A DNA stretch of 64,000 nucleotides, from positions 62,001 to 126,000 of the forward strand of contig NZ_RYZR01000007.1 of NCBI RefSeq assembly GCF_003977615.1. The letters are read 5' to 3'. The notes beneath the pieces are model-generated. The model saw nothing but the letters and a program-made list of their open reading frames with translations. It was not told the origin of the DNA and did no database searches. The DNA is from Dyella dinghuensis. Lineage in GTDB: Bacteria > Pseudomonadota > Gammaproteobacteria > Xanthomonadales > Rhodanobacteraceae. Made by a program: the position numbers and the translations under genes. Positions 1 through 64,000 of the stretch are shown here, piece after piece (position 1 is the first letter of the stretch; each line of letters begins with the position of its first letter).

Positions 1-648
1 CGCGCGCGGCTGGATGAGTTGTATTACGCCATTGCCAATGCCGTGCGCGCGCGCCTGCTGCCTGCCGAACGCGCACATCGTCAGGCGCTGGACGATCTGG
101 ACGAAAAGCTCGTCGACAAATACTTCGTCAACTTCTCCGTGTTCGAATCGGTGCCGGATGTGTGGGCAATCGACCAGATTTTTCCGATTGCGCCGATCGC
201 GCGCCTGCACGAACAACCGACGCGCCGTGGCGTGCTGGTCGATCTCACCTGCGACTCGGATGGCCGCATCGATCATTACGTCGATGCAGAAGGTGTCGAC
301 GTCAGCATTCCGCTGCACGAACTGAAAAACGGCGAGCCGTATCGCCTGGGCATTTTCATGGTCGGCGCGTATCAGGAAACGCTGGGCGACATCCACAATC
401 TGTTCGGCGATACCGATGCGGTGAACGTGCGCGCGGACGGCAACAGCTATGTCTTCGCCCACAAGCGCCGCGGCGACACGACGGATCTGATGCTCGACTA
501 CGTGGGATATGACCTCGAGGCATTACGCACCAGTTACCGCGAACGGATCGCCGCCGCCGGTGTCACCGGCGAGCAGGCCGAGAAGCTGTTTGTAACATTG
601 AATGAAGGTTTGACCGGCTATACCTACCTATCCGAAGGCGTGCGCTGA
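1..648 (+). CDS. speA: Biosynthetic arginine decarboxylase, C-terminal part (partial)
   Basis: The frame is open from the first base, so the gene is cut by the window start and only about 215 C-terminal residues are seen. The text GIFMVGAYQETLGDIHNLFGDT followed by a GDT and a YVGYD stretch (split here for length: GIFMVGAYQETLG, then DIHNLFGDT) is typical of the end of the large PLP-dependent SpeA decarboxylases, which turn arginine into agmatine for polyamine synthesis. The PLP lysine and most of the barrel lie outside the window. The stop is at 646-648, and the next gene starts about 100 bp downstream with its own ribosome binding site. Confidence 0.9.
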   Translation, partial: RARLDELYYAIANAVRARLLPAERAHRQALDDLDEKLVDKYFVNFSVFESVPDVWAIDQIFPIAPIARLHEQPTRRGVLVDLTCDSDGRIDHYVDAEGVDVSIPLHELKNGEPYRLGIFMVGAYQETLGDIHNLFGDTDAVNVRADGNSYVFAHKRRGDTTDLMLDYVGYDLEALRTSYRERIAAAGVTGEQAEKLFVTLNEGLTGYTYLSEGVR

Positions 649-750
649 TGTAGCAGGATCGCGGCGTCTCGCAAGTACGCGAGGCGCCCTGAACCGGATG
701 GATGTGCCGCCGATAATCCTTTCCCCATCCCCCATCCGAAGGAGTGGCAT

Positions 751-1536
751 ATGGCAAGTCTCGACGGCAAAGTTGCATTGATCACCGGCGCTGCAAGCGG
801 CATTGGCAAGGCGATCGCAGAGCTTTACGCAAAGAACGGCGCAGCCGTGGCGATTGCGGACATCAATCAGCAAGCAGCGGACGCTGCAGCAGCAGAGATC
901 AAGGCAGCAGGCGGCAAAGCTGTCGGCATCGAAATGGATGTCACCAACGAAGACGCCGTGAACGCGGGTACCGAGAAGACGGTCGCCACCTTCGGCCATC
1001 TGGACATTCTCATTTCCAACGCGGGCGTGCAGATCATCAACCCGATCGATCAGTTCTCTTACGCCGATTGGAAGAAAATGCTGGCGATCCATCTCGACGG
1101 CGGCTTTCTTACGACCAAGGCCGCGCTCAAGCACATGTATAAAGACAACCGCGGCGGCACGGTGATCTACATGGGCTCCGTGCATTCGCATGAAGCGTCG
1201 AAGCTGAAGTCGGCGTATGTCACGGCGAAGCATGGCTTGCTTGGTCTGTCGCGCACGCTTGCCAAAGAAGGCGCGGCGCACAACGTTCGTTCGCATGTGA
1301 TCTGCCCGGGCTTCGTGCGCACGCCGCTCGTTGAAAAACAGATTCCGGAGCAGGCGAAAGAGTTGGGCATCAGCGAAGCAGATGTGATCAAGAACGTGAT
1401 GTTGAAAGACACGGTGGACGGTGTGTTCACCACGGTGGAAGACATTGCTGAAACGGCTCTGTTCCTGGCGGCATTCCCGAGCGCGGCGCTGACTGGCCAG
1501 AGTTTTGTGGTGAGCCACGGCTGGTACATGCAGTAA
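751..1536 (+). CDS. bdhA: 3-hydroxybutyrate dehydrogenase (SDR family)
   Basis: A 261-residue short-chain dehydrogenase that should interconvert (R)-3-hydroxybutyrate and acetoacetate with NAD. The nucleotide-binding motif TGAASGIG is at residues 12-19, the NAG motif near 90-92, and the catalytic set is Ser143, Tyr156 and Lys160 (YVTAK). Length and C-terminus (HGWYMQ) fit BdhA rather than a generic SDR. The start has a clear AAGGAG six bases upstream. It heads a same-strand group with acetoacetate decarboxylase, a patatin and a second dehydrogenase; 179 bp holding an inverted pair of GC-rich palindromes separate it from the next gene. Function is by family resemblance plus context. Confidence 0.9.
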
Positions 1537-1550
1537 TCGCCGACGCCGCT

Positions 1551-1657
1551 CCCTCCCCTGCTTGCAGGGGAGGGTTGGGGAGGGGTTGCACGAGCTTGCC
1601 GCAAGGCCGATCGGCTTCACCCCACCCCAACCCTCCCCTACTGCACGTAGGGGAGGG
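1551..1657. repeat. Pair of inverted GC-rich palindromes (REP/BIME-like)
   Basis: Palindrome 1 is at 1551-1574 (arms of 11 bases around TT) followed by a G-rich tail; palindrome 2 is at 1631-1657 (10-base arms, 7-base loop) preceded by a C-rich tail. The tails (about 1573-1586 and 1619-1632) are reverse complements, so the whole unit is an inverted pair. Related units lie at 36011-36143 and inside ppc at 39371-39473. It could fold when transcribed and partly separate bdhA from adc expression. Confidence 0.75.
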
Positions 1658-1715
1658 GGTAGGTAGTGGTGAGTTGAAGTTGGATGCCACGCAAAACCTT
1701 CACTAGGAAGCGCTC

Positions 1716-2456
1716 ATGAAAATCGCCGACGTCAAAGCCAACGCATTCGCTATGCCGCTGACAAGCCCGGCGTTCCCGCCCGGCCCGTATCGTTTCGTCA
1801 ATCGCGAATTCCTCGTCATCACCTATCGCACGGACATGGACGCGCTGCGTGCTGTTGTGCCGGAACCGCTCGAAGTCACCGAGCCGCTGGTGAAATACGA
1901 ATTCATTCGCATGCCCGATTCCACCGGTTTCGGTGACTACACCGAATCGGGACAGGTGATTCCCGTAACCTTCAACGGCCAACGTGGCGGTTACGTTCAC
2001 TCCATGTATCTCAACGATCATCCGCCGATTGCCGGTGGCCGCGAGCTGTGGGGTTTTCCGAAGAAACTCGCCAGCCCCGTGCTGGATACCGAAATCGATA
2101 CGCTGGTTGGCACGCTCGATTACGGCAAGGTGCGCGTGGCCAAGGCGACGATGGGATTCAAGCATCGTCCTGCGGATCAGGCTGCGATTCTTGCCGGTCT
2201 CGCTGCGCCGAACTATTTGCTCAAAATCATTCCGCATGTCGACGGCACACCACGCATCTGCGAGCTGGTGCGTTACTACACCAGCAACGTCACGCTGAAA
2301 GGTGCGTGGACGGGTCCCGCTTCGCTGGAGCTTCATCCGCACGCATTGGCACCGGTTGCTGATCTGCCCGTGCTTAAGATCGAATCGGCGCTGCATTACA
2401 TCACTGATCTCACGCTCGATCTGGGCACAGTGGTTCACGATTATCTCGCTGCATAG
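1716..2456 (+). CDS. adc: Acetoacetate decarboxylase
   Basis: A 246-residue protein of the Adc family, which decarboxylates acetoacetate to acetone and CO2 through a Schiff base. The Schiff-base region [12 protein letters not shown] is at residues 110-121; Lys116 is the expected catalytic lysine, with the neighbouring Lys117 that lowers its pKa. Length matches the family. The start is preceded by AGGAAG. It sits between bdhA, which produces acetoacetate, and a patatin-like lipase only 9 bp downstream, so it is very probably cotranscribed with the lipase. Some Adc-fold proteins act on other keto acids, so the substrate rests partly on the neighbour. Confidence 0.88.
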
Positions 2457-2465
2457 AGGCGTTCC

Positions 2466-3659
2466 ATGACTGAGCAAAAGGCGTCGACGCCAAAAGTCGC
2501 TGCGCACCATCCCGCGCAGGATGCTTACAAAGTCACGGCCCTGGTTCTCCAGGGCGGTGGCGCGCTGGGTGCGTATCAGGCGGGTGTGTATCAGGCGCTC
2601 AGCGAAGCGGGGTTGCATCCGAACTGGATTGCAGGCATTTCCATCGGTGCGTTGAACGCCGCCATCATCGCGGGCAACGCGCCCGAAGATCGCGTCGAAA
2701 AACTGACCGAGTTTTGGGAAACGATCTGCAAGTCCGCGTTCTGGCCCAATCGCCCGGCGTTGCCGTGGCCGGAAACGATGACGTGGCCGCAGATATTCCG
2801 CGATGGCGTCAACACACTCGCGGCGTGGCGCGCGCTGACCGAAGGGCAGTCAGGGTTCTTCCAGCCACGCATGCCGCCGCCGGTGCTGCAGTTGCACGGC
2901 ACGCCAGCGACCGCAAGCTGGTATGACACCGCACCGCTACGCGAAACACTGGAACGACTGGCGGATTTCGACCGCATCAACGATCAGCGCTCGATGCGTG
3001 TGTCGGTGGGTGCAGTGAATGTGCGCACGGGCAATTTCGCGTATTTCGAAAATCGCCATCACAAACTGCGGCCGGAACACTTCATGGCGTCGGGCGCATT
3101 GCCACCCGGGTTTCCCGCGGTCGAAATCGACGGGGAGTATTACTGGGATGGCGGCATGGTCTCCAATACGCCACTCTACAAGGTGCTGTCCGACCAGCCG
3201 CATCGCGATGCGCTGATCTTCCAGGTCGATCTATGGAGTGCCTGCGGAGCATTGCCGCGCGATATGAGCATGGTTGCCGAGCGCAGCAAGGACATCCAGT
3301 TCTCCAGCCGCACGCGTCTGGTCACCGAATACATGCGCCTGACCCGGGAGCAACAGCGTTTCCTGCATGACGTGATGAAGCTGGTGCCGGAAGACAAGCG
3401 CAACGATCCAGCCTATCGCCGGGCCGAGCAACAAGCCAACGGCGCACTGACCAATCTCATCCACCTGATTTATCGTGACAAGCCCTACGAAGGGCATTAC
3501 AAGGATTACGAGTTCAGTGTCACGACGATGCATGAGCACTGGCAGAGCGGTTTGACCGATATGCGGCACACGCTTTCGCGGCCGCACTGGCTTGAGCCAC
3601 CGAAACCCGAAGACCCGTTCGTGACGCACGATGTGCATCGTGCGTTGAACAACGACTGA
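2466..3659 (+). CDS. Patatin-like phospholipase family protein
   Basis: A 397-residue patatin-fold serine hydrolase. The glycine-rich oxyanion segment GGGALGAYQAG (residues 30-40), the nucleophile motif GISIG (Ser59) and the dyad motif DGG near residue 227 are all present, so it should be active. The C-terminal third resembles the DUF3734 extension seen in cytosolic patatins. No signal peptide is visible, so it is presumably intracellular. It starts 9 bp after adc and is followed 18 bp later by a hydroxyacid dehydrogenase. Its link to 3-hydroxybutyrate genes suggests a role with lipid or polyester stores, but that is inference; phospholipase activity is the family default. Confidence 0.85.
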   Translation: MTEQKASTPKVAAHHPAQDAYKVTALVLQGGGALGAYQAGVYQALSEAGLHPNWIAGISIGALNAAIIAGNAPEDRVEKLTEFWETICKSAFWPNRPALPWPETMTWPQIFRDGVNTLAAWRALTEGQSGFFQPRMPPPVLQLHGTPATASWYDTAPLRETLERLADFDRINDQRSMRVSVGAVNVRTGNFAYFENRHHKLRPEHFMASGALPPGFPAVEIDGEYYWDGGMVSNTPLYKVLSDQPHRDALIFQVDLWSACGALPRDMSMVAERSKDIQFSSRTRLVTEYMRLTREQQRFLHDVMKLVPEDKRNDPAYRRAEQQANGALTNLIHLIYRDKPYEGHYKDYEFSVTTMHEHWQSGLTDMRHTLSRPHWLEPPKPEDPFVTHDVHRALNND

Positions 3660-3677
3660 GAACGTGAAGGACAACGC

Positions 3678-4541
3678 ATGACTTTGAAGGCTGCTTTTAT
3701 CGGTTTGGGCGCGATGGGCGCACCGATGGCCGGACATCTGAAGCAACATGGCCTGTTGTATGCGGTGGCCAATCGCACGCAAGCGAAAGCCGAGCAGTTG
3801 GCGCGCGAACTGGGCGTCACTGCGCCGGCAACCTTGGCGGAGCTGGCGCCGCAATGTGACGTGATCGCGCTATGCGTGACGGCGGATGCCGATGTGCTCA
3901 ACACCGTTGAGGCGCTCGCGCCGCATGTGCGTCCCGGGACGATCGTGATCGATCACTCCACCGTCGATCCTGAGACGGCGAAGAAAGCAGCTGCACGCCT
4001 GAAAGAAGTCGGTGCGCACTTTCTTGATGCGCCGGTTTCCGGCGGCGTTGAAGGTGCGAAGAACGGCAAGTTGTCGGTGATGGTTGGTGGCGATGCGAAC
4101 GTGCTGGAGCGTGCGCGACCGGTGCTTGAGTCGTATGCGTTGCGCGTCACGCATCTCGGCGACGTGGGTGCTGGCCAGGCGACCAAGGCGGTGAATCAGG
4201 TGTTGGTTGCCGGCATCGCGCAAGCCGTTTGCGAAGGCCTGGCGCTGGGTGAGGCATTAGGTCTCGATCCGGAACGTCTCATCCCCACCTTGGGTGCGGG
4301 TGCCGCTGGCAACTGGTTCCTCGAAAAGCGCGGCGCGACGATGTTGAAGAACGAATTCAGCGTCGGGTTCAAGCTGTCGCTGTTGCACAAGGATCTTGGC
4401 ATCGTGCGTGGTATCGCTGAAAAAGCGGGTACATCGCGCAGCGTTGTCGAGCGTTCGTTGGCGGACTATGCCGAACTGATGAAGCAAGGTCACGGCGATG
4501 ACGATATTTCTGGCCTGATACGGCTGAAACGAGCTCACTGA
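3678..4541 (+). CDS. NAD(P)-dependent beta-hydroxyacid dehydrogenase (3-HIBDH family)
   Basis: A 287-residue protein with the N-terminal Rossmann motif GLGAMGAPMAGHL, the substrate motif DAPVSGG, and the catalytic-lysine region KAVNQVLVAG, in the order typical of 3-hydroxyisobutyrate, tartronate semialdehyde and glyoxylate/succinic semialdehyde reductases. The exact substrate cannot be read from sequence. It is the last gene of the bdhA-adc-patatin group (start preceded by GAAGGA) and is followed by a strong terminator hairpin, so the operon ends here. Confidence 0.85.
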   Translation: MTLKAAFIGLGAMGAPMAGHLKQHGLLYAVANRTQAKAEQLARELGVTAPATLAELAPQCDVIALCVTADADVLNTVEALAPHVRPGTIVIDHSTVDPETAKKAAARLKEVGAHFLDAPVSGGVEGAKNGKLSVMVGGDANVLERARPVLESYALRVTHLGDVGAGQATKAVNQVLVAGIAQAVCEGLALGEALGLDPERLIPTLGAGAAGNWFLEKRGATMLKNEFSVGFKLSLLHKDLGIVRGIAEKAGTSRSVVERSLADYAELMKQGHGDDDISGLIRLKRAH

Positions 4542-4575
4542 AACATCGGGCAGCTTCGCTTTAGGTCGAACATAA

Positions 4576-4602
4576 AAAAGGCCACGCTTTGCGTGGCCTT
4601 TT
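4576..4602. terminator. Bidirectional intrinsic terminator
   Basis: A 12-bp perfect stem (AAAAGGCCACGC with its complement) around a TTT loop, with A-rich 5' and T-rich 3' sides. It lies between converging genes: the dehydrogenase on + and the SPOR gene on -, and can serve both. Confidence 0.9.
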
Positions 4603-4620
4603 GCATAACAAGCGCGAGGA

Positions 4621-5319
4621 TTACTTGCCTTCTTTCAACGCAATGGCAGGAATGCCCGCGGCGGAGAGACGCTGCTTGGTCGATTCAAGATCGGTTGCCG
4701 AATGGAACGGTCCCAGGCGCACGCGATGATAAGTCTGACCGCCGACGTTGACCGACTGCACATTGGCGACGAAGCCCTGCAGCGCAAGTTTGGCTTTCAG
4801 TGTCTCCGCATCGGCAGCGCTTGGGAACGCGCCAACCTGGAGCAGATAGCCACTCGTTGCAGGGCTGGCCGCTGGCGCTGCTACGGCGGAAGCGGGGGCT
4901 GCCGTGATGTTCTGCGTAACAGCCTTTGGCGCGTTCGGTGGCAGTTGCTGCGCCGGTGCCGGCGTGGTGGCTTGCTGTTGCGCGGCCTGTTGTTGCTGCT
5001 CGGCTTTCGCCTGCGCACTGATTTCCGAATCCGGAATGCGCACTTCTTTCTCCGACAGGACGGAGTAGAAGTCGTATTGCGGTTTCTTCGGCGCCGTCGT
5101 GCTGGTCGTCGGCTGCAGACCTTCGTCGCTACCCGGCTGTGCGGTCGCTTCCGGATTCGGCTGCGGACCTTTCGGCGCCATCGGCACCATGGAATGACGC
5201 ATCAGCACGACCACGACGAGGGCGCCGATCAGCACGCCGATAAGTATTCCCGCCCAAGCCGGAAATCCGCCGCCGCTGTTGCGAACAGCCTGCCGGCCTT
5301 TGCCCTTGCGTGTTGCCAT
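4621..5319 (-). CDS. SPOR domain-containing cell-division-type protein
   Basis: A 232-residue single-pass inner-membrane protein. A basic N-terminus (GKGRQ) is followed by a hydrophobic segment at about residues 18-40, then a Pro/Ala/Gln-rich linker, and a C-terminal SPOR domain starting at YLLQVGAFPS (about residue 158) and ending in the RLGPFHS segment. SPOR domains bind septal glycan strands lacking stem peptides. Its ATG overlaps the argS stop by one base (TAATG), so translation is coupled. The argS-SPOR arrangement is common in gammaproteobacteria, where this gene is often annotated as FtsN- or DedD-like; which of these it is cannot be decided here. Confidence 0.88.
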   Translation of the reverse strand: MATRKGKGRQAVRNSGGGFPAWAGILIGVLIGALVVVVLMRHSMVPMAPKGPQPNPEATAQPGSDEGLQPTTSTTAPKKPQYDFYSVLSEKEVRIPDSEISAQAKAEQQQQAAQQQATTPAPAQQLPPNAPKAVTQNITAAPASAVAAPAASPATSGYLLQVGAFPSAADAETLKAKLALQGFVANVQSVNVGGQTYHRVRLGPFHSATDLESTKQRLSAAGIPAIALKEGK

Positions 5320-7007
5320 TACATGCTCTCCGGGGCGCTGAGGCCCAACAAATCCAAACCATTCTTCAGAACTTGCCGCGTGGCAATCACCAAGGCCAAG
5401 CGCGCGTCGCGCACATCCTTATCATCGACCAGGAACTGATGCGAGTTGTAGTAGGTGTGGAACGCATTCGCCAGTTCGCGCAACCAGGCTGCGAGAAGTT
5501 GCGGTTCCAGATTGGCAGCGGCGTTCTCGACCATTTCCGGATACTTGGACAGTTCCGTCAGCAGAATCTGCTCATGCTCGTTATCAAGACGCGACAGATG
5601 CGCCTGACCGTTCACCAAGTCGACAGCAAAACCTTTCTCGGCTGCCTGACGTAACACGCTGCACACGCGTGCGTGCGCGTACTGGATGTAATACACCGGA
5701 TTGTCGTTACTCTGCGAGCGCGCGAGGTCGATGTCGAAAACCAGCTGCGAATCGCCCTTGCGCGAGATCAGGAAATAACGTGTGGCGTCGCGACCGGCTT
5801 CGTCGATCAGATCGCGCAGCGTGAGATAGCTGCCTGCGCGCTTGGAAATTTTCACTTCCTCGCCGCCGCGCATCACGGTGATCATCTGGTACAGCACGTA
5901 GTGCGGCCAATCCTTGGGAATGCCGACGTCCAGTGCCTGCAAGCCTGCTTTCACGCGCGCCAAGGTGCCGTGATGATCGGCGCCTAGCACCGTAACGGCA
6001 TTTTCGTAACCGCGTTGCCACTTGCTCATGTGATAGGCGACATCCGGCACGAAATACGTGTAGGTGCCGTCGGATTTGCGCATCACGCGATCTTTGTCGT
6101 CGCCGAAGTCGGTAGTGCGCAGCCATAGGGCGCCGCCTTCTTCGTAGGTGTGGCCGTGCGCGAGCAATTCGCGCACCGTTTCCTCGACCTTGCCGTCGGT
6201 GTAGAGCGACGACTCCAGGAAATACACATCGAAATCGACACCGAACGCTTTCAGGTCGAGGTCTTGTTCGTGACGCAGCGCCGCCACGGCGAAGCGGCGG
6301 ATGGCGTCGAGGTCGTCGGGATTTTTTGCGCCAGTGACCGTGTGGCCGTCGGCCGTTACGGATTCGCCAGCCAGATACGCCTTGGCGACATCGGCGATGT
6401 AATCGCCGCGATAGCCGTCTTCCGGCCAGCCCGCATCGCCCGGCGCAATGCCGCGCGCGCGCGCCTGCACCGAAATGGCCAGGTTCTGAATCTGCACGCC
6501 GGCGTCGTTGTAGTAGAACTCGCGCTTGACGTTCCAGCCGGTGGCGTCGAACAGACGGCTGAGGCAATCGCCGATCACGGCGTTGCGGCCATGACCAACG
6601 TGCAGCGGACCGGTCGGATTGGCCGAAACGAATTCCACGCCGACCGTTTTCCCAGCGCCGCTATGGCTGCGTCCGTAGGCGTCGCCGTCGGCGAGGATGC
6701 GGCGCACCTCGGCGTGATAGGCGTCCTGCGCCAGAAAGAAGTTGATGAAACCCGGGCCTGCGATCTCCACTTTGCCGATCAACGTATTGGCAGGCAGCGC
6801 AGCGACCAGCTTTTCGGCCAGATCGCGCGGTTTCGCGCGTGCCGGCTTGGCCATCAGCATGGCGGCGTTCGTGGCGAAATCGCCGTGTTCGCGGCTTCGG
6901 GTGCGCTCGATCACGAAATGGGGCGGCTCGACGCCCTCAGGCAGGGTGCCATCGCTCTGAAGGTTCTGGATGGCCTTGAAGACCAGTTCGTGCAGCGCGT
7001 CTTTCAC
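5319..7007 (-). CDS. argS: Arginyl-tRNA synthetase
   Basis: A 562-residue class I synthetase that charges tRNA-Arg. The N-terminal Add-1 region is followed by the HIGH-type motif HVGH in [17 protein letters not shown], and a KMSKS-type motif KISKRAGSY appears later; the C-terminal DALR-like anticodon domain closes the protein. The start is GTG: an in-frame TGA lies only 15 bases upstream, so no longer start is possible, and no good Shine-Dalgarno is visible. The gene is followed directly by the SPOR gene. Upstream is about 500 bp holding an AT-rich dyad and an sRNA candidate on the other strand. Confidence 0.97.
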
Positions 7008-7226
7008 GGGTCGAGATCGTCAGGGATGGGACCGCGCATCCTATCAGACCAAGCGCGTCGGGCCCTCGTTTCAGCGCTATTTCAGACGGTTCCCGTAGCG
7101 GGAGGGGTTCCTGCTGCAACGCGGCGGGTCGAGCTGTGGATAAGTCTGTGGGGAAAGTTGAGGCGCTGTAGAGGCTGCCCCGGAAAAGTCCAGCGGAAAT
7201 GAAGCTGTCATTCAATTAATTGTTCT

Positions 7227-7257
7227 ACATCAATAGTTTAAATAACTAAGTTGATGT
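7227..7257. promoter_or_regulatory. AT-rich nested dyad upstream of argS
   Basis: Outer arms ACATCAA (7227-7233) and TTGATGT (7251-7257) enclose inner arms TAGTT and AACTA, giving a 31-bp near-palindrome in the AT-rich part of the argS/radC intergenic region. It looks like an operator or a bent-DNA site. No regulator can be named. Confidence 0.5.
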
Positions 7258-7345
7258 GATCTTCAGTAATATGCCTGTAAGTGGCGCTGCGGCGTCAATG
7301 TGCATAAGTCTTGCCACCTCGCTCAAGCGAACCTGCATACCGCAT

Positions 7346-7492
7346 GTCACAACCCAGTCATGACGCGCCGCGACAATGCGCGGGTATCACTGGCGTCTCC
7401 CCCGCCGGATCGATACGGGACTGCCGCATCCCGCTATACCCTCCCCTCATGCGGCCGCCGGCGCGAACCTCTCGGTCGCGCCGTTTTTTTTT
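7346..7492 (+). ncRNA. Candidate small RNA with C-rich loops
   Basis: A strong intrinsic terminator points away from a region with no gene on this strand, so it should end a non-coding transcript. Upstream are three short hairpins: CCGCG/CGCGG at 7368-7383, GGCG/CGCC at 7392-7406 with a CCCC loop, and CGGGA/TCCCG at 7416-7433. An unpaired pyrimidine stretch (7438-7448, with CCCTCCCC) follows. A weak promoter (TTGCCA at 7311, 17-base spacer, TGCATA at 7334) would start transcription near 7346, giving about 147 nt. C-rich loops able to pair with Shine-Dalgarno sequences recall Xanthomonas sX13, but homology is not shown. The 5' end is a guess. Confidence 0.5.
7459..7492 (+). terminator. Intrinsic terminator with nine T
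   Basis: An 8-bp GC-rich stem (CGGCGCGA at 7459-7466 with TCGCGCCG at 7476-7483) is followed directly by nine T. The T run is only on the + strand side, so it does not serve radC, which runs on -. It ends the proposed sRNA. Confidence 0.8.
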
Positions 7493-7509
7493 GCCCCGGA
7501 AACGGGAAT

Positions 7510-8181
7510 CTAGAGCAAACCGCGCGCTGCCATCGAGACGGGTTGGGCGTGCCCGATGACCAGATGGTCCAGCACCCGGACCCCGACCAGCCGCAACGCC
7601 TGTCCCAATTCGCGGGTGATGGCCTGATCCGCCGCGCTCGGTTCGGCAACGCCGCTGGGGTGGTTATGGGCGAAGATCACTGCCGCCGCGTTGTGCCGAA
7701 GGCACGCGCGGACCACTTCCCGCGGGTGCACGCTCGCACCGTCAATCGTGCCCCGGAACAATTCTTCAAAGGCCAGCACGCGATGCCGGTTGTCGAGATA
7801 AAGGCAGCCGAAAACTTCATAAGGCAGATGACGCAGGCGGGCGGTGAGGTAATCGCCGCTGTCGCTGGGACTGGCCAGGGCGGGGCGTTCGGTCAGCTGT
7901 TCGGCGAGACTGCGGCGAGCCAGTTCGAGTGCCGCGGCAATCCGCGCGCGCTTTGCTGGTCCCAGGCCGTTGGCTCGAATGTCCTGATCGGGCCGGCCCA
8001 GCAGCGCGCCAAGACTGCCGGCGCGCGTCAGCAATTCCCGTCCTAGTGCGATGGCGTCCTTGCCGCGCACACCGCTACCCAGCAGAACGGCGAGCAGCTC
8101 CGCGTCGGACAAGGCGGCGCTGCCATGGCTCAGCAATTTTTCGCGGGGACGTTCGCCTTCGGGCCAGTCTCGAATACTCAT
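7510..8181 (-). CDS. radC: RadC family JAB-domain protein
   Basis: A 223-residue protein with an N-terminal helix-hairpin-helix-like region ([10 protein letters not shown] through the LLARAG-type helices, about residues 8-70) and a C-terminal MPN/JAB metalloprotease-type domain with HNHPSG followed by the D-containing SAADQ segment. The metal-ligand residues are intact. The name comes from an old DNA-repair assignment that was later doubted; the actual function is unknown. It is transcribed divergently from coaBC, with 99 bp between the starts, the order found in many gammaproteobacteria. Confidence 0.93.
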
Positions 8182-8280
8182 GCTGTCAGCTTGAAGCTGC
8201 CGATGCGATCGGGGCAGCAGTTGCCGTACATGAATCCGGTAAGCTAGCCGTCTAGCTGAAAGTCAGGCCCTGCTTACACC

Positions 8281-9486
8281 ATGAGTCTTGCCCAACGCCG
8301 CATATTGCTAGGGGTGTCAGGTGGCATCGCCGCCTACAAATCCTGCGAACTCGTCCGCCGCTTGCGCGATCTGGGCGCGCACGTGCGTGTCGTGATGACG
8401 GAAAACGCGACCCGCTTCGTGACCCCGACCACCTTTCAGGCGCTCTCCGGCGAAGCCGTGCGTACGAGCTTGTGGGATGAGTCGGCCGAAGCGGCGATGG
8501 GTCATATCGAGTTGGCGCGCTGGGCTGAGCGCGTGCTCATCGCACCGGCCAGTGCCGACCTGATGGCCCGTCTTGCGCACGGTCACGCCAACGATTTGCT
8601 GACGACGCTGTGCCTCGCTACCGCTGCGCCGGTCTATCTGGCGCCAGCCATGAATCAGCAGATGTGGGCGCACGCCGCGACACAGGCCAATCTCGCCACG
8701 TTGCGCTCGCGCGGGGTGCATATCCTCGGTCCTGCTGCGGGCGATCAAGCCTGTGGCGAAGTGGGCTCCGGGCGCATGCTTGAACCGCACGAGCTGCGTG
8801 AAGCCATCGTCGCGTCGTTTGGCGATCGCGTGCTGCAGGGAAAGAAAGTCGTCGTCAGCGCCGGTCCGACGTATGAGGACATCGATCCCGTGCGTTTCAT
8901 CGGCAATCGCAGTTCCGGGCGCATGGGTTTCGCCGTTGCCGAAGCGGCTGCACAAGCCGGTGCGCAGGTGACGCTGGTGGCCGGTCCCGTGACGCTGGCA
9001 ACGCCGCACGGCGTCGCCGAACGCATCGACGTGCGTAGTGCCGCGCAAATGCATGCGGCGGTGACGAAAGCGGCGGCCGATGCAGATATCTATATCGGTG
9101 CGGCCGCCGTAGGCGACTACCGCCCCAACGCGGTATCCGAACACAAATTGAAGAAGCAGTCGGGCTCGGACCTGACGCTGCAACTCGCGGAAAACCCGGA
9201 CATCCTCGCCAGCCTGTCGGCGCAGCGCGTGCATCCGTTCCTGGTTGGATTCGCTGCTGAAACGCAAAACGTAGAGAGCTATGCGCGCGACAAACTGCAA
9301 CGCAAGGGATTGGACATGATCGCCGCCAATCAAGTTGGTCATGGGCTGGGATTTGAAACCGCCGACAATGCGATCACGCTGTATTGGCCCGACGGGTCGG
9401 CCGAATTGCCGCGTGCCGACAAAGCATCGCTCGCGCATCAGCTGATCGAGCGCATCGCCACCCGTTACAAGGCGGTGCGAGGATGA
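8281..9486 (+). CDS. coaBC: Bifunctional phosphopantothenoylcysteine decarboxylase / phosphopantothenate-cysteine ligase
   Basis: A 401-residue coenzyme A biosynthesis enzyme. The N-terminal flavin-dependent CoaC half shows [10 protein letters not shown] (residues 11-20), catalytic His75 (MGHIE), the substrate motif APAMN (121-125) and Cys158 in the DQACGE active-site flap. The C-terminal CoaB half begins near residue 190 with [19 protein letters not shown] and has the lysine-rich KLKKQSG segment. It starts the coaBC-dut-algC group known from Pseudomonas and other gammaproteobacteria. Its stop overlaps the dut start by four bases (ATGA). Confidence 0.97.
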
Positions 9487-9938
9487 TCGATGTCGAACTG
9501 AAGATTCTCGACCCCCGCCTGGGCGACAGCATTCCTCTACCGCAAGCCGCTACAGCGGGCAGTGCGGGCATGGATTTACGAGCCGCGCTGGAACAACCGT
9601 TGACGTTATCCCCAGGCGAAAGCGCACTCGTTCCCAGTGGCATGGCGATTCATATCGGCGATCCAGGCTGGTGTGCCTTGATCGTTCCGCGATCGGGACT
9701 CGGTCACAAACACGGTTTGGTGATGGGCAATCTGGTAGGTGTCATCGATGCCGACTATCAGGGCCCGCTCATGATTTCGTGCTGGAACCGCGGTACGCAG
9801 CCGTACACCATCGGCGTTGGCGAGCGTGTTGCGCAGTTGTTGCTCGTGCCGGTTGCAGAGGCGCGATTGAAAATCGTTGACGAATTTGTGCCGTCGCAGA
9901 GGGGCGACGGCGGATTCGGATCCACCGGGAAACATTGA
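9483..9938 (+). CDS. dut: dUTP diphosphatase
   Basis: A 151-residue trimeric dUTPase that hydrolyses dUTP to dUMP. The five family motifs are in order: [20 protein letters not shown], the GVIDADYQG segment with its catalytic Asp, [11 protein letters not shown], and the glycine-rich tail [12 protein letters not shown] that closes over the substrate. The start at the ATG inside the coaBC stop (ATGA) is preferred over upstream in-frame starts because it gives the normal length and the usual [10 protein letters not shown] beginning. Confidence 0.97.
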
Positions 9939-9957
9939 GACACGTGGGGAATGGGGC

Positions 9958-12309
9958 ATGGCGATGAGCGGCGCACAATTGCGTTTGCCGAATGTGCAGG
10001 TGCGATGGGACAGATTGCTGATGCTCGCTGGCGGCACCTTGCTGCTGGCCTTTGCCGTGTTTTGTGTCTGGCAAACATGGTTGATCGGCAATCAAGGCGG
10101 TGCCATACGACAAATCCATGCCGCGCAGGATGATGCCGTGCGCGTGCTTGGCGAAGAAATTTCCACGCTGCACGATCAGGCGAATTGGGCCGTTTCCGCT
10201 GCGGATACGAGCGGTCTTCCGGGAACTTCGGATGCGGTGCTTGCAGCGCTCAAGCAGCGATTGCCACAAGCCAGCAACGTGGAGCTTTACAGCGGCGGCC
10301 TGGACGAAGTGCTGCACGCGAACTACCACGACTTTGGCTATGCGAAAGCCGCGCAACTGATGGCCGCGCCTGACGCGGAAGGTGCGCCGCCAGTTCAATC
10401 GCAGACCAACAAGGGCGTGCGCCGCCTCACCATGGTGTTGCCGCTGGGCTCGCAACAAAAGCCGCTTGCATGGGCGTGGATCGAATTTCCTTTCGCGCCG
10501 CTGGCTGATCGATTCAACAACCTCGCCACGGGTGGTGGGCGGCTTGAGCTGCATCAGAGCAGCGATCGCGGTGAGAATCTGCAACTGCTGGCGCATGGCA
10601 GTTCGGCCGCCATCGACGCCGAGCCGGACGGCAAGCCCGTCCCGGGCAGCAGCTTTAACGTGGTGGCTGTTTTGCCCGGCGCCTACATCGTGTTGCCGCA
10701 GTCGGTGCCTATTGCGATGGTTTTGAGCCTGCTTGGCCTGGCGGCTGCCGTGGGTCTGTTTTGGTTGTACGCGCGCACATCGCCGACGCGTCGACGTGTT
10801 GTCGCTTCTGTTGAGGAAGAAAGTTTGTCAGACGTTATTGCTAAACAACCTGCGCCCGAACCTGCCGTGCCAGTCGTTCGTCCTGCCGCGCCGCGGCCGA
10901 TCGCCAAGCCGCCTGCAGCCGCTCCGGTTACGGTGGACCCCACCATTTTCCGCGCCTATGACATTCGCGGTGTCGTGGGCAAAAGTTTGACGGCGCCTGT
11001 CGCCAAGCTTCTTGGTCAGTCGATCGGCACCGTCATGCGCGAAAAAGGTTTGCGCGAAATGGTGGTGGGGCGCGATGGTCGTCTTTCCGGTCCGGAACTT
11101 GCGGGCGCGTTGTCCGATGGTCTGCGTGCAGCGGGCATCGATGTCATCGACATCGGCGCAGTGCCGACGCCAGTGGTGTATTACGCGGCCTTTCGCTTCA
11201 ATACCGGTTGCGGTGTTGCGGTAACGGGCAGTCACAACCCGCCCGACTACAACGGCTTCAAGATTGTGGTGGGCGGAGAGACGCTTTCGGAAGATGCGAT
11301 CCAGGATCTCTACCAGCGAATCGTCACGAATGCGCTGGAAAGCGATGACAAAGGCAACCTGCGCCATGTAGACGTGGTGCCCGACTACATCGAGCGCATC
11401 ACATCGGACGTTCAGACCGAGCGCAGGCTTAAACTCGTCGTCGATTGCGGCAACGGCATTGCTGGCGCTATCGCGCCGCAGGTGCTCGAAGGCATCGGTT
11501 GCGACGTGATTCCGTTGTATTGCGAAGTGGATGGAAACTTCCCCAATCATCATCCCGATCCATCCGATCCGCACAATCTTGAGGACCTGATCCTCTCGGT
11601 AAAACAGACGGGTGCGGATCTTGGCATCGCCTTCGATGGTGATGGCGATCGCCTGGGCGTGGTCACGCGCGCCGGCGAAATCATCTTCCCGGACCGCATG
11701 CTGATGCTGTTCGCGCGCGATGTGCTGTCGCGCCAGCCGGGTGCCACAATCATCTATGACGTGAAGTGCACCGGGCATCTGAAGGGCCAGATCCTCGATG
11801 CCGGCGGCAGCCCGCTGATGTGGCGCACGGGACATTCGCTGATCAAGGCGAAAATGCGCGAAACGGGCGCAGAGCTGGCCGGCGAAATGAGCGGCCACTT
11901 CTTCTTCAAGGAACGCTGGTACGGCTTCGACGACGGCATCTATTCCGGCGCGCGTCTGCTGGAAATTCTCGCTGGCGACCTCGAAGGCCGCACGCCCGAG
12001 CAGATCTTCGCCACCTGTCCGAAAGGTGTTTCCACACCGGAGCTCAAGGTCGAGATGGCCGAGGGTGAGCACTATCGCTTCATGGAGAAATTCCGTGAAA
12101 AGGCGAGCTTCGGCGACGCGACGCTGGTGACCATCGATGGTGTACGCGCCGATTGGCCGGATGGGTGGGGATTGGTACGTCCGTCCAATACGACGCCGAT
12201 CCTGGTCTTGCGCTTTGATGCCGACAATGCCGAAGCGCTCAAGCGCATCCAGGATCTGTTCCGCTCACAGATGCTGGCGGTCGATCCGACGCTGAAGTTG
12301 CCGTTCTGA
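9958..12309 (+). CDS. algC: Phosphomannomutase/phosphoglucomutase with membrane-anchored N-terminal domain
   Basis: A 783-residue protein. The C-terminal part from about residue 327 (TIFRAYDIRGVVG) is a complete alpha-D-phosphohexomutase: catalytic Ser425 in TGSHNPP, metal loop DGDGD (Asp560, 562, 564), sugar loop GEMSGHFFF, and phosphate loop RPSNTTP near the end. It would make mannose-1-phosphate and glucose-1-phosphate for exopolysaccharide and LPS (AlgC/XanA role). The N-terminal 320 residues are extra: a membrane segment at about 18-40, some 205 residues likely in the periplasm, a second membrane segment at about 250-271, and a Pro-rich linker. Start 9958 has a GGGGAATGGGG stretch upstream. 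The third gene of the coaBC group. Confidence 0.93.
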   Translation: MAMSGAQLRLPNVQVRWDRLLMLAGGTLLLAFAVFCVWQTWLIGNQGGAIRQIHAAQDDAVRVLGEEISTLHDQANWAVSAADTSGLPGTSDAVLAALKQRLPQASNVELYSGGLDEVLHANYHDFGYAKAAQLMAAPDAEGAPPVQSQTNKGVRRLTMVLPLGSQQKPLAWAWIEFPFAPLADRFNNLATGGGRLELHQSSDRGENLQLLAHGSSAAIDAEPDGKPVPGSSFNVVAVLPGAYIVLPQSVPIAMVLSLLGLAAAVGLFWLYARTSPTRRRVVASVEEESLSDVIAKQPAPEPAVPVVRPAAPRPIAKPPAAAPVTVDPTIFRAYDIRGVVGKSLTAPVAKLLGQSIGTVMREKGLREMVVGRDGRLSGPELAGALSDGLRAAGIDVIDIGAVPTPVVYYAAFRFNTGCGVAVTGSHNPPDYNGFKIVVGGETLSEDAIQDLYQRIVTNALESDDKGNLRHVDVVPDYIERITSDVQTERRLKLVVDCGNGIAGAIAPQVLEGIGCDVIPLYCEVDGNFPNHHPDPSDPHNLEDLILSVKQTGADLGIAFDGDGDRLGVVTRAGEIIFPDRMLMLFARDVLSRQPGATIIYDVKCTGHLKGQILDAGGSPLMWRTGHSLIKAKMRETGAELAGEMSGHFFFKERWYGFDDGIYSGARLLEILAGDLEGRTPEQIFATCPKGVSTPELKVEMAEGEHYRFMEKFREKASFGDATLVTIDGVRADWPDGWGLVRPSNTTPILVLRFDADNAEALKRIQDLFRSQMLAVDPTLKLPF

Positions 12310-12318
12310 AACCAGTGC

Positions 12319-12343
12319 AGCGGGTGACGTTGCGTCGCCCGCT
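12319..12343. terminator. Possible terminator hairpin between convergent genes
   Basis: An 11-bp stem (AGCGGGTGACG with CGTCGCCCGCT, one G-T pair) around TTG, ten bases after the mutase stop and just before the end of the convergent DUF4124 gene. It has no T run, so it may act as a weak or factor-assisted terminator or as mRNA end protection. Confidence 0.45.
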
Positions 12344-12349
12344 CTGCCA

Positions 12350-12997
12350 TCAGTAACCGCGCTCGTCCTTTTCCTTAGCCCTGAGGTCGCGATAGTGCTG
12401 CAGGTCTTGCGCCTGCTGTTGCACGACGGTCTCACGATTGGCCTGTTGACGATGCAGTAGCTCGCGTTCGTTGGCGACAACGTTGCGCTGTGCGGCGATC
12501 TGATCGGCAAGCGATTTCGGTATGGCTTGCTTCGCACGTTCATTGTCAGCGGCACGATTGAGCAGATCCGTCAGTGCGGCATCCTGCGTATGCAGATTGA
12601 CGCGCGTCGTGGACATCTGCTCGTCGAGACTTTCCAGGACTTCCTGCTGCTGTTGCTTCAGCGCATCCTCGTCGGGATAGGTGTTCAGCAGATTCAGATC
12701 TTCGCGCTTGCGTGCCTCGATGGCGCTTTGCTGGGCCGCTTGCGCAGCTGCTTGTTTTTGCGCGGCGGCGCGTTCGGCCGGAGTCATGACGCGTGAAACG
12801 TGGGTCACGACCTGGCCGTCGTTGTTGATCACGTCGTAGCCGAACCGCACGGCATCATCCGTGAGGCTGTCGCTGAAATGCGTCTGGCCACCGGTGTCTA
12901 CCCAGCGGTAATGAACCTTGGCCGTCGCCTGTGCAAAGGCCACCCCGACGAGACCGAGCGAAAAGACAACGGACGTGATGAACACGAATCGACGCAT
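12350..12997 (-). CDS. DUF4124 domain-containing secreted protein
   Basis: A 215-residue protein of unknown function. The chosen ATG is preceded by GAGGGAG and gives a clean signal peptide (residues 1-22, cleaved after AFA), followed by the short DUF4124 domain (VHYRWVDTGGQTHFSDS), which is common in proteobacterial envelope proteins. From about residue 70 it is rich in Ala, Gln, Glu and Arg and should form a long coiled coil. Expected location is the periplasm. It lies alone between the mutase and pyrE. Confidence 0.8.
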   Translation of the reverse strand: MRRFVFITSVVFSLGLVGVAFAQATAKVHYRWVDTGGQTHFSDSLTDDAVRFGYDVINNDGQVVTHVSRVMTPAERAAAQKQAAAQAAQQSAIEARKREDLNLLNTYPDEDALKQQQQEVLESLDEQMSTTRVNLHTQDAALTDLLNRAADNERAKQAIPKSLADQIAAQRNVVANERELLHRQQANRETVVQQQAQDLQHYRDLRAKEKDERGY

Positions 12998-13088
12998 GAC
13001 TCCCTCCTCGTCCCAGTATAGCCGCGGGTTTTGACAAGATGGACGGCAGGTATGCGCCAACGTGACTGAATTCACTGCAACGGGTGGT

Positions 13089-13736
13089 TCATTCCTTCAC
13101 GCCATAACGTTCGCGGTAGGCGAGCAGGCGCTCGTGCTCGGCCGCAAGATCCGGCCGTTCGCCAGCGTAAGCAAGTACGTCGCTGAATCCCGTGATGGCC
13201 ACCACCGGGATACCGTAATCGCGCTGCACTTCCTGCGCGGCGGACAGATCGCCCTGGCCCCGTTCCTGACGATCCAGTGCGATCAGCACGCCGGCAGGCG
13301 TAGCGCCTTGCGCACGAATCAGCGACAGGGATTCACGCACGGCCGTACCGGCCGTCATCACATCGTCGACGATCAGCACGCGACCCTTCAGTGGTGCACC
13401 CACCAGCACGCCGCCTTCGCCATGGTCCTTCGCTTCCTTGCGGTTATAGGCCCAGGGCAGGTCGCGGCCATGTTCGTCGGCGAGTGCCATCGCCGTTGCG
13501 GCGGCAAGGGCGATACCTTTGTAGGCGGGGCCGAACAGCATATCGATCGCCAATCCGGAATTGACCACCGCGGCGGCATAGGCGCGGCCAAGCCGGGCCA
13601 ACGCCGCGCCCGAATCGATGCGTCCCATGTTGAAGAAATACGGACTCTGACGGCCGGATTTGAGCGTGAACTCGCCAAAACGCAGCACATCGCGCTGCAG
13701 GGTCAGTTCGATGAAGTCGCGCTGATAGTCGTGCAC
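13089..13736 (-). CDS. pyrE: Orotate phosphoribosyltransferase
   Basis: A 215-residue enzyme that joins orotate to PRPP to form OMP in pyrimidine synthesis. The PRPP motif [13 protein letters not shown] and the earlier FGPAYKGI segment are intact. I place the start at a GTG (13736), preceded by AAGAGA, because it gives the family length and begins right before the conserved [11 protein letters not shown] helix; a longer reading would run into the preceding GNAT gene. The gene is next to xthA, as pyrE is next to crc/xthA homologues in Pseudomonas. Confidence 0.95.
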
Positions 13737-13764
13737 GGGGATTTTCTCTTGGGGTCGTCGAAGT

Positions 13765-14259
13765 TCAGGGCAGCTCTCGCCACAGCAAGTGTTGCGGCCC
13801 GGCTCGCCCGCCATGGTACAGCTGTCCGGTATCGATGAAGCGGGCGCGCAGATACAGGCGCAGCGCGGCGAGGTTACGACAGTTCACCAGCAGCACCAAC
13901 AATTGCGCGTGCGGGTGGCGCGTGGAGAGATCGTCGATAGCGGCCGCAAGTGCTCGCGACGCGAGTCCTTGTCCCTGCCATCGGTGATCGATGAAAAAGG
14001 AACGCAGGCCCACCGCAGGGCGGTCGTATTCGCGCTCGGCGATGCTCGCGGCGTGCATTTCAATCCGGTAATAGCCGATAGGTTCATCGTTCCGAAGAAT
14101 GACCATGGGCGTGCTGCCGGGACAGCGTTCGGCGTCGTCCAGCGAAGGTGCGATGTCGCTGACGAAATCCCGCTGCGGTGCGGTGACGCGCAGTTGCAGC
14201 AGGGCCGGCCGCCAATCGGGCGTGACCTGCATAACACGGATGGCGGCTGACTTCTCCAT
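13765..14259 (-). CDS. GNAT family N-acetyltransferase
   Basis: A 164-residue protein with an acetyl-CoA binding motif of the Q/R-x-x-G-x-G/A type in [19 protein letters not shown] (residues about 89-107) and a following ARLYL-like helix near the end. The substrate is unknown. It ends 28 bp before pyrE on the same strand and is divergent from xthA with about 48 bp between starts, so it probably shares a transcript with pyrE. Confidence 0.8.
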
Positions 14260-14307
14260 GATTGCTATGATGGCGCATCACACGAGCAACGCCCAACAGG
14301 AACGCCC

Positions 14308-15078
14308 ATGCGCATCGTCAGCCTGAACGCCAATGGCATCCGCTCCGCCGCGAACAAAGGTGTGTTCGAATGGCTGCGAAAACAGCGCGCAGATGTCGTC
14401 TGCCTGCAGGAAACCAAAGCGCAGGAAGACCAGTTGACCGATCCCATGTTTCGTCCCGACGGGCATCACTGCTTTTATCGCGACGCCAGCAGCAAGAAGG
14501 GTTACAGCGGTGTCGCCATCTACGCCAAGCGCGAGCCCGACAAGGTCATCACCGAACTGGGCTGGGATGCATTCGATAACGAAGGTCGTTACGTCGAAGC
14601 GCGCTTTGGCAATCTGAGCGTGGTGTCGCTGTACGTGCCCTCCGGATCGTCGGGCGACGAACGCCAGCAGTTCAAGTTCAAGGTGATGGAGTGGATCACG
14701 CCGATCTTTGACAAATGGCTCAAGAGCAAACGCGACTACGTCATTTGTGGCGACTGGAACATCGTGCATACCAAGGACGACATCAAGAACTGGAGCTCCA
14801 ATCAGAAAAATTCCGGTTGCTTGCCGGAAGAGCGCGCGTGGCTGGATATGCTGTTCCACAAGCGGGGATGGGTCGACAGTTTCCGCGCACTCAAGCCGGA
14901 TGCGGTGGAATACACGTGGTGGTCCAATCGCGGCCGTGCGCGCGAAAACAACGTGGGATGGCGTATCGACTATCAGGTTGTGACGCCGTCACTGCGTGAT
15001 CGCCTCAAGCATTGTTCCATCTACCGCGACGAACGCTTCTCCGATCACGCGCCTTACATCGTCGACTATGCCGACTGA
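14308..15078 (+). CDS. xthA: Exodeoxyribonuclease III
   Basis: A 256-residue endonuclease/exonuclease/phosphatase-fold protein acting on abasic sites in DNA. The active-site residues are retained: Asn8 (LNANG), Glu35 (LQETK), the Asp-Asn pair in GDWNIVHT, and the final Asp-His in SDHAPYIVDY. Retention of these residues favours a real nuclease over the Pseudomonas Crc paralogue, which sits in the same place beside pyrE but lost catalysis. The stop overlaps the start of the downstream permease. Confidence 0.92.
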   Translation: MRIVSLNANGIRSAANKGVFEWLRKQRADVVCLQETKAQEDQLTDPMFRPDGHHCFYRDASSKKGYSGVAIYAKREPDKVITELGWDAFDNEGRYVEARFGNLSVVSLYVPSGSSGDERQQFKFKVMEWITPIFDKWLKSKRDYVICGDWNIVHTKDDIKNWSSNQKNSGCLPEERAWLDMLFHKRGWVDSFRALKPDAVEYTWWSNRGRARENNVGWRIDYQVVTPSLRDRLKHCSIYRDERFSDHAPYIVDYAD

Positions 15079-16369
15079 GTCCGTGGCTTCACCGGCGGCC
15101 AAGCCATCCATATGGCGCTCGTTTTCGCAGCCCGCTGCGTGGACGCTGTGCCTGTTGGGGTTCTCTTCTGGATTGCCGTTTTTGCTTGTCGCGGGAACGG
15201 CTGCGTTTTGGTTGAAAGAAAACGGCATCGTGCTGGCCGATATTACGATGATTGCCAGTGCGGGCATGACGTATGCGTTCAAATTTCTCTGGGCGCCGTT
15301 GCTCGATCATTCGCGGCTGCCATTTTTCGGTCGGCTGGGTCAACGCCGAGGCTGGCTGTTGTTCGCGCAGTTAGGCGTGCTCATCGGATTGATGGGTATG
15401 GCGGTATTAACGCCGCATCAACTTCCGCTGTTCGTCGTTGCGACTTTGCTCGTGGCTTTTATGGGTGCCACGCAAGACATCGCGATCGATGCCTATCGTA
15501 TTGAGATTGCACCCGCGTCGGCGCAAGGCGCGCTGGTGGCGACCTATTCACTGGGGTATCGAATCGGGTTGTTGATGGCCGGTGCAGTGGCGGTGATCCT
15601 TGCCGATCACATCGCATGGACGTTGGTCTACGTGTTCATGGCGGCGTTGATGGTGGTTCCGATCATCACCACGCTCGTGATGCGCGAGCCGGATGTGCGC
15701 CATCCGACACCCCACTCATGGCGTGGCGCCATGCAGGAAGGTGTGATCGATCCTTTCGCGGATTTCTTTCGTCGCTACAGCTGGAAGCTTGCGCTCCTGC
15801 TTCTGCTCTTCATTTTACTGTTCAAGGTTCCTGAGCAAGCCATCGTAGGCGGCGTGATGAGCCCGTTCTATCGCGACATGGGTTTTTCCAAAACCGAAAT
15901 TGGAGCGGTGACGAAGATCTATGGTGTCTGGATTGGTATTGCCGGTGCATTCGTGGGTGGTGCGGCCGTCGCGCGCTGGGGCGCATGGCGTACGCTTGGC
16001 GTGGCGATCGTGTTGGAAAGCTGCAGCAACTTGCTTTACACGTTACTGCTCACGCGACACGGTGAGCTATCCATCCTTACTCTCGCGATTTCCGGTCAGA
16101 ATTTCGCGGAAGGTTTGCTGGGGCCGCCGACGGTGGCGTTTCTGTCGTTGCTCGTGAATCGCCGGCATACAGCGACGCAATACGCGTTGCTGAGTTCGCT
16201 GGTGAATCTGCCTGGAAAAGTGCTCGGCTTCTTCGCGGGCGGCATTGTGACGGCGCTCGGATACGGAAGTTATTTCCTGATCACGGTGCTTTCCATACTG
16301 CCCGCCATGCTGCTTTTTGGCTTGCTGTGGCCACGTTTTCGTCGTGAGCAACCCGACGCAAACAGTTAA
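15068..16369 (+). CDS. ampG: AmpG-like MFS permease (muropeptide import)
   Basis: A 433-residue inner-membrane protein with about 12 hydrophobic segments. FSSGLPFLLVAGTAAFWL at the first helix and the ATQDIAIDAYRIE segment between helices 4 and 5 are hallmarks of AmpG, which imports GlcNAc-1,6-anhydroMurNAc peptides for recycling. The start at 15068 overlaps the xthA stop by 11 bases; a GTG at 15083 is an alternative. The nearby anmK gene, which handles anhydroMurNAc in the cytoplasm, supports the recycling role. Whether it also feeds beta-lactamase induction cannot be judged here. Confidence 0.87.
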   Translation: MPTESVASPAAKPSIWRSFSQPAAWTLCLLGFSSGLPFLLVAGTAAFWLKENGIVLADITMIASAGMTYAFKFLWAPLLDHSRLPFFGRLGQRRGWLLFAQLGVLIGLMGMAVLTPHQLPLFVVATLLVAFMGATQDIAIDAYRIEIAPASAQGALVATYSLGYRIGLLMAGAVAVILADHIAWTLVYVFMAALMVVPIITTLVMREPDVRHPTPHSWRGAMQEGVIDPFADFFRRYSWKLALLLLLFILLFKVPEQAIVGGVMSPFYRDMGFSKTEIGAVTKIYGVWIGIAGAFVGGAAVARWGAWRTLGVAIVLESCSNLLYTLLLTRHGELSILTLAISGQNFAEGLLGPPTVAFLSLLVNRRHTATQYALLSSLVNLPGKVLGFFAGGIVTALGYGSYFLITVLSILPAMLLFGLLWPRFRREQPDANS

Positions 16370-16502
16370 CTAAACGCCTTTAGCGACGCATTCACATCGC
16401 AATTGCCAACTGGCCCACGAATCGCCGCCATGGTGATTGCTCACGGACGCAGCGTTGGCGACCATCCAGTCACAGGGGCTACGTGGCACGGAGTGGAGCC
16501 AT

Positions 16503-16787
16503 ATGCCGGATATCATGATTCGACACATCGACCGCCTTATGGTCGAGCGCATAAAGATGCTGGCGAAAGAACGTCAGTTGGCAGTCAACGACGTTGTGCT
16601 GCAGGCGCTTCGCCACGGTTTGGGTGTTTCCGAGAGTGCAGGCCTGCTTGCAGAAAGTTCGCGCGAGTCGAAAGAGCTCGCTGCGCCCGCCAACGAGTGG
16701 GACGCAAGCGAGCAGGCAGCCTTCAAGGAAGCGATGCAGGCACTCTCCGTGGCGCGCCCCGAGCAGCTTGCGACGGGACGTCGCTGA
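16503..16787 (+). CDS. Ribbon-helix-helix DNA-binding protein
   Basis: A 94-residue protein beginning MPDIMIRHIDRLMVERIKML, the beta strand and first helix of a ribbon-helix-helix fold, followed by a second helix (VNDVVLQALRHGLGV). The acidic C-terminal 45 residues are probably disordered, as in antitoxins. The start is set by GGAG eight bases upstream. No toxin gene is adjacent: upstream is the permease and downstream is anmK on the other strand. An orphan FitA-type antitoxin or a small repressor are both possible. Confidence 0.7.
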   Translation: MPDIMIRHIDRLMVERIKMLAKERQLAVNDVVLQALRHGLGVSESAGLLAESSRESKELAAPANEWDASEQAAFKEAMQALSVARPEQLATGRR

Positions 16788-16806
16788 TCTCTCGTCGATC
16801 GATGGA

Positions 16807-17934
16807 TCAGCGGAGTGCGCGGGGTGCTGCGTAGATCGCGCCCAATATCCGCAATCCGCTTGCGCCGGTCACGGCAGGCAAGTTACCCGGCAATCCGAGC
16901 AGGCGCTGCCGGGCAAGCCACGCAAAAGCCGTGGCTTCCAGATAATCCGGATCGACGCCTTCATCCGCGGTGCTACGCAGCGCGCGCGGTTGCAACAATG
17001 CGCCAAGCCGCTGGACCAGAACGTTGTTGTGTACGCCACCGCCGCACATCAGCACATCGGAGGCGTCAGATGCATGTTGCACAATCGCATTCACAACACT
17101 TCGCGCGGTGAGTTCGAGCAGCGTTGCTTGAACATCGGCGGCCGATCGACTTATCGATTCCAGTTGCGCATCCAGCCACGCAAGATGAAAGTGTTCACGC
17201 CCCGTGCTTTTCGGCGGTGGCAACGCGAAATAGGGATCCTGCAGAAGCGTGGCGAGAAGTGTTTCATCGACGCGACCGCTCGCCGCGAAAGCACCATCCC
17301 GATCGAACGCTTCGCCGCGATGTCGCAAGCACCACGCATCGAGCAGCCCGTTCGCCGGCCCCGTGTCAAAGCCGAGCACGTCACCGTTCGCCGAAAGCAC
17401 AGTGATGTTGGCGATGCCGCCAAGATTGAGCACCACACGCGTATGACCAGGTTTAGCCAACAGCATGGCATGGACGGCAGGTAATAGCGGTGCACCCTGT
17501 CCGCCGGCTGCGACGTCGGCACGACGAAAATCCGCCACGACATCTATATTGCTGCGTTCGGCGATCACGCTCGCATCGCCAATTTGCAGCGTGAAAGGGA
17601 AATCGCCTGTTGGCCGATGACGGATGGTCTGGCCGTGCGAGCCAACAGCACGCACCGACGCCGATGACGTCCCGCTCTGCTCAAGAAGTTCCTGCACGCT
17701 ATCGGCAAAAACGCGTCCGATCGCCACGTCGAGGCGACAGTAATCATCCAGGTCGAGTTTTGCTTCGCCCTGCGCGACACGCAGAATCTGCGTGCGCAAC
17801 GCATCCGGCCACGGATGCGTGAGCGCATGCACAAGCTTGGGTGTGTTCTGCTCGAATCGCACCAGCGCGGCATCGATGCCGTCGGCGCTGGTGCCGGAAA
17901 TCAGACCGATGTAAAGCGCCGAAGCGTCATCCAC
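16807..17934 (-). CDS. anmK: Anhydro-N-acetylmuramic acid kinase
   Basis: A 375-residue sugar kinase that converts 1,6-anhydroMurNAc and ATP to MurNAc-6-phosphate in peptidoglycan recycling. The diagnostic start IGLISGTSADGIDAALV (residues 8-24), LNLGGIANITVL and the GGGVHNN segment are present. It starts with GTG eight bases after the stop of the M23 peptidase gene, with no better in-frame ATG. The anmK-M23-tyrS order followed by an rRNA operon also occurs in Pseudomonas aeruginosa, so this is an old gene arrangement. Confidence 0.95.
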   Translation of the reverse strand: MDDASALYIGLISGTSADGIDAALVRFEQNTPKLVHALTHPWPDALRTQILRVAQGEAKLDLDDYCRLDVAIGRVFADSVQELLEQSGTSSASVRAVGSHGQTIRHRPTGDFPFTLQIGDASVIAERSNIDVVADFRRADVAAGGQGAPLLPAVHAMLLAKPGHTRVVLNLGGIANITVLSANGDVLGFDTGPANGLLDAWCLRHRGEAFDRDGAFAASGRVDETLLATLLQDPYFALPPPKSTGREHFHLAWLDAQLESISRSAADVQATLLELTARSVVNAIVQHASDASDVLMCGGGVHNNVLVQRLGALLQPRALRSTADEGVDPDYLEATAFAWLARQRLLGLPGNLPAVTGASGLRILGAIYAAPRALR

Positions 17935-17942
17935 GTGATGGC

Positions 17943-19388
17943 TCAGTCGTCGCTGCGCTTGGTGGAATCAGCGCGCGCAAGCTTGTAGTTGTTGTCGATT
18001 TCCATCAAGCGTGCAAGCTGCGGCTTCACCGCGTTGCTCTGGAACATCGCCATTTGCGCGCCGGCCAGTGGCTCCGGCTTGGGCAGCGTCACCGTTTGCG
18101 GATTGCGCTGTACGTTGTCAACGCGGAATTCGTAGTGCAGATGGGGGCCGGTCGCCAAGCCCGTCATGCCGACGAAACCGATGATGTCGCCTTGGTGCAC
18201 GTGTTGACCGATGTGTTCTGTCGCAAAGCGAGACATGTGCCCATACGCCGTGCTGATGTGCGAATCGTGCTGGATGATCACAAAGTTGCCGTAGCCATTC
18301 ATCCATCCGCGGAACTTAATCACGCCATCGCCAGCAGCGTGAATCGGTGTGCCCGTTGGTGCGGCGTAATCGACACCTTTGTGCGCGCGCATCAAACCAA
18401 GAATGGGATGCATACGCGCCGCGCTGAAGGGCGAGGAAATACGCGTGAAATCCACCGGAATGCGCAGGAAGGATTTCTGGATCGGGCGACCGTCTTCGCT
18501 GAACCAACCGATGCTTCCATCGGCGCGCTTGAAGCGATACGCCGTATAACGATGGCCTTGGTTGACGAACTCGGCTGCCACGATATCGCCTTCGTGCAGA
18601 TACGCACCGTCGCGATACACGGTGTCGTAAACCACGGTGAAGCTGTCGCCCACGCGCAAGTCCTGCACGAAGTCGACGTCGTACTTGAACAGGTCGGCGA
18701 GCTTGATCACCATCGCGTTGCTCAGGCCTGCTTTCGCAGCCGCCGCAAAGAGCGAATCGTCGATCACGCCGTGTGCAACCTGCTCACGCGCTTCGACGGT
18801 GCGTGCGACGATGGTTTCGGCAGGCGTGGCACCGTCGAGGCGGATCACAGCACGTGTGGCTTCGTCCTTGTCAAAACGAATGCCTTCAAGGCCACCGTTG
18901 CGACCGATCAGGAAATCGAATTCCTGACCCGGCTGAATATGATGCAGCGCAGATTTTGCATCGCCTGCGCTGTCTACAACGTGTTGCAGATCCGTCAGGC
19001 TCAAACCCTGGCTCTGGAAAATATCGGAAAGCGTTTGACCGGGACGAACCTGCACTACGCGCCAATCTTCCACTGCAGGTGCCTTGAGCGTGGGGGCTTC
19101 GATCTTCGGCAGAGCGAGCGGGAGCAGTGTGTGTTCAACGGGCTCGATCGCGGTGGGCTTCATCGCGGTTGCCCACGCAGGAATCAGGAAGCCGGAAAGC
19201 AACGTGATCAACAGCGCGGTTGCCGCGAGCATCCAGCGTTCGCGATACCAATGAATAGGCGTGCCTTCACTCTGGCGGTTGAACGACCAGTGCGAGCAGT
19301 GCTGGTAGAAGTGTGAGTGGCGGCGTTGGGCCTTGCGGCGGATGGCCTGTTTGCGCGCGGCGCGCGCGTCGAGCTTGCCTTCAGCCAT
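17943..19388 (-). CDS. M23 family peptidoglycan endopeptidase (MepM-like)
   Basis: A 481-residue membrane-anchored murein hydrolase. A basic cytoplasmic stretch (residues 1-50) leads into a membrane segment at about 53-75. A LysM/OapA-like domain follows (VRPGQTLSDIF near 114, QPGQEFDF near 152), then an intermediate domain and a C-terminal LytM domain with the zinc ligands in HKGVDYAAP and the HLHYEF motif, plus the middle YGH. All catalytic residues are visible, so it should cut D,D cross-links to allow wall growth. It is upstream of anmK on the same strand and divergent from tyrS. Confidence 0.92.
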   Translation of the reverse strand: MAEGKLDARAARKQAIRRKAQRRHSHFYQHCSHWSFNRQSEGTPIHWYRERWMLAATALLITLLSGFLIPAWATAMKPTAIEPVEHTLLPLALPKIEAPTLKAPAVEDWRVVQVRPGQTLSDIFQSQGLSLTDLQHVVDSAGDAKSALHHIQPGQEFDFLIGRNGGLEGIRFDKDEATRAVIRLDGATPAETIVARTVEAREQVAHGVIDDSLFAAAAKAGLSNAMVIKLADLFKYDVDFVQDLRVGDSFTVVYDTVYRDGAYLHEGDIVAAEFVNQGHRYTAYRFKRADGSIGWFSEDGRPIQKSFLRIPVDFTRISSPFSAARMHPILGLMRAHKGVDYAAPTGTPIHAAGDGVIKFRGWMNGYGNFVIIQHDSHISTAYGHMSRFATEHIGQHVHQGDIIGFVGMTGLATGPHLHYEFRVDNVQRNPQTVTLPKPEPLAGAQMAMFQSNAVKPQLARLMEIDNNYKLARADSTKRSDD

Positions 19389-19599
19389 CGCTAGCGGACC
19401 TTATTCTTATTATTCATCGTGCGACCGCCCCCGCGGTACAAAGTATCAATTGCCGCGTACCATAACGACCTTGTGCAAAGGGCGTCAATGCCTTTTCCAT
19501 CAATGGTTTGCATGATGTTTCCGGTTAACGCACAATTAACGGTATTGACGGTGGCCATCACCTATTTGGCTGCCTAAGCAACTAAATCACGAGGAATAC

Positions 19600-20811
19600 A
19601 TGAACGAGCTTGACCAGGCCCTTGCCACCATTGCGCGAGGCGCCGACGAGATCATCAAAAAGGAAGAGTTGGTCGAGCGACTCAAGCTTGGGCGTCCACT
19701 TCGCATCAAGGCGGGCTTCGATCCGACCGCGCCGGATTTGCACCTAGGCCACACCGTGCTGCTCAACAAAATGCGGCAATTCCAGGATCTCGGGCACCAG
19801 GTGATTTTTCTGATCGGCGATTTCACCGGCATGATCGGCGATCCAACCGGCAAGAACGTTACCCGCAAACCGCTCACCCGCGAGGATGTGCTGGCGAATG
19901 CGGAAACGTATGCGGAGCAGGTTTTTAAGGTATTGGATCGCGAAAAAACCGAGCTGCGCTTCAATTCCGAATGGTTCGGTCAGATGACCGCGACGGATAT
20001 GATCAAGCTCGCCGCGCAGCACACCGTGGCGCGTATGCTCGAGCGCGACGATTTCGCCAAGCGCTTCGCCTCGCAGCAGCCTATTGCGATTCACGAATTC
20101 CTGTATCCGCTCACGCAGGGGTACGACTCGGTCGCGCTCAAGTGCGACGTCGAGCTTGGCGGCACGGATCAGAAATTCAACCTGCTGATGGGACGCGCGC
20201 TGCAGGAGCATCACGGTCAGCCCCCGCAAATCGTGTTGACGATGCCGCTGCTCGAAGGCCTCGATGGCGTCAACAAGATGTCCAAATCATTGGGCAACTA
20301 CATTGGCATCAACGAGCCGGCGATCGATATCGTCACCAAGACGTTGAAGATCGGCGACGATCTGATGTGGCGTTGGTTCGAGCTGCTGAGCTTTGACGTG
20401 TCGCTCGATGAGCTTGCGCAGATGAAGCGTGACGTAGCGAGCGGCGCACTCAATCCGCGCGATGCAAAGCTGCGTTTAGCACGCGAACTTGCCGCGCGTT
20501 TCCATGGTGCGGCCGCGGCGGAACAGGCTATTGCAGGCTGGCATGCGGTCGTGCGCGGCGAAGGCGATACCAGCCTTTTGCCACTCACCGAAATTGCCGT
20601 GCCGGTAGAAGGCTTGCGTTTGCCAGCATTGCTCACAGCCGCAGGCCTTACGCCGAGTAACGCAGAGGCAAATCGCAAGCTCAAGGAGCGTGCGGTGCGC
20701 ATCGATGCGGAAGTTGTCGAAGATGCGCAGCGGATGTTCACGCCGGGATTCGAAGGTGTTCTGCAGATCGGCAAGCGTAATTTCGCGCGCGTATTGCTGA
20801 CACAGGCGTAG
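19600..20811 (+). CDS. tyrS: Tyrosyl-tRNA synthetase
   Basis: A 403-residue class I synthetase. The HIGH-type motif is HLGH (in [16 protein letters not shown]) and the KMSKS motif is exact ([10 protein letters not shown]); the C-terminus holds an S4-type RNA-binding domain ([21 protein letters not shown]). The [18 protein letters not shown] context is that of the TyrRS group common in Pseudomonas and Xanthomonas. GAGGA lies a few bases before the ATG. The gene directly precedes the rRNA operon. Confidence 0.97.
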
Positions 20812-20886
20812 CGAGCTTGAGTGCGACGATGCAGATCGTCGCGCCGGATATGTCACGCATCGACGAAAGCGATCGTCATCGCACTA

Positions 20887-20906
20887 CGCGAAAAAATTTT
20901 TTCGCG
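20887..20906. promoter_or_regulatory. Perfect 20-bp palindrome with A6T6 core upstream of rrn
   Basis: CGCG, six A, six T, CGCG: a perfect palindrome about 75 bp after tyrS and about 105 bp upstream of the rRNA promoter -35. In RNA it could end tyrS transcription (hairpin then CGCG, no trailing T). As DNA, an A6T6 tract is intrinsically bent and could support rRNA promoter activation by Fis or H-NS type proteins. Confidence 0.5.
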
Positions 20907-21009
20907 CAATCGCTTGCCAAACGTGCAATCGCTCCCTAGTATTCGCCACCCCGCCGTTGCACCTCTTCCGCTCGGCAATCTCCTCAGCAAAAAAGCATCG
21001 CTGAGGGTG

Positions 21010-21037
21010 TTGACGGAAGTCGGAAGAGATGTAGAAT
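21010..21037 (+). promoter_or_regulatory. Probable rRNA operon promoter
   Basis: TTGACG (21010-21015), a 16-bp spacer and TAGAAT (21032-21037), followed by the GC-rich discriminator GGGCGGC typical of stringently controlled rRNA promoters. The 16-bp spacer is also usual for rrn P1 promoters. Transcription would start near 21044, about 220 bp before 16S. Confidence 0.7.
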
Positions 21038-21264
21038 GGGCGGCTCACCCCGGACGAAACGTCCCCATGGGGCGGCCTCGTAAGAGGTTGGTAGAGACGA
21101 TCTTTGACAGTGTGCGCAGGTGACTTGTGTGGGCGTCTTGCGATGGAAGGGAAACCTGTCCAATAAATGCAAGCGTCTAACCTAAGAGTCAATTCAAAAA
21201 GCTGACGTTTTACGGTTAGGACAACGCTTCAGAAAGATAGAGTGTCTTCGGACATTCGAAAACT
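21038..21264 (+). other. rRNA operon leader with boxA-like sequence
   Basis: No protein gene here. The leader holds a boxA-like antitermination sequence (CGATCTTTGACA near 21098-21109), echoed in the 16S-23S spacer at 23255-23267, and sequences expected to pair with the 16S 3' flank for RNase III processing. Confidence 0.6.
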
Positions 21265-22811
<1,547 letters not shown>

Positions 22812-22923
22812 CGAGAACGACAGATCCTCTGTCGTAAGACGTCCACACAAGACACCTGCACATCCGCACGCCGACGGCGTGAAAGGCTCCATCCCGCAAG
22901 GGAGGGGGTCTTTATAGCTTTAT

Positions 22924-23000
<77 letters not shown>

Positions 23001-23030
23001 TTACTAGGGTGTCGATCCATCGACAAGAAC

Positions 23031-23048
23031 CCGGCCATCCATGGCCGG
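23031..23048 (+). repeat. Spacer hairpin, copy 1
   Basis: CCGGCCAT/ATGGCCGG with a CC loop between the two tRNAs, followed by ACTCTTCAA. The same element recurs at 26403-26420 in the 23S-5S spacer with one compensatory base-pair change. Confidence 0.6.
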
Positions 23049-23107
23049 ACTCTTCAAGCACAGCCGCTTTGAAAGAAGCGAGATGCAAGCTTGGAGATCC
23101 CATGTAT

Positions 23108-23183
23108 GGGGCCATAGCTCAGCTGGGAGAGCACCTGCTTTGCAAGCAGGGGGTCGTCGGTTCGATCCCGACTGGCTCCACCA
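23108..23183 (+). tRNA. tRNA-Ala (TGC)
   Basis: A 76-nt cloverleaf with acceptor GGGGCCA/TGGCTCC, anticodon loop TTTGCAA (TGC), T arm GGTTCGATCCC and encoded CCA. The second spacer tRNA. Confidence 0.97.
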
Positions 23184-23405
23184 GTTTTATCGGTAAGCGG
23201 ATGTGTAGCGCACACAAAAGATTTTGAAACGAGGCGGCGTTGAGGCCGTGCTTGTGATCTTTGAAAATGTAAACGAGTTGACAAGCGTCTTGGTTTGAAA
23301 CCAAACCGAGATGTGTCGTTGAGGCAACGACGAATGCGTTGTTTGGCACTCCCTATAATTCCTGAGGAGGAATGGGAGTAACCCTGAGGCGACTTGGGGT
23401 TATAT
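23184..23405 (+). other. tRNA-Ala to 23S spacer with pre-23S processing stem
   Basis: Holds a boxA-like site (near 23255-23267) and the 5' half of the pre-23S processing stem: 23269-23290 is exactly complementary to 26339-26360 downstream of 23S (22 of 22 bases), the expected RNase III substrate. Confidence 0.75.
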
Positions 23406-26284
<2,879 letters not shown>

Positions 26285-26402
26285 ATAACCCCAAGACGCT
26301 TCGTGGCATTGACTAACGAAACATCCCGGAACTTCACCAGACGCTTGTCAACTCGTTTACCCCTTATCCAACGCGAGATATCTATCTCGCGGAAGAGCAA
26401 AA

Positions 26403-26420
26403 CCAGCCATCCATGGCTGG
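26403..26420 (+). repeat. Spacer hairpin, copy 2
   Basis: CCAGCCAT/ATGGCTGG with a CC loop, followed by ACTCTTCAA. Compared with copy 1 (23031-23048) one G-C pair has become A-T, keeping the stem. Confidence 0.6.
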
Positions 26421-26469
26421 ACTCTTCAAAGTTTGAAGCCGGCGCACCCGTGCGCTGCTTCAACCCTTT

Positions 26470-26585
26470 CCCTGGCGGCTATAGCGCTGTGGCCCCACCC
26501 GATCCCATCCCGAACTCGGAAGTGAAACGCAGCTGCGCCGATGGTAGTGTGGCATTGCCCATGCAAGAGTAGGTCACCGCCAGGG
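26470..26585 (+). rRNA. rrf: 5S ribosomal RNA
   Basis: About 116 nt, with closing helix CCCTGGCGG/CCGCCAGGG and the conserved CCCATCCCGAACTCGG and GATGGTAGTGTGG segments. The last rRNA of the operon. Confidence 0.95.
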
Positions 26586-26595
26586 GCTTTATCCT

Positions 26596-26627
26596 AAAAA
26601 CGCCTTCCCTCACCGGGAAGGCGTTTT
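26596..26627 (+). terminator. rRNA operon terminator 1
   Basis: Stem AACGCCTTCCC/GGGAAGGCGTT around TCACC, flanked by A on the 5' side and TTTT on the 3' side, ten bases after 5S. Confidence 0.9.
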
Positions 26628-26680
26628 GCTTTATGCGCATGGGCGAACCCGCAACGACTTACCGTCAAGAGTCATCGGCC

Positions 26681-26716
26681 AAACGGCTTCCGTTACAGGA
26701 AGCCGTTTTGTTTTTT
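26681..26716 (+). terminator. rRNA operon terminator 2
   Basis: Stem AAACGGCTTCC/GGAAGCCGTTT around GTTACA, followed by TGTTTTTT. Tandem terminators are usual after highly transcribed rRNA operons. Confidence 0.85.
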
Positions 26717-26773
26717 AGCGTCCAAACTTTTGCGAAAACGCCATGGCCGCATCAGGCTGAGACATGAACAGGT

Positions 26774-26791
26774 CTCGTTGAATTCAACGAG
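26774..26791. repeat. Perfect 18-bp palindrome downstream of the cysteine synthase-like gene
   Basis: CTCGTTGAATTCAACGAG is a perfect palindrome in the non-coding stretch between the rRNA terminators and the end of the minus-strand gene. It has no T run. Either a DNA-protein site or an mRNA 3'-end hairpin. Confidence 0.5.
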
Positions 26792-26838
26792 GGTCATCTT
26801 TGTGCGGCAGCATCGAGCGTCGCCATGTCTCGCACACT

Positions 26839-26864
26839 GATGGATTTGATGGATTTGATGGATT
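26839..26864. repeat. Short tandem repeat, 9-bp unit
   Basis: Nearly three copies of GATGGATTT, running up to the stop codon of the minus-strand gene. Slippage here could alter the stop region. Confidence 0.7.
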
Positions 26865-27879
26865 AACTCGAAAAAGATTTATCGAGCCATGCCGGCACAG
26901 GAATGCCCTTTTCGCGGAGAAAAGCAGGATTGAATAGCTTCGCTTGATAGCGTGTTCCCGCATCGCTCAAAACGGTCACCACGGTGTGCCCTGGGCCCAA
27001 TGCACGGGCTAACCGAATGGCTCCCGCGATGTTCACGCCGCTGGAGCCGCCGACGCACCAGCCCTCTTCATTCAGGAGCTGATGTAACAAAGGCACCGAC
27101 TCCTGATCAGGAATCGACCAAGCCAAATCGATCGACGCATCCTGAAAATTCGCTGTAACTCGGCTGGATCCAATGCCTTCACTGATGGAGCTACCTTCAG
27201 CGACGAGCTCACCGCAATTGACGTAGTTCGCCAACGCGGAGCCCGTGGGATCGGAAAGGGCGATTTTGACGCCAGGGTTGCGAGATTTCAGCGCGCGGCC
27301 GACGCCAGCGAGTGTCCCGCCCGTGCCCGCCGAACAGACGAAGCCATCGATCTTTCCATCCGTCTGCTCCCAGATTTCAACGCCTGTAGTGGCCTCATGC
27401 CAATCACGATTGGCGGTGTTGTCGAACTGATTGCCGAACCACGCGCGACCTGGTGCAGCATCGTTCAAGCTTTCGCAGTAGGCGCGGGCGATATGGACGT
27501 AATGACGTGGATCCTTGAACGGAACCGCTGGCACCAGACGTACCTCAGCACCCGCGACTCGGAGCGCGTCGATCTTTTCCCTGCTCTGTGTGTCGGGCAT
27601 GAAGATGACAGATCGATAGCCGCGACTGGCCCCAATTAGCGCCAGCCCAATACCTGTGTTGCCGGCGGTACCCTCGACGATCGTGCCCCCTGGACGAAGC
27701 AGACCACGCCGTTCGGCATCCAGCACCAGACCAAGCGCGGTGCGGTCCTTGATCGAGCCCCCCGGGTTGAGGAATTCGGCCTTCCCAAACACCTCGCACC
27801 CTGTCAGCGCCGACGCGCTGCGAAGGCGTAGCAGGGGGGTGTGGCCGACGGCAGCGGAAAGATCGGGAATCACGCTCAT
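26863..27879 (-). CDS. Cysteine synthase-like PLP enzyme
   Basis: A 338-residue fold-type II PLP enzyme of the O-acetylserine sulfhydrylase family. PLP Lys44 is in NPGGSIKDRTA, the substrate loop is EGTAGNTGIG, and the phosphate-binding GTGGTLAG segment is intact. It lacks the C-terminal CBS pair of cystathionine beta-synthase. It is somewhat divergent from CysK/CysM, so cysteine synthesis from an activated serine is likely but not certain. The ATG lacks a clear ribosome binding site. It is divergent from the SAM-riboswitch metX operon, and the 405-bp gap between them carries a palindrome and the metX promoter. Confidence 0.85.
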   Translation of the reverse strand: MSVIPDLSAAVGHTPLLRLRSASALTGCEVFGKAEFLNPGGSIKDRTALGLVLDAERRGLLRPGGTIVEGTAGNTGIGLALIGASRGYRSVIFMPDTQSREKIDALRVAGAEVRLVPAVPFKDPRHYVHIARAYCESLNDAAPGRAWFGNQFDNTANRDWHEATTGVEIWEQTDGKIDGFVCSAGTGGTLAGVGRALKSRNPGVKIALSDPTGSALANYVNCGELVAEGSSISEGIGSSRVTANFQDASIDLAWSIPDQESVPLLHQLLNEEGWCVGGSSGVNIAGAIRLARALGPGHTVVTVLSDAGTRYQAKLFNPAFLREKGIPVPAWLDKSFSS

Positions 27880-28025
27880 AAGGACGAGTTTTGAGGTTTT
27901 GGGTGAAATTGGCGTGAGAGTACTGCCGGGCCAAATAGCCTGCCACTTAATGACTGGGCACGGGGTCGCGGAGATATGGTTATTTCACATAAGTAGCGAA
28001 TTTAAGGTTCTTTCTGGTCGTTTTT

Positions 28026-28045
28026 ACGTTTAGACGTCTAAACGT
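28026..28045. promoter_or_regulatory. Perfect 20-bp palindrome upstream of the metX promoter
   Basis: ACGTTTAGACGTCTAAACGT is palindromic over all 20 bases. It ends three bases before the -35 of the metX promoter, centred about 48 bp upstream of the expected start of transcription, a classic activator position; it could also repress the divergent gene. Its core equals the enterobacterial met box (AGACGTCT), but MetJ is not known to me in this order. Confidence 0.65.
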
Positions 28046-28048
28046 CCA

Positions 28049-28077
28049 TTGACGATAAAACCATGCATGGTTATAGT
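28049..28077 (+). promoter_or_regulatory. Promoter of the metX operon
   Basis: TTGACG (28049-28054), 17-bp spacer, TATAGT (28072-28077). Transcription would begin at about 28084, right at the first helix of the SAM riboswitch. The spacer itself contains a perfect 14-bp palindrome (AACCATGCATGGTT, 28059-28072). Confidence 0.8.
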
Positions 28078-28082
28078 CTTTT

Positions 28083-28202
28083 CCACTCATCGAGACCGGC
28101 TGAGGGACAGGCCCTTTGAAGCCGGGGCAACCTGCAGGATCAAACCTGCAACGGTGCCAACTCCTGCGGGGCGGCGACTAGCGCCGACCGGTAGATGGGA
28201 TG
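28083..28202 (+). ncRNA. SAM-I riboswitch (S box)
   Basis: Conserved core segments appear in order: GCTGAGGGACAGGCCC, GAAGCCGGGGCAACC, ACGGTGCCAACTCCTGC and the closing AGATGGGA. P1 forms from CTCATC (28086-28091) and GATGGG (28194-28199). It should bind S-adenosylmethionine and turn down the metX-metB-hom operon when SAM is high. No T run follows, so control is probably at translation, through the hairpins at 28201-28240 and 28251-28282. Confidence 0.93.
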
Positions 28203-28250
28203 TCGTTAGACCATGACGCATCATGGCTAATCTGGCGACAGCTCTTCGCT

Positions 28251-28282
28251 GGTTCTCCGTAGGACGATGTAAACGGAGAACC
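28251..28282 (+). promoter_or_regulatory. Shine-Dalgarno-sequestering hairpin before metX
   Basis: GGTTCTCCGT (28251-28260) pairs perfectly with ACGGAGAACC (28273-28282), burying the GGAG ribosome binding site, four bases before the ATG at 28286. Very likely the expression platform of the riboswitch. Confidence 0.75.
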
Positions 28283-28285
28283 GCC

Positions 28286-29323
28286 ATGCCACAGCTTGCC
28301 AATTCAGCCTCTGACGATCGCCATACTGCCGTGATCGTTCCCTTGCACCCACGTTATGCGCTTACGGAACAGCGCAGCACCCGGCGTATCACGCTGAGTC
28401 CCAAGTACGGCAATGGTGTCAGTACCGTTGACGTGCGTTATCAGTGGGTCGGTGCGCCCGATGCTCCTACGGTGATTGTGCAAGGTGGCATTTCCGCAGA
28501 TCGCTACGTGACCGAGACGGAAAAGGGCGAGGCGGGTTGGTGGTCCGAGCTGGTAGGCCAAGACAAGGCCATCGACGTCACGCAATACCGTGTGCTGAGC
28601 ATCGATTGGCTAACACCTTCTGACTTTGCGGAAAACCTGCAGGCTATTTCCAGCGAAGATCAGGCTGACGCATTGGCGGCGTTGGTTGAAACGTTGGGCA
28701 TCGGCCGTGTGGCGGCATTTGTCGGCTCCTCTTACGGGGCCATGACGGCACTCGCTTTTGCTGCTCGCCATCCCGAGAAAGTCGAAAAGCTAATCCTGCT
28801 CGCAGGCGCGCATCGCGCACATCCGCTGTCGACGGCGCAGCGAGCTATCCAGCGACAGATTCTTCGCCTCGGCCAAGCGTCGGGACAGGTGACACAAGCG
28901 CTGTCTCTCGCGCGTCAGTTAGCGATGACGACGTATCGCGGCAGCGAAGAATTCGCGCAGCGTTTTTCGGGTTCGCCGGATTATCGCGATGGCCGTTTCC
29001 ACTTTCCTGTTGAAGATTATCTGGAACACGCCGGTCGTCGCTTTGTGGAGCGCTTTGATCTGGAGCGTTTCCTCGCACTATCCGAATCGATCGATCTCCA
29101 TGACGTTTCTCCGGAAGCGATCAGCGTGCCAACTACGCTCATCGGCTTTCCATCCGATCGCCTCGTACCACTCGCTGATTTGTGCGAGCTGCAACGCCGT
29201 CTTCGTGGCGCTGCAACGCTTGAAGTGATCGATTCGCCCTACGGTCACGATGCGTTCCTGAAAGAAACCCGTCAACTGGCGCCGCTGTTGCGTCAGGTTA
29301 TTTCCAGTCGTTGTGGAGCTTGA
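28286..29323 (+). CDS. metX: Homoserine O-acyltransferase (MetX family)
   Basis: A 345-residue alpha/beta hydrolase-fold acyltransferase. The triad is Ser149 (GSSYG), Asp291 (PSDRLVP) and His321 (YGHDAF). It should activate homoserine for methionine synthesis. The acyl donor, acetyl-CoA or succinyl-CoA, cannot be fixed by eye; some members of this order use succinyl-CoA (MetXS), and a few MetX relatives act on serine. The SAM riboswitch and the following metB and hom genes argue for homoserine. The start at 28286 is chosen for its ribosome binding site in the hairpin and the normal length. Confidence 0.9.
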   Translation: MPQLANSASDDRHTAVIVPLHPRYALTEQRSTRRITLSPKYGNGVSTVDVRYQWVGAPDAPTVIVQGGISADRYVTETEKGEAGWWSELVGQDKAIDVTQYRVLSIDWLTPSDFAENLQAISSEDQADALAALVETLGIGRVAAFVGSSYGAMTALAFAARHPEKVEKLILLAGAHRAHPLSTAQRAIQRQILRLGQASGQVTQALSLARQLAMTTYRGSEEFAQRFSGSPDYRDGRFHFPVEDYLEHAGRRFVERFDLERFLALSESIDLHDVSPEAISVPTTLIGFPSDRLVPLADLCELQRRLRGAATLEVIDSPYGHDAFLKETRQLAPLLRQVISSRCGA

Positions 29324-29326
29324 GCT

Positions 29327-30532
29327 ATGTGCGCCGATATCGTGAATGAAACGTCTGCCAGCACCCGCGCGGTGCGTGCCGGTATTGAATCGGACACACA
29401 GCACGGCGCAGTCGTTCCTCCGCTGCATCTTTCCACCAATTACAGCTTCACCGGATTGGGCGGCAAGCGCGCGTACGACTACTCGCGCAGCGGCAATCCC
29501 ACGCGTGATTTGCTCGGCAACGCTCTGGCTGAATTGGAGCAGGGCGCCGGAGCGGTGATCACGGCAAGCGGTATGGCCGCTGTCGCCAATGCATTGGAGC
29601 TCGTTCCTGCGGGTTCGACGGTACTTGCTGCGCACGACTGCTACGGCGGCACGTGGCGGCTACTGGATGCGTGGGCGAAGAAGGGGCGCTTCAACGTCCG
29701 CTTTGCGGACCTCACCGACAATAAAGTGCTTGCGGAAGCGCTTGCCGAAAAGCCTTCGCTCGTATGGGTGGAAACACCTTCCAATCCGCTGCTTCGTATC
29801 ACAGATATCCGTCATGTATCGCAGGCGGCGCATGCAGTGGGTGCGCTGGTCGTCGTCGATAACACGTTCCTTTCGCCTGCACTGCAGCAGCCGCTCACGC
29901 TAGGTGCTGACGTGGTTGTTCATTCGACCACGAAGTACATCAACGGCCATAGCGATGTTGTCGGCGGGGCTGTCGTTGCGCGCGATGCTGCAGTTGCCGA
30001 GCAATTGAAGTGGTGGGCAAATTGCAACGGTCTCACCGGCGCACCGTTCGACAGCTTCCTTACCTTGCGCGGTCTGCGCACGCTGGGTGTTCGCTTGCGC
30101 CAGCATCAGGAAAATGCAGAACGCGTTGCGGCACAGATTCGCGAACATGCCGCTGTGCGGAAGGTTTACTACCCGGGACTGGAAGATCATGTAGGCCATG
30201 CACTTGCTGCGCGTCAGCAGCAAGGCTTCGGCGCCATGCTGAGTTTTGAGTTGCACGGTGATGTCGCGCAGATCGAAGCTTTCGTGGATGGTCTGCAATA
30301 TTTTTCGCTGGCTGAGTCATTGGGTGGCGTGGAGAGCTTGGTTGCGCATCCCGCGTCGATGACCCATGCAGCCATGGCACCTGAGGCGCGCCGAGCAGCG
30401 GGCATCGCCGACACACTGCTGCGTTTGTCGATCGGCATTGAAGACGGAGATGACTTGCTGCGTGACCTGGATGCCGCCTTGACGCGCGCACAGTCGGTCA
30501 GCGATGCATTGAAACGCCGGGTGACGGCATGA
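29327..30532 (+). CDS. metB: Cystathionine gamma-synthase / O-acylhomoserine sulfur-transfer enzyme
   Basis: A 401-residue PLP enzyme of the Cys/Met metabolism family. PLP Lys203 is in HSTTKYINGHSD; the SRSGNPTRD segment and VETPSNPLL are typical. It would condense activated homoserine with cysteine to cystathionine, or with sulfide to homocysteine; family members overlap in activity. It starts four bases after metX and overlaps hom by four (ATGA), so the three genes are one translation-coupled operon under the SAM riboswitch. Confidence 0.9.
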   Translation: MCADIVNETSASTRAVRAGIESDTQHGAVVPPLHLSTNYSFTGLGGKRAYDYSRSGNPTRDLLGNALAELEQGAGAVITASGMAAVANALELVPAGSTVLAAHDCYGGTWRLLDAWAKKGRFNVRFADLTDNKVLAEALAEKPSLVWVETPSNPLLRITDIRHVSQAAHAVGALVVVDNTFLSPALQQPLTLGADVVVHSTTKYINGHSDVVGGAVVARDAAVAEQLKWWANCNGLTGAPFDSFLTLRGLRTLGVRLRQHQENAERVAAQIREHAAVRKVYYPGLEDHVGHALAARQQQGFGAMLSFELHGDVAQIEAFVDGLQYFSLAESLGGVESLVAHPASMTHAAMAPEARRAAGIADTLLRLSIGIEDGDDLLRDLDAALTRAQSVSDALKRRVTA

Positions 30533-31614
30533 GCGCGGTGCTTGTAGAAGCACCCTTCACGCCGATTGCGCCGGCCGCCAAGGCCGAGGTTGCTCTCGTG
30601 CTTCTCGGTACGGGTGTGGTGGGCGGAGCGTTCCTCAAGTTACTGTGCACGCCTGCGGGAAGTCGATTGCATCTGGTCGGCGCAGCCAACTCACGCAAGC
30701 AGCAGACGGATTCCACACAGCTGGCCGCGCGCGATTTGCGCGAACGCCTCAAGCGCGAAGGTGCGGCACGTGGTGATGATGCGCTACTCGCGTCGCTCGA
30801 CGCGCATCGCGCGACAGTGAAAGTGATCGTCGACGCAACGGCTTCGTCGGAGCTTGCGTCGCGTCACGCGGATTGGCTGGCCCGAGGCTATCACGTGGTC
30901 ACAGCGAACAAATCGCTAGCCGGCGGTCAGCTATCCGGTTGGCGCGCACTGCAAGCCGCGCGCGCCGCAGGCGGACGTTATGGCGATTCGGCAACCGTTG
31001 GTGCTGGATTGCCGGTGCTTTCAACGTTGCGCCGACTCTGCGATTGTGGCGATGCCCTGCTCACGCTCGAAGGCGTGTTCTCAGGTTCGCTGTCTTATCT
31101 GTTCAATCAGTACGACGGAACGCGGCCGTTTTCCGCGTTGCTGCGCGAAGCACGCAAGCACGGTTACACCGAACCGGATCCGCGCGCGGACCTTTCCGGA
31201 GAAGACGTGGCGCGCAAGTTGCTGATACTCGCGCGCAACGCAGGTTTTGCGCTGGGCAAGGACGAAGTCGTCGTGGAAAGCCTGGTGCCGGAGAGTTTGC
31301 GGGACGTCTCCACCGAGGTATTCCTTGAGCGTCTCGAAGAACTGGATGAGCCACTCGCCGCGTTGCATGAAGCCGCGCGTGAGCGTGGTCAGGTATTGCG
31401 TTTCCTCGCACGCATCAACCAGCGCGGACGGGCTCGCGTGGGCCTCACCGAAGTTCCGCTCACGCATCCCGCCGCACGCTTGTACGGTACCGACAATCAG
31501 TTTGCGCTGACGACGACGCGTTACCACACGCAACCGTTAGTCATCCAAGGTCCGGGCGCAGGGCCCGAGGTGACGGCACAAGCGTTGCTGGGCGATATTC
31601 TCGCGCTTGGTTGA
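30529..31614 (+). CDS. hom: Homoserine dehydrogenase
   Basis: A 361-residue protein resembling the C-terminal dehydrogenase half of ThrA/MetL, without an aspartokinase domain and without a C-terminal ACT domain. The NAD(P) motif LGTGVVGG is at about residues 25-32, with TANKSLAGG and the substrate region EGVFSGSLSYLFNQYD plus GYTEPDPRADLSGEDVARK. It reduces aspartate semialdehyde to homoserine, the substrate of the first gene of its own operon. Absence of a regulatory domain suggests that control is by the riboswitch rather than by feedback. Confidence 0.93.
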   Translation: MSAVLVEAPFTPIAPAAKAEVALVLLGTGVVGGAFLKLLCTPAGSRLHLVGAANSRKQQTDSTQLAARDLRERLKREGAARGDDALLASLDAHRATVKVIVDATASSELASRHADWLARGYHVVTANKSLAGGQLSGWRALQAARAAGGRYGDSATVGAGLPVLSTLRRLCDCGDALLTLEGVFSGSLSYLFNQYDGTRPFSALLREARKHGYTEPDPRADLSGEDVARKLLILARNAGFALGKDEVVVESLVPESLRDVSTEVFLERLEELDEPLAALHEAARERGQVLRFLARINQRGRARVGLTEVPLTHPAARLYGTDNQFALTTTRYHTQPLVIQGPGAGPEVTAQALLGDILALG

Positions 31615-31633
31615 CGCCTGCAACGCGTCAACC
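31609..31633. terminator. Hairpin at the end of the metX operon
   Basis: Nine-base perfect arms GGTTGACGC and GCGTCAACC overlap the hom stop codon, between converging genes. No T run, so intrinsic termination is uncertain. Confidence 0.4.
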
Positions 31634-31642
31634 GCACGACTA

Positions 31643-33295
31643 TCAACTGCGAACGGAGGTGTTCTCATCCGGCGACACGTGCGCCAAGTCCGGATGAGTA
31701 TGTGCCGTGTCACAGGCAGCCTCCACGGCCGGTGTGCGCCAACCCGACTTCACGCCCCACACGTAAAACACCAATCCGATCACGGCGACCACAGCGAGGT
31801 CGATGCCATAGGGTAGATAGCCCTGGCCACCGAAGGTGGTGCTTCCTGCCCAAGACACAAACGCGATGACGGGCAGGTACACGATCAACCAATAGGCGCC
31901 TTTCAACTGACGTCCAAAATCGTGCCAGTGGGATTTCGCCTGGTAGTAGAGATACACCGGCAACGCCACGACCATCAGCAAGATGATTTCGCCGGTGAGC
32001 GGCCACTTAGCCCAGTACAGCAGTTCCGTCGCCATGATGAAGGCGACGCCAGCGAGCACGGGTAGTCCAGCGATGCGTAAAGGGCGATGTAGTTCTGTGG
32101 CGGTTCGGCGCAGCGTCATCACACTCACGGGACCCGTGAGGTAGGAAATGATCGTCGCCACCGAGATCACCGCAGCGAGCGTGCCCCAGCCGCGGAAGAA
32201 GAACAGAAACAGGAACGACACGATCAGGTTGAACCACATGGCCGGACGCGGCACGCCCCACTTCGGATGTATCCGGCCGAAGATTTTTGGCAACGTACCG
32301 TTACGTTCCATGCCGTAAATCATGCGTGCCGTTGTGGCGGTATACGTCATGCCCGTGCCGCTGGGGCTGATGAAAGCGTCAACGTAAAGCAACATTGCCA
32401 GCCATTGCAGGTTGACGATGATGGCCAGCTCGGCGAACGGCGAACGGAAATCGATGCCATGCCAACCTGCTTTGGCCAGCATGTCATGCGGTACGGCACC
32501 GAGGTAAGCAATTTGCAGAATCACGTAGATCACGGTGGCCAGCAAGATCGAACCCACCACTGCCAACGGAATGCTTCGTCCCGGATTGCGTGCTTCGCCC
32601 GCGAGATTTACCGGACTTTGGAAACCGTTAAAGCTGAAGACGATGCCGGCTGTCGCCACGGCCGTCAGCACCGCGGCAAAGTCGATGGCGTGATGATCGC
32701 CGTGGATGCCCACGGAGAAATTCTCGGAATGGAAACCGCTAGCGATCAGCGCCAAACCCGTGGCCGCCGGTACGATCAACTTGAAGACGGTGATCGCCGT
32801 GTTGGAGCGGGCAAACAACTTCACGCTCCAGAAATTGAGCAGGAAGTAGATAACCACCAGCACCGCCGCAATGCCCAAGCCGGTGTGGCTCAGCTCACCG
32901 ACGCCGCCGGTTACGTGATAGAGATCCTGCGCCCATTGCCACGGCCACGATGCCATGTATTGCACGGAGGCTTCGGCTTCGACAGGGGTCGTCGATGCGA
33001 TCGCAATCCAGTTCGCCCACCCCGCAATGAAGCCGACCAGCGAGCCATGCGAATAATGGCCGTAACGCACCATGCCGCCGGATTCCGGAAACATCGCGCC
33101 AAGCTCGGCATACGTGAGTGCGACGGTCATGATGATCGCGGCGCCCAGCACCCATGCCCAGATCGCACCGGGGCCGGCCAATCCCGCCGCTCTCCATGCG
33201 CCGAACAGCCAGCCGGAGCCAATGATGGAGCCCAAGCCGGTAAGCATGAGGGCAAAGGGCCCGACATCGCGGCGGATCGCATTGGAAGAAGACAT
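31643..33295 (-). CDS. APC superfamily amino acid permease
   Basis: A 550-residue membrane protein with about 12-14 hydrophobic segments. The first helix has GLGSIIGSGWLFGAW, the glycine-rich unwound substrate site of APC transporters, and ESGGMVRY follows in helix 2. Length and the final hydrophobic segments resemble the aspartate:proton symporter (YveA-like) group, but the substrate cannot be read. The ATG at 33295 is preferred because AGGGAGT precedes it. Divergent from metF. A promoter for both genes probably lies in the 212-bp gap. Confidence 0.85.
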   Translation of the reverse strand: MSSSNAIRRDVGPFALMLTGLGSIIGSGWLFGAWRAAGLAGPGAIWAWVLGAAIIMTVALTYAELGAMFPESGGMVRYGHYSHGSLVGFIAGWANWIAIASTTPVEAEASVQYMASWPWQWAQDLYHVTGGVGELSHTGLGIAAVLVVIYFLLNFWSVKLFARSNTAITVFKLIVPAATGLALIASGFHSENFSVGIHGDHHAIDFAAVLTAVATAGIVFSFNGFQSPVNLAGEARNPGRSIPLAVVGSILLATVIYVILQIAYLGAVPHDMLAKAGWHGIDFRSPFAELAIIVNLQWLAMLLYVDAFISPSGTGMTYTATTARMIYGMERNGTLPKIFGRIHPKWGVPRPAMWFNLIVSFLFLFFFRGWGTLAAVISVATIISYLTGPVSVMTLRRTATELHRPLRIAGLPVLAGVAFIMATELLYWAKWPLTGEIILLMVVALPVYLYYQAKSHWHDFGRQLKGAYWLIVYLPVIAFVSWAGSTTFGGQGYLPYGIDLAVVAVIGLVFYVWGVKSGWRTPAVEAACDTAHTHPDLAHVSPDENTSVRS

Positions 33296-33444
33296 CAAAC
33301 ACTCCCTGAAGCTAAACGGATGGCCGCCCGGGCGACGCAATCCCACGATGATGACAGACGGGCGCCGGAGGTGTCAGCCCGCCCGGGTCTCGGAGAGACG
33401 TTGCGGGCGCCCAATTTCGCCGAAAACCTACGCGTGGGACGGAC

Positions 33445-33476
33445 ATATATCTTTTCATCCCGAACAAGAGATATAT
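33445..33476. promoter_or_regulatory. Inverted repeat upstream of metF
   Basis: ATATATCT (33445-33452) and AGATATAT (33469-33476) are perfect 8-bp inverted repeats 24 bp apart centre to centre, further flanked by GGAC and GTCC. The right arm overlaps a likely -10 (TATATA/TATACT). Looks like an operator for metF, 32 bp before the ATG; no regulator is named. Confidence 0.55.
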
Positions 33477-33507
33477 ACTTGTCCAATCGTTGCCAAGGAC
33501 CCTCGCG

Positions 33508-34332
33508 ATGCCGGCGCTCAGCTTTGAGTTTTTCCCGCCCAAAACCGATGAACAGCGCGCACAGCTCGACCGCACGGCCAAAGAGCTGAAAAGCCTCAAC
33601 CCCGAATACGTCTCGGTGACGTTCGGCGCGGGCGGCTCCACGCTCAGTTACACCAGCGATACCGTTGCGCGTTTGCATCAGCAGCACGGGCTCGACGTGG
33701 CGCCGCATATTTCATGCATGGGCGGTACGCGCGCTGAAATTGCAGCGTTGCTCGATAGCTATCGCGAAGCGGGTTATCGCCGCATCGTAGCGTTGCGTGG
33801 CGATCTGCCATCGGGCATGGCGAGCCCTGGCGATTTCCGTTACGCATCCGAACTGGTGCGTTTTATTCGCGAGCACAGCGGCGATCATTTTCATATTGAA
33901 GTGGCCGCGTATCCGGAAATGCATCCGCAAGCCGAAGACGTTCATGCGGATCTGCGTCACTTCAAGACCAAGATCGATGCGGGTGCGGATGGTGCCATCA
34001 CGCAGTACTTCTTCAACGCCGATGCGTATTTTCGTTTTGTCGAGGATGCGCGCCGTCTTGGTGTAAAAGTGCCGATCGTGCCGGGCATCATGCCGATCTC
34101 CCAATACGCTCAGCTCAAGCGTTTTTCCGACGCCTGCGGCGCGGAGATTCCACGCTGGATGTCCCGGCGTATGCAGGGGTATTACGACGACGTGGAATCC
34201 ATTCGCTCGATGGGTGCCGAAGTCGTTGCGCAGCTTTGCCGCCGCTTGCTGGAAGGCGGCGCGCCGGGATTGCACTTCTATACGCTGAACCGGGTGAAAG
34301 CGACGCGTGCGGTTCTTGATCAGCTGAGCTGA
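33508..34332 (+). CDS. metF: Methylenetetrahydrofolate reductase
   Basis: A 274-residue flavoprotein that reduces 5,10-methylene-THF to 5-methyl-THF, the methyl donor for methionine. The N-terminal SFEFFPPKT motif, the VTFGAGGST segment, ALRGDLP and the QYFFNADAY region match the family. The start at 33508 is supported by AAGGA eight bases upstream and by the usual beginning just before FEFFPP. It fits with the metX operon and ahcY nearby. Confidence 0.96.
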   Translation: MPALSFEFFPPKTDEQRAQLDRTAKELKSLNPEYVSVTFGAGGSTLSYTSDTVARLHQQHGLDVAPHISCMGGTRAEIAALLDSYREAGYRRIVALRGDLPSGMASPGDFRYASELVRFIREHSGDHFHIEVAAYPEMHPQAEDVHADLRHFKTKIDAGADGAITQYFFNADAYFRFVEDARRLGVKVPIVPGIMPISQYAQLKRFSDACGAEIPRWMSRRMQGYYDDVESIRSMGAEVVAQLCRRLLEGGAPGLHFYTLNRVKATRAVLDQLS

Positions 34333-34363
34333 AGCCGTCGACGCATCGGGCTATGCTCGCGCG

Positions 34364-34969
34364 ATGCGTCTACTCGCGATCCTTCTCCTGCTGTTGTTGC
34401 CGTTCGGCATGGCCCGGGCGCAGAGCGATATTCATCGCTGCGTTGGTGCGAGTGGTGGTGTCATCTTCACCGATCGTGCCTGTTCGGATCTCAACGCTTC
34501 GCCGGCGGTGCCTGCGCCGACGGTGAGTGCAAGCGCTAGCGACGCGCCGACAAGCATCGCGCAACCGCCGCCTGTTCTATGCGCGTCGGATATGACACAG
34601 CTCAAGCAGGCTGTGGTCGATGCGTTTGCCGATCGCAATCCCAATCGCCTCGCCGGCCTCATGCTGTGGGAGGGCTCCGGTCGCGAAGCGGTAGTGGCAA
34701 ACATTCGGGAATTCACCCGCATGATGGCCCATCCACTCGTAGGGGTGAGGGCGAGCGAATACACCTCGACCGCACCACCATCGTCCTCAACGTCCACGGG
34801 CACCGATCCATCGGTGCTGTCGATGTCGGCGACGCCCAGTCCCTCGCCGCCCCAAGGGGATTCCCTGTCCGTGGAGACCGAGTCGGATGACGGCAGCGGC
34901 GCTACGCAAGAGACCCATTTCGGCGTGGTGCGCCATGACGGATGCCTCTGGCTCGAACCGCCATATTGA
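34364..34969 (+). CDS. DUF4124-like secreted protein
   Basis: A 201-residue protein with a hydrophobic signal peptide (residues 1-19, ARA then Q) and a short Cys-containing DUF4124-like domain (IHRCVGASGGVIFTDRAC). The rest has a Ser/Thr/Pro-rich stretch around residues 127-165 and ends in GCLWLEPPY. Periplasmic location likely; function unknown. It starts 31 bp after metF on the same strand but appears unrelated to it. Confidence 0.7.
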   Translation: MRLLAILLLLLLPFGMARAQSDIHRCVGASGGVIFTDRACSDLNASPAVPAPTVSASASDAPTSIAQPPPVLCASDMTQLKQAVVDAFADRNPNRLAGLMLWEGSGREAVVANIREFTRMMAHPLVGVRASEYTSTAPPSSSTSTGTDPSVLSMSATPSPSPPQGDSLSVETESDDGSGATQETHFGVVRHDGCLWLEPPY

Positions 34970-35033
34970 GGATTTTCAGGGCGTTTGAAGCCTTCAGGCG
35001 GTATCATGGGCGGTCCCCAACGGAGAACTCCCC

Positions 35034-35951
35034 ATGGCCCAGCAGTACCCCGAATGGATCTGGCAGAACGGCGAAATCAAGCCGTGGAAGGACGCCACCG
35101 CGCACGTGATGTCGCACGCGCTGCATTACGGTTCGTCCGTCTTCGAGGGTATTCGCAGTTACGCCACCCCGGAAGGCGCCGCGATTTTCCGTCTGACTGA
35201 CCACCTCAAGCGCCTGTACCTGTCGGCAAAGATTTACGACATGGTGCTGCCTTATTCGCAAGACGAGATGGCCAATGCGTGCCGCGAGATCGTCCGCAAG
35301 AACGGCTACAGCGCGGCGTATCTGCGCCCGGTGGCGTATCGCGGTCTGGGTGGATTCGGTCTGTCGGCGGAAACGCCGATCGATGTCGCCGTGGCAACGT
35401 GGCCGATGGGTCCGTACCTCGGGCCGGAAGCGCTGGAAGTGGGCATCACAGCGTGTGTGTCGAGCTGGCAGCGTTTTGCGCCGAACACGATTCCTGCCGG
35501 TGCAAAGGCGGGTGGCAACTATCTTTCCGGCCAGCTGATTGCGCGCGAAGCACGCCGCCTCGGTTTCGGCGAAGGCATTGCGCTCGCCGCCAGTGGCTTG
35601 TTGAGCGAAGGCGCAGGTGAAAACCTGTTCCTGGTGTTCGATGGTGTGTTGCACACCACACCGGCCAGCGCATCGATTCTTGCCGGTATTACGCGTGACA
35701 CGCTCAAAGTGCTCGCACGTGAAGACGGCATTGAAGTCGTCGAGCGCGATATTCCGCGCGAGTACCTCTACCTCGCCGACGAAATCCTGATGTGCGGTAC
35801 GGCGGCGGAAATCACGCCGATCCGCGAGGTGGATGGCAAGCAGATCGGTAGCGGTAAAGCAGGACGCGTTACTCGCCGCCTGCAGGAACTCTACTTCGGT
35901 TTGTTCAATGGCAAGACGCAGGACAAGTGGGGCTGGCTGGAGCCGGTCTGA
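35034..35951 (+). CDS. ilvE: Branched-chain amino acid aminotransferase
   Basis: A 305-residue fold-type IV PLP enzyme for the last step of Ile, Leu and Val synthesis. PLP Lys158 is in AKAGGNYLSG, preceded by the YGSSVFEGIRSY motif, and LLSEGAGENLF binds the cofactor. GGAG lies before the ATG. The gene is followed by a strong terminator, so it is probably transcribed alone. Confidence 0.95.
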   Translation: MAQQYPEWIWQNGEIKPWKDATAHVMSHALHYGSSVFEGIRSYATPEGAAIFRLTDHLKRLYLSAKIYDMVLPYSQDEMANACREIVRKNGYSAAYLRPVAYRGLGGFGLSAETPIDVAVATWPMGPYLGPEALEVGITACVSSWQRFAPNTIPAGAKAGGNYLSGQLIAREARRLGFGEGIALAASGLLSEGAGENLFLVFDGVLHTTPASASILAGITRDTLKVLAREDGIEVVERDIPREYLYLADEILMCGTAAEITPIREVDGKQIGSGKAGRVTRRLQELYFGLFNGKTQDKWGWLEPV

Positions 35952-35970
35952 ATCATCGGATGCGATGCAA

Positions 35971-35999
35971 AGAAAAGGGCGCTAAAAGCGCCCTTTTCT
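35971..35999 (+). terminator. ilvE intrinsic terminator
   Basis: A 13-bp perfect stem AGAAAAGGGCGCT/AGCGCCCTTTTCT around AAA, followed by TTTT at 36000 onwards. Confidence 0.92.
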
Positions 36000-36010
36000 T
36001 TTGCCTTTCA

Positions 36011-36143
36011 CCTTCTCCCCTTCGGGGAGAAGGCCGGGATGAGGGGTGATCTTGCGAACGCGCTGAAACAAAAGCTCGCTTTGAACGAGAGTCCAACGCG
36101 AGCGTGACCCCTCACCCCAACCCTCTCCCCAAAGGGGAGAGGG
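36011..36143. repeat. Inverted pair of GC-rich palindromes (REP/BIME-like)
   Basis: Palindromes CCTTCTCCCC/GGGGAGAAGG (36011-36033) and CCCTCTCCCC/GGGGAGAGGG (36121-36143) face each other with GATGAGGGGT and ACCCCTCACCCC tails. The same family as the element inside ppc (39371-39473) and related to the one at 1551-1657. Here it sits between the ends of ilvE and ahcY. Confidence 0.8.
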
Positions 36144-36154
36144 GGAAAGGCCTA

Positions 36155-37588
<1,434 letters not shown>

Positions 37589-37660
37589 CAAGGATGTCTC
37601 CGAGTCTCATTGGGGAAATCCGGCTGGGTGAGCCGGATCGACGCGAGTACTTCGCGTCAT

Positions 37661-37731
37661 GAGCGCCGTTCTAGTCGAAGCATCCACCGAGCCTGGCCGT
37701 CAGCATTCACGGTCGCAGCGCCCCTCGGCGG
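37661..37731 (-). ncRNA. SAH riboswitch
   Basis: Read on the minus strand: P1 5' arm CCGCCGAG, the conserved GGGGCGCTGCGACCG, then ACGGCCAGGCTCGGTGG closing P1, and AACGGCGCTC forming the pseudoknot with GGCGCTG. All core elements of the S-adenosylhomocysteine-sensing class are present, and it precedes ahcY, its standard target. It should switch ahcY on when SAH accumulates. Two perfect hairpins (37640-37658 and about 37619-37638) lie between it and the ATG. Confidence 0.93.
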
Positions 37732-37831
37732 GAAGGCTCCCATTTTAACCGCACTCACGCCCTTATGACGACTTGGAACGGGCAGCTTCACGCAAATTCT
37801 GTAGGCTAGGCCGTTCATACCCGGAGGATCC

Positions 37832-40642
37832 ATGGAAGCCAGTCGCGACCCTGAATTTCTGCCCCATGACGGGCCGCTGAGAGAAGACGTGCATCGGCTC
37901 GGGGCGATGGTTGGCCGCATGCTGGCTGAACAGGGGGGCGAGGCGTTTTTTCAGCGCGTGGAGCATGTACGCACGGCTTCCATCGCGCGCCGCCGCGACG
38001 GGCACGCTGTCGACGATCTCGCCGATTCCCTGGCAGGACTCGATGCACACGCGGCCGAATCGCTGGCGCGTGCGTTCGCGGCGTACTTTCAGGCAGTGAA
38101 CACGGCCGAGCGCGTTCATCGCATTCGCCGTCGCCGCGACTATCAACGCGAAGGCAGTGCGCCGCAGCCCGAATCGCTGCTCGATGTGCTACAGCGATTG
38201 AAAGAGCAGGGCGTGGGCGCCGATGAGTTGCTTGAGTGGCTGTACAAGTTGAAAGTCGAGCCGGTCTTCACCGCGCATCCGACAGAAGCAATTCGCCGGT
38301 CGTTGCTCGAGAAGGAACAGGCCATCGTGCGCGCGCTGGTCGATAACTTCGATCCCACGCGCACGCCACAAGAGCGCAAGGAAGATGACGATCGTATCTT
38401 CATGGCGTTGTCGTCCGGCTGGCAAACGGCAGAAGCGTCGCCGATTCGTCCCACGGTCCAGGACGAACATCATCACGTTGGTTTTTATCTCGCCAATCCG
38501 ATTTATCGCATCATTCCGGCGTTCTACGAAGTACTCGCCGATGCGTTGCAAACCGTCTACAACGTCGCCGTGCCACTGCCGCGATTCTTGAGCTTTGCAA
38601 CATGGGTCGGCGGCGACATGGATGGCAACCCCAATGTCGGCGCAGAAACGATTGCAAACAGTCTGGCGACACAACGCGCGCATGTGCTCGAGCATTACAT
38701 CGCCGACGTGGATGGCCTCGCACGATTGCTCAGTCAGACGGATGATCGTGTCGATTTCGAGCCTGCATTGCTGCAACGTCTCGAAACCTATCGCGAACAG
38801 TTTCCGCGCGCGGCCGCAAAAATCCGCCCACGTCATGCGGATATGCCGTATCGATGCTTTCTGACCTTGATCCGCGCGCGCCTGGAGGCGACGCTCGAAG
38901 AAGGTCACGCAGAGGGTTATGCCTCGGCAGAGGAGTTACTCGACGATCTTCTGTTGATCGTGCACGGGCTTATCGATCATCGCGGATTGAATGCGGGTGC
39001 TTATGCAGTCCGCCGTTTGATCTGGCGTGTACGTACCTTCGGTTTTCATCTGGCACGCCTGGATGTGCGCCAGGATTCGCGTGTGCATGACGATGCGCTG
39101 GCTGCGCTGCTTGGCGATGAAACATGGTCGCAGCGAGCGCCATCCGAACGTGTCGAGGCGCTGCGCCTGTATGCGAGCGGCGAAAAAGCGCTGGCAAAGA
39201 GCGACGATGCGCAGGCGGAATCCCTGCGCGCCGTCTTCGCCACGCTCAACGAATCCCGCGGCCGCTACGGCAAAGATGCGATCGGCCTCTACATCATCAG
39301 CATGGCGCGCTCCGCCGCCGACGTGTTGGCGGTGCTGGCGCTGGCGCGCTACGGTGGTTTTACGATCACTCCCTCTCCCCTTTGGGGAGAGGGGCGGGGT
39401 GAGGGGACAATCTCGCGGGAAGATTCCGCTCCGCACAGCCCCTCACCCAACCCTCTCCCCAGAGGGGAGAGGGCTGACAGCGTGCCGCTGGACATCGCAC
39501 CGCTGTTCGAAACTGTCGACGATCTGAAGAACGCGCCCGATACCTTGCGCGCGCTGCTGGATGATCCAGTTTATCGCGCGCATTTGCTGGCACGCGACGA
39601 TCGCCAATGGGTGATGCTTGGCTATTCGGATAGCGGCAAGGATGGCGGCACGCTCGCCTCGCGGTGGGGTTTGCAGCGCGCGCAGGTTGAGTTACTGGAA
39701 GTCGCAAAACAAGCCGGTATTCGTCTTGCGTTCTTTCATGGGCGGGGCGGTTCCGCCAGCCGCGGCGGCGCGCGCATCACGCCTGCGCTGATGTCTTCGC
39801 CGCGTGGCTCAGTGGGCGGTGTCTTGCGCGTGACGGAGCAGGGCGAGGTGATTCACCGCAAGTACGGCATTCGTGCACTCGCGCTGCGCAATCTGGAGCA
39901 GACGGTGGGTGCGGTGCTGCGCGCGAGTCTGCGTCCGCGCGAAGACGAGCCGCGCGAGCAGGAGTGGCGCGAATACATGAACGCGCTGGCGGCGGATAGT
40001 CGCCGTGCGTATCGCGAACTTGTCGATCATGAGGGATTCGTCGATTACTTTCGTGCCGCGACGCCCATCGACGTCATCGAACAGATGGCGCTAGGTTCGC
40101 GTCCGTCGCGTCGCCGCAGCATGCGCGGCGTCGAAGATCTGCGCGCCATTCCGTGGGTTTTCGCGTGGACGCAGTGCCGTTCCATCATCACCGGCTGGTA
40201 CGGCCTGGGCACGGCGCTTGAACAGGCAGCCGCCAAACACGGCGAGAAGGCGTTGGAGGACATGGCGCAGCATTGGCCGTTCTTCGTCAACGTTCTGGAC
40301 GACGTCGAAATGGTGCTCGCCAAGTGCGATCTCGATATCGCCGAAGCATTTTCTAAGTTGGCGGGTCCATTGCACGACACGTTTTTCGCGATGATTAAGT
40401 CGGAATTCGAACGCACGCGCCATTGGCTATTGCGGTTGAAGAACAGCGAAGAACTGCTTCGCGACGATCCGCGCTTGTCTCTGTCGATTCGACTGCGCAA
40501 TCCATATGTCGATCCGATGAGCTTGCTGCAGGTGGACCTGCTCCAACGCTGGCGCGAAAGTGATCGCAGCGATGATCGATTGCTGCACGCGCTCGTCGCG
40601 AGCGTCAACGGCGTCGCTCAGGGTCTGCAAAATACGGGTTGA
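37832..40642 (+). CDS. ppc: Phosphoenolpyruvate carboxylase with in-frame repeat insertion
   Basis: A 936-residue enzyme that carboxylates PEP to oxaloacetate. Motifs are intact: FTAHPTEA (near 147), the metal Glu560 in LFETVDDL, GYSDSGKDGG (near 596), HGRGGS (near 638) and the C-terminal QNTG. The usual GRGGxxGRGG motif reads GRGGSASRGG. Residues about 514-548 are foreign-looking (PSPLWGEGRGEG then SPSPNPLPRGER): they are encoded by a palindromic repeat inserted in frame, about a dozen residues before the catalytic Glu560. This explains why the protein is longer than usual. GGAGG precedes the ATG. Confidence 0.95.
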   Translation: MEASRDPEFLPHDGPLREDVHRLGAMVGRMLAEQGGEAFFQRVEHVRTASIARRRDGHAVDDLADSLAGLDAHAAESLARAFAAYFQAVNTAERVHRIRRRRDYQREGSAPQPESLLDVLQRLKEQGVGADELLEWLYKLKVEPVFTAHPTEAIRRSLLEKEQAIVRALVDNFDPTRTPQERKEDDDRIFMALSSGWQTAEASPIRPTVQDEHHHVGFYLANPIYRIIPAFYEVLADALQTVYNVAVPLPRFLSFATWVGGDMDGNPNVGAETIANSLATQRAHVLEHYIADVDGLARLLSQTDDRVDFEPALLQRLETYREQFPRAAAKIRPRHADMPYRCFLTLIRARLEATLEEGHAEGYASAEELLDDLLLIVHGLIDHRGLNAGAYAVRRLIWRVRTFGFHLARLDVRQDSRVHDDALAALLGDETWSQRAPSERVEALRLYASGEKALAKSDDAQAESLRAVFATLNESRGRYGKDAIGLYIISMARSAADVLAVLALARYGGFTITPSPLWGEGRGEGTISREDSAPHSPSPNPLPRGERADSVPLDIAPLFETVDDLKNAPDTLRALLDDPVYRAHLLARDDRQWVMLGYSDSGKDGGTLASRWGLQRAQVELLEVAKQAGIRLAFFHGRGGSASRGGARITPALMSSPRGSVGGVLRVTEQGEVIHRKYGIRALALRNLEQTVGAVLRASLRPREDEPREQEWREYMNALAADSRRAYRELVDHEGFVDYFRAATPIDVIEQMALGSRPSRRRSMRGVEDLRAIPWVFAWTQCRSIITGWYGLGTALEQAAAKHGEKALEDMAQHWPFFVNVLDDVEMVLAKCDLDIAEAFSKLAGPLHDTFFAMIKSEFERTRHWLLRLKNSEELLRDDPRLSLSIRLRNPYVDPMSLLQVDLLQRWRESDRSDDRLLHALVASVNGVAQGLQNTG
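39371..39473. repeat. Palindromic repeat pair inside ppc
   Basis: CCCTCTCCCC-TTT-GGGGAGAGGG (39371-39393) and CCCTCTCCCC-AGA-GGGGAGAGGG (39451-39473) in inverted orientation with C- and G-rich tails. The same family as the intergenic unit at 36011-36143. It stays open in the ppc frame and encodes about 35 residues. Confidence 0.9.
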
Positions 40643-40700
40643 TGCTGGTTTTAGAGCAGATCACAGGAGCTGGCCAAGAATCGCGGCCCCGCTTTTTGCC

Positions 40701-40803
40701 CGTCATTCCGGCGAAGGCCGGAATCCAGTGTCGATAAGCCTCAACAATACTTATACACATCAGACTCTATCGCTACTGGATTCCGGCCTCCGCCGGAATG
40801 ACG
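40701..40803. repeat. 103-bp element with 29-bp terminal inverted repeats (MITE-like)
   Basis: CGTCATTCCGGCGAAGGCCG... at 40701-40729 matches the reverse complement of 40775-40803 at 28 of 29 positions; each end is itself a small palindrome (TTCCGGC...GCCGGAA). This resembles the CGTCATTCCGGC family of dispersed repeats in many proteobacteria. It lies between the converging ends of ppc and uup and may act as an RNA hairpin for both. Confidence 0.85.
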
Positions 40804-40843
40804 GTGTAGATTTGATAGTCGCGCGACGTTTTGTTGGCGGCTC

Positions 40844-42730
40844 TTAACTATCCAGTTCCGTCCAGCGCGCGTAGGCCGCATCAAGCTCGCTTTGCAGCTT
40901 CGCCAGCGCATCGTTCGCCTTGATGATGGCTGCACTGTCCTGCTGGAAGAACGCAGGTTCGTTCATGGCTTCGCTGCGTGCCGCGATATCGGTCTCGAGC
41001 GTTTCGATGCGCTTTGGAAGCTCTTCCAGCTCGCGTGTTTCTTTGTAGTTGAGCTTGCGCTTTGCGATGGTCGGTGACGGCGTATTGAGTGCATGGGAGG
41101 TGGTTGCGGCATCGCGCTTTGGCTCGGCGGATGTTTCCGTCGCCGTGCCGCGCCCTGTGGGTCTCTGTCGCAGCCAATCGCTGTAACCGCCGATGTATTC
41201 GCCAACCTGGCCGCCGCCTTCCAGCACCAGTGTGCTCGACACGACGTTGTCGAGAAACTCGCGGTCATGCGAGACAAGGAGCAAGGTGCCCTTGTAGTCG
41301 GTCAGCAATTCTTCCAGCAGTTCGAGCGTTTCCACATCCAGGTCGTTGGTGGGTTCGTCCATCACCAAGAGGTTGGAGGGTTGCGCAAAGAGCTTGGCAA
41401 GCAGCAATCGATTGCGCTCACCGCCGGAAAGACGCGTGATCGGCGCGCGTGCACGTTCCGGCGAGAACAGGAAGTCCTGCAGATAACCGATGATGTGTTT
41501 GCGTTGACCGTTGAGCTCGATGTATTCGCGGCCTTCGGCAACGTTATCCAGTGCGTTCAAGGCATCGTTGAGCTGCGTGCGATGCTGATCGAAATAGGCG
41601 ATCTGCAAGCTGGTACCCAGCGTGACGTCACCACGTTGCGGTGTCAGCTCGCCCAGCAAAATCTTGAGCAACGTGCTTTTGCCGGCACCATTGGGGCCCA
41701 CAATGCCGACACGATCGCCGCGCATGATGGTGGTGTTGAGATCATCGATCAGCACCCGGCCATCGTAGGCTTGATGCACATTCTCAAGCTCGATGACTTT
41801 CTTGCCGGACGCCTGCGCATTGGCCAGCGACATCTTCGCATTGCCGCCAAGCTCGCGACGTTCGGAGCGCTCCCGGCGTAGTGCTTTCAAGGCGCGCACG
41901 CGACCCTCGTTGCGTGTGCGGCGTGCCTTGATGCCCTGGCGAATCCAGACTTCTTCCTGCGCGAGCTTTTTATCGAACAGCGCATTTGCCTGCGCTTGCG
42001 CGTGAAGGCGTTCTTCGCGGCGGCGCAGATAATTGTCGTAGTCCCCAGGCCAACTCGTGACTTGACCGCGATCGATTTCCACAATGCGCGTTGCCAGCGC
42101 GCGCAGGAAGCTTCGATCGTGCGTGACGAAAATAATGCTGCCTTCAAATTGCTTGAGAAACTTTTCAAGCCAACCGATGGCTTCGATGTCCAGATGGTTG
42201 GTGGGTTCGTCGAGCAGCAACACATCCGGTTTGCGCACGAGCGCCTGCGCAAGCAGCACGCGACGTTTCATGCCGCCCGATAGCGCAGCGAAGTCGGTGT
42301 CGCCCGGCAGTTCGAGTTTCTCGAGAACGTCCGTGACGCGACGATCCAGATCCCAGCCGTGTTGCGCTTCGATCTGGTCTTGCACATCGCCCAGCGCATC
42401 CATATCGCCTTCGGCAAGCAGATGGTGATAACGCGCAAGCAGGTGACCGAGATCGCCAAGGCCATCGGCCACGACATCGAACACGCTGCCGGACGTTGCC
42501 TGCGGTACTTCCTGCGCCATGCGCGCGACGATCACGCCGTTTTGCACGCGCACTTCGCCGTCATCGGCGCGCAATTCGCCCGCGATGAGCTTCATGAGGG
42601 TGGATTTGCCCTCGCCGTTTCGACCCACGATACAGACCCTTTCTTGGGCCTCGATCGACAGATCGACGTGTTCGAGCAGGAGGGGACCGCCGATGCTGAA
42701 ATCGACTCGTTGCAGTTGGATCAAGGACAT
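40844..42730 (-). CDS. uup: ABC-F ATPase (Uup-type)
   Basis: A 628-residue soluble protein with two ABC domains and no membrane domain. Walker A motifs are GRNGEGKST and GPNGAGKST; signatures are LSGGMKRR and LSGGERNR; Walker B segments are LLLDEPTNHLD and LVMDEPTNDLD. The C-terminal 80 residues (LNYKETRELEELPKRIETLE onward) form the coiled coil found in Uup, which distinguishes it from EttA and YheS. ABC-F proteins act on the ribosome or, for Uup, affect precise transposon excision and replication. Divergent from the D,D-carboxypeptidase gene. Confidence 0.9.
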   Translation of the reverse strand: MSLIQLQRVDFSIGGPLLLEHVDLSIEAQERVCIVGRNGEGKSTLMKLIAGELRADDGEVRVQNGVIVARMAQEVPQATSGSVFDVVADGLGDLGHLLARYHHLLAEGDMDALGDVQDQIEAQHGWDLDRRVTDVLEKLELPGDTDFAALSGGMKRRVLLAQALVRKPDVLLLDEPTNHLDIEAIGWLEKFLKQFEGSIIFVTHDRSFLRALATRIVEIDRGQVTSWPGDYDNYLRRREERLHAQAQANALFDKKLAQEEVWIRQGIKARRTRNEGRVRALKALRRERSERRELGGNAKMSLANAQASGKKVIELENVHQAYDGRVLIDDLNTTIMRGDRVGIVGPNGAGKSTLLKILLGELTPQRGDVTLGTSLQIAYFDQHRTQLNDALNALDNVAEGREYIELNGQRKHIIGYLQDFLFSPERARAPITRLSGGERNRLLLAKLFAQPSNLLVMDEPTNDLDVETLELLEELLTDYKGTLLLVSHDREFLDNVVSSTLVLEGGGQVGEYIGGYSDWLRQRPTGRGTATETSAEPKRDAATTSHALNTPSPTIAKRKLNYKETRELEELPKRIETLETDIAARSEAMNEPAFFQQDSAAIIKANDALAKLQSELDAAYARWTELDS

Positions 42731-42817
42731 GTTTCTATTCTACCTGTTGGCTTGAAACATGCTTAAGAAAACATGCTTTAAAAAAAGGCTCTGGCGCGGC
42801 TGAGGGCTTCTCAAGTA

Positions 42818-42849
42818 CTACCGGTAGATGGTCGAAAAGCTACCGGTAG
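42818..42849. promoter_or_regulatory. Two copies of palindrome CTACCGGTAG, 22 bp apart
   Basis: CTACCGGTAG at 42818-42827 and again at 42840-42849, start to start 22 bp (two helical turns), in the 291-bp divergent gap between uup and the carboxypeptidase gene. Typical of a cooperative dimer-dimer operator. The same gap holds a direct repeat AAACATGCTT (near 42755-42778) and a possible -10 TATATA at 42903. Confidence 0.65.
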
Positions 42850-43021
42850 GGCGGCGGAAACCCTCCGAAAAACAAAAACAGCGTCTCGAAGCGGCTGCTA
42901 CTTATATAGAACATGTACTTAGCGTCGCTTGTTGAAGTTTTTCCTCTGGAAATTGTCGTAGCTTTGCATTAACGTTCGCGACGGCGGCATCCAGCCGGCG
43001 TCTGCGGGCAGGGAGTCTTTT

Positions 43022-44164
43022 GTGATTGTTCAAACCATCAAGCCAACTAAGTTGCGGGGCCGCCTCCGGCATACGTCCGTGGCATGGGTCCTGGCCGGCT
43101 TTTGCGGCTTTTTGGGCGTCGCCCATGCGCAGACCAACACCACTGCCGCCATCGTCATCGATGGCACCAACGGCCAGGTGGTCAACGCGGTGAACGCCGA
43201 CCAGGCAGCCTATCCGGCTTCGCTGGCCAAAATGATGACGCTTTACCTCACTTTTCAGGCGCTGGACACCGGCAAGCTGAAGATCGACCAGGAACTGCCT
43301 GTGTCCGACTACGCCGCGTCCCAGGCACCGACCAAGCTCGACCTGCGGCCCGGTCAGACCATTTCGGTCGAAGACTGCATCCTCGGCATGGTCACCAAGT
43401 CGGCGAACGACGCCGCTGAGGTGGCCGCCGAAGGCGTTGCCGGTTCCGAGAGCGACTTCACCAGCATGATGAACGCCCAGGCGATCCTGCTGGGCATGTC
43501 CAACAGCCACTTCGACAATGCCAATGGCTTGCCGGACCCGGACAACATCACCACGGCACGCGACATGGCCAAGCTGGGGATGGCGCTGTACCGCGATTTC
43601 CCGCAGTACTCGCACTACTTCGCGACCAAGGACTTTGTATTCCGTGGTCAGCTGATCCGCGGTCACAACAATCTGATGGACCGCTATCCGGGCATGGACG
43701 GTTTGAAGACCGGCTTCACCGATGCCTCGGGTTTCAACCTCGCATCGACTGCGGTCCAGAATGGTCACCGTCTGTTCGCCGTGGTTCTGGGTGGCCGCAC
43801 CGCGTCAGCTCGCGACAATTTGATGGCACGCCTGCTCGATGATGGATTCGGCGGCCGCCAGACACCGTCGGATCTCGTGGCCGAGGTAGGCCTGCCTGCA
43901 CGGCCGAGCGCCGCACGCCGCATGTTGGCCGCGCTCTCGCCGATCGGTACGGCGGAAGCCGAGACCGTGGCATTGCCGCCGCGCGCGCCTCGCCATAAGG
44001 GCCCGGTCGCTTCACGCAAGACCTGCACGGTGCGCCGCGGTGTTGTATGCCCGCGTACCACCGCGCAGGCACGCGCTCCTGCGCATGGCACGACCAAGCT
44101 CGCGCATCGCAAGACGACCAAGAAGCCGGTGATGCTGGCGTCGCGGAATCAGAAGCAGGAATAA
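43022..44164 (+). CDS. D-alanyl-D-alanine carboxypeptidase (S11, PBP5/6 type)
   Basis: A 380-residue penicillin-binding protein that trims the terminal D-Ala from pentapeptides. The start is GTG with GGGAG upstream. The signal peptide ends near residue 36 (AHA). Active-site motifs are Ser67-x-x-Lys70 (SLAK), Ser127-Ala-Asn129 and Lys229-Thr-Gly. After about residue 275 the usual C-terminal beta domain and amphipathic anchor are replaced by a basic, Ala/Pro/Lys/Arg-rich tail of some 100 residues. How it stays at the membrane, if it does, is unclear. Confidence 0.9.
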   Translation: MIVQTIKPTKLRGRLRHTSVAWVLAGFCGFLGVAHAQTNTTAAIVIDGTNGQVVNAVNADQAAYPASLAKMMTLYLTFQALDTGKLKIDQELPVSDYAASQAPTKLDLRPGQTISVEDCILGMVTKSANDAAEVAAEGVAGSESDFTSMMNAQAILLGMSNSHFDNANGLPDPDNITTARDMAKLGMALYRDFPQYSHYFATKDFVFRGQLIRGHNNLMDRYPGMDGLKTGFTDASGFNLASTAVQNGHRLFAVVLGGRTASARDNLMARLLDDGFGGRQTPSDLVAEVGLPARPSAARRMLAALSPIGTAEAETVALPPRAPRHKGPVASRKTCTVRRGVVCPRTTAQARAPAHGTTKLAHRKTTKKPVMLASRNQKQE

Positions 44165-44192
44165 CGTTCGCGCGATCTCATCGTCGTCAAAC

Positions 44193-44217
44193 AAAACCCC
44201 GCTTTCGCGGGGTTTTT
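44193..44217 (+). terminator. Intrinsic terminator after the carboxypeptidase gene
   Basis: Stem AAACCCCGC/GCGGGGTTT with a short TTTC loop, then TTT. Confidence 0.85.
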
Positions 44218-44252
44218 GATGTCTGAAGCCGTGTCTTGGTGAATAGCTGTAC

Positions 44253-44292
44253 TAACAAAAAGCCCCGCGGGTTCGCCGCGGGGCTTTTTGTT
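44253..44292. terminator. Strong bidirectional terminator before metK end
   Basis: A 17-bp stem, AACAAAAAGCCCCGCGG with its complement around GTTCG, A-rich on the left and T-rich on the right. Serves metK on minus and acts as a backup for the + strand. Confidence 0.9.
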
Positions 44293-44312
44293 GTGCGAGG
44301 TAAGCAGATCGC

Positions 44313-45512
44313 TTACTTGAGCTTGGCGTCGGCGCGCAGGGCGTCGGCCTTGTCCGTCTTCTCCCAGGAGAAGGCGGTGAAGGTCTTGCCGTCCGCACCC
44401 TTCACTTCGTACGGCGTGCGGCCGAAGTGGCCGTAGCTGGCGGTCTGCTGATACATCGGGTGGATCAGGTCGAGCATCTTGATGATGCCGTATGGACGCA
44501 GATCGAAGTGCTTGCGAATCAGCTTCTCGATCTTGTCGTCGCTGATCTTGCCGGTGCCGAACGTGGTGACCGAGATCGAGGTCGGCTCGGCCACACCGAT
44601 GGCGTAGCTCACCTGCACTTCGCAGCGGTCGGCGATGCCGGCGGCGACAATGTTCTTGGCCACGTAGCGCGCAGCGTAAGCGGCCGAACGATCCACTTTC
44701 GACGGATCCTTGCCCGAGAACGCACCGCCACCGTGACGGGCCCAGCCGCCGTAGGTGTCGACGATGATCTTGCGGCCGGTCAGACCGCAATCGCCCACCG
44801 GACCGCCAATCACGAACTTGCCGGTCGGGTTGATGTGGAACTTGGTGCCCTTGTGCAACAGCTTGGACGGCAGCACGGGCTTGAGGATGTGCTCGCGCAC
44901 GGCTTCGACCAGGTCTTTCTGCTTCACGTCCGGATCGTGCTGGGTGGAAAGCACCACGGCATCGATCGCGGTCGCCACGCCGTTTTCATAGCGCAGGGTG
45001 ACCTGGCTCTTCGCGTCCGGGCGCAGCCACGGCAGCGGCGAGTTCTTCTTCTTGCGGATCTTGGCCTGCTGCTCGACCAGGCGGTGCGAGTAGTAGATCG
45101 CCGCCGGCATGAAATCCTTGGTTTCGTTCGTGGCGTAGCCGAACATCAGGCCCTGGTCGCCAGCGCCCTGTTCTTCGGGCTTCTTGCGGTCCACGCCCTG
45201 GTTGATGTCCGGCGACTGCTTGCCGATCAGGTTCAGCACGCCGCAGGTCTCGCCGTCGAAGCCGACGTCGGACGAGTCGTAGCCGATGTCGACGATCACC
45301 TTACGGGTCAGGCCTTCCAGGTCGATCCAGGCGCTGGTGGTGACTTCGCCGGCGACAATCGCCACGCCGGTCTTCACCATGGTTTCGCACGCCACACGTG
45401 CACGCGGATCCTGCGCAAGGATCGCGTCGAGGACGGCGTCGGAAATCTGGTCGGCGACTTTGTCCGGATGGCCTTCGGAGACCGATTCGGAGGTGAAGAG
45501 GTAATTGCTCAT
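44313..45512 (-). CDS. metK: S-adenosylmethionine synthetase
   Basis: A 399-residue enzyme that makes SAM from methionine and ATP. Signatures are [21 protein letters not shown] (the first 20 residues are conserved through SEGHPDK), the ATP loop [11 protein letters not shown] and [17 protein letters not shown]. The length is standard. The leader has a weak hairpin (TATCC/GGATA) over the ribosome binding site AGAAGGAT and an extended -10 (TGTAGAAT) further upstream, but no recognisable SAM riboswitch of its own. It closes the methyl cycle encoded by the surrounding genes. Confidence 0.97.
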
Positions 45513-45802
45513 CGTGGCTTATATCCTTCTTTACGGATAAAGAGATGGAAAGGGGAAACGGGCATTCTACACGCCTCGGCCCCGGGAATCACCGCCAAGT
45601 CTGGCATATCCGGATGACAGTAGGGCCGTATTCAGCGGGGTCAATCCGTGCATAAAGCCTGCAAGATGCCCCCGTGGCGATTCAACTAGTTGGGGTCGGA
45701 TGCGCTGCCCTCAATGTGTCTCCAGGCGGTCATTCTGGCGACCCGATCGCGGCGGCAAGGGATGCGAAACTGAAGACATCACGACTCAGGGGAAGCTCGA
45801 CG

Positions 45803-47164
45803 ATGTGGATCAGGCGTTTTGTCGCAGGGATGCTGTTGTGTTCGCCGCTCATGGCTTGTGCGGCGGGCTTCGATTGCAAGCAGGCGGCTAACTCAGCCGA
45901 ACACACCATCTGCGACGATCCCGCTCTTTCCTCATTGGATGGTCAGATGATGGCGGCCTATACGCAGGCACTTCATCGCGCCGGCAGCAACCAGGACAGG
46001 CTGATGCGCGATCAGCGCAATTGGCTGGCCGAACGCAACGAGATGGCCTCGCTTTACTTTGACCACGAAAGTGTCCGGCAGGAGAACACGAAGGGCATTG
46101 AACGCTTCTATCAGCAACGTATCGATTTTCTCAACCATCTGTTTGTCACTGCGGACCAAACTTCGCCACTGCTCAAGGCTGTCGCGCTGAAGCTTTCGAC
46201 GTCCGCTGCGCCAGGCGATTACGACTACAAAATCGGTTGGAAGGCGCTGGGTGGAGATGGGTCGGTATTCGATATGCCCGAGGAGCATGCTTACACCGTA
46301 GGTGAGGTAGGCAAATATATTCCCGTTGAAAATCAGGCCGGCCTTTCGGAAGTCATCGGATCGTTGCCGTCCGCATCGAACGACGATCGGGTGACGCTGG
46401 CATTGCTGCCTTCGGCAAAATTTGGAGGCCTCTACCAGGTTGGCGGAACACTCGAATGCGTAAGCTGGTCGCTGTTTACATGGCAGCGGCAAGCTATCGC
46501 CCCGATCAAGACACCAGAAATCCTCGACCAAAATTGCTGGACGGCGACTGGTGTATTTGCAGGCTTCCAGGGACAGCTCTATGCGATCTCGGACAGCGTC
46601 AAGCTCACTTCATCAGACATTAGCGTGCAGCTTTTGACTGGAAGCGATTGGGGTGCGCAAAGTCGATTGTTGGTGCGCTACGACTACAGGCTGTCCAAAC
46701 CCATCGCTTACTGCGATAGCTCCAGCAAGGATTGCGATGCGCTGACCGCATTGGCTGACGCTTACGCCAGGCGGTATAGCAGGAGCCGTGTTGTCGAGAT
46801 ATTGAATTCGCCTCTATCCGCCGAGGAACAAAAGAGTTTCGATGCCATGCTTAAGGCAGCGCCGGATGAGAGGACGCAGGTTGAGCTACCAACGTTTGGT
46901 GCGACGGTAGTGGGCTATACAAATTTTGCCGACGGTAGCGTCTGGTTTCCGGCGCGAATGCATGGCGAATTGATGTTGGGCCGGATCGGCCACGGTGGCC
47001 TTGGGTGGCGCAGCAATGACAACTGGTACGTTGGGTTTTGGCACTGGGATGGAAAATCGCTTAGCCCGGTCATAGGCGTGATTATTCCCGTTCAGCGGGG
47101 CGATTTTCTTCTGTCCGCCGATGTGCGTCCTATCCGCGAGATATTGGGCACTAATGTGCAGTGA
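45803..47164 (+). CDS. LprI-like envelope protein
   Basis: A 453-residue secreted protein. The ATG at 45803 follows GGGAAG and gives a signal sequence that ends in LMACAAG; the Cys could make it a lipoprotein. Residues about 25-100 match the LprI/DUF1311 pattern (DCKQAANSAEHTIC, LDGQMMAAY, RDQRNWLAERN), a small domain named after a lysozyme inhibitor. The remaining 350 residues are not recognised. The 3' end overlaps the convergent esterase gene by 14 bp. Confidence 0.75.
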   Translation: MWIRRFVAGMLLCSPLMACAAGFDCKQAANSAEHTICDDPALSSLDGQMMAAYTQALHRAGSNQDRLMRDQRNWLAERNEMASLYFDHESVRQENTKGIERFYQQRIDFLNHLFVTADQTSPLLKAVALKLSTSAAPGDYDYKIGWKALGGDGSVFDMPEEHAYTVGEVGKYIPVENQAGLSEVIGSLPSASNDDRVTLALLPSAKFGGLYQVGGTLECVSWSLFTWQRQAIAPIKTPEILDQNCWTATGVFAGFQGQLYAISDSVKLTSSDISVQLLTGSDWGAQSRLLVRYDYRLSKPIAYCDSSSKDCDALTALADAYARRYSRSRVVEILNSPLSAEEQKSFDAMLKAAPDERTQVELPTFGATVVGYTNFADGSVWFPARMHGELMLGRIGHGGLGWRSNDNWYVGFWHWDGKSLSPVIGVIIPVQRGDFLLSADVRPIREILGTNVQ

Positions 47165-48065
47165 CGGCGCCTGCAGACTTGTGCGTTCGAATGAATTGCA
47201 AAGTGTCTTCAAGCGTAGGAGCGTCATTCTTCAAGGGGCGAGAGAATGCAAAGACCATGGCGATGTGACCGACGCCCGGATAAAGCTTCAGCGTCACCGG
47301 CACGTGGTGCGCTTGCAGTACATGTGTCAGCGACATGGCGTTTGACGGGTCGACTTCTTTGTCGGCCGTGCCTTGCAGCAGCAACATCGGCGGTTCGTTT
47401 CCGCTCACGAAGCGCACAGGCTGCGCGCGCGCCTGCGATGCTTCGTCATGGCCGAACATGCCGAGCATGTCTTTCTCGTCGGCCGGAATTGGCATGAAGT
47501 CGTAGCAGCCGGCCAGTCCGATGAAGCCGGCGAAATCTGTCGGATGTAAGTCGTACGGTGCAAGCCACGATGGATCGGTCATCAGTAGCGCGCCGATCTG
47601 GCCACCCGCGGAGTGACCCATTACGAAAATATCGTTCGGCGCACCGCCAAATTCCTGCGCGTGCTGATGCGTCCATGCGACAGCTCTCGCGGCGTCCTGC
47701 ATGAAGCCATCCATTTTCACTTGCGGGTATTTGCGATAGTCGGGAATAACGGCGATCACGCCGTGCGATGCGAGTGTGGTGCCGACGAAGCGATACCACG
47801 CACGTTCGCCGTGCGTCCAGCTTCCACCGTAGAAAAAGACCACGACGGGTGCGTGCTCGGCGTTGGCCGGGCGATAGACATCGAGTTTGAGCTGATGCTG
47901 TGTATCGAACACGATGCCGGATGTTGTTTCGATGCCGGCGTGTCGATCGGTGGTGTTGAGTCCCGCGAAAAGCGTGGCTCTGCAACCACCAAGCACCACC
48001 ACCATTGCCAGCAATGCGGCGCGTAAAAACAACGATAGCGGGGATCGGTGAGGTGGAAAGATCAT
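47151..48065 (-). CDS. Alpha/beta hydrolase lipoprotein (esterase/lipase)
   Basis: A 304-residue hydrolase. The ATG at 48065 gives a hydrophobic leader with lipobox LGGC (Cys28), so it is probably a lipoprotein. The oxyanion segment FFYGGSWTHGE, nucleophile motif GHSAGG, and later Asp (GTADKEVD) and His (PGVGHIAM) form a full triad. It belongs to the BD-FAE/carboxylesterase type; the substrate is unknown. It lies 64 bp downstream of dusB on the same strand. Confidence 0.82.
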   Translation of the reverse strand: MIFPPHRSPLSLFLRAALLAMVVVLGGCRATLFAGLNTTDRHAGIETTSGIVFDTQHQLKLDVYRPANAEHAPVVVFFYGGSWTHGERAWYRFVGTTLASHGVIAVIPDYRKYPQVKMDGFMQDAARAVAWTHQHAQEFGGAPNDIFVMGHSAGGQIGALLMTDPSWLAPYDLHPTDFAGFIGLAGCYDFMPIPADEKDMLGMFGHDEASQARAQPVRFVSGNEPPMLLLQGTADKEVDPSNAMSLTHVLQAHHVPVTLKLYPGVGHIAMVFAFSRPLKNDAPTLEDTLQFIRTHKSAGAVTAH

Positions 48066-48129
48066 CGGTACATACGCAAGCACGAAAATCCGATGATGCC
48101 TGCAATCGCTCCGCAAAGGTTTGCGCCGG

Positions 48130-49116
48130 TCAGGCGGCAAGACTGCAGTTGTCCTGCAATACATCGAAATAATCGCGGGTCAGGCGCAACTGGTCGCTGG
48201 CGCTCTCGGCGCGATTGACGACATCACGAAACGCAATGTTTTCCGGCCGATCTTTCGCGTACCAGCCCAGATGCTTGCGTGCGATTCGCACGCCAGCCTG
48301 TTCGCCGTAAAACGCGTAAAGGTGTTCGAGATGGCCGAGCAGAATGGTCGAAATGTCGGAGGGCGACGGCTGATGCAGCAACTGTCCGGTGGCGAGGTAG
48401 TGTGATATCTCGCGGAAGATCCACGGGCGGCCCTGCGCGCCGCGACCGATCATCACGGCGTCCGCGCCAGTCACATCGAGTACGTGTTTCGCTTGTTGCG
48501 GCGTGGTGATATCGCCGTTCGCCAACACCGGAATGCGCACCGCCGATTTCACCGCTGCAATGGTGTCGTATTCCGCTTCGCCCTCGTATTTGTCGGCGCG
48601 CGTGCGGCCATGCACGGCGAGTGCCGCGATGCCGTTGTCTTCAGCGATACGCGCAATGGTCAATGCGTTCTTGTGCTGACGATCCCATCCCGTGCGGATT
48701 TTCAGCGTCACCGGTACATCCACCGCATCCACGACCGCTTTCACAATGCGTGCGACGAGCGGTTCGTCCTGCAACAGCGCAGAGCCCGACCACACGTTGC
48801 ACACCTTCTTGGCGGGGCAGCCCATATTGATATCGATGATCTGCGCACCGTTCGCGACGTTAAAGCGTGCTGCTTCGGCGAGCATCGTCGGATCGTAGCC
48901 CGCGATCTGCACGCTGACCGGCTCGGGCTCGCCCTTGTGATCCATGCGCTTGAGCGACTTGCGCGTCCGCCACAGGCGCGGATCGGCCGTCGTCATTTCG
49001 GACACAGCAAGGCCCGCCCCCAGCCGTTTGCAGAGCAACCGGAAAGGCTTGTCGGTGACGCCGGCCATGGGGGCCAGCACCACCGGCGGGTCAATGCGGT
49101 AAGGGCCGATTTGCAT
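48130..49116 (-). CDS. dusB: tRNA-dihydrouridine synthase B
   Basis: A 328-residue flavoprotein that reduces uridines in the tRNA D loop. The N-terminal VVLAPMAGVTDKPFR, the catalytic Cys segment INMGCPAKKVCN, and GADAVMIGRGAQGRPWIF define DusB rather than DusA/C. The start at 49116 (MQIGPYRI) gives the family length. In enterobacteria dusB is followed by fis; here an esterase gene follows instead. Confidence 0.93.
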   Translation of the reverse strand: MQIGPYRIDPPVVLAPMAGVTDKPFRLLCKRLGAGLAVSEMTTADPRLWRTRKSLKRMDHKGEPEPVSVQIAGYDPTMLAEAARFNVANGAQIIDINMGCPAKKVCNVWSGSALLQDEPLVARIVKAVVDAVDVPVTLKIRTGWDRQHKNALTIARIAEDNGIAALAVHGRTRADKYEGEAEYDTIAAVKSAVRIPVLANGDITTPQQAKHVLDVTGADAVMIGRGAQGRPWIFREISHYLATGQLLHQPSPSDISTILLGHLEHLYAFYGEQAGVRIARKHLGWYAKDRPENIAFRDVVNRAESASDQLRLTRDYFDVLQDNCSLAA

Positions 49117-49179
49117 CCGGCTATTGTAGCCGGTGCGGCGGGATGGGTTCCCCGCCACACGAAAAGCCCCGGAAAACGT

Positions 49180-50499
49180 TCAGTGAACGGGTAAATCTGC
49201 CAGCGCTTCGGGGCGGTGTTTGTGCTGAAACAGCACCATGAAGAGCACCGCGACGATTAGAGAATACGCCGCAAACGTCATCCAGATACCGTGCCATTCC
49301 AGGCTGTGGTCGGGGCGTGTGAAATAGCGATCGATGATCAAGCCGCTGAGCGAGCTGCCGAGCACCGCGCCCACGCCATTGGTCATCAGCATGAACAGGC
49401 CTTGCGCGCTGGCGCGAATCGCCGGGTCGCTTTCGCCTTCCACAAACAGCGAGCCGGAGATATTGAAGAAGTCGAAGGCCATGCCATAGACGATGCACGA
49501 CAGCACGATCATCCACAGACCATCGCCGGGATTGCCGAAGGCGAACAAACCGAAGCGCAGCGTCCACGCCACCATGCTGATCAGCATCACGGCCTTGATA
49601 CCGAAGCGTTTGAGGAAGAACGGGATCGCCAGGATGAATAACGTTTCGGACACCTGCGAAATCGACATGATGATCGCGGGATAGCGCACCGCGATCAGAT
49701 CTTTGTAGGTGTCGACACGTGAGAAATCGTGCAGGAACGTATCGCCGTAAGCATTGGTCAATTGCAAGGCGGCACCAAGCAGCATGGCAAATACGAAGAA
49801 GATGGTCATCTTGCGCTGCTTAAGAAGATGCAGTGCTGGGCCAGACATGACCATAACAAAGAAGGTGGCAATTCTGCCGCCCGTAAACGGGATGCCTGAC
49901 ATACGCGATATATCCGCCAAACGATCTTGCGAAATCCCACGCAGGCGCGGAGGACAAGCGGGCAACGTAAAGGCGTACAGGCCCAGCACCAACGCCGCAC
50001 CAGCGGCTACGTAGAACTGACCGGTCGTCGTTTCCAGATGCAGGAGACTGACAGTCCACATCGCGACGATAAAGCCCACCGTGCCCCACACGCGGATCGG
50101 CGGATACACACGCACCACGTCCACGCCATCCTGTTTCAATGCGTTGTACGCCACCGTAATCGCCAGCGCGATGGTGGGCATGTAGCACATCATGTTGAGC
50201 AGCATTACCCAGAACAGCGTGCCCGGATCGTTGATCGCCGGCACGATGCACAGCACGACCGCACCCAACAGATGCAGACAGCCATACAGGCGTTCGGCGC
50301 GAATCCATTTGTCCGCAATCACGCCGGTGATCGAAGGCATGAAGAGCGAGGCGATGCCCATCGTCGAGAAGATGGCGCCGAACTGCGTGCCTGACCAATG
50401 GCGATTCTGGAACCAGTACGCGCCGATGGTGATCAGCCAGGCCCCCCACACGAAGAACTGGAGAAAGTTCATCGCAATGAGTCGCAGCTTAAGGCTCAT
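49180..50499 (-). CDS. MFS nucleoside:H+ symporter-like transporter
   Basis: A 439-residue inner-membrane protein with about 12 hydrophobic segments. LRLIAMNFLQFFVWGAWLITIGAYW at the N-terminus (split: MNFLQFFVWGAW, then LITIGAYW) and SLFMPSITGVIADKW are typical of the NupG/XapB nucleoside:proton symporters. The start at 50499 is chosen because the upstream extension is not hydrophobic or conserved. Substrate by family only. Divergent from a LysE-type exporter. Confidence 0.85.
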   Translation of the reverse strand: MSLKLRLIAMNFLQFFVWGAWLITIGAYWFQNRHWSGTQFGAIFSTMGIASLFMPSITGVIADKWIRAERLYGCLHLLGAVVLCIVPAINDPGTLFWVMLLNMMCYMPTIALAITVAYNALKQDGVDVVRVYPPIRVWGTVGFIVAMWTVSLLHLETTTGQFYVAAGAALVLGLYAFTLPACPPRLRGISQDRLADISRMSGIPFTGGRIATFFVMVMSGPALHLLKQRKMTIFFVFAMLLGAALQLTNAYGDTFLHDFSRVDTYKDLIAVRYPAIIMSISQVSETLFILAIPFFLKRFGIKAVMLISMVAWTLRFGLFAFGNPGDGLWMIVLSCIVYGMAFDFFNISGSLFVEGESDPAIRASAQGLFMLMTNGVGAVLGSSLSGLIIDRYFTRPDHSLEWHGIWMTFAAYSLIVAVLFMVLFQHKHRPEALADLPVH

Positions 50500-50673
50500 G
50501 GGCACATCTCCGGCATGGTCTTTCCCCCTGAAAAAGGCCGGGGAAAATCCCTGGGCCACAAAGCGCTGGCAGCGTAGAGGAAGGCGTGCCCGGCGGGCAA
50601 GGCGCAACGCGGCGCGATGTCTTGTGCCGGGTCTGCCGTTAAACTGTCGGCGCATCCCCCGGAGTGCCTCCCC

Positions 50674-51306
50674 ATGAGCCTGTTCATCACGATCGCGATC
50701 ATCCAGATCATCGCCTTGGCCATCCCAGGGCCGGATTTCTTTTTCGTCTCGCAGACTGCCATCAGTCGTTCTCGTTACGAAGCAATGGCGGGCGTCGTCG
50801 GCATCGCACTAGGTGTGGCGGTGTGGGCTGCGCTGGCGCTGCTCGGTCTGCAATTGCTGTTGCAGAAGCTGATCTGGTTGCAGCGTTTGATCGCCATCGG
50901 CGGTGGCCTTTATCTGTGCTGGATGGGCGTGCAGATGTTGCGCGCCGGTTTCGCCAAGCCGGATAACGGCGCGGCGGAATCGCAGGCGGTGCAGACCACG
51001 ACGGGCGCGTGGCGTTCGTTGACGCGCGGACTGTTCACCAATCTCGCCAATCCCAAGGCGGTGATCTATTTCGCCAGCATCTTCTCGGGTTTTGTCGGTG
51101 CAGGCGTCAGTCCCGCGGCGCGCTGGGGCCTATGGACGATGGTGGTGATCGAAACGCTGCTGTGGTTTTCGTTCGTCGCGGTGTGTTTCGCGTTGCCGGT
51201 GATGCGCCGCGGCTATCTGCGCATTCGACGCTGGATCGATGGCTGCGCGGGCGCCGTGTTCATGCTCTTCGGCTTGCATCTGATCTTTTCTCAGCGCAGC
51301 ACTTGA
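50674..51306 (+). CDS. LysE/RhtB family exporter
   Basis: A 210-residue inner-membrane protein with six hydrophobic segments. The IPGPDFFFVSQTAIS motif after the first helix and GLFTNLANPKAVIYFASI are hallmarks of LysE/RhtB amino acid exporters. The exported amino acid is not predictable. GGAGTG precedes the ATG. The 3' end overlaps the convergent UDG gene by 16 bp. Confidence 0.88.
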   Translation: MSLFITIAIIQIIALAIPGPDFFFVSQTAISRSRYEAMAGVVGIALGVAVWAALALLGLQLLLQKLIWLQRLIAIGGGLYLCWMGVQMLRAGFAKPDNGAAESQAVQTTTGAWRSLTRGLFTNLANPKAVIYFASIFSGFVGAGVSPAARWGLWTMVVIETLLWFSFVAVCFALPVMRRGYLRIRRWIDGCAGAVFMLFGLHLIFSQRST

Positions 51307-51884
51307 GCGACCTCGTCGCGCAAGACGGGTAGCAGTTCCTGCTCGAACCACGGATTGCGTTTGAGCCATGCCTGATTGCGCGGACTGGGATGCGGAAGTG
51401 GCAACACGCCGTTTGCGAGATGCGTGCGCCACGCTTGTACGGTGTCGGTGAGCGAGCGTCCGCGACGTTCGCGAAGCAGCCCGGCTTGCGCGTACTGGCC
51501 GATGGCTAGCGTCAGCTGCACCTGCTTGAGTCGCGGCAGCAGACGCGGATGCCACGTCGGCGCGCACTCGGGTCGCGGCGGTAAATCGGCGCCTCGGCTG
51601 CTGCCGGGAAAACAGAAACCCATGCCTACGATGGCGACGCGTTCGGCGTCGTAAAACGTCGTGCGATCGATAGCGAGCCAGCCGCGCAGGCGATCGCCGC
51701 TGACGTCGTCGAACGGAATGCCGCTCGCATGCACTTTGCGGCCGGGCGCCTGGCCTACGATCAACAAGCGTGATGACGTCGATGCCTGTACAACGGGACG
51801 CGGCCCGTCGGGTAAGTAGGGCGCGCACAAACGGCACGCGCGAATCTCCGCGAGCAAAGGTGCCAGCGAATTGCGACGGCTCAC
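51291..51884 (-). CDS. Uracil-DNA glycosylase family protein, likely Fe-S type
   Basis: A 197-residue UDG-fold protein with the motif-1 segment GQAPG (residues 44-48) and the motif-3 segment PHPSPRN near 165. Cys17-x2-Cys20 and Cys91-x15-Cys107 match the four-cysteine spacing of the [4Fe-4S] cluster in family 4/5 glycosylases. It would remove uracil or a similar base, or act as a divergent relative. It begins with GTG inside the stop of the FAD oxidase gene (GTGA), so translation is coupled, although the two functions have no obvious link. Confidence 0.78.
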   Translation of the reverse strand: MSRRNSLAPLLAEIRACRLCAPYLPDGPRPVVQASTSSRLLIVGQAPGRKVHASGIPFDDVSGDRLRGWLAIDRTTFYDAERVAIVGMGFCFPGSSRGADLPPRPECAPTWHPRLLPRLKQVQLTLAIGQYAQAGLLRERRGRSLTDTVQAWRTHLANGVLPLPHPSPRNQAWLKRNPWFEQELLPVLRDEVAQVLR

Positions 51885-53251
51885 GGCAAGAGCTTGCCCG
51901 GATTGAGGATGCCATCCGGATCGAATGCCGCTTTCACGTTATGCATGAGGTTGAGCGTGCTTGGCTGCAACGCGAGCGGCATGAATTCGCGCTTTACCAG
52001 GCCGATGCCGTGTTCGCCGGACAACGTGCCGTGCAGTGAAATCACTAACGCAAAAACCTCAGCGAGACAGACGTGCGCACGTTCGCGTTCGGCCTCGTCG
52101 CGAGGGAGAAGATTGACATGAAGGTTGCCATTGCCGGCATGACCGAATGTCACGATCAACACGTCGTGCTTTTTCGACAGCAAACGAATGCCGTCGACCA
52201 GTTCGGGCAAGCGACTCACCGGCACAACAACGTCTTCGTTAATCTTGTTCGGCGATATCGTGCGCTGCGCAGGCGACAGCGCTTTGCGCGCCGACCATAA
52301 CGCCTGTGTTTCTTCCGCCGTTTGTGCAACGCGCAGTTCGTCCAGTCCATCGCCGCGCGCAGCGCGGGAAACGGCTTCGACGGCCGACGGCAAGGTTTCA
52401 GGCTCACCATCGACCTCGATCATCAGCATCGCCCCTGCAACCGGCACGCTGTCGCCGCCATGGTCGCGAGCGAGCTTGAGCGCTACGTCATCGATAAATT
52501 CCAGCGCGCATGGCGTTACAGGCTGCGCCATGATGCGCGCAACGGCATGCGCTGCACTGCTTACATCGCGGTACGTTGCGCGCAGCGTGCGCAAACCGGT
52601 CGGCTTGGGCGTGAGTTTGAGCGTGGCTTCTGTGATCAGCGCCAGCGTGCCCTCTGAGCCGATCAGCAGGCGCGTGAGGTCGTAGCCGGTTGCGCCTTTG
52701 CTTGTATACGTGCCGCAGCGAAATCCTTCTCCCGTACCCGCCACGGCGCGCAATCCGAGCGTGTTTTCGCGCGGGCTGCCATATTTCACCGTGCGTGGAC
52801 CCGCGGAGTTGCATGCGAGATTGCCGCCGATGCTGCACCATGGTGAAGACGTTGGATCTGGCGGCCAGAAAAAACCGTGCGGTCTGAGCGCGATTTGCAA
52901 GTCACCGTTCAATACGCCAGGTTCGACAATCGCGTACCGGTTTTCCGGATCGATCCGCACGATACGATTCATCCGTTCGAAACTCACTACCACACCACCG
53001 TCTACCGGGACGGTAGCGCCTGTGGTGTTCGTGCCGCGCCCACGCGCGACGACGGGTACGCGATGCTCGCGGCAAACGCGAACCAGGCTTTCTATCTGCG
53101 GATGTTCCTGCGCAAACACCACCGCATCGGGCAGCGCGTTGCGGCGCGAGTTGTCGTAGGCGTATGCCAGCCGCTTCGCTTCATTCGTGGAGCAACCCTC
53201 TTTACCGAAAACGGCATGCAGTGTGTCGACCAGGGAATCGGGTAGTTTCAT
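51881..53251 (-). CDS. FAD-linked oxidase (GlcD/D-lactate dehydrogenase type)
   Basis: A 456-residue flavoprotein of the vanillyl-alcohol-oxidase fold. The FAD-binding half includes VVARGRGTNTTGATVP and GSEGTLALITEATLKL; the C-terminal half has the metal/substrate segment TFGHAGNGNLHVN and SGEHGIGLVKREF. Family members oxidise D-2-hydroxy acids such as D-lactate, glycolate or D-2-hydroxyglutarate, passing electrons to quinone or ETF. No GlcE/GlcF partners are adjacent, which points away from glycolate oxidase. Confidence 0.88.
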   Translation of the reverse strand: MKLPDSLVDTLHAVFGKEGCSTNEAKRLAYAYDNSRRNALPDAVVFAQEHPQIESLVRVCREHRVPVVARGRGTNTTGATVPVDGGVVVSFERMNRIVRIDPENRYAIVEPGVLNGDLQIALRPHGFFWPPDPTSSPWCSIGGNLACNSAGPRTVKYGSPRENTLGLRAVAGTGEGFRCGTYTSKGATGYDLTRLLIGSEGTLALITEATLKLTPKPTGLRTLRATYRDVSSAAHAVARIMAQPVTPCALEFIDDVALKLARDHGGDSVPVAGAMLMIEVDGEPETLPSAVEAVSRAARGDGLDELRVAQTAEETQALWSARKALSPAQRTISPNKINEDVVVPVSRLPELVDGIRLLSKKHDVLIVTFGHAGNGNLHVNLLPRDEAERERAHVCLAEVFALVISLHGTLSGEHGIGLVKREFMPLALQPSTLNLMHNVKAAFDPDGILNPGKLLP

Positions 53252-53286
53252 GCGTGGAAGTATCCCACCATGGCGTTCTTCGTGCG

Positions 53287-53643
53287 TCAGGAAGCGTCAA
53301 AAGCGCCTTGCAGCCAGTTCATGGTTGCGTGGTCAGCCGGTCCGTCGTAACTGACGACATCGAAGCGGCAGGCGCGATGTGCGTGCTTTGGATGCGCGGC
53401 GAGCCAGAGTTGTGCCGTTTGAACCAGGCGCGCCTGCTTCGTTGCAGTGATGGAAGCGAGCGCATCACCGTGTCCGGCGCGCAGTCGATGACGTACTTCG
53501 ACGAACACCACGACATCGCCGTGGCGCATCACCAGATCAAGCTCGCCGTAACGCGTGGTGTAGTTGCGAGCCAGCACGTTGAGTCCGGCCCGTTCCAGTT
53601 CCTTGCACGCGCGCTCCTCGAACGCGGCACCTGCCGCGCGCAT
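53287..53643 (-). CDS. yraN: YraN family (UPF0102) nuclease-like protein
   Basis: A 118-residue protein with the endonuclease-like fold signature: FEERACKELERAGLNVLARNY, then GELDLVMRHGDVVVFVEVRHR, which has the E-x-D...E-x-K-type site (here E-x-R, a variant of the usual VEVK). Its ATG overlaps the lpoA stop (TGATG). The lpoA-yraN order beside rsmI is that of E. coli. Confidence 0.9.
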   Translation of the reverse strand: MRAAGAAFEERACKELERAGLNVLARNYTTRYGELDLVMRHGDVVVFVEVRHRLRAGHGDALASITATKQARLVQTAQLWLAAHPKHAHRACRFDVVSYDGPADHATMNWLQGAFDAS

Positions 53644-55493
53644 CAGCCGTTTGCAGGTTGTGCGGGTTGCACTGGCGGTGCGGAGGCGGGTGCCGGTGCG
53701 GTGCCCGCTGGCGCGGGGCCGCCAGGTGCATTGTCCATTTGCAACGTGCCATTCATCGGGCGCGCCACGCCATCCTGGAACTTCAACCACGTCAGCACGC
53801 GATTGATATGGCCGAACGTATCGCCCGCCAGCTGGCCCGTCGCGCCGGGCAGATAACTGCCTGGATGATTGCGCAGCCAGTCGACATAGGGCACCAGATT
53901 CCATGCATCCATGCCGAACGCAAACAGCTGTGCCGTGGCACCGCGCGCGGCAGGCAATTGCGCCGAGACTTCCTGATAACTCGGAAGGCCTGTTTGCGCG
54001 TCGAACAACCACGGCGCGTCGCAGAATTCCACGCCTTCCAGGTCACGGTCGGCGATCGCGTTGTCGCTGCCGCCATAAATATGCGACGTGGCAAAAACCG
54101 GCAGATTGATACGCGCCACACGCAACTGCGGCAACAACAAGCGTGCCTGATCGACGCGCATGCTGATGAAGATACCTGCATCGCTTCCCGCGTTGCCTGC
54201 ATTCAAGCCGTTGATGGCGTCGCCATAGTTGACGTTGCCGGAGGCGATTTGCGCGTTGCCCGCCAATTGCCCACCCTTAGCCTGCCACTCCGTTTTGAAG
54301 GCGACGGCGGAACGCTTTGCAAAGTCGTCGTTCGACGTCACCACGTACGCGGTGTGAATGCCGCGGTCGATCATATGATCGGCTACCTGCGCGCCTTCGT
54401 CTTCCGGCAGCAACGCGAATTGGCTCGCATTGCCGGCGGGAACGGTCTTGTTGTCCGAACGATTGAGCGCGAGCACCGGGACCGGCAGCGATGGCTGGCT
54501 CAGCACGCCCAATACTTCCGGCCGTGTCAGCGGACCGACAACCAGCTGAGCGCCATCGGTCACAGCCTGGTTATAGGCCTTGATCGCGCTGGCTGCATTG
54601 CCGCCACTGTCGTACACACGCACCATCGCGCGCGGTGCGTGTGTATCGGATGACTGGAAATACGCGGCGAAAAAGCCTTCGCGAATCGCGGCGGAGATCG
54701 AAACCAGGCCATCGTTGTTGGGCAGCAACAACGCAATCTGCGCGGGCATTTTGTAACCCTCGCGCACGCTCGCATTGCTACCGGGAACCAGTGTGCCGAC
54801 GGGCTGTTCCAGACTGGGTTGCGGAGCGGCGACTGTCACACCCAGGCGTCCCAGTGCTTCACTGACCCACGGGAACATCGGATCGCCCGCCTGCATCGCT
54901 GCAGCACGCGCTTTAAGTGCGGTGACACCAAGTCGAGCGAGCAACGAAATGGCTGCATCGCGATTCTGCGTGCGATCGAGGCCCTGCAATTGGTGGTCGA
55001 GTTCGACGCGTGTTTGCGCAGCACCCCAAAAATCGCTGGTGCCTGCCAGTGCGTCGGCACGCAACGTCAACAGGCGAGGACGCAGGTTCGGCGGCACGCT
55101 GAGATCCGGCTGCGTTGTCAGCTGCAATGCAGCGGCTGGATTGTTTTGATGCAATGCGATTTCCGCGCGCAACAGATCCAGGCGCAGGGGTTCGTCGTCG
55201 GTCAATTCCTTGCGCTGGATGCCCGCGACAATCGGCCCCGCGCGATCCAGCGCGTTTTCCTGACGATAGGCTTCGGCCGCGAGCAGGTTGTAGTGGTCGG
55301 AGCGGCCAGGGTTTTGCTGGGCAAGCATCACGTACGCCTGCGCGGCGCGGTCGAACTGTCCCTGGTTGGCCAGATCGGCTGCGTTTTGAGCCGCAGCAAT
55401 TTCAGCGGGCGAGCGCGGCACGAGGGACGGCACGCAGGCGCTCAGTACCAGTGAAATCAGCAATCCCGATGCTGCAAGCCGACACAGGCGCAT
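53643..55493 (-). CDS. lpoA: Penicillin-binding protein activator LpoA
   Basis: A 616-residue outer-membrane lipoprotein. The ATG at 55493 follows GAGGAA and gives a signal with lipobox LSAC (Cys20). An N-terminal helical TPR-like region (about 30-240) precedes a C-terminal periplasmic-binding-protein-like domain (IALLLPNNDGLVSISAAIREG onward, with GDAINGLNAGNAGSDAGIF). LpoA activates the bifunctional synthase PBP1A across the periplasm. The C-terminal 35 residues are a Pro/Ala tail. Divergent from rsmI. Confidence 0.9.
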   Translation of the reverse strand: MRLCRLAASGLLISLVLSACVPSLVPRSPAEIAAAQNAADLANQGQFDRAAQAYVMLAQQNPGRSDHYNLLAAEAYRQENALDRAGPIVAGIQRKELTDDEPLRLDLLRAEIALHQNNPAAALQLTTQPDLSVPPNLRPRLLTLRADALAGTSDFWGAAQTRVELDHQLQGLDRTQNRDAAISLLARLGVTALKARAAAMQAGDPMFPWVSEALGRLGVTVAAPQPSLEQPVGTLVPGSNASVREGYKMPAQIALLLPNNDGLVSISAAIREGFFAAYFQSSDTHAPRAMVRVYDSGGNAASAIKAYNQAVTDGAQLVVGPLTRPEVLGVLSQPSLPVPVLALNRSDNKTVPAGNASQFALLPEDEGAQVADHMIDRGIHTAYVVTSNDDFAKRSAVAFKTEWQAKGGQLAGNAQIASGNVNYGDAINGLNAGNAGSDAGIFISMRVDQARLLLPQLRVARINLPVFATSHIYGGSDNAIADRDLEGVEFCDAPWLFDAQTGLPSYQEVSAQLPAARGATAQLFAFGMDAWNLVPYVDWLRNHPGSYLPGATGQLAGDTFGHINRVLTWLKFQDGVARPMNGTLQMDNAPGGPAPAGTAPAPASAPPVQPAQPANG

Positions 55494-55581
55494 GAAAATT
55501 CCTCGATTCTTCTCGACAGGGGTGGCGATTGCGCGATCATAGCCGATCACATCGACGCGCCGTGGCGGACGGATTCCCAAA

Positions 55582-56409
55582 ATGACAGCACATCAGACCG
55601 GTTGCCTGTGGGTCGTGGCCACGCCGATTGGCCATCGCGACGACATCTCCGCGCGCGCCATCGAGACACTGCGTAACGTTTCGGTCATCGCCGCGGAGGA
55701 CACCCGGCACAGCCGCCCGCTGATGCTTCAGCTCAACATTTCCACGCCCTTGATTGCGTTACATGAACACAACGAGCGTGAAGCGGTCGCAGCGATCGTC
55801 AGGCGTTTGCAGGACGGGGAATCGGTCGCGTTGATTTCCGATGCCGGGACGCCGCTGGTCAGCGATCCGGGTTTCCGGCTGGTGCGGGCGGCGCGTGAGG
55901 CGGGTATTCGCTGTGCGCCGGTGCCGGGGGCGTGTGCGGCGATTGCTGCGCTGTCGGTGGCCGGTCTGCCGAGCGACCGCTTCGTATTCGAAGGTTTTTT
56001 GCCGCCCAAATCCGCCGCACGCCGCTCGCGCTTGCAGGAACTTGCGGGCGATGCGCGTACGCTGATTTTCTACGAATCGTCGCATCGCGTGGTGGAAAGC
56101 CTCACGGATATGCGCGACGTGTTCGGTGGCGAGAGACCGGGCGTTGTTGCACGCGAACTCACCAAGATGTTCGAGACAGTCCTGGGAGAGCCGCTTGCCG
56201 AGCTGGTCGAGCGCGTGACGTCCGATCCGAATCAGCAGCGCGGCGAGTTCGTCATTCTCGTCGCCGGTCGAGGCGAGCACGAAGATGATCAGCTCGCCGA
56301 GGGCCGTCGCGTGTTTACGATATTGCGGCAAGAGTTGCCGGCGGCGAAGGCCGCCAAACTGGCCGCTGCCATCACTGGCGCGCCGCGCAAGGCGCTTTAC
56401 GAAGGCTAA
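55582..56409 (+). CDS. rsmI: 16S rRNA 2'-O-ribose C1402 methyltransferase
   Basis: A 275-residue SAM-dependent methyltransferase of the tetrapyrrole-methylase fold. LWVVATPIGHRDDIS at the start, AEDTRHSRPL, ISDAGTPLVSDPG and the FYESSHRV motif are characteristic. It methylates C1402 in the ribosomal decoding centre. Placed back to back with lpoA as in E. coli, and followed by rnpB as in many gammaproteobacteria, here with one minus-strand gene between. Confidence 0.95.
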   Translation: MTAHQTGCLWVVATPIGHRDDISARAIETLRNVSVIAAEDTRHSRPLMLQLNISTPLIALHEHNEREAVAAIVRRLQDGESVALISDAGTPLVSDPGFRLVRAAREAGIRCAPVPGACAAIAALSVAGLPSDRFVFEGFLPPKSAARRSRLQELAGDARTLIFYESSHRVVESLTDMRDVFGGERPGVVARELTKMFETVLGEPLAELVERVTSDPNQQRGEFVILVAGRGEHEDDQLAEGRRVFTILRQELPAAKAAKLAAAITGAPRKALYEG

Positions 56410-56429
56410 TCGCTCTGCAAAGCGAGCGT

Positions 56430-57578
56430 TTACGGCCACGCATGCGGTTTCGTTTGCAACGCGTGCACCGCATCCCACGGCAATGTAAAACCTTCGCCAC
56501 GGCAACTGCGCGCCACTTCCGGATAATTGTTGAATGCAACGAACAGGCCGTTCTTGCGCGGTGAAAAGCTGATGGCGTCTTTCCAATTGCCGTCGTGACC
56601 GTAGTTGGAGCAGGTGTTGCCGTCGCAGCTGTAGCTCTCGAACACGGTTTGTGCACAATCGCCGTCATTGCGCTTGGATGCTTCATGGCGCAATGCCAGC
56701 GACACGATATCCTTGCCGGTAGTGAAGTCGAAATGATCGGTCGAGGCATCGGGAAAACGCAGCCATTGCGTCCAATCGATCGGATTGCCGGTGGCGAGAT
56801 CGTACGTCACAGTTTCCCAGCTGCTGCTCGGGTGTGCGGCACCGGGTGTATCCCATTCGCATGTGCTGTCGACAACGAAGATGCGCACGTCGGCGAACGG
56901 AATGCTGTAACTGCATGATGCTTCGCCATCAGGTTTGGACGACAGTGCAGCATCGATGTCCTGAGCGAATTGATGCTTGAGATCGTCGTTGATCTTGCGC
57001 ATGCCGTCGCTAGCTGATGCTTTCACCAATTGCGGAATCGTTGCGCCACTGCGTTTTTCCTGCATGAATTGCCACGTTACTGCGCCATCGTCGGATGACG
57101 CTTGTTTCGGCAACATTTGCGTAGGGCCTTCTGCGCGCAGTTGCGCATACGCTTTTTCGATAGCATCGGAAGGATCGCTCGCTTTCGCGCAACCGTTGCA
57201 TTCACGCGCTAGCGTCACCGTTAGCGCATCGGTTGCTTGCAGCGTTTTGCGCCACGTTCCGTTCGCGTTGTCGCCTTGAATCGAAAGCGTCCAATAACCC
57301 GTCGGTTTATTGCAGACGTCCGGTTCGTTGTTGCCGCCGCCGAGCGGACACTCGATGTATTCCCCATTCTTGCCGCTGGCAATCAAGCCGATATCGATGC
57401 CCTTGGCGCGATAGAAATAGCGTCCGACTTTCTTGCTGTCGTTCGTATAGAGGCGCAGCACGATCGGGGATTTGCCAAGCATGCCCACGAAGGGTCCCTG
57501 ATCGTCGTCGGCATGTGCGATGCCGACGCTGGATGCAACGAAAATCATTAGGCCGACCATGACGAATGCGTGGCGCAT
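56430..57578 (-). CDS. Secreted protein of unknown function
   Basis: A 382-residue protein. The ATG at 57578 follows AAGGA and starts a clear signal peptide (residues 1-23, cut after AHA). No domain is recognised with confidence. The mature protein has several cysteines in spaced pairs (ECPLGG/VCNKP, ECNGCAK, CSYS/CEWD, DCAQ/CDGNTC), suggesting disulfides in the periplasm, and an FVGMLGKSPIVLRLY start that resembles small lipocalin-like envelope proteins. It is wedged between rsmI and rnpB, pointing away from rnpB. Confidence 0.75.
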   Translation of the reverse strand: MRHAFVMVGLMIFVASSVGIAHADDDQGPFVGMLGKSPIVLRLYTNDSKKVGRYFYRAKGIDIGLIASGKNGEYIECPLGGGNNEPDVCNKPTGYWTLSIQGDNANGTWRKTLQATDALTVTLARECNGCAKASDPSDAIEKAYAQLRAEGPTQMLPKQASSDDGAVTWQFMQEKRSGATIPQLVKASASDGMRKINDDLKHQFAQDIDAALSSKPDGEASCSYSIPFADVRIFVVDSTCEWDTPGAAHPSSSWETVTYDLATGNPIDWTQWLRFPDASTDHFDFTTGKDIVSLALRHEASKRNDGDCAQTVFESYSCDGNTCSNYGHDGNWKDAISFSPRKNGLFVAFNNYPEVARSCRGEGFTLPWDAVHALQTKPHAWP

Positions 57579-57678
57579 GACGACGGAATCCTTCCCAATA
57601 ATGTCGATTTCGCTGAATTTAGCGGCGATTGCCGCTTTTTTGCCATGACTGCCTGATGGCCGAACGGTTACAATGCGT

Positions 57679-58060
<382 letters not shown>

Positions 58061-58207
58061 TTTTCCCATCGACGCCTCGCCATCCGGTTCGTAAGGATGT
58101 GCGTGGTGGTCGAGTGGGTTTTTGGGATGAACGGGTGGTTCAGAAGAGCCCTCGCCCAGGATGTGATCGAGTAGGCATTTGCCAGGTGTGTCTGAACAAA
58201 AAAACCA

Positions 58208-58247
58208 CAGCGATCAAGCACCTCGGAGAGGTTCCTCGAAATCGCTG
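58208..58247. repeat. Nested stem-loop between rnpB and the mra promoter
   Basis: CAGCGAT (58208-58214) pairs with ATCGCTG (58241-58247); inside, ACCTC/GAGGT (58220-58232) forms a second hairpin. The 58061-58298 stretch has no gene that I can support. Confidence 0.45.
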
Positions 58248-58298
58248 GAAATATGGCCACACTGTTGCCTTTCTCATTGATTCACAAGCAAAAATCCC

Positions 58299-58327
58299 TT
58301 GACAGTCTCAGGGGCTGAGACTATCGT
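58299..58327 (+). promoter_or_regulatory. Promoter of the mra/dcw cluster
   Basis: TTGACA (58299-58304), exactly 17 bp, TATCGT (58322-58327). The whole spacer is a perfect dyad, GTCTCAG-GGG-CTGAGAC. Transcription should start near 58334, just before the MraZ-type boxes. Confidence 0.8.
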
Positions 58328-58346
58328 GGATTCCTGTGTGAAATCG

Positions 58347-58370
58347 TGGGATTTCGTGGGAGTTCATGGG
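58347..58370 (+). promoter_or_regulatory. MraZ-type operator: TGGG boxes with 10-bp period
   Basis: TGGG at 58347, 58357 and 58367, each ten bases apart, with weaker copies in phase at 58327 (TGGA) and 58337 (TGTG). In E. coli MraZ binds TGGG-type direct repeats spaced by 5 nt ahead of its own gene, so this is the expected autoregulatory site. The last box ends two bases before the mraZ GTG. Confidence 0.8.
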
Positions 58371-58372
58371 TC

Positions 58373-58819
58373 GTGTTCCAGGGCGAAACCGCCATCACCG
58401 TCGATGACAAGGGCCGGCTGGCCATCCCGACTGCGTATCGGGAGCTGGTCACGAGCGCTTGCGCCAATCGGCTGGTGATCACCTACAACCCTTTCGAGCA
58501 GGGCAGCCTCTGGCTGTTTCCGCATGCGGAGTGGGAGCGGGTGCGCGACCAGGTGAATGCGTTGCCCAGCGTCAAGGCGGTGCATCGCGCATTGCAGATG
58601 AAGCTGGTCGGCGCAGCCGCTGAAGTGGAGCCGGACAGTGCAGTGCGCATCTTGCTGCCTGCCAGCCAACGCGCCGCGGCGGGGATCGAGAAAAAGGCGG
58701 TTCTGCTGGGCATGGGCAACAAGTTCGAGCTTTGGAGCGAACAGGCCCACCTGGCCAAGATCCGCCAGACCATCGGCGAAGACGAGATCAGCGACGACAT
58801 GACGGACTTGCGGCTCTGA
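58373..58819 (+). CDS. mraZ: Transcriptional regulator MraZ
   Basis: A 148-residue protein with two SpoVT/AbrB-like DNA-binding repeats ([22 protein letters not shown] at the start, of which DDKGRLAIP is the core; and [13 protein letters not shown] later). It represses the dcw cluster from its own promoter. I start it at GTG 58373, with GGGAG ten bases upstream, because MraZ proteins typically begin MFQGE; an upstream in-frame start would extend into the operator boxes. Confidence 0.93.
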
Positions 58820-58872
58820 CCGGTGACGGTCAGGTGCGAGGTGATTGCGGACATAGAGAGCGGGAGTGCGGC

Positions 58873-59814
58873 ATGGCCGAGCAAGTTTTGCGGCACATCC
58901 CGGTGATGCTGGATGAAGCGGTGGAGGGTCTCGCCGTGCGGGAAGGCGGGCGTTATCTCGATGGCACCTTCGGACGCGGCGGTCACGCCCGCGCCGTGCT
59001 GTCGCGCCTCGGGCCCGACGGCCGTCTGCTGCTGATGGATCGCGATCCGCAAGCCATCGCCGCTGCGCAAAAAGAATTCGCTGCCGATCCGCGCGTGTCG
59101 ATCCGTCACGCCAACTTTTCCACGCTCGGCGAATGGGAAGAAACCGCCGTCGGTCTCGATGGCGTGCTGCTCGATCTGGGTGTGTCCTCACCGCAACTCG
59201 ATGAAGCCGCGCGCGGCTTCAGCTTCATGGCCGATGCGCCGCTCGATATGCGCATGGACACGACACAAGGCGAAAGCGCGGCGGATTTCCTCGCGCACGC
59301 CGATGAACGCGAGATTGCCGATGTGCTGTGGACGTTCGGCGAAGAACGCTTCAGCCGCAAGATTGCCCGTGCGATTGTTGAACACCGCGCCGAATCGCCG
59401 ATCACTCGCACCGGCGAACTGGCGGCATTGATCGAACGTGTTGTCGGTCGCCGCGAGCCTGGCAAGCATCCGGCCACGCGCAGTTTTCAGGCGCTGCGCA
59501 TTCGCGTGAACGGCGAGCTGGATGCGTTGCAGCGTGGCCTCAATGCAGCGCTTGAGCGGCTCAACGTCGGTGGCCGTCTATCTGTCATCAGCTTCCACTC
59601 GCTGGAAGATCGCGCGGTGAAGCTGTTCATTCGCGATCATTCCGGTCGCGTGCAAGGCAGCCGTCGTGGTCCACCGGTTACCGCGCCGCCGGCACGCCTC
59701 GCTGCCGTTGGTAAAGCGCAATTCCCGTCTGACGCCGAGCAGGCCGCGAATCCGCGTTCGCGCTCGGCTGTGTTGCGCGTGGCGGAAAAACTATCCGGCG
59801 AGGCGCAGACATGA
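58873..59814 (+). CDS. rsmH: 16S rRNA N4-cytidine C1402 methyltransferase
   Basis: A 313-residue SAM-dependent methyltransferase (MraW). [13 protein letters not shown] at the start, the SAM site [32 protein letters not shown] and the C-terminal [13 protein letters not shown] are conserved. It modifies the base of C1402, the same nucleotide whose ribose is methylated by RsmI, encoded 2.5 kb upstream. GGGAGTG precedes the ATG. Overlaps ftsL by four bases (ATGA). Confidence 0.97.
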
Positions 59815-60083
59815 AGGCGGTCGGCGTCTTTGGTCTGCTCATTCTGCTCAGTGCCGTGATGGTCAGTGCCATCGCCGTGGTGTGGACGCGTCATCAGAGT
59901 CGCGTGCTGTTCGTCCAGCTCACGCAGCTGCAAAGTCAGCGCGACGATCTCAATATCGAGTACGGCAAGCTAGAACTCGAACAAGCCACCTGGGGCGAGC
60001 CGCGCCGCATCGACAGCGAAGCGCGCAACAAGCTCGGCATGGCCATGCCGACGCCGCAAAACATCAAGCTGGTGCAGGAATGA
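59811..60083 (+). CDS. ftsL: Cell division protein FtsL
   Basis: A 90-residue bitopic protein: a very short cytoplasmic end, a membrane segment at residues 5-25 and a periplasmic coiled coil ([24 protein letters not shown]) with leucine spacing for pairing with FtsB; the [12 protein letters not shown] stretch is the FtsL hallmark. It joins the FtsQLB complex that activates septal synthesis by FtsWI. Coupled on both sides by ATGA overlaps with rsmH and ftsI. Confidence 0.93.
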
Positions 60084-61891
60084 ACCCGCGCCCGCACCTC
60101 AGCGCGAAACCCGCCGCACGCCGACAAGGCGCGGGCCCGAGCGCGCGCCGTCGCATGTTGCTGGTGATCGGCGTGCTGGGTGCTGCATCCGTGGGGCTGG
60201 TCGCGCGCGCGTTCGATCTGCAGGTCGTGCGCAAGCAGTTCTATCAGGATCAGGGCGACGCGCGCTTCCTGCGCGAAGTCGATATTCCGGTCTCGCGCGG
60301 CACCATCTTCGATCGCAATGGCGAACCGCTGGCGGTGTCCACGCCGATGGTGTCGATTACCGCGGTTCCGTCCGAAGTACTCGACAACGCCGATCGCATC
60401 CCGGCATTGGCCCAAGCGTTGGGTATCAATCCGGACGATCTGAAGTCGTATCTCGAGCAGCGCTCCGACCGCGATTTTGCGTACTTGCGCCGCCAGATGA
60501 GTCCGGATGCCGCGCAGGCTGTGATTGATCTGGCCGTGCCTGGTGTGAACGGTCAGCGCGAGTACAAGCGCTATTACCCGTCGGGCGAAGTGACCGCGCA
60601 TGTGCTCGGTTTCACCAACATCGACGATCACGGTCAGGAAGGCCTGGAGCTCGCGTTCGATAGCTGGCTGGCGGGCAAGAAGGGCGCAAAGCGTGTCATT
60701 CGCGATCGCATGGGCCATGTCGTGGAAGATGTGGAGCAGGTGCGTGCGCCGCAGCCGGGCCAGAACCTCACGCTCAGCCTCGACCGCCGCATCCAGTTCC
60801 TTGCCTATAGCGAACTGAAAAAGCAGCTCGACGACGTGGATGCCGATTCGGGCGAGATGGTCGTGCTCGACGTTCGCACGGGCGAAATCCTGGCGATGGT
60901 GAGCTTGCCGACGTACAACCCGAATGCCGTCACGGGCACCAACGGCTCGCAACGCCGCAATCGCGCCGTGACAGACGTGGTCGAACCGGGTTCGACGATG
61001 AAGCCGTTCACCATGGCGGCTGCTTTATCGAGCGGCAAGTTCACGCCGACTACGCCGCAGATCGACACCGGCAACGGCCATTTCATGTACTACGGCCATG
61101 ACATTCATGACGACAGCGCGAACGGTGTGTTGACGCCAACCGGCGTGCTCACGAAGTCGAGCAATGTCGGCGCGGCAAAAATTGCTATCCAGCTCGACAC
61201 GCAATTTCTCTACAACTCCTATCGCGCCTTCGGTTTCGGCGACAGCACAGGCAGCGGTTTTCCCGGTGAATCTTCGGGCCTGTTGAAAGTGGGACACACG
61301 TGGCGGCCGCTTGAAAAGGCGACGATCGCCTACGGTTACGGCATGAATTTGACGCCGCTGCAGTTGGCCAACGCGTATGCCACGCTGGCCGATGATGGCG
61401 TCATGCATCCGCCGACCTTCATCAAGGATGGCGACAATCCGGGCAAGCAGATCGTCACACCGCAAATTGCACATGAACTGGTGACGATGCTTGAAACCGT
61501 CACCGCGCCCGGCGGCACCGCAACGCGCGCGCAAATCGCCAACTACAGCGTCGCCGGCAAAACCGGTACCGCGCATTTGGCGGCGGTCGGCGGTTACGCG
61601 AAGAACAACTACAACTCGCTGTTCGCAGGGATCGTGCCTGCCACTGATCCACGCCTTGTCGGTGTCATCGTGATCAACAATCCGAAGAAAGGTTACTTCG
61701 GCGGCGACGTCTCGGCGCCGGTGTTCCAGCGTGTGATGGACGGTGCGCTGCGCTTGCTGGATGTGCCGCCCGACAACATCGGACGATGGTACGTCGGCGG
61801 CCCCATGCAGGCGGGTGGCGGACTGGCGGGCAATGCCCCGCCGCAATCGTCTCAGGGCGACTCCTCCGCGCAGGAGGTGGTCGAGCCATGA
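60080..61891 (+). CDS. ftsI: Septal peptidoglycan transpeptidase FtsI (PBP3)
   Basis: A 603-residue class B penicillin-binding protein. Residues 1-25 are basic, followed by a membrane anchor at about 25-46 and a dimerisation/pedestal domain (VDIPVSRGTIFDRNG). The transpeptidase domain has Ser305-x-x-Lys308 (EPGSTMKPF), Ser-Ser-Asn (KSSNVGA) and KTG (AGKTGTAH). It cross-links septal wall with FtsW. Starts four bases before the ftsL end, and its own stop overlaps murE (ATGA). Confidence 0.97.
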   Translation: MNPRPHLSAKPAARRQGAGPSARRRMLLVIGVLGAASVGLVARAFDLQVVRKQFYQDQGDARFLREVDIPVSRGTIFDRNGEPLAVSTPMVSITAVPSEVLDNADRIPALAQALGINPDDLKSYLEQRSDRDFAYLRRQMSPDAAQAVIDLAVPGVNGQREYKRYYPSGEVTAHVLGFTNIDDHGQEGLELAFDSWLAGKKGAKRVIRDRMGHVVEDVEQVRAPQPGQNLTLSLDRRIQFLAYSELKKQLDDVDADSGEMVVLDVRTGEILAMVSLPTYNPNAVTGTNGSQRRNRAVTDVVEPGSTMKPFTMAAALSSGKFTPTTPQIDTGNGHFMYYGHDIHDDSANGVLTPTGVLTKSSNVGAAKIAIQLDTQFLYNSYRAFGFGDSTGSGFPGESSGLLKVGHTWRPLEKATIAYGYGMNLTPLQLANAYATLADDGVMHPPTFIKDGDNPGKQIVTPQIAHELVTMLETVTAPGGTATRAQIANYSVAGKTGTAHLAAVGGYAKNNYNSLFAGIVPATDPRLVGVIVINNPKKGYFGGDVSAPVFQRVMDGALRLLDVPPDNIGRWYVGGPMQAGGGLAGNAPPQSSQGDSSAQEVVEP

Positions 61892-63363
61892 GCGGCCAGC
61901 GTCTCGATCATCTGTTGCAGGGCATCGCTGAGACGACGGTCGCAGGGCCGATTGTCGTATCTGGGCTCGCGCTCGATTCGCGTCACGTACGCACGGGCGA
62001 TGCGTTCTTCGCGCTGCATGGCACGCGCGGACATGGCATCGAATTCGTTGCGGGTGCCGTGCAGCGCGGTGCGAGCGTCGTGCTGGCCGAAGCGCCGCCG
62101 CGCGCGGTGAAAGATCCGGGCGTGCCGGTGGTGTGGATCGACGGGTTACACACCTTTGTCGGTGAAATTGCGTCGCGCTTCTTTGGACGTCCATCCGAAT
62201 CGATGCGCGTGATCGGCGTGACGGGTACCAACGGCAAAACGTCCACGGTGCAGTTGCTGGCGCAAGCGCTGGAAAGCCTGGGTCATCGCACGGCGACCAT
62301 CGGCACGCTGGGTGCCGGCCTGCACGGGCAGTTGCGTGAAGGCGAGCGCACCACGCCCGATGCCATCGCCGTGCAACAGCTCATGGCACAGTTCCGTGGC
62401 GACGGCGCCACGCACGTCGCGATGGAAGTGTCCTCGCACGCGCTCGAGCAGGGGCGTGTCGCGGCCGTCGATTTCGATGTCGCCGCGTTCACCAATCTCA
62501 CGCGCGATCATCTTGATTATCACGGCAGCATGGAAGCCTACGGTGCGGCAAAAGCCAAATTGTTCGCATGGCCCGATCTTGAAACGGCGGTGATCAACAC
62601 GGACGACGAATTCGGCCGCAAGCTGGTGAACAAGCTCGCGCCCGATGTGAAAGCCTTGCGGTTGAGCAGCGCGGGCGATGCATCCGCCGACATCGCAGCA
62701 ACGGATATCGTGACGTCGGCCGAAGGTGTCGCGTTCCACCTGCGCACGCCGTGGGGTGCGCGCGTGCTTCGTAGTCGTTTGCTTGGCCGATTCAATGTTG
62801 CCAACCTGCTGACTGTCATCGCTTGCCTTGGTGCGATTGGCGAATCGTTTGATCGAATTGTCGGCGCTATTGAAGCATTGGAGCCCGTCAATGGCCGCAT
62901 GAATCGCATTGGCGGTATCGAAGGCTTGCCGCTGGTCGTCGTCGACTATGCGCACACACCGGATGCGCTGGAGCAGGCGATCACGGCATTGCGCGCGCAT
63001 TGCGCAGCGAAATTGATCTGCGTCTTCGGTTGCGGTGGTGAGCGCGATGCCGGCAAGCGCCCGCAAATGGGCGATATCGCGGAGCGTCTTGCCGATGTCG
63101 CCATCGTCACCGACGACAATCCGCGCGGCGAAGATGGCGACGCTATCGTGGCGCAGATTCTCGCCGGCATGAAACAACCGCAATACGCCACGGTGTTGCG
63201 CGATCGCGAAGCTGCCATTCGTGCGGCCCTGCGCATGGCGCGTCCTGGCGATGTCGTGCTGATTGCCGGAAAAGGTCACGAGACCTATCAGGAAGGTGCC
63301 GCTGGCAAGCGTGCTTTCGATGATATGGCTGTGGCGCGTGCGGCGCTGGAGGGGCAGGCATGA
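61888..63363 (+). CDS. murE: UDP-MurNAc-tripeptide synthetase (meso-DAP adding)
   Basis: A 491-residue Mur ligase. The ATP loop is GVTGTNGKTST, the carbamylated-lysine region is near AYGAAKAKLF, and the specificity motif reads DNPR (TDDNPRGED), which indicates meso-diaminopimelate rather than lysine. It adds the third residue to the wall peptide in the cytoplasm. Start and end are coupled to ftsI and murF by four-base overlaps. Confidence 0.97.
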   Translation: MSGQRLDHLLQGIAETTVAGPIVVSGLALDSRHVRTGDAFFALHGTRGHGIEFVAGAVQRGASVVLAEAPPRAVKDPGVPVVWIDGLHTFVGEIASRFFGRPSESMRVIGVTGTNGKTSTVQLLAQALESLGHRTATIGTLGAGLHGQLREGERTTPDAIAVQQLMAQFRGDGATHVAMEVSSHALEQGRVAAVDFDVAAFTNLTRDHLDYHGSMEAYGAAKAKLFAWPDLETAVINTDDEFGRKLVNKLAPDVKALRLSSAGDASADIAATDIVTSAEGVAFHLRTPWGARVLRSRLLGRFNVANLLTVIACLGAIGESFDRIVGAIEALEPVNGRMNRIGGIEGLPLVVVDYAHTPDALEQAITALRAHCAAKLICVFGCGGERDAGKRPQMGDIAERLADVAIVTDDNPRGEDGDAIVAQILAGMKQPQYATVLRDREAAIRAALRMARPGDVVLIAGKGHETYQEGAAGKRAFDDMAVARAALEGQA

Positions 63364-64000
63364 TGCAGCTGAGCGCCATCGCGCTATGGACCCACGGACG
63401 CATGCACGGCGCCGACGCCCAGATCAATGGCGTCGCGATCGATTCGCGCAAGATCAAGGCGGGCGATCTGTTCGTTGCATTCAAGGGCGAGCGAGTCGAC
63501 GGTCACGACTACCTGGCCGATGCCAGGGCGCGCGGCGCATCAGCGGCGCTGGTGGAGCACCGTGTCGACATCGATCTACCGCAGGTGGAAGTCGAAAACG
63601 TGGAGCTCGCGCTGGGCGATCTGGCGAGTGCAGTTCGCGCACAACATAATGCGCGCGTCATCGGCATCACCGGTTCCAACGGCAAGACCACGGTGAAGAC
63701 ACTCACGGCTTCGATTCTGTCGCTGCATGGCCGTACACACGTCAACACCGGCAGCTTCAATAATGAAATCGGTCTGCCGCTGACGCTGCTCTGGATGCCG
63801 GAAGACACCGAATATGCGGTGCTCGAGATGGGTGCAGGCAAGCCGGGCGATATCGACTATCTCGCTGCCATTGCACGGCCCGATATCGGCCTCGTGAATC
63901 TCATCGCGCCGGCGCATCTTGAGCGCATGGGTACGATTGAAATGGTGGCCGAGACCAAAGGCGCGCTTTATCGCGCCTTGCCGGCAGACGGTGTGGCCGT
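63360..64000 (+). CDS. murF: UDP-MurNAc-tripeptide-D-Ala-D-Ala ligase, N-terminal part (partial)
   Basis: About 213 residues are seen before the window ends. The N-terminal UDP-binding domain (DSRKIKAGDLFVAFKGERVDGHDY) and the ATP loop GITGSNGKTTVK are typical of MurF, followed by NTGSFNNEIGLPLTLL and LEMGAGKPGDIDYL. It adds D-Ala-D-Ala to complete the pentapeptide. ATG at 63360 overlaps the murE stop. Confidence 0.96.
   Translation, partial: MMQLSAIALWTHGRMHGADAQINGVAIDSRKIKAGDLFVAFKGERVDGHDYLADARARGASAALVEHRVDIDLPQVEVENVELALGDLASAVRAQHNARVIGITGSNGKTTVKTLTASILSLHGRTHVNTGSFNNEIGLPLTLLWMPEDTEYAVLEMGAGKPGDIDYLAAIARPDIGLVNLIAPAHLERMGTIEMVAETKGALYRALPADGVA

What the first reader, a model, noticed from the sequence alone, without database searches (positions are those of the whole stretch)
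39371..39473. Palindromic repeat pair inserted in frame in phosphoenolpyruvate carboxylase
Two near-identical palindromes in inverted orientation, the same family as an intergenic unit at 36011-36143, lie inside ppc and are translated. They add about 35 residues (including NPLPRGER) just before the catalytic Glu560, yet the enzyme's motifs downstream remain in frame. This parallels the Rickettsia palindromic elements that create new protein segments. A core metabolic enzyme that tolerates such an insertion this close to the active site is a useful case of repeat-driven protein evolution.
Basis: partly seen in the sequence, partly recalled or inferred. Interest (0 to 1): 0.75.

Follow-up and report, generated by a model that had tools for sequence, protein, structure and literature searches.

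The report
Translated triplex-DNA repeats in enzyme loops
A short repeated DNA element, of a known type that can fold into a triple helix, has been inserted in frame into a surface loop of a central metabolic enzyme, and related bacteria show the same kind of insertion at the same spot of this enzyme and of at least four other core proteins.

Summary
Window 39371-39473 is an inverted pair of GC-rich palindromic units inside an intact ppc frame (936 aa). It adds about 35 residues that most relatives lack and belongs to the family of the intergenic pair at 36011-36143. Its first unit matches exactly the published intrastrand-triplex motif "TMECO"; the GTAG/CGTC tags of the large REP superfamilies are not enriched. 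The insert lengthens a disordered helix-to-strand loop about 12 residues before Glu560 (E. coli residue 506); it is near the active site only in sequence.

Related pairs sit in the same ppc loop in 13 of 79 related proteins, with two reading frames and differing linkers; the gene tree needs at least 8 changes. Units also recur at one site in uvrD (12 of 27), lpd (12 of 28), hrpA (12 of 16) and lhr (11 of 15). Substitutions in the ppc and uvrD inserts show no third-position excess. The ppc linker is closest to uvrD inserts, which suggests gene-to-gene spread. Best reading: repeated insertion, filtered by frame, stop codons and tolerant loops. New variant of a known kind (intragenic REP/RPE).

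The parts
37832..40642 (+). ppc, phosphoenolpyruvate carboxylase, 936 aa, intact frame through the element
   Evidence: ORF list; Pfam PF00311; model pTM 0.85, best PDB match E. coli PPC 1jqn
39371..39473 (+). inserted repeat pair (residues about 514-548)
   Evidence: repeat search; absent from most of the genus; pLDDT below 50 at 514-546
39371..39405 (+). first unit: exact TMECO intrastrand-triplex motif (CCCTCTCCC-5-GGGAGAGGG-3-GGGTGAGGG)
   Evidence: pattern match, motif as defined in PMC4666352 (section read)
39407..39438 (+). 32-nt linker; the 34-nt stretch compared (one base more on each side) is closest to uvrD inserts (0.82, 0.77)
39439..39473 (-). second unit, inverted; does not fit the motif, for lack of one base (CACCCAACCC where the intergenic copy has CACCCCAACCC), as in the uvrD copy
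   Evidence: sequence
39509..39511 (+). codon of Glu560, aligned with E. coli PPC residue 506 (that this is a metal ligand is recalled)
   Evidence: alignment 553-936 to 499-883
36011..36143 (.). intergenic pair of the same family; 36109-36143 is an exact TMECO motif on the - strand

Best explanation
The segment is an insertion of a small non-autonomous repeat (an inverted pair of triplex-motif units, 105 to about 200 bp, dispersed in the genome) into ppc. Shown: the insert, its genomic family, its absence in most relatives, an open frame, and related inserts at the same loop in other genera and at one site each in four other genes. Inferred: copies land widely, and those that remain in a gene are in frame, free of stop codons and in an exposed loop or interdomain linker. 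The second unit is open in nearly all phases; the first unit of the main type has TGA in one of its three frames, and that frame is not seen in use. The new peptide is then carried as near-neutral filler and decays by substitution and in-frame indels. In this genus the ppc copy has the same short linker type as the uvrD copy, so it probably came from uvrD or from a shared source.
For: Recurrence at one loop: 13 of 79 ppc rows, fewest changes 8, one-clade tree rejected (AU p 0.00125), 18 losses needed for a single gain. Units (up to 5 substitutions) in the ppc loops: 29 in 3,948 nt, against 4 in 239,055 nt outside. Same pattern in uvrD 12 of 27, lpd 12 of 28, hrpA 12 of 16, lhr 11 of 15. Frames: tail read as GEG 19, GVRG 4, TGA 0, of 23 readable inserts. 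Second units of 36 other dimers open in 69, 70 and 67 of 72 orientations by phase. Codon-position differences: ppc insert 4/5/4 against 78/37/419 in the rest; uvrD 107/83/74 against 872/413/4160. Low-confidence loop, normal fold otherwise. Linker of ppc: uvrD 0.82 and 0.77, ppc of D. acidiphila 0.76, best of the compared pool of other copies 0.62, shuffles at most 0.65.
Against: No target-site duplication and no dedicated transposase was found: one Y1_Tnp gene in this genome, with no unit in the 7.5-kb stretch around it, and none at E<=0.001 in Fulvimonas, which has 160 palindromes. The lpd inserts show a mild third-position excess (20/14/28 and 12/9/19). Inserts differ less per site than third codon positions of the same genes (0.14-0.18 against 0.30-0.47, worked out), so some constraint, homogenisation or younger age remains. 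Dimers as a whole are open in fewer frames than random segments of the same loci (0.30 against 0.46; mono-shuffled dimers 0.27). The frame count was made on open ORFs, so a stop frame could not have been collected there; that ppc matches hold no stop rests, where every listed ppc match has none. Translation is not shown by any protein data.
Confidence: 0.78

Rival explanations
1. One ancient insertion in ppc at the base of the family, lost or eroded many times, explains all copies.
For: Loops of 21-31 residues, some with visible remnants, exist (12 of 79 rows), so erosion happens. The uvrD, hrpA and lhr inserts look largely inherited within the genus. The label is more clustered on the tree than shuffled labels. 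Some ppc inserts are clearly related to each other: L074 and L075 linkers 0.79, G000 and D. acidiphila 0.76.
Against: Needs 18 losses against 8 changes. Two different frames of the first unit (GEG and GVRG). Apart from the pairs named, the best linker match of each ppc insert to another ppc insert is 0.59-0.69; the Frateuria flava insert is closer to its own genome's copies (0.73) than to any other ppc insert (0.66), while Fulvimonas is undecided (0.67 against 0.66). The other genomes' own copies were not sampled.
Confidence: 0.15
2. The insert is a selected, functional addition (longer linker, mRNA hairpin for pausing or RNase III control, regulation of PPC).
For: The mRNA of 39361-39483 folds to -87.4 kcal/mol against -51.3 (sd 3.65) for shuffles; arms change less than linkers in uvrD and lpd; recurrence at the same loop.
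Against: No third-position excess in ppc and uvrD inserts; most relatives lack it (54 of 79 have a loop under 21 residues); hairpin stability follows from the repeat itself.
Confidence: 0.1
3. Assembly error, pseudogene, or translational bypass or splicing of the segment.
For: Repeats invite misassembly; a very stable hairpin could stall ribosomes.
Against: Assemblies of many species carry such inserts; the ppc matches listed hold no stop; a bypassed or spliced insert would not need to keep frame; downstream motifs and fold are intact.
Confidence: 0.04

Closest known systems
Intragenic GTAG/CGTC REPs, including Xanthomonas recB (Di Nocera et al. 2013, PMC3733652; abstract, sections 5 and 15, part 1 of section 17, and passages seen)
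   Same: Small palindromic repeats, often dimers, inside genes and encoding 20-30 residues; helicase and repair genes among hosts; X. campestris and X. oryzae recB carry REPs at about the same site; loops or linkers proposed as tolerant sites.
   Different: Our units show no enrichment of GTAG or CGTC tags. That paper says REPs in other genes of the same functional category sit at different sites; here five genes are hit at one site each across species. Its main text has no occurrence of Dyella, Rhodanobacter or carboxylase.
TMECO intrastrand-triplex motif (Holder et al. 2015, PMC4666352; abstract, sections 15-18, part 1 of section 20, and passages seen)
   Same: Exact match of the first unit to the published pattern; inverted pairs known in E. 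coli; small deletions inside inverted pairs reported.
   Different: In E. coli MG1655 always intergenic; coding copies are not described in the parts I read.
Rickettsia palindromic elements (known here through PMC3733652 and recall)
   Same: Palindromic repeats translated in frame inside many unrelated proteins.
   Different: Different taxon; RPE sequences were not compared here.

Membership tests
TMECO intrastrand-triplex motif | CCCTCNCCC N3-6 GGGNGAGGG N3 GGGNGAGGG | tested here: met
   Exact at 39371-39405 (+) and 36109-36143 (-); 0 hits (up to 2 substitutions) in 20 shuffled windows; 35 of 95 census units exact, 47 of 95 within 2 substitutions. The second ppc unit at 39439-39473 does not match.
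TMECO intrastrand-triplex motif | forms a triplex in vitro | not testable with these tools
   Shown for E. coli sequences in PMC4666352 (section read)
GTAG / CGTC REP superfamilies | unpaired GTAG or CGTC tag at one end of the palindrome | tested here: not met
   82 unit ends of 41 dimers. GTAG/CTAC: 2 of 82 in the outer 14 nt (random 3.5%), 2 of 82 in the inner 30 nt (8.1%). CGTC/GACG: 6 of 82 outer (13.5%), 9 of 82 inner (30.1%)
RAYT-mobilised REPIN | paired REPs | tested here: met
   41 inward-facing dimers in the fetched loci
RAYT-mobilised REPIN | associated Y1 transposase gene flanked by the repeats | tested here: not met
   One Y1_Tnp in G000 with no unit in the 7.5-kb stretch fetched around it; none at E<=0.001 in Fulvimonas or G006 despite 160 and 76 palindromes
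Rickettsia palindromic element | membership of an RPE sequence family | not tested
   No RPE sequence was fetched
Palindromic repeat translated in frame inside a gene (general kind) | dispersed genomic repeat, inside an intact ORF, absent in most orthologues | tested here: met

The most novel reading that the evidence does not exclude
A short sub-lineage of the triplex element, 105 bp from unit to unit and open in the used frame, spreads from gene to gene as a mobile protein linker (uvrD to ppc in this genus), so that disordered loops of several core enzymes are repeatedly written and rewritten by one repeat family.
Probability: 0.35. Interest if true: 0.8.

Novelty: new variant of a known kind. 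Interest (0 to 1): 0.62.

Why it matters
It gives a replicated natural experiment on how non-coding repeats become protein. The same element family enters the same loops of PPC, UvrD, lipoyl-E3, HrpA and Lhr in many species, with filled, decayed and empty alleles to compare. It makes two questions testable: whether insertion or only survival is site-specific, and whether triplex- or hairpin-forming sequence in a housekeeping gene has any cost. It also warns that PSPLRGEGRGEG-like stretches in proteins of these bacteria can be translated DNA repeats rather than conserved domains.

Tried and rejected
Reading the element as a GTAG or CGTC REP was rejected. RAYT mobilisation was not supported. A target-site duplication search gave no signal (mean longest shared word 3.39 against 3.41 for shuffled partners, 41 dimers). 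A control pattern with reversed arms was useless because it is too similar to the real one (26 in and 3 outside the ppc loops); counts outside the loops were used instead. Purifying selection on the peptide was not seen in ppc and uvrD, and only a mild third-position excess in lpd. The idea that whole dimers are unusually open to translation failed. The idea that short pairs (spacing about 80) are confined to genes failed: in this genome the two of 41 are in ppc and uvrD, but in the genus L258 and L269 are short pairs in no clear gene, and L253 and L259 lie at uncertain gene starts; their linkers differ from that of ppc by eye. The lpd_G004 linker is no closer to that of ppc than its shuffles (0.63, shuffles up to 0.66). 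The idea that hosts are mainly helicases (3 of the 5 in-gene dimers of this genome) was not pursued; Frateuria flava has an ABC-F-like ATPase host. Three Fulvimonas candidates that my codon score flagged besides ppc (L271, L287, L291) had no Pfam match at E<=0.001; L271 and L291 look spurious. In one search the repeat label required a loop over 40 residues and a repeat-like peptide; L098 and G030 are degenerate members. A published report of repeat insertion in PPC was not found in the searches and 76 of the held open-access library; this does not prove absence.

Full report
What is there. Window 39371-39473 holds two 23-nt palindromes in an inverted pair, read through by ppc (37832-40642, 936 aa). 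The pattern occurs 4 times in the window against a mean of 0.00 in 100 shuffles. The other two copies form the intergenic pair at 36011-36143. The first ppc unit and one intergenic unit match exactly the G/C-rich intrastrand-triplex motif TMECO, 5'-CCCTCNCCC N3-6 GGGNGAGGG N3 GGGNGAGGG (motif from PMC4666352, section read; match). The second ppc unit misses one base.

The genome. The window lies in a 4.2-Mb assembly, probably a Dyella: the best-matching named ppc is from D. acidiphila, 91% identical; the genus is inferred. It has 68 exact copies of the palindrome pattern, and the pattern read backwards gives none. I fetched 44 stretches of this genome, 43 around repeat hits and one around a Y1_Tnp gene. 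This is not the complete set: the listing was cut (50 of 68 positions) and 14 of 54 candidates were not scored. With the window they hold 95 units of up to 4 substitutions and 41 inward-facing dimers. The inner ends share a longer plurality consensus, TTGGGGTGAGGGGCCAATCTTGCG. Both units lie inside a Pfam-supported ORF, between or within its domains, in 5 of the 41: ppc, uvrD, lpd (in the linker between lipoyl domain and E3), an Lhr-type helicase and an HrpA-type helicase with DUF3418. A sixth ORF (YdjC-like, L170) has the pair before its domain, probably ahead of the true start. Other ORFs that overlap units were not tested with Pfam.

Relatives. A search of 61 genomes gave matches in 59; the match in one of these (G013) is only the repeat peptide in uvrD, so 58 show ppc. 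Thirty loci were returned; 14 of them were used beside the 74 loci of named records, and the window's own; the other 15 are the same genes as named records. Genomes without a locus, mostly from other families, were not used. L133 and L134 gave no loop, L072 and L111 lacked an anchor but have short loops, which left 85 rows. After dropping 4 duplicates and 2 fragments, 79 rows went into the tree. Loops between LALAR-GG and APLFET fall into 54 short (under 21), 12 intermediate (21-31) and 13 with a repeat pair. The careful tree, built without the loop, needs at least 8 changes; one clade is rejected (AU p 0.00125); a single gain would need 18 losses. It is a gene tree, rooted at the midpoint for the loss count, and the count of changes alone cannot tell gain from loss.

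Not all from one insertion. The first unit is read in two frames in ppc, GEG in 6 and GVRG in 4 of the readable inserts. Linkers differ: the F. flava insert is closer to other copies of its own genome (0.73) than to any other ppc insert (0.66), while Fulvimonas is undecided (0.67 against 0.66); L074 and L075 share a linker (0.79) and probably an insertion. Own-genome copies of the remaining species were not sampled. In the window's genome and D. acidiphila the linker belongs with uvrD inserts: ppc of G000 against uvrD of G006 0.82, uvrD of G000 0.77, ppc of D. acidiphila 0.76, best of the compared pool (copies of this genome, Fulvimonas and Frateuria) 0.62; 2,000 shuffles of each of the first three reached at most 0.65, 0.65 and 0.63. 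In 16 genomes of the genus, with at most 40 candidates scored in each, the best DNA matches to the ppc element other than itself are the uvrD copies of G000 and G006. Both gene copies in this genome have unit spacing 80 and lack the same base; no other of the 41 dimers has spacing 80. Short pairs also exist elsewhere in the genus, in no clear gene (L258, L269) or at uncertain gene starts (L253, L259), so shortness alone does not mark a coding sub-lineage.

The same in other genes. Units with up to 5 substitutions occur in the matching loop of uvrD in 12 of 27 bounded genes (3 of 30 loci not bounded) and in the lpd linker in 12 of 28 (2 not bounded); in 16 genomes of the genus, hrpA 12 of 16 and lhr 11 of 15 (1 not bounded). 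The weakest of these rest on single units at 5 substitutions. In lpd the element stands where relatives have an Ala/Pro-rich linker. With the same rule ppc scores 15 of 84; outside the loops the unit is found 4 times in 239,055 nt of ppc frames, 4 times in 61,314 nt of uvrD frames (two of them upstream in G000) and once in 50,442 nt of lpd frames.

Why the frame survives. The tail of the first unit contains TGA in one frame. Of 23 inserts in ppc, uvrD and lpd whose tail could be read, 19 use GEG, 4 use GVRG and none uses the TGA frame; 22 further rows had no readable tail, many of them without an element. These were taken from open ORFs, so the zero is partly built in; independent of that, the ppc matches listed hold no stop, and 72 of 74 loci gave an open frame through the loop. 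In 36 other dimers of this genome, read in both orientations, second units are open in 69, 70 and 67 of 72 by phase, first units in 59, 34 and 45. Whole dimers are not unusually open (0.30 of frames against 0.46 in random segments and 0.27 in mono-shuffled dimers). Survival is therefore a filter, and long linkers with stops are expected to fail it.

Effect on the protein. AlphaFold2 on 31 loci-derived sequences gives mean pLDDT 82.7 and pTM 0.85. Residues 514-546 are below 50 and lie between helix 495-507 and strand 555-559; shorter low stretches occur elsewhere, such as 639-647 and 754-780. The best PDB match is E. coli PPC 1jqn. Glu560 aligns with E. coli 506, a metal ligand (recalled). The loop enters the strand at the end away from Glu560, so the insert is probably on the far face of the barrel (inference; no coordinates were measured). 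Differences between the ppc inserts of G000 and D. acidiphila are 4/5/4 over codon positions (30 codons), against 78/37/419 in the rest; uvrD 107/83/74 against 872/413/4160 (summed over pairs of 6 genomes); lpd 20/14/28 and 12/9/19, a mild third-position excess. Arms diverge less than linkers in uvrD and lpd.

Other observations. The insert's mRNA folds at -87.4 kcal/mol (shuffle mean -51.3, z -9.9). Genomes with a ppc insert have more palindromes (median 35 in 13 genomes against 10 in 45; p 0.007, not corrected for relatedness), and none of the 13 has zero copies against 8 of 45 (counts, test). A further in-frame pair is in an ABC-F-like ATPase of F. flava.

Place among known things. In-gene palindromic repeats are known from Rickettsia and from REPs (PMC3733652, sections read), including one same-site case, Xanthomonas recB. 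TMECO motifs were described as always intergenic in E. coli MG1655 (PMC4666352). New here, as far as the searches show, are translated triplex-motif pairs, recurrence at one site in each of five core genes, the pattern of frames used, and the uvrD-like origin of the ppc copy.

Check. 

Noticed in passing
uvrD of G001, G007, G013 (L193, L198, L195); lhr of G001, G006, G007, G013; ppc of G030 (L004); lpd of G010 (L227): A second palindromic repeat (core GCACATGGATGTGC in uvrD, GCGCCATCCATGGCGC in ppc of G030) is nested in or next to the hairpin loop of the triplex-motif unit and keeps the frame.
   Followed up: partly
hrpA of G015 (L333): The first unit is repeated several times in tandem inside the gene (SPSPLRGELPH repeats), in frame.
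   Followed up: no
window 40700-40804: A different inverted pair (arms of 37 nt, 92% complementary, CCGTCATTCCGGCGAAGGCCGGAATCCAG type) lies just downstream of ppc (I3).
   Followed up: no
window 37654-37732 (-) and 28084-28201 (+): SAH riboswitch ahead of the ORF 36155-37591 (-), which looks like adenosylhomocysteinase (name by eye), and a SAM riboswitch; RNase P RNA at 57682-58059.
   Followed up: no
G008 L253; G010 L259: Pairs with about 80 spacing lie in or just before the signal-peptide region of a sugar-binding-like protein and of a porin-like protein (names by eye); start sites are uncertain.
   Followed up: partly
G003, locus L135 and others: Sixteen near-identical Y1_Tnp genes (152-aa frames), likely an IS200-type burst.
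   Followed up: no
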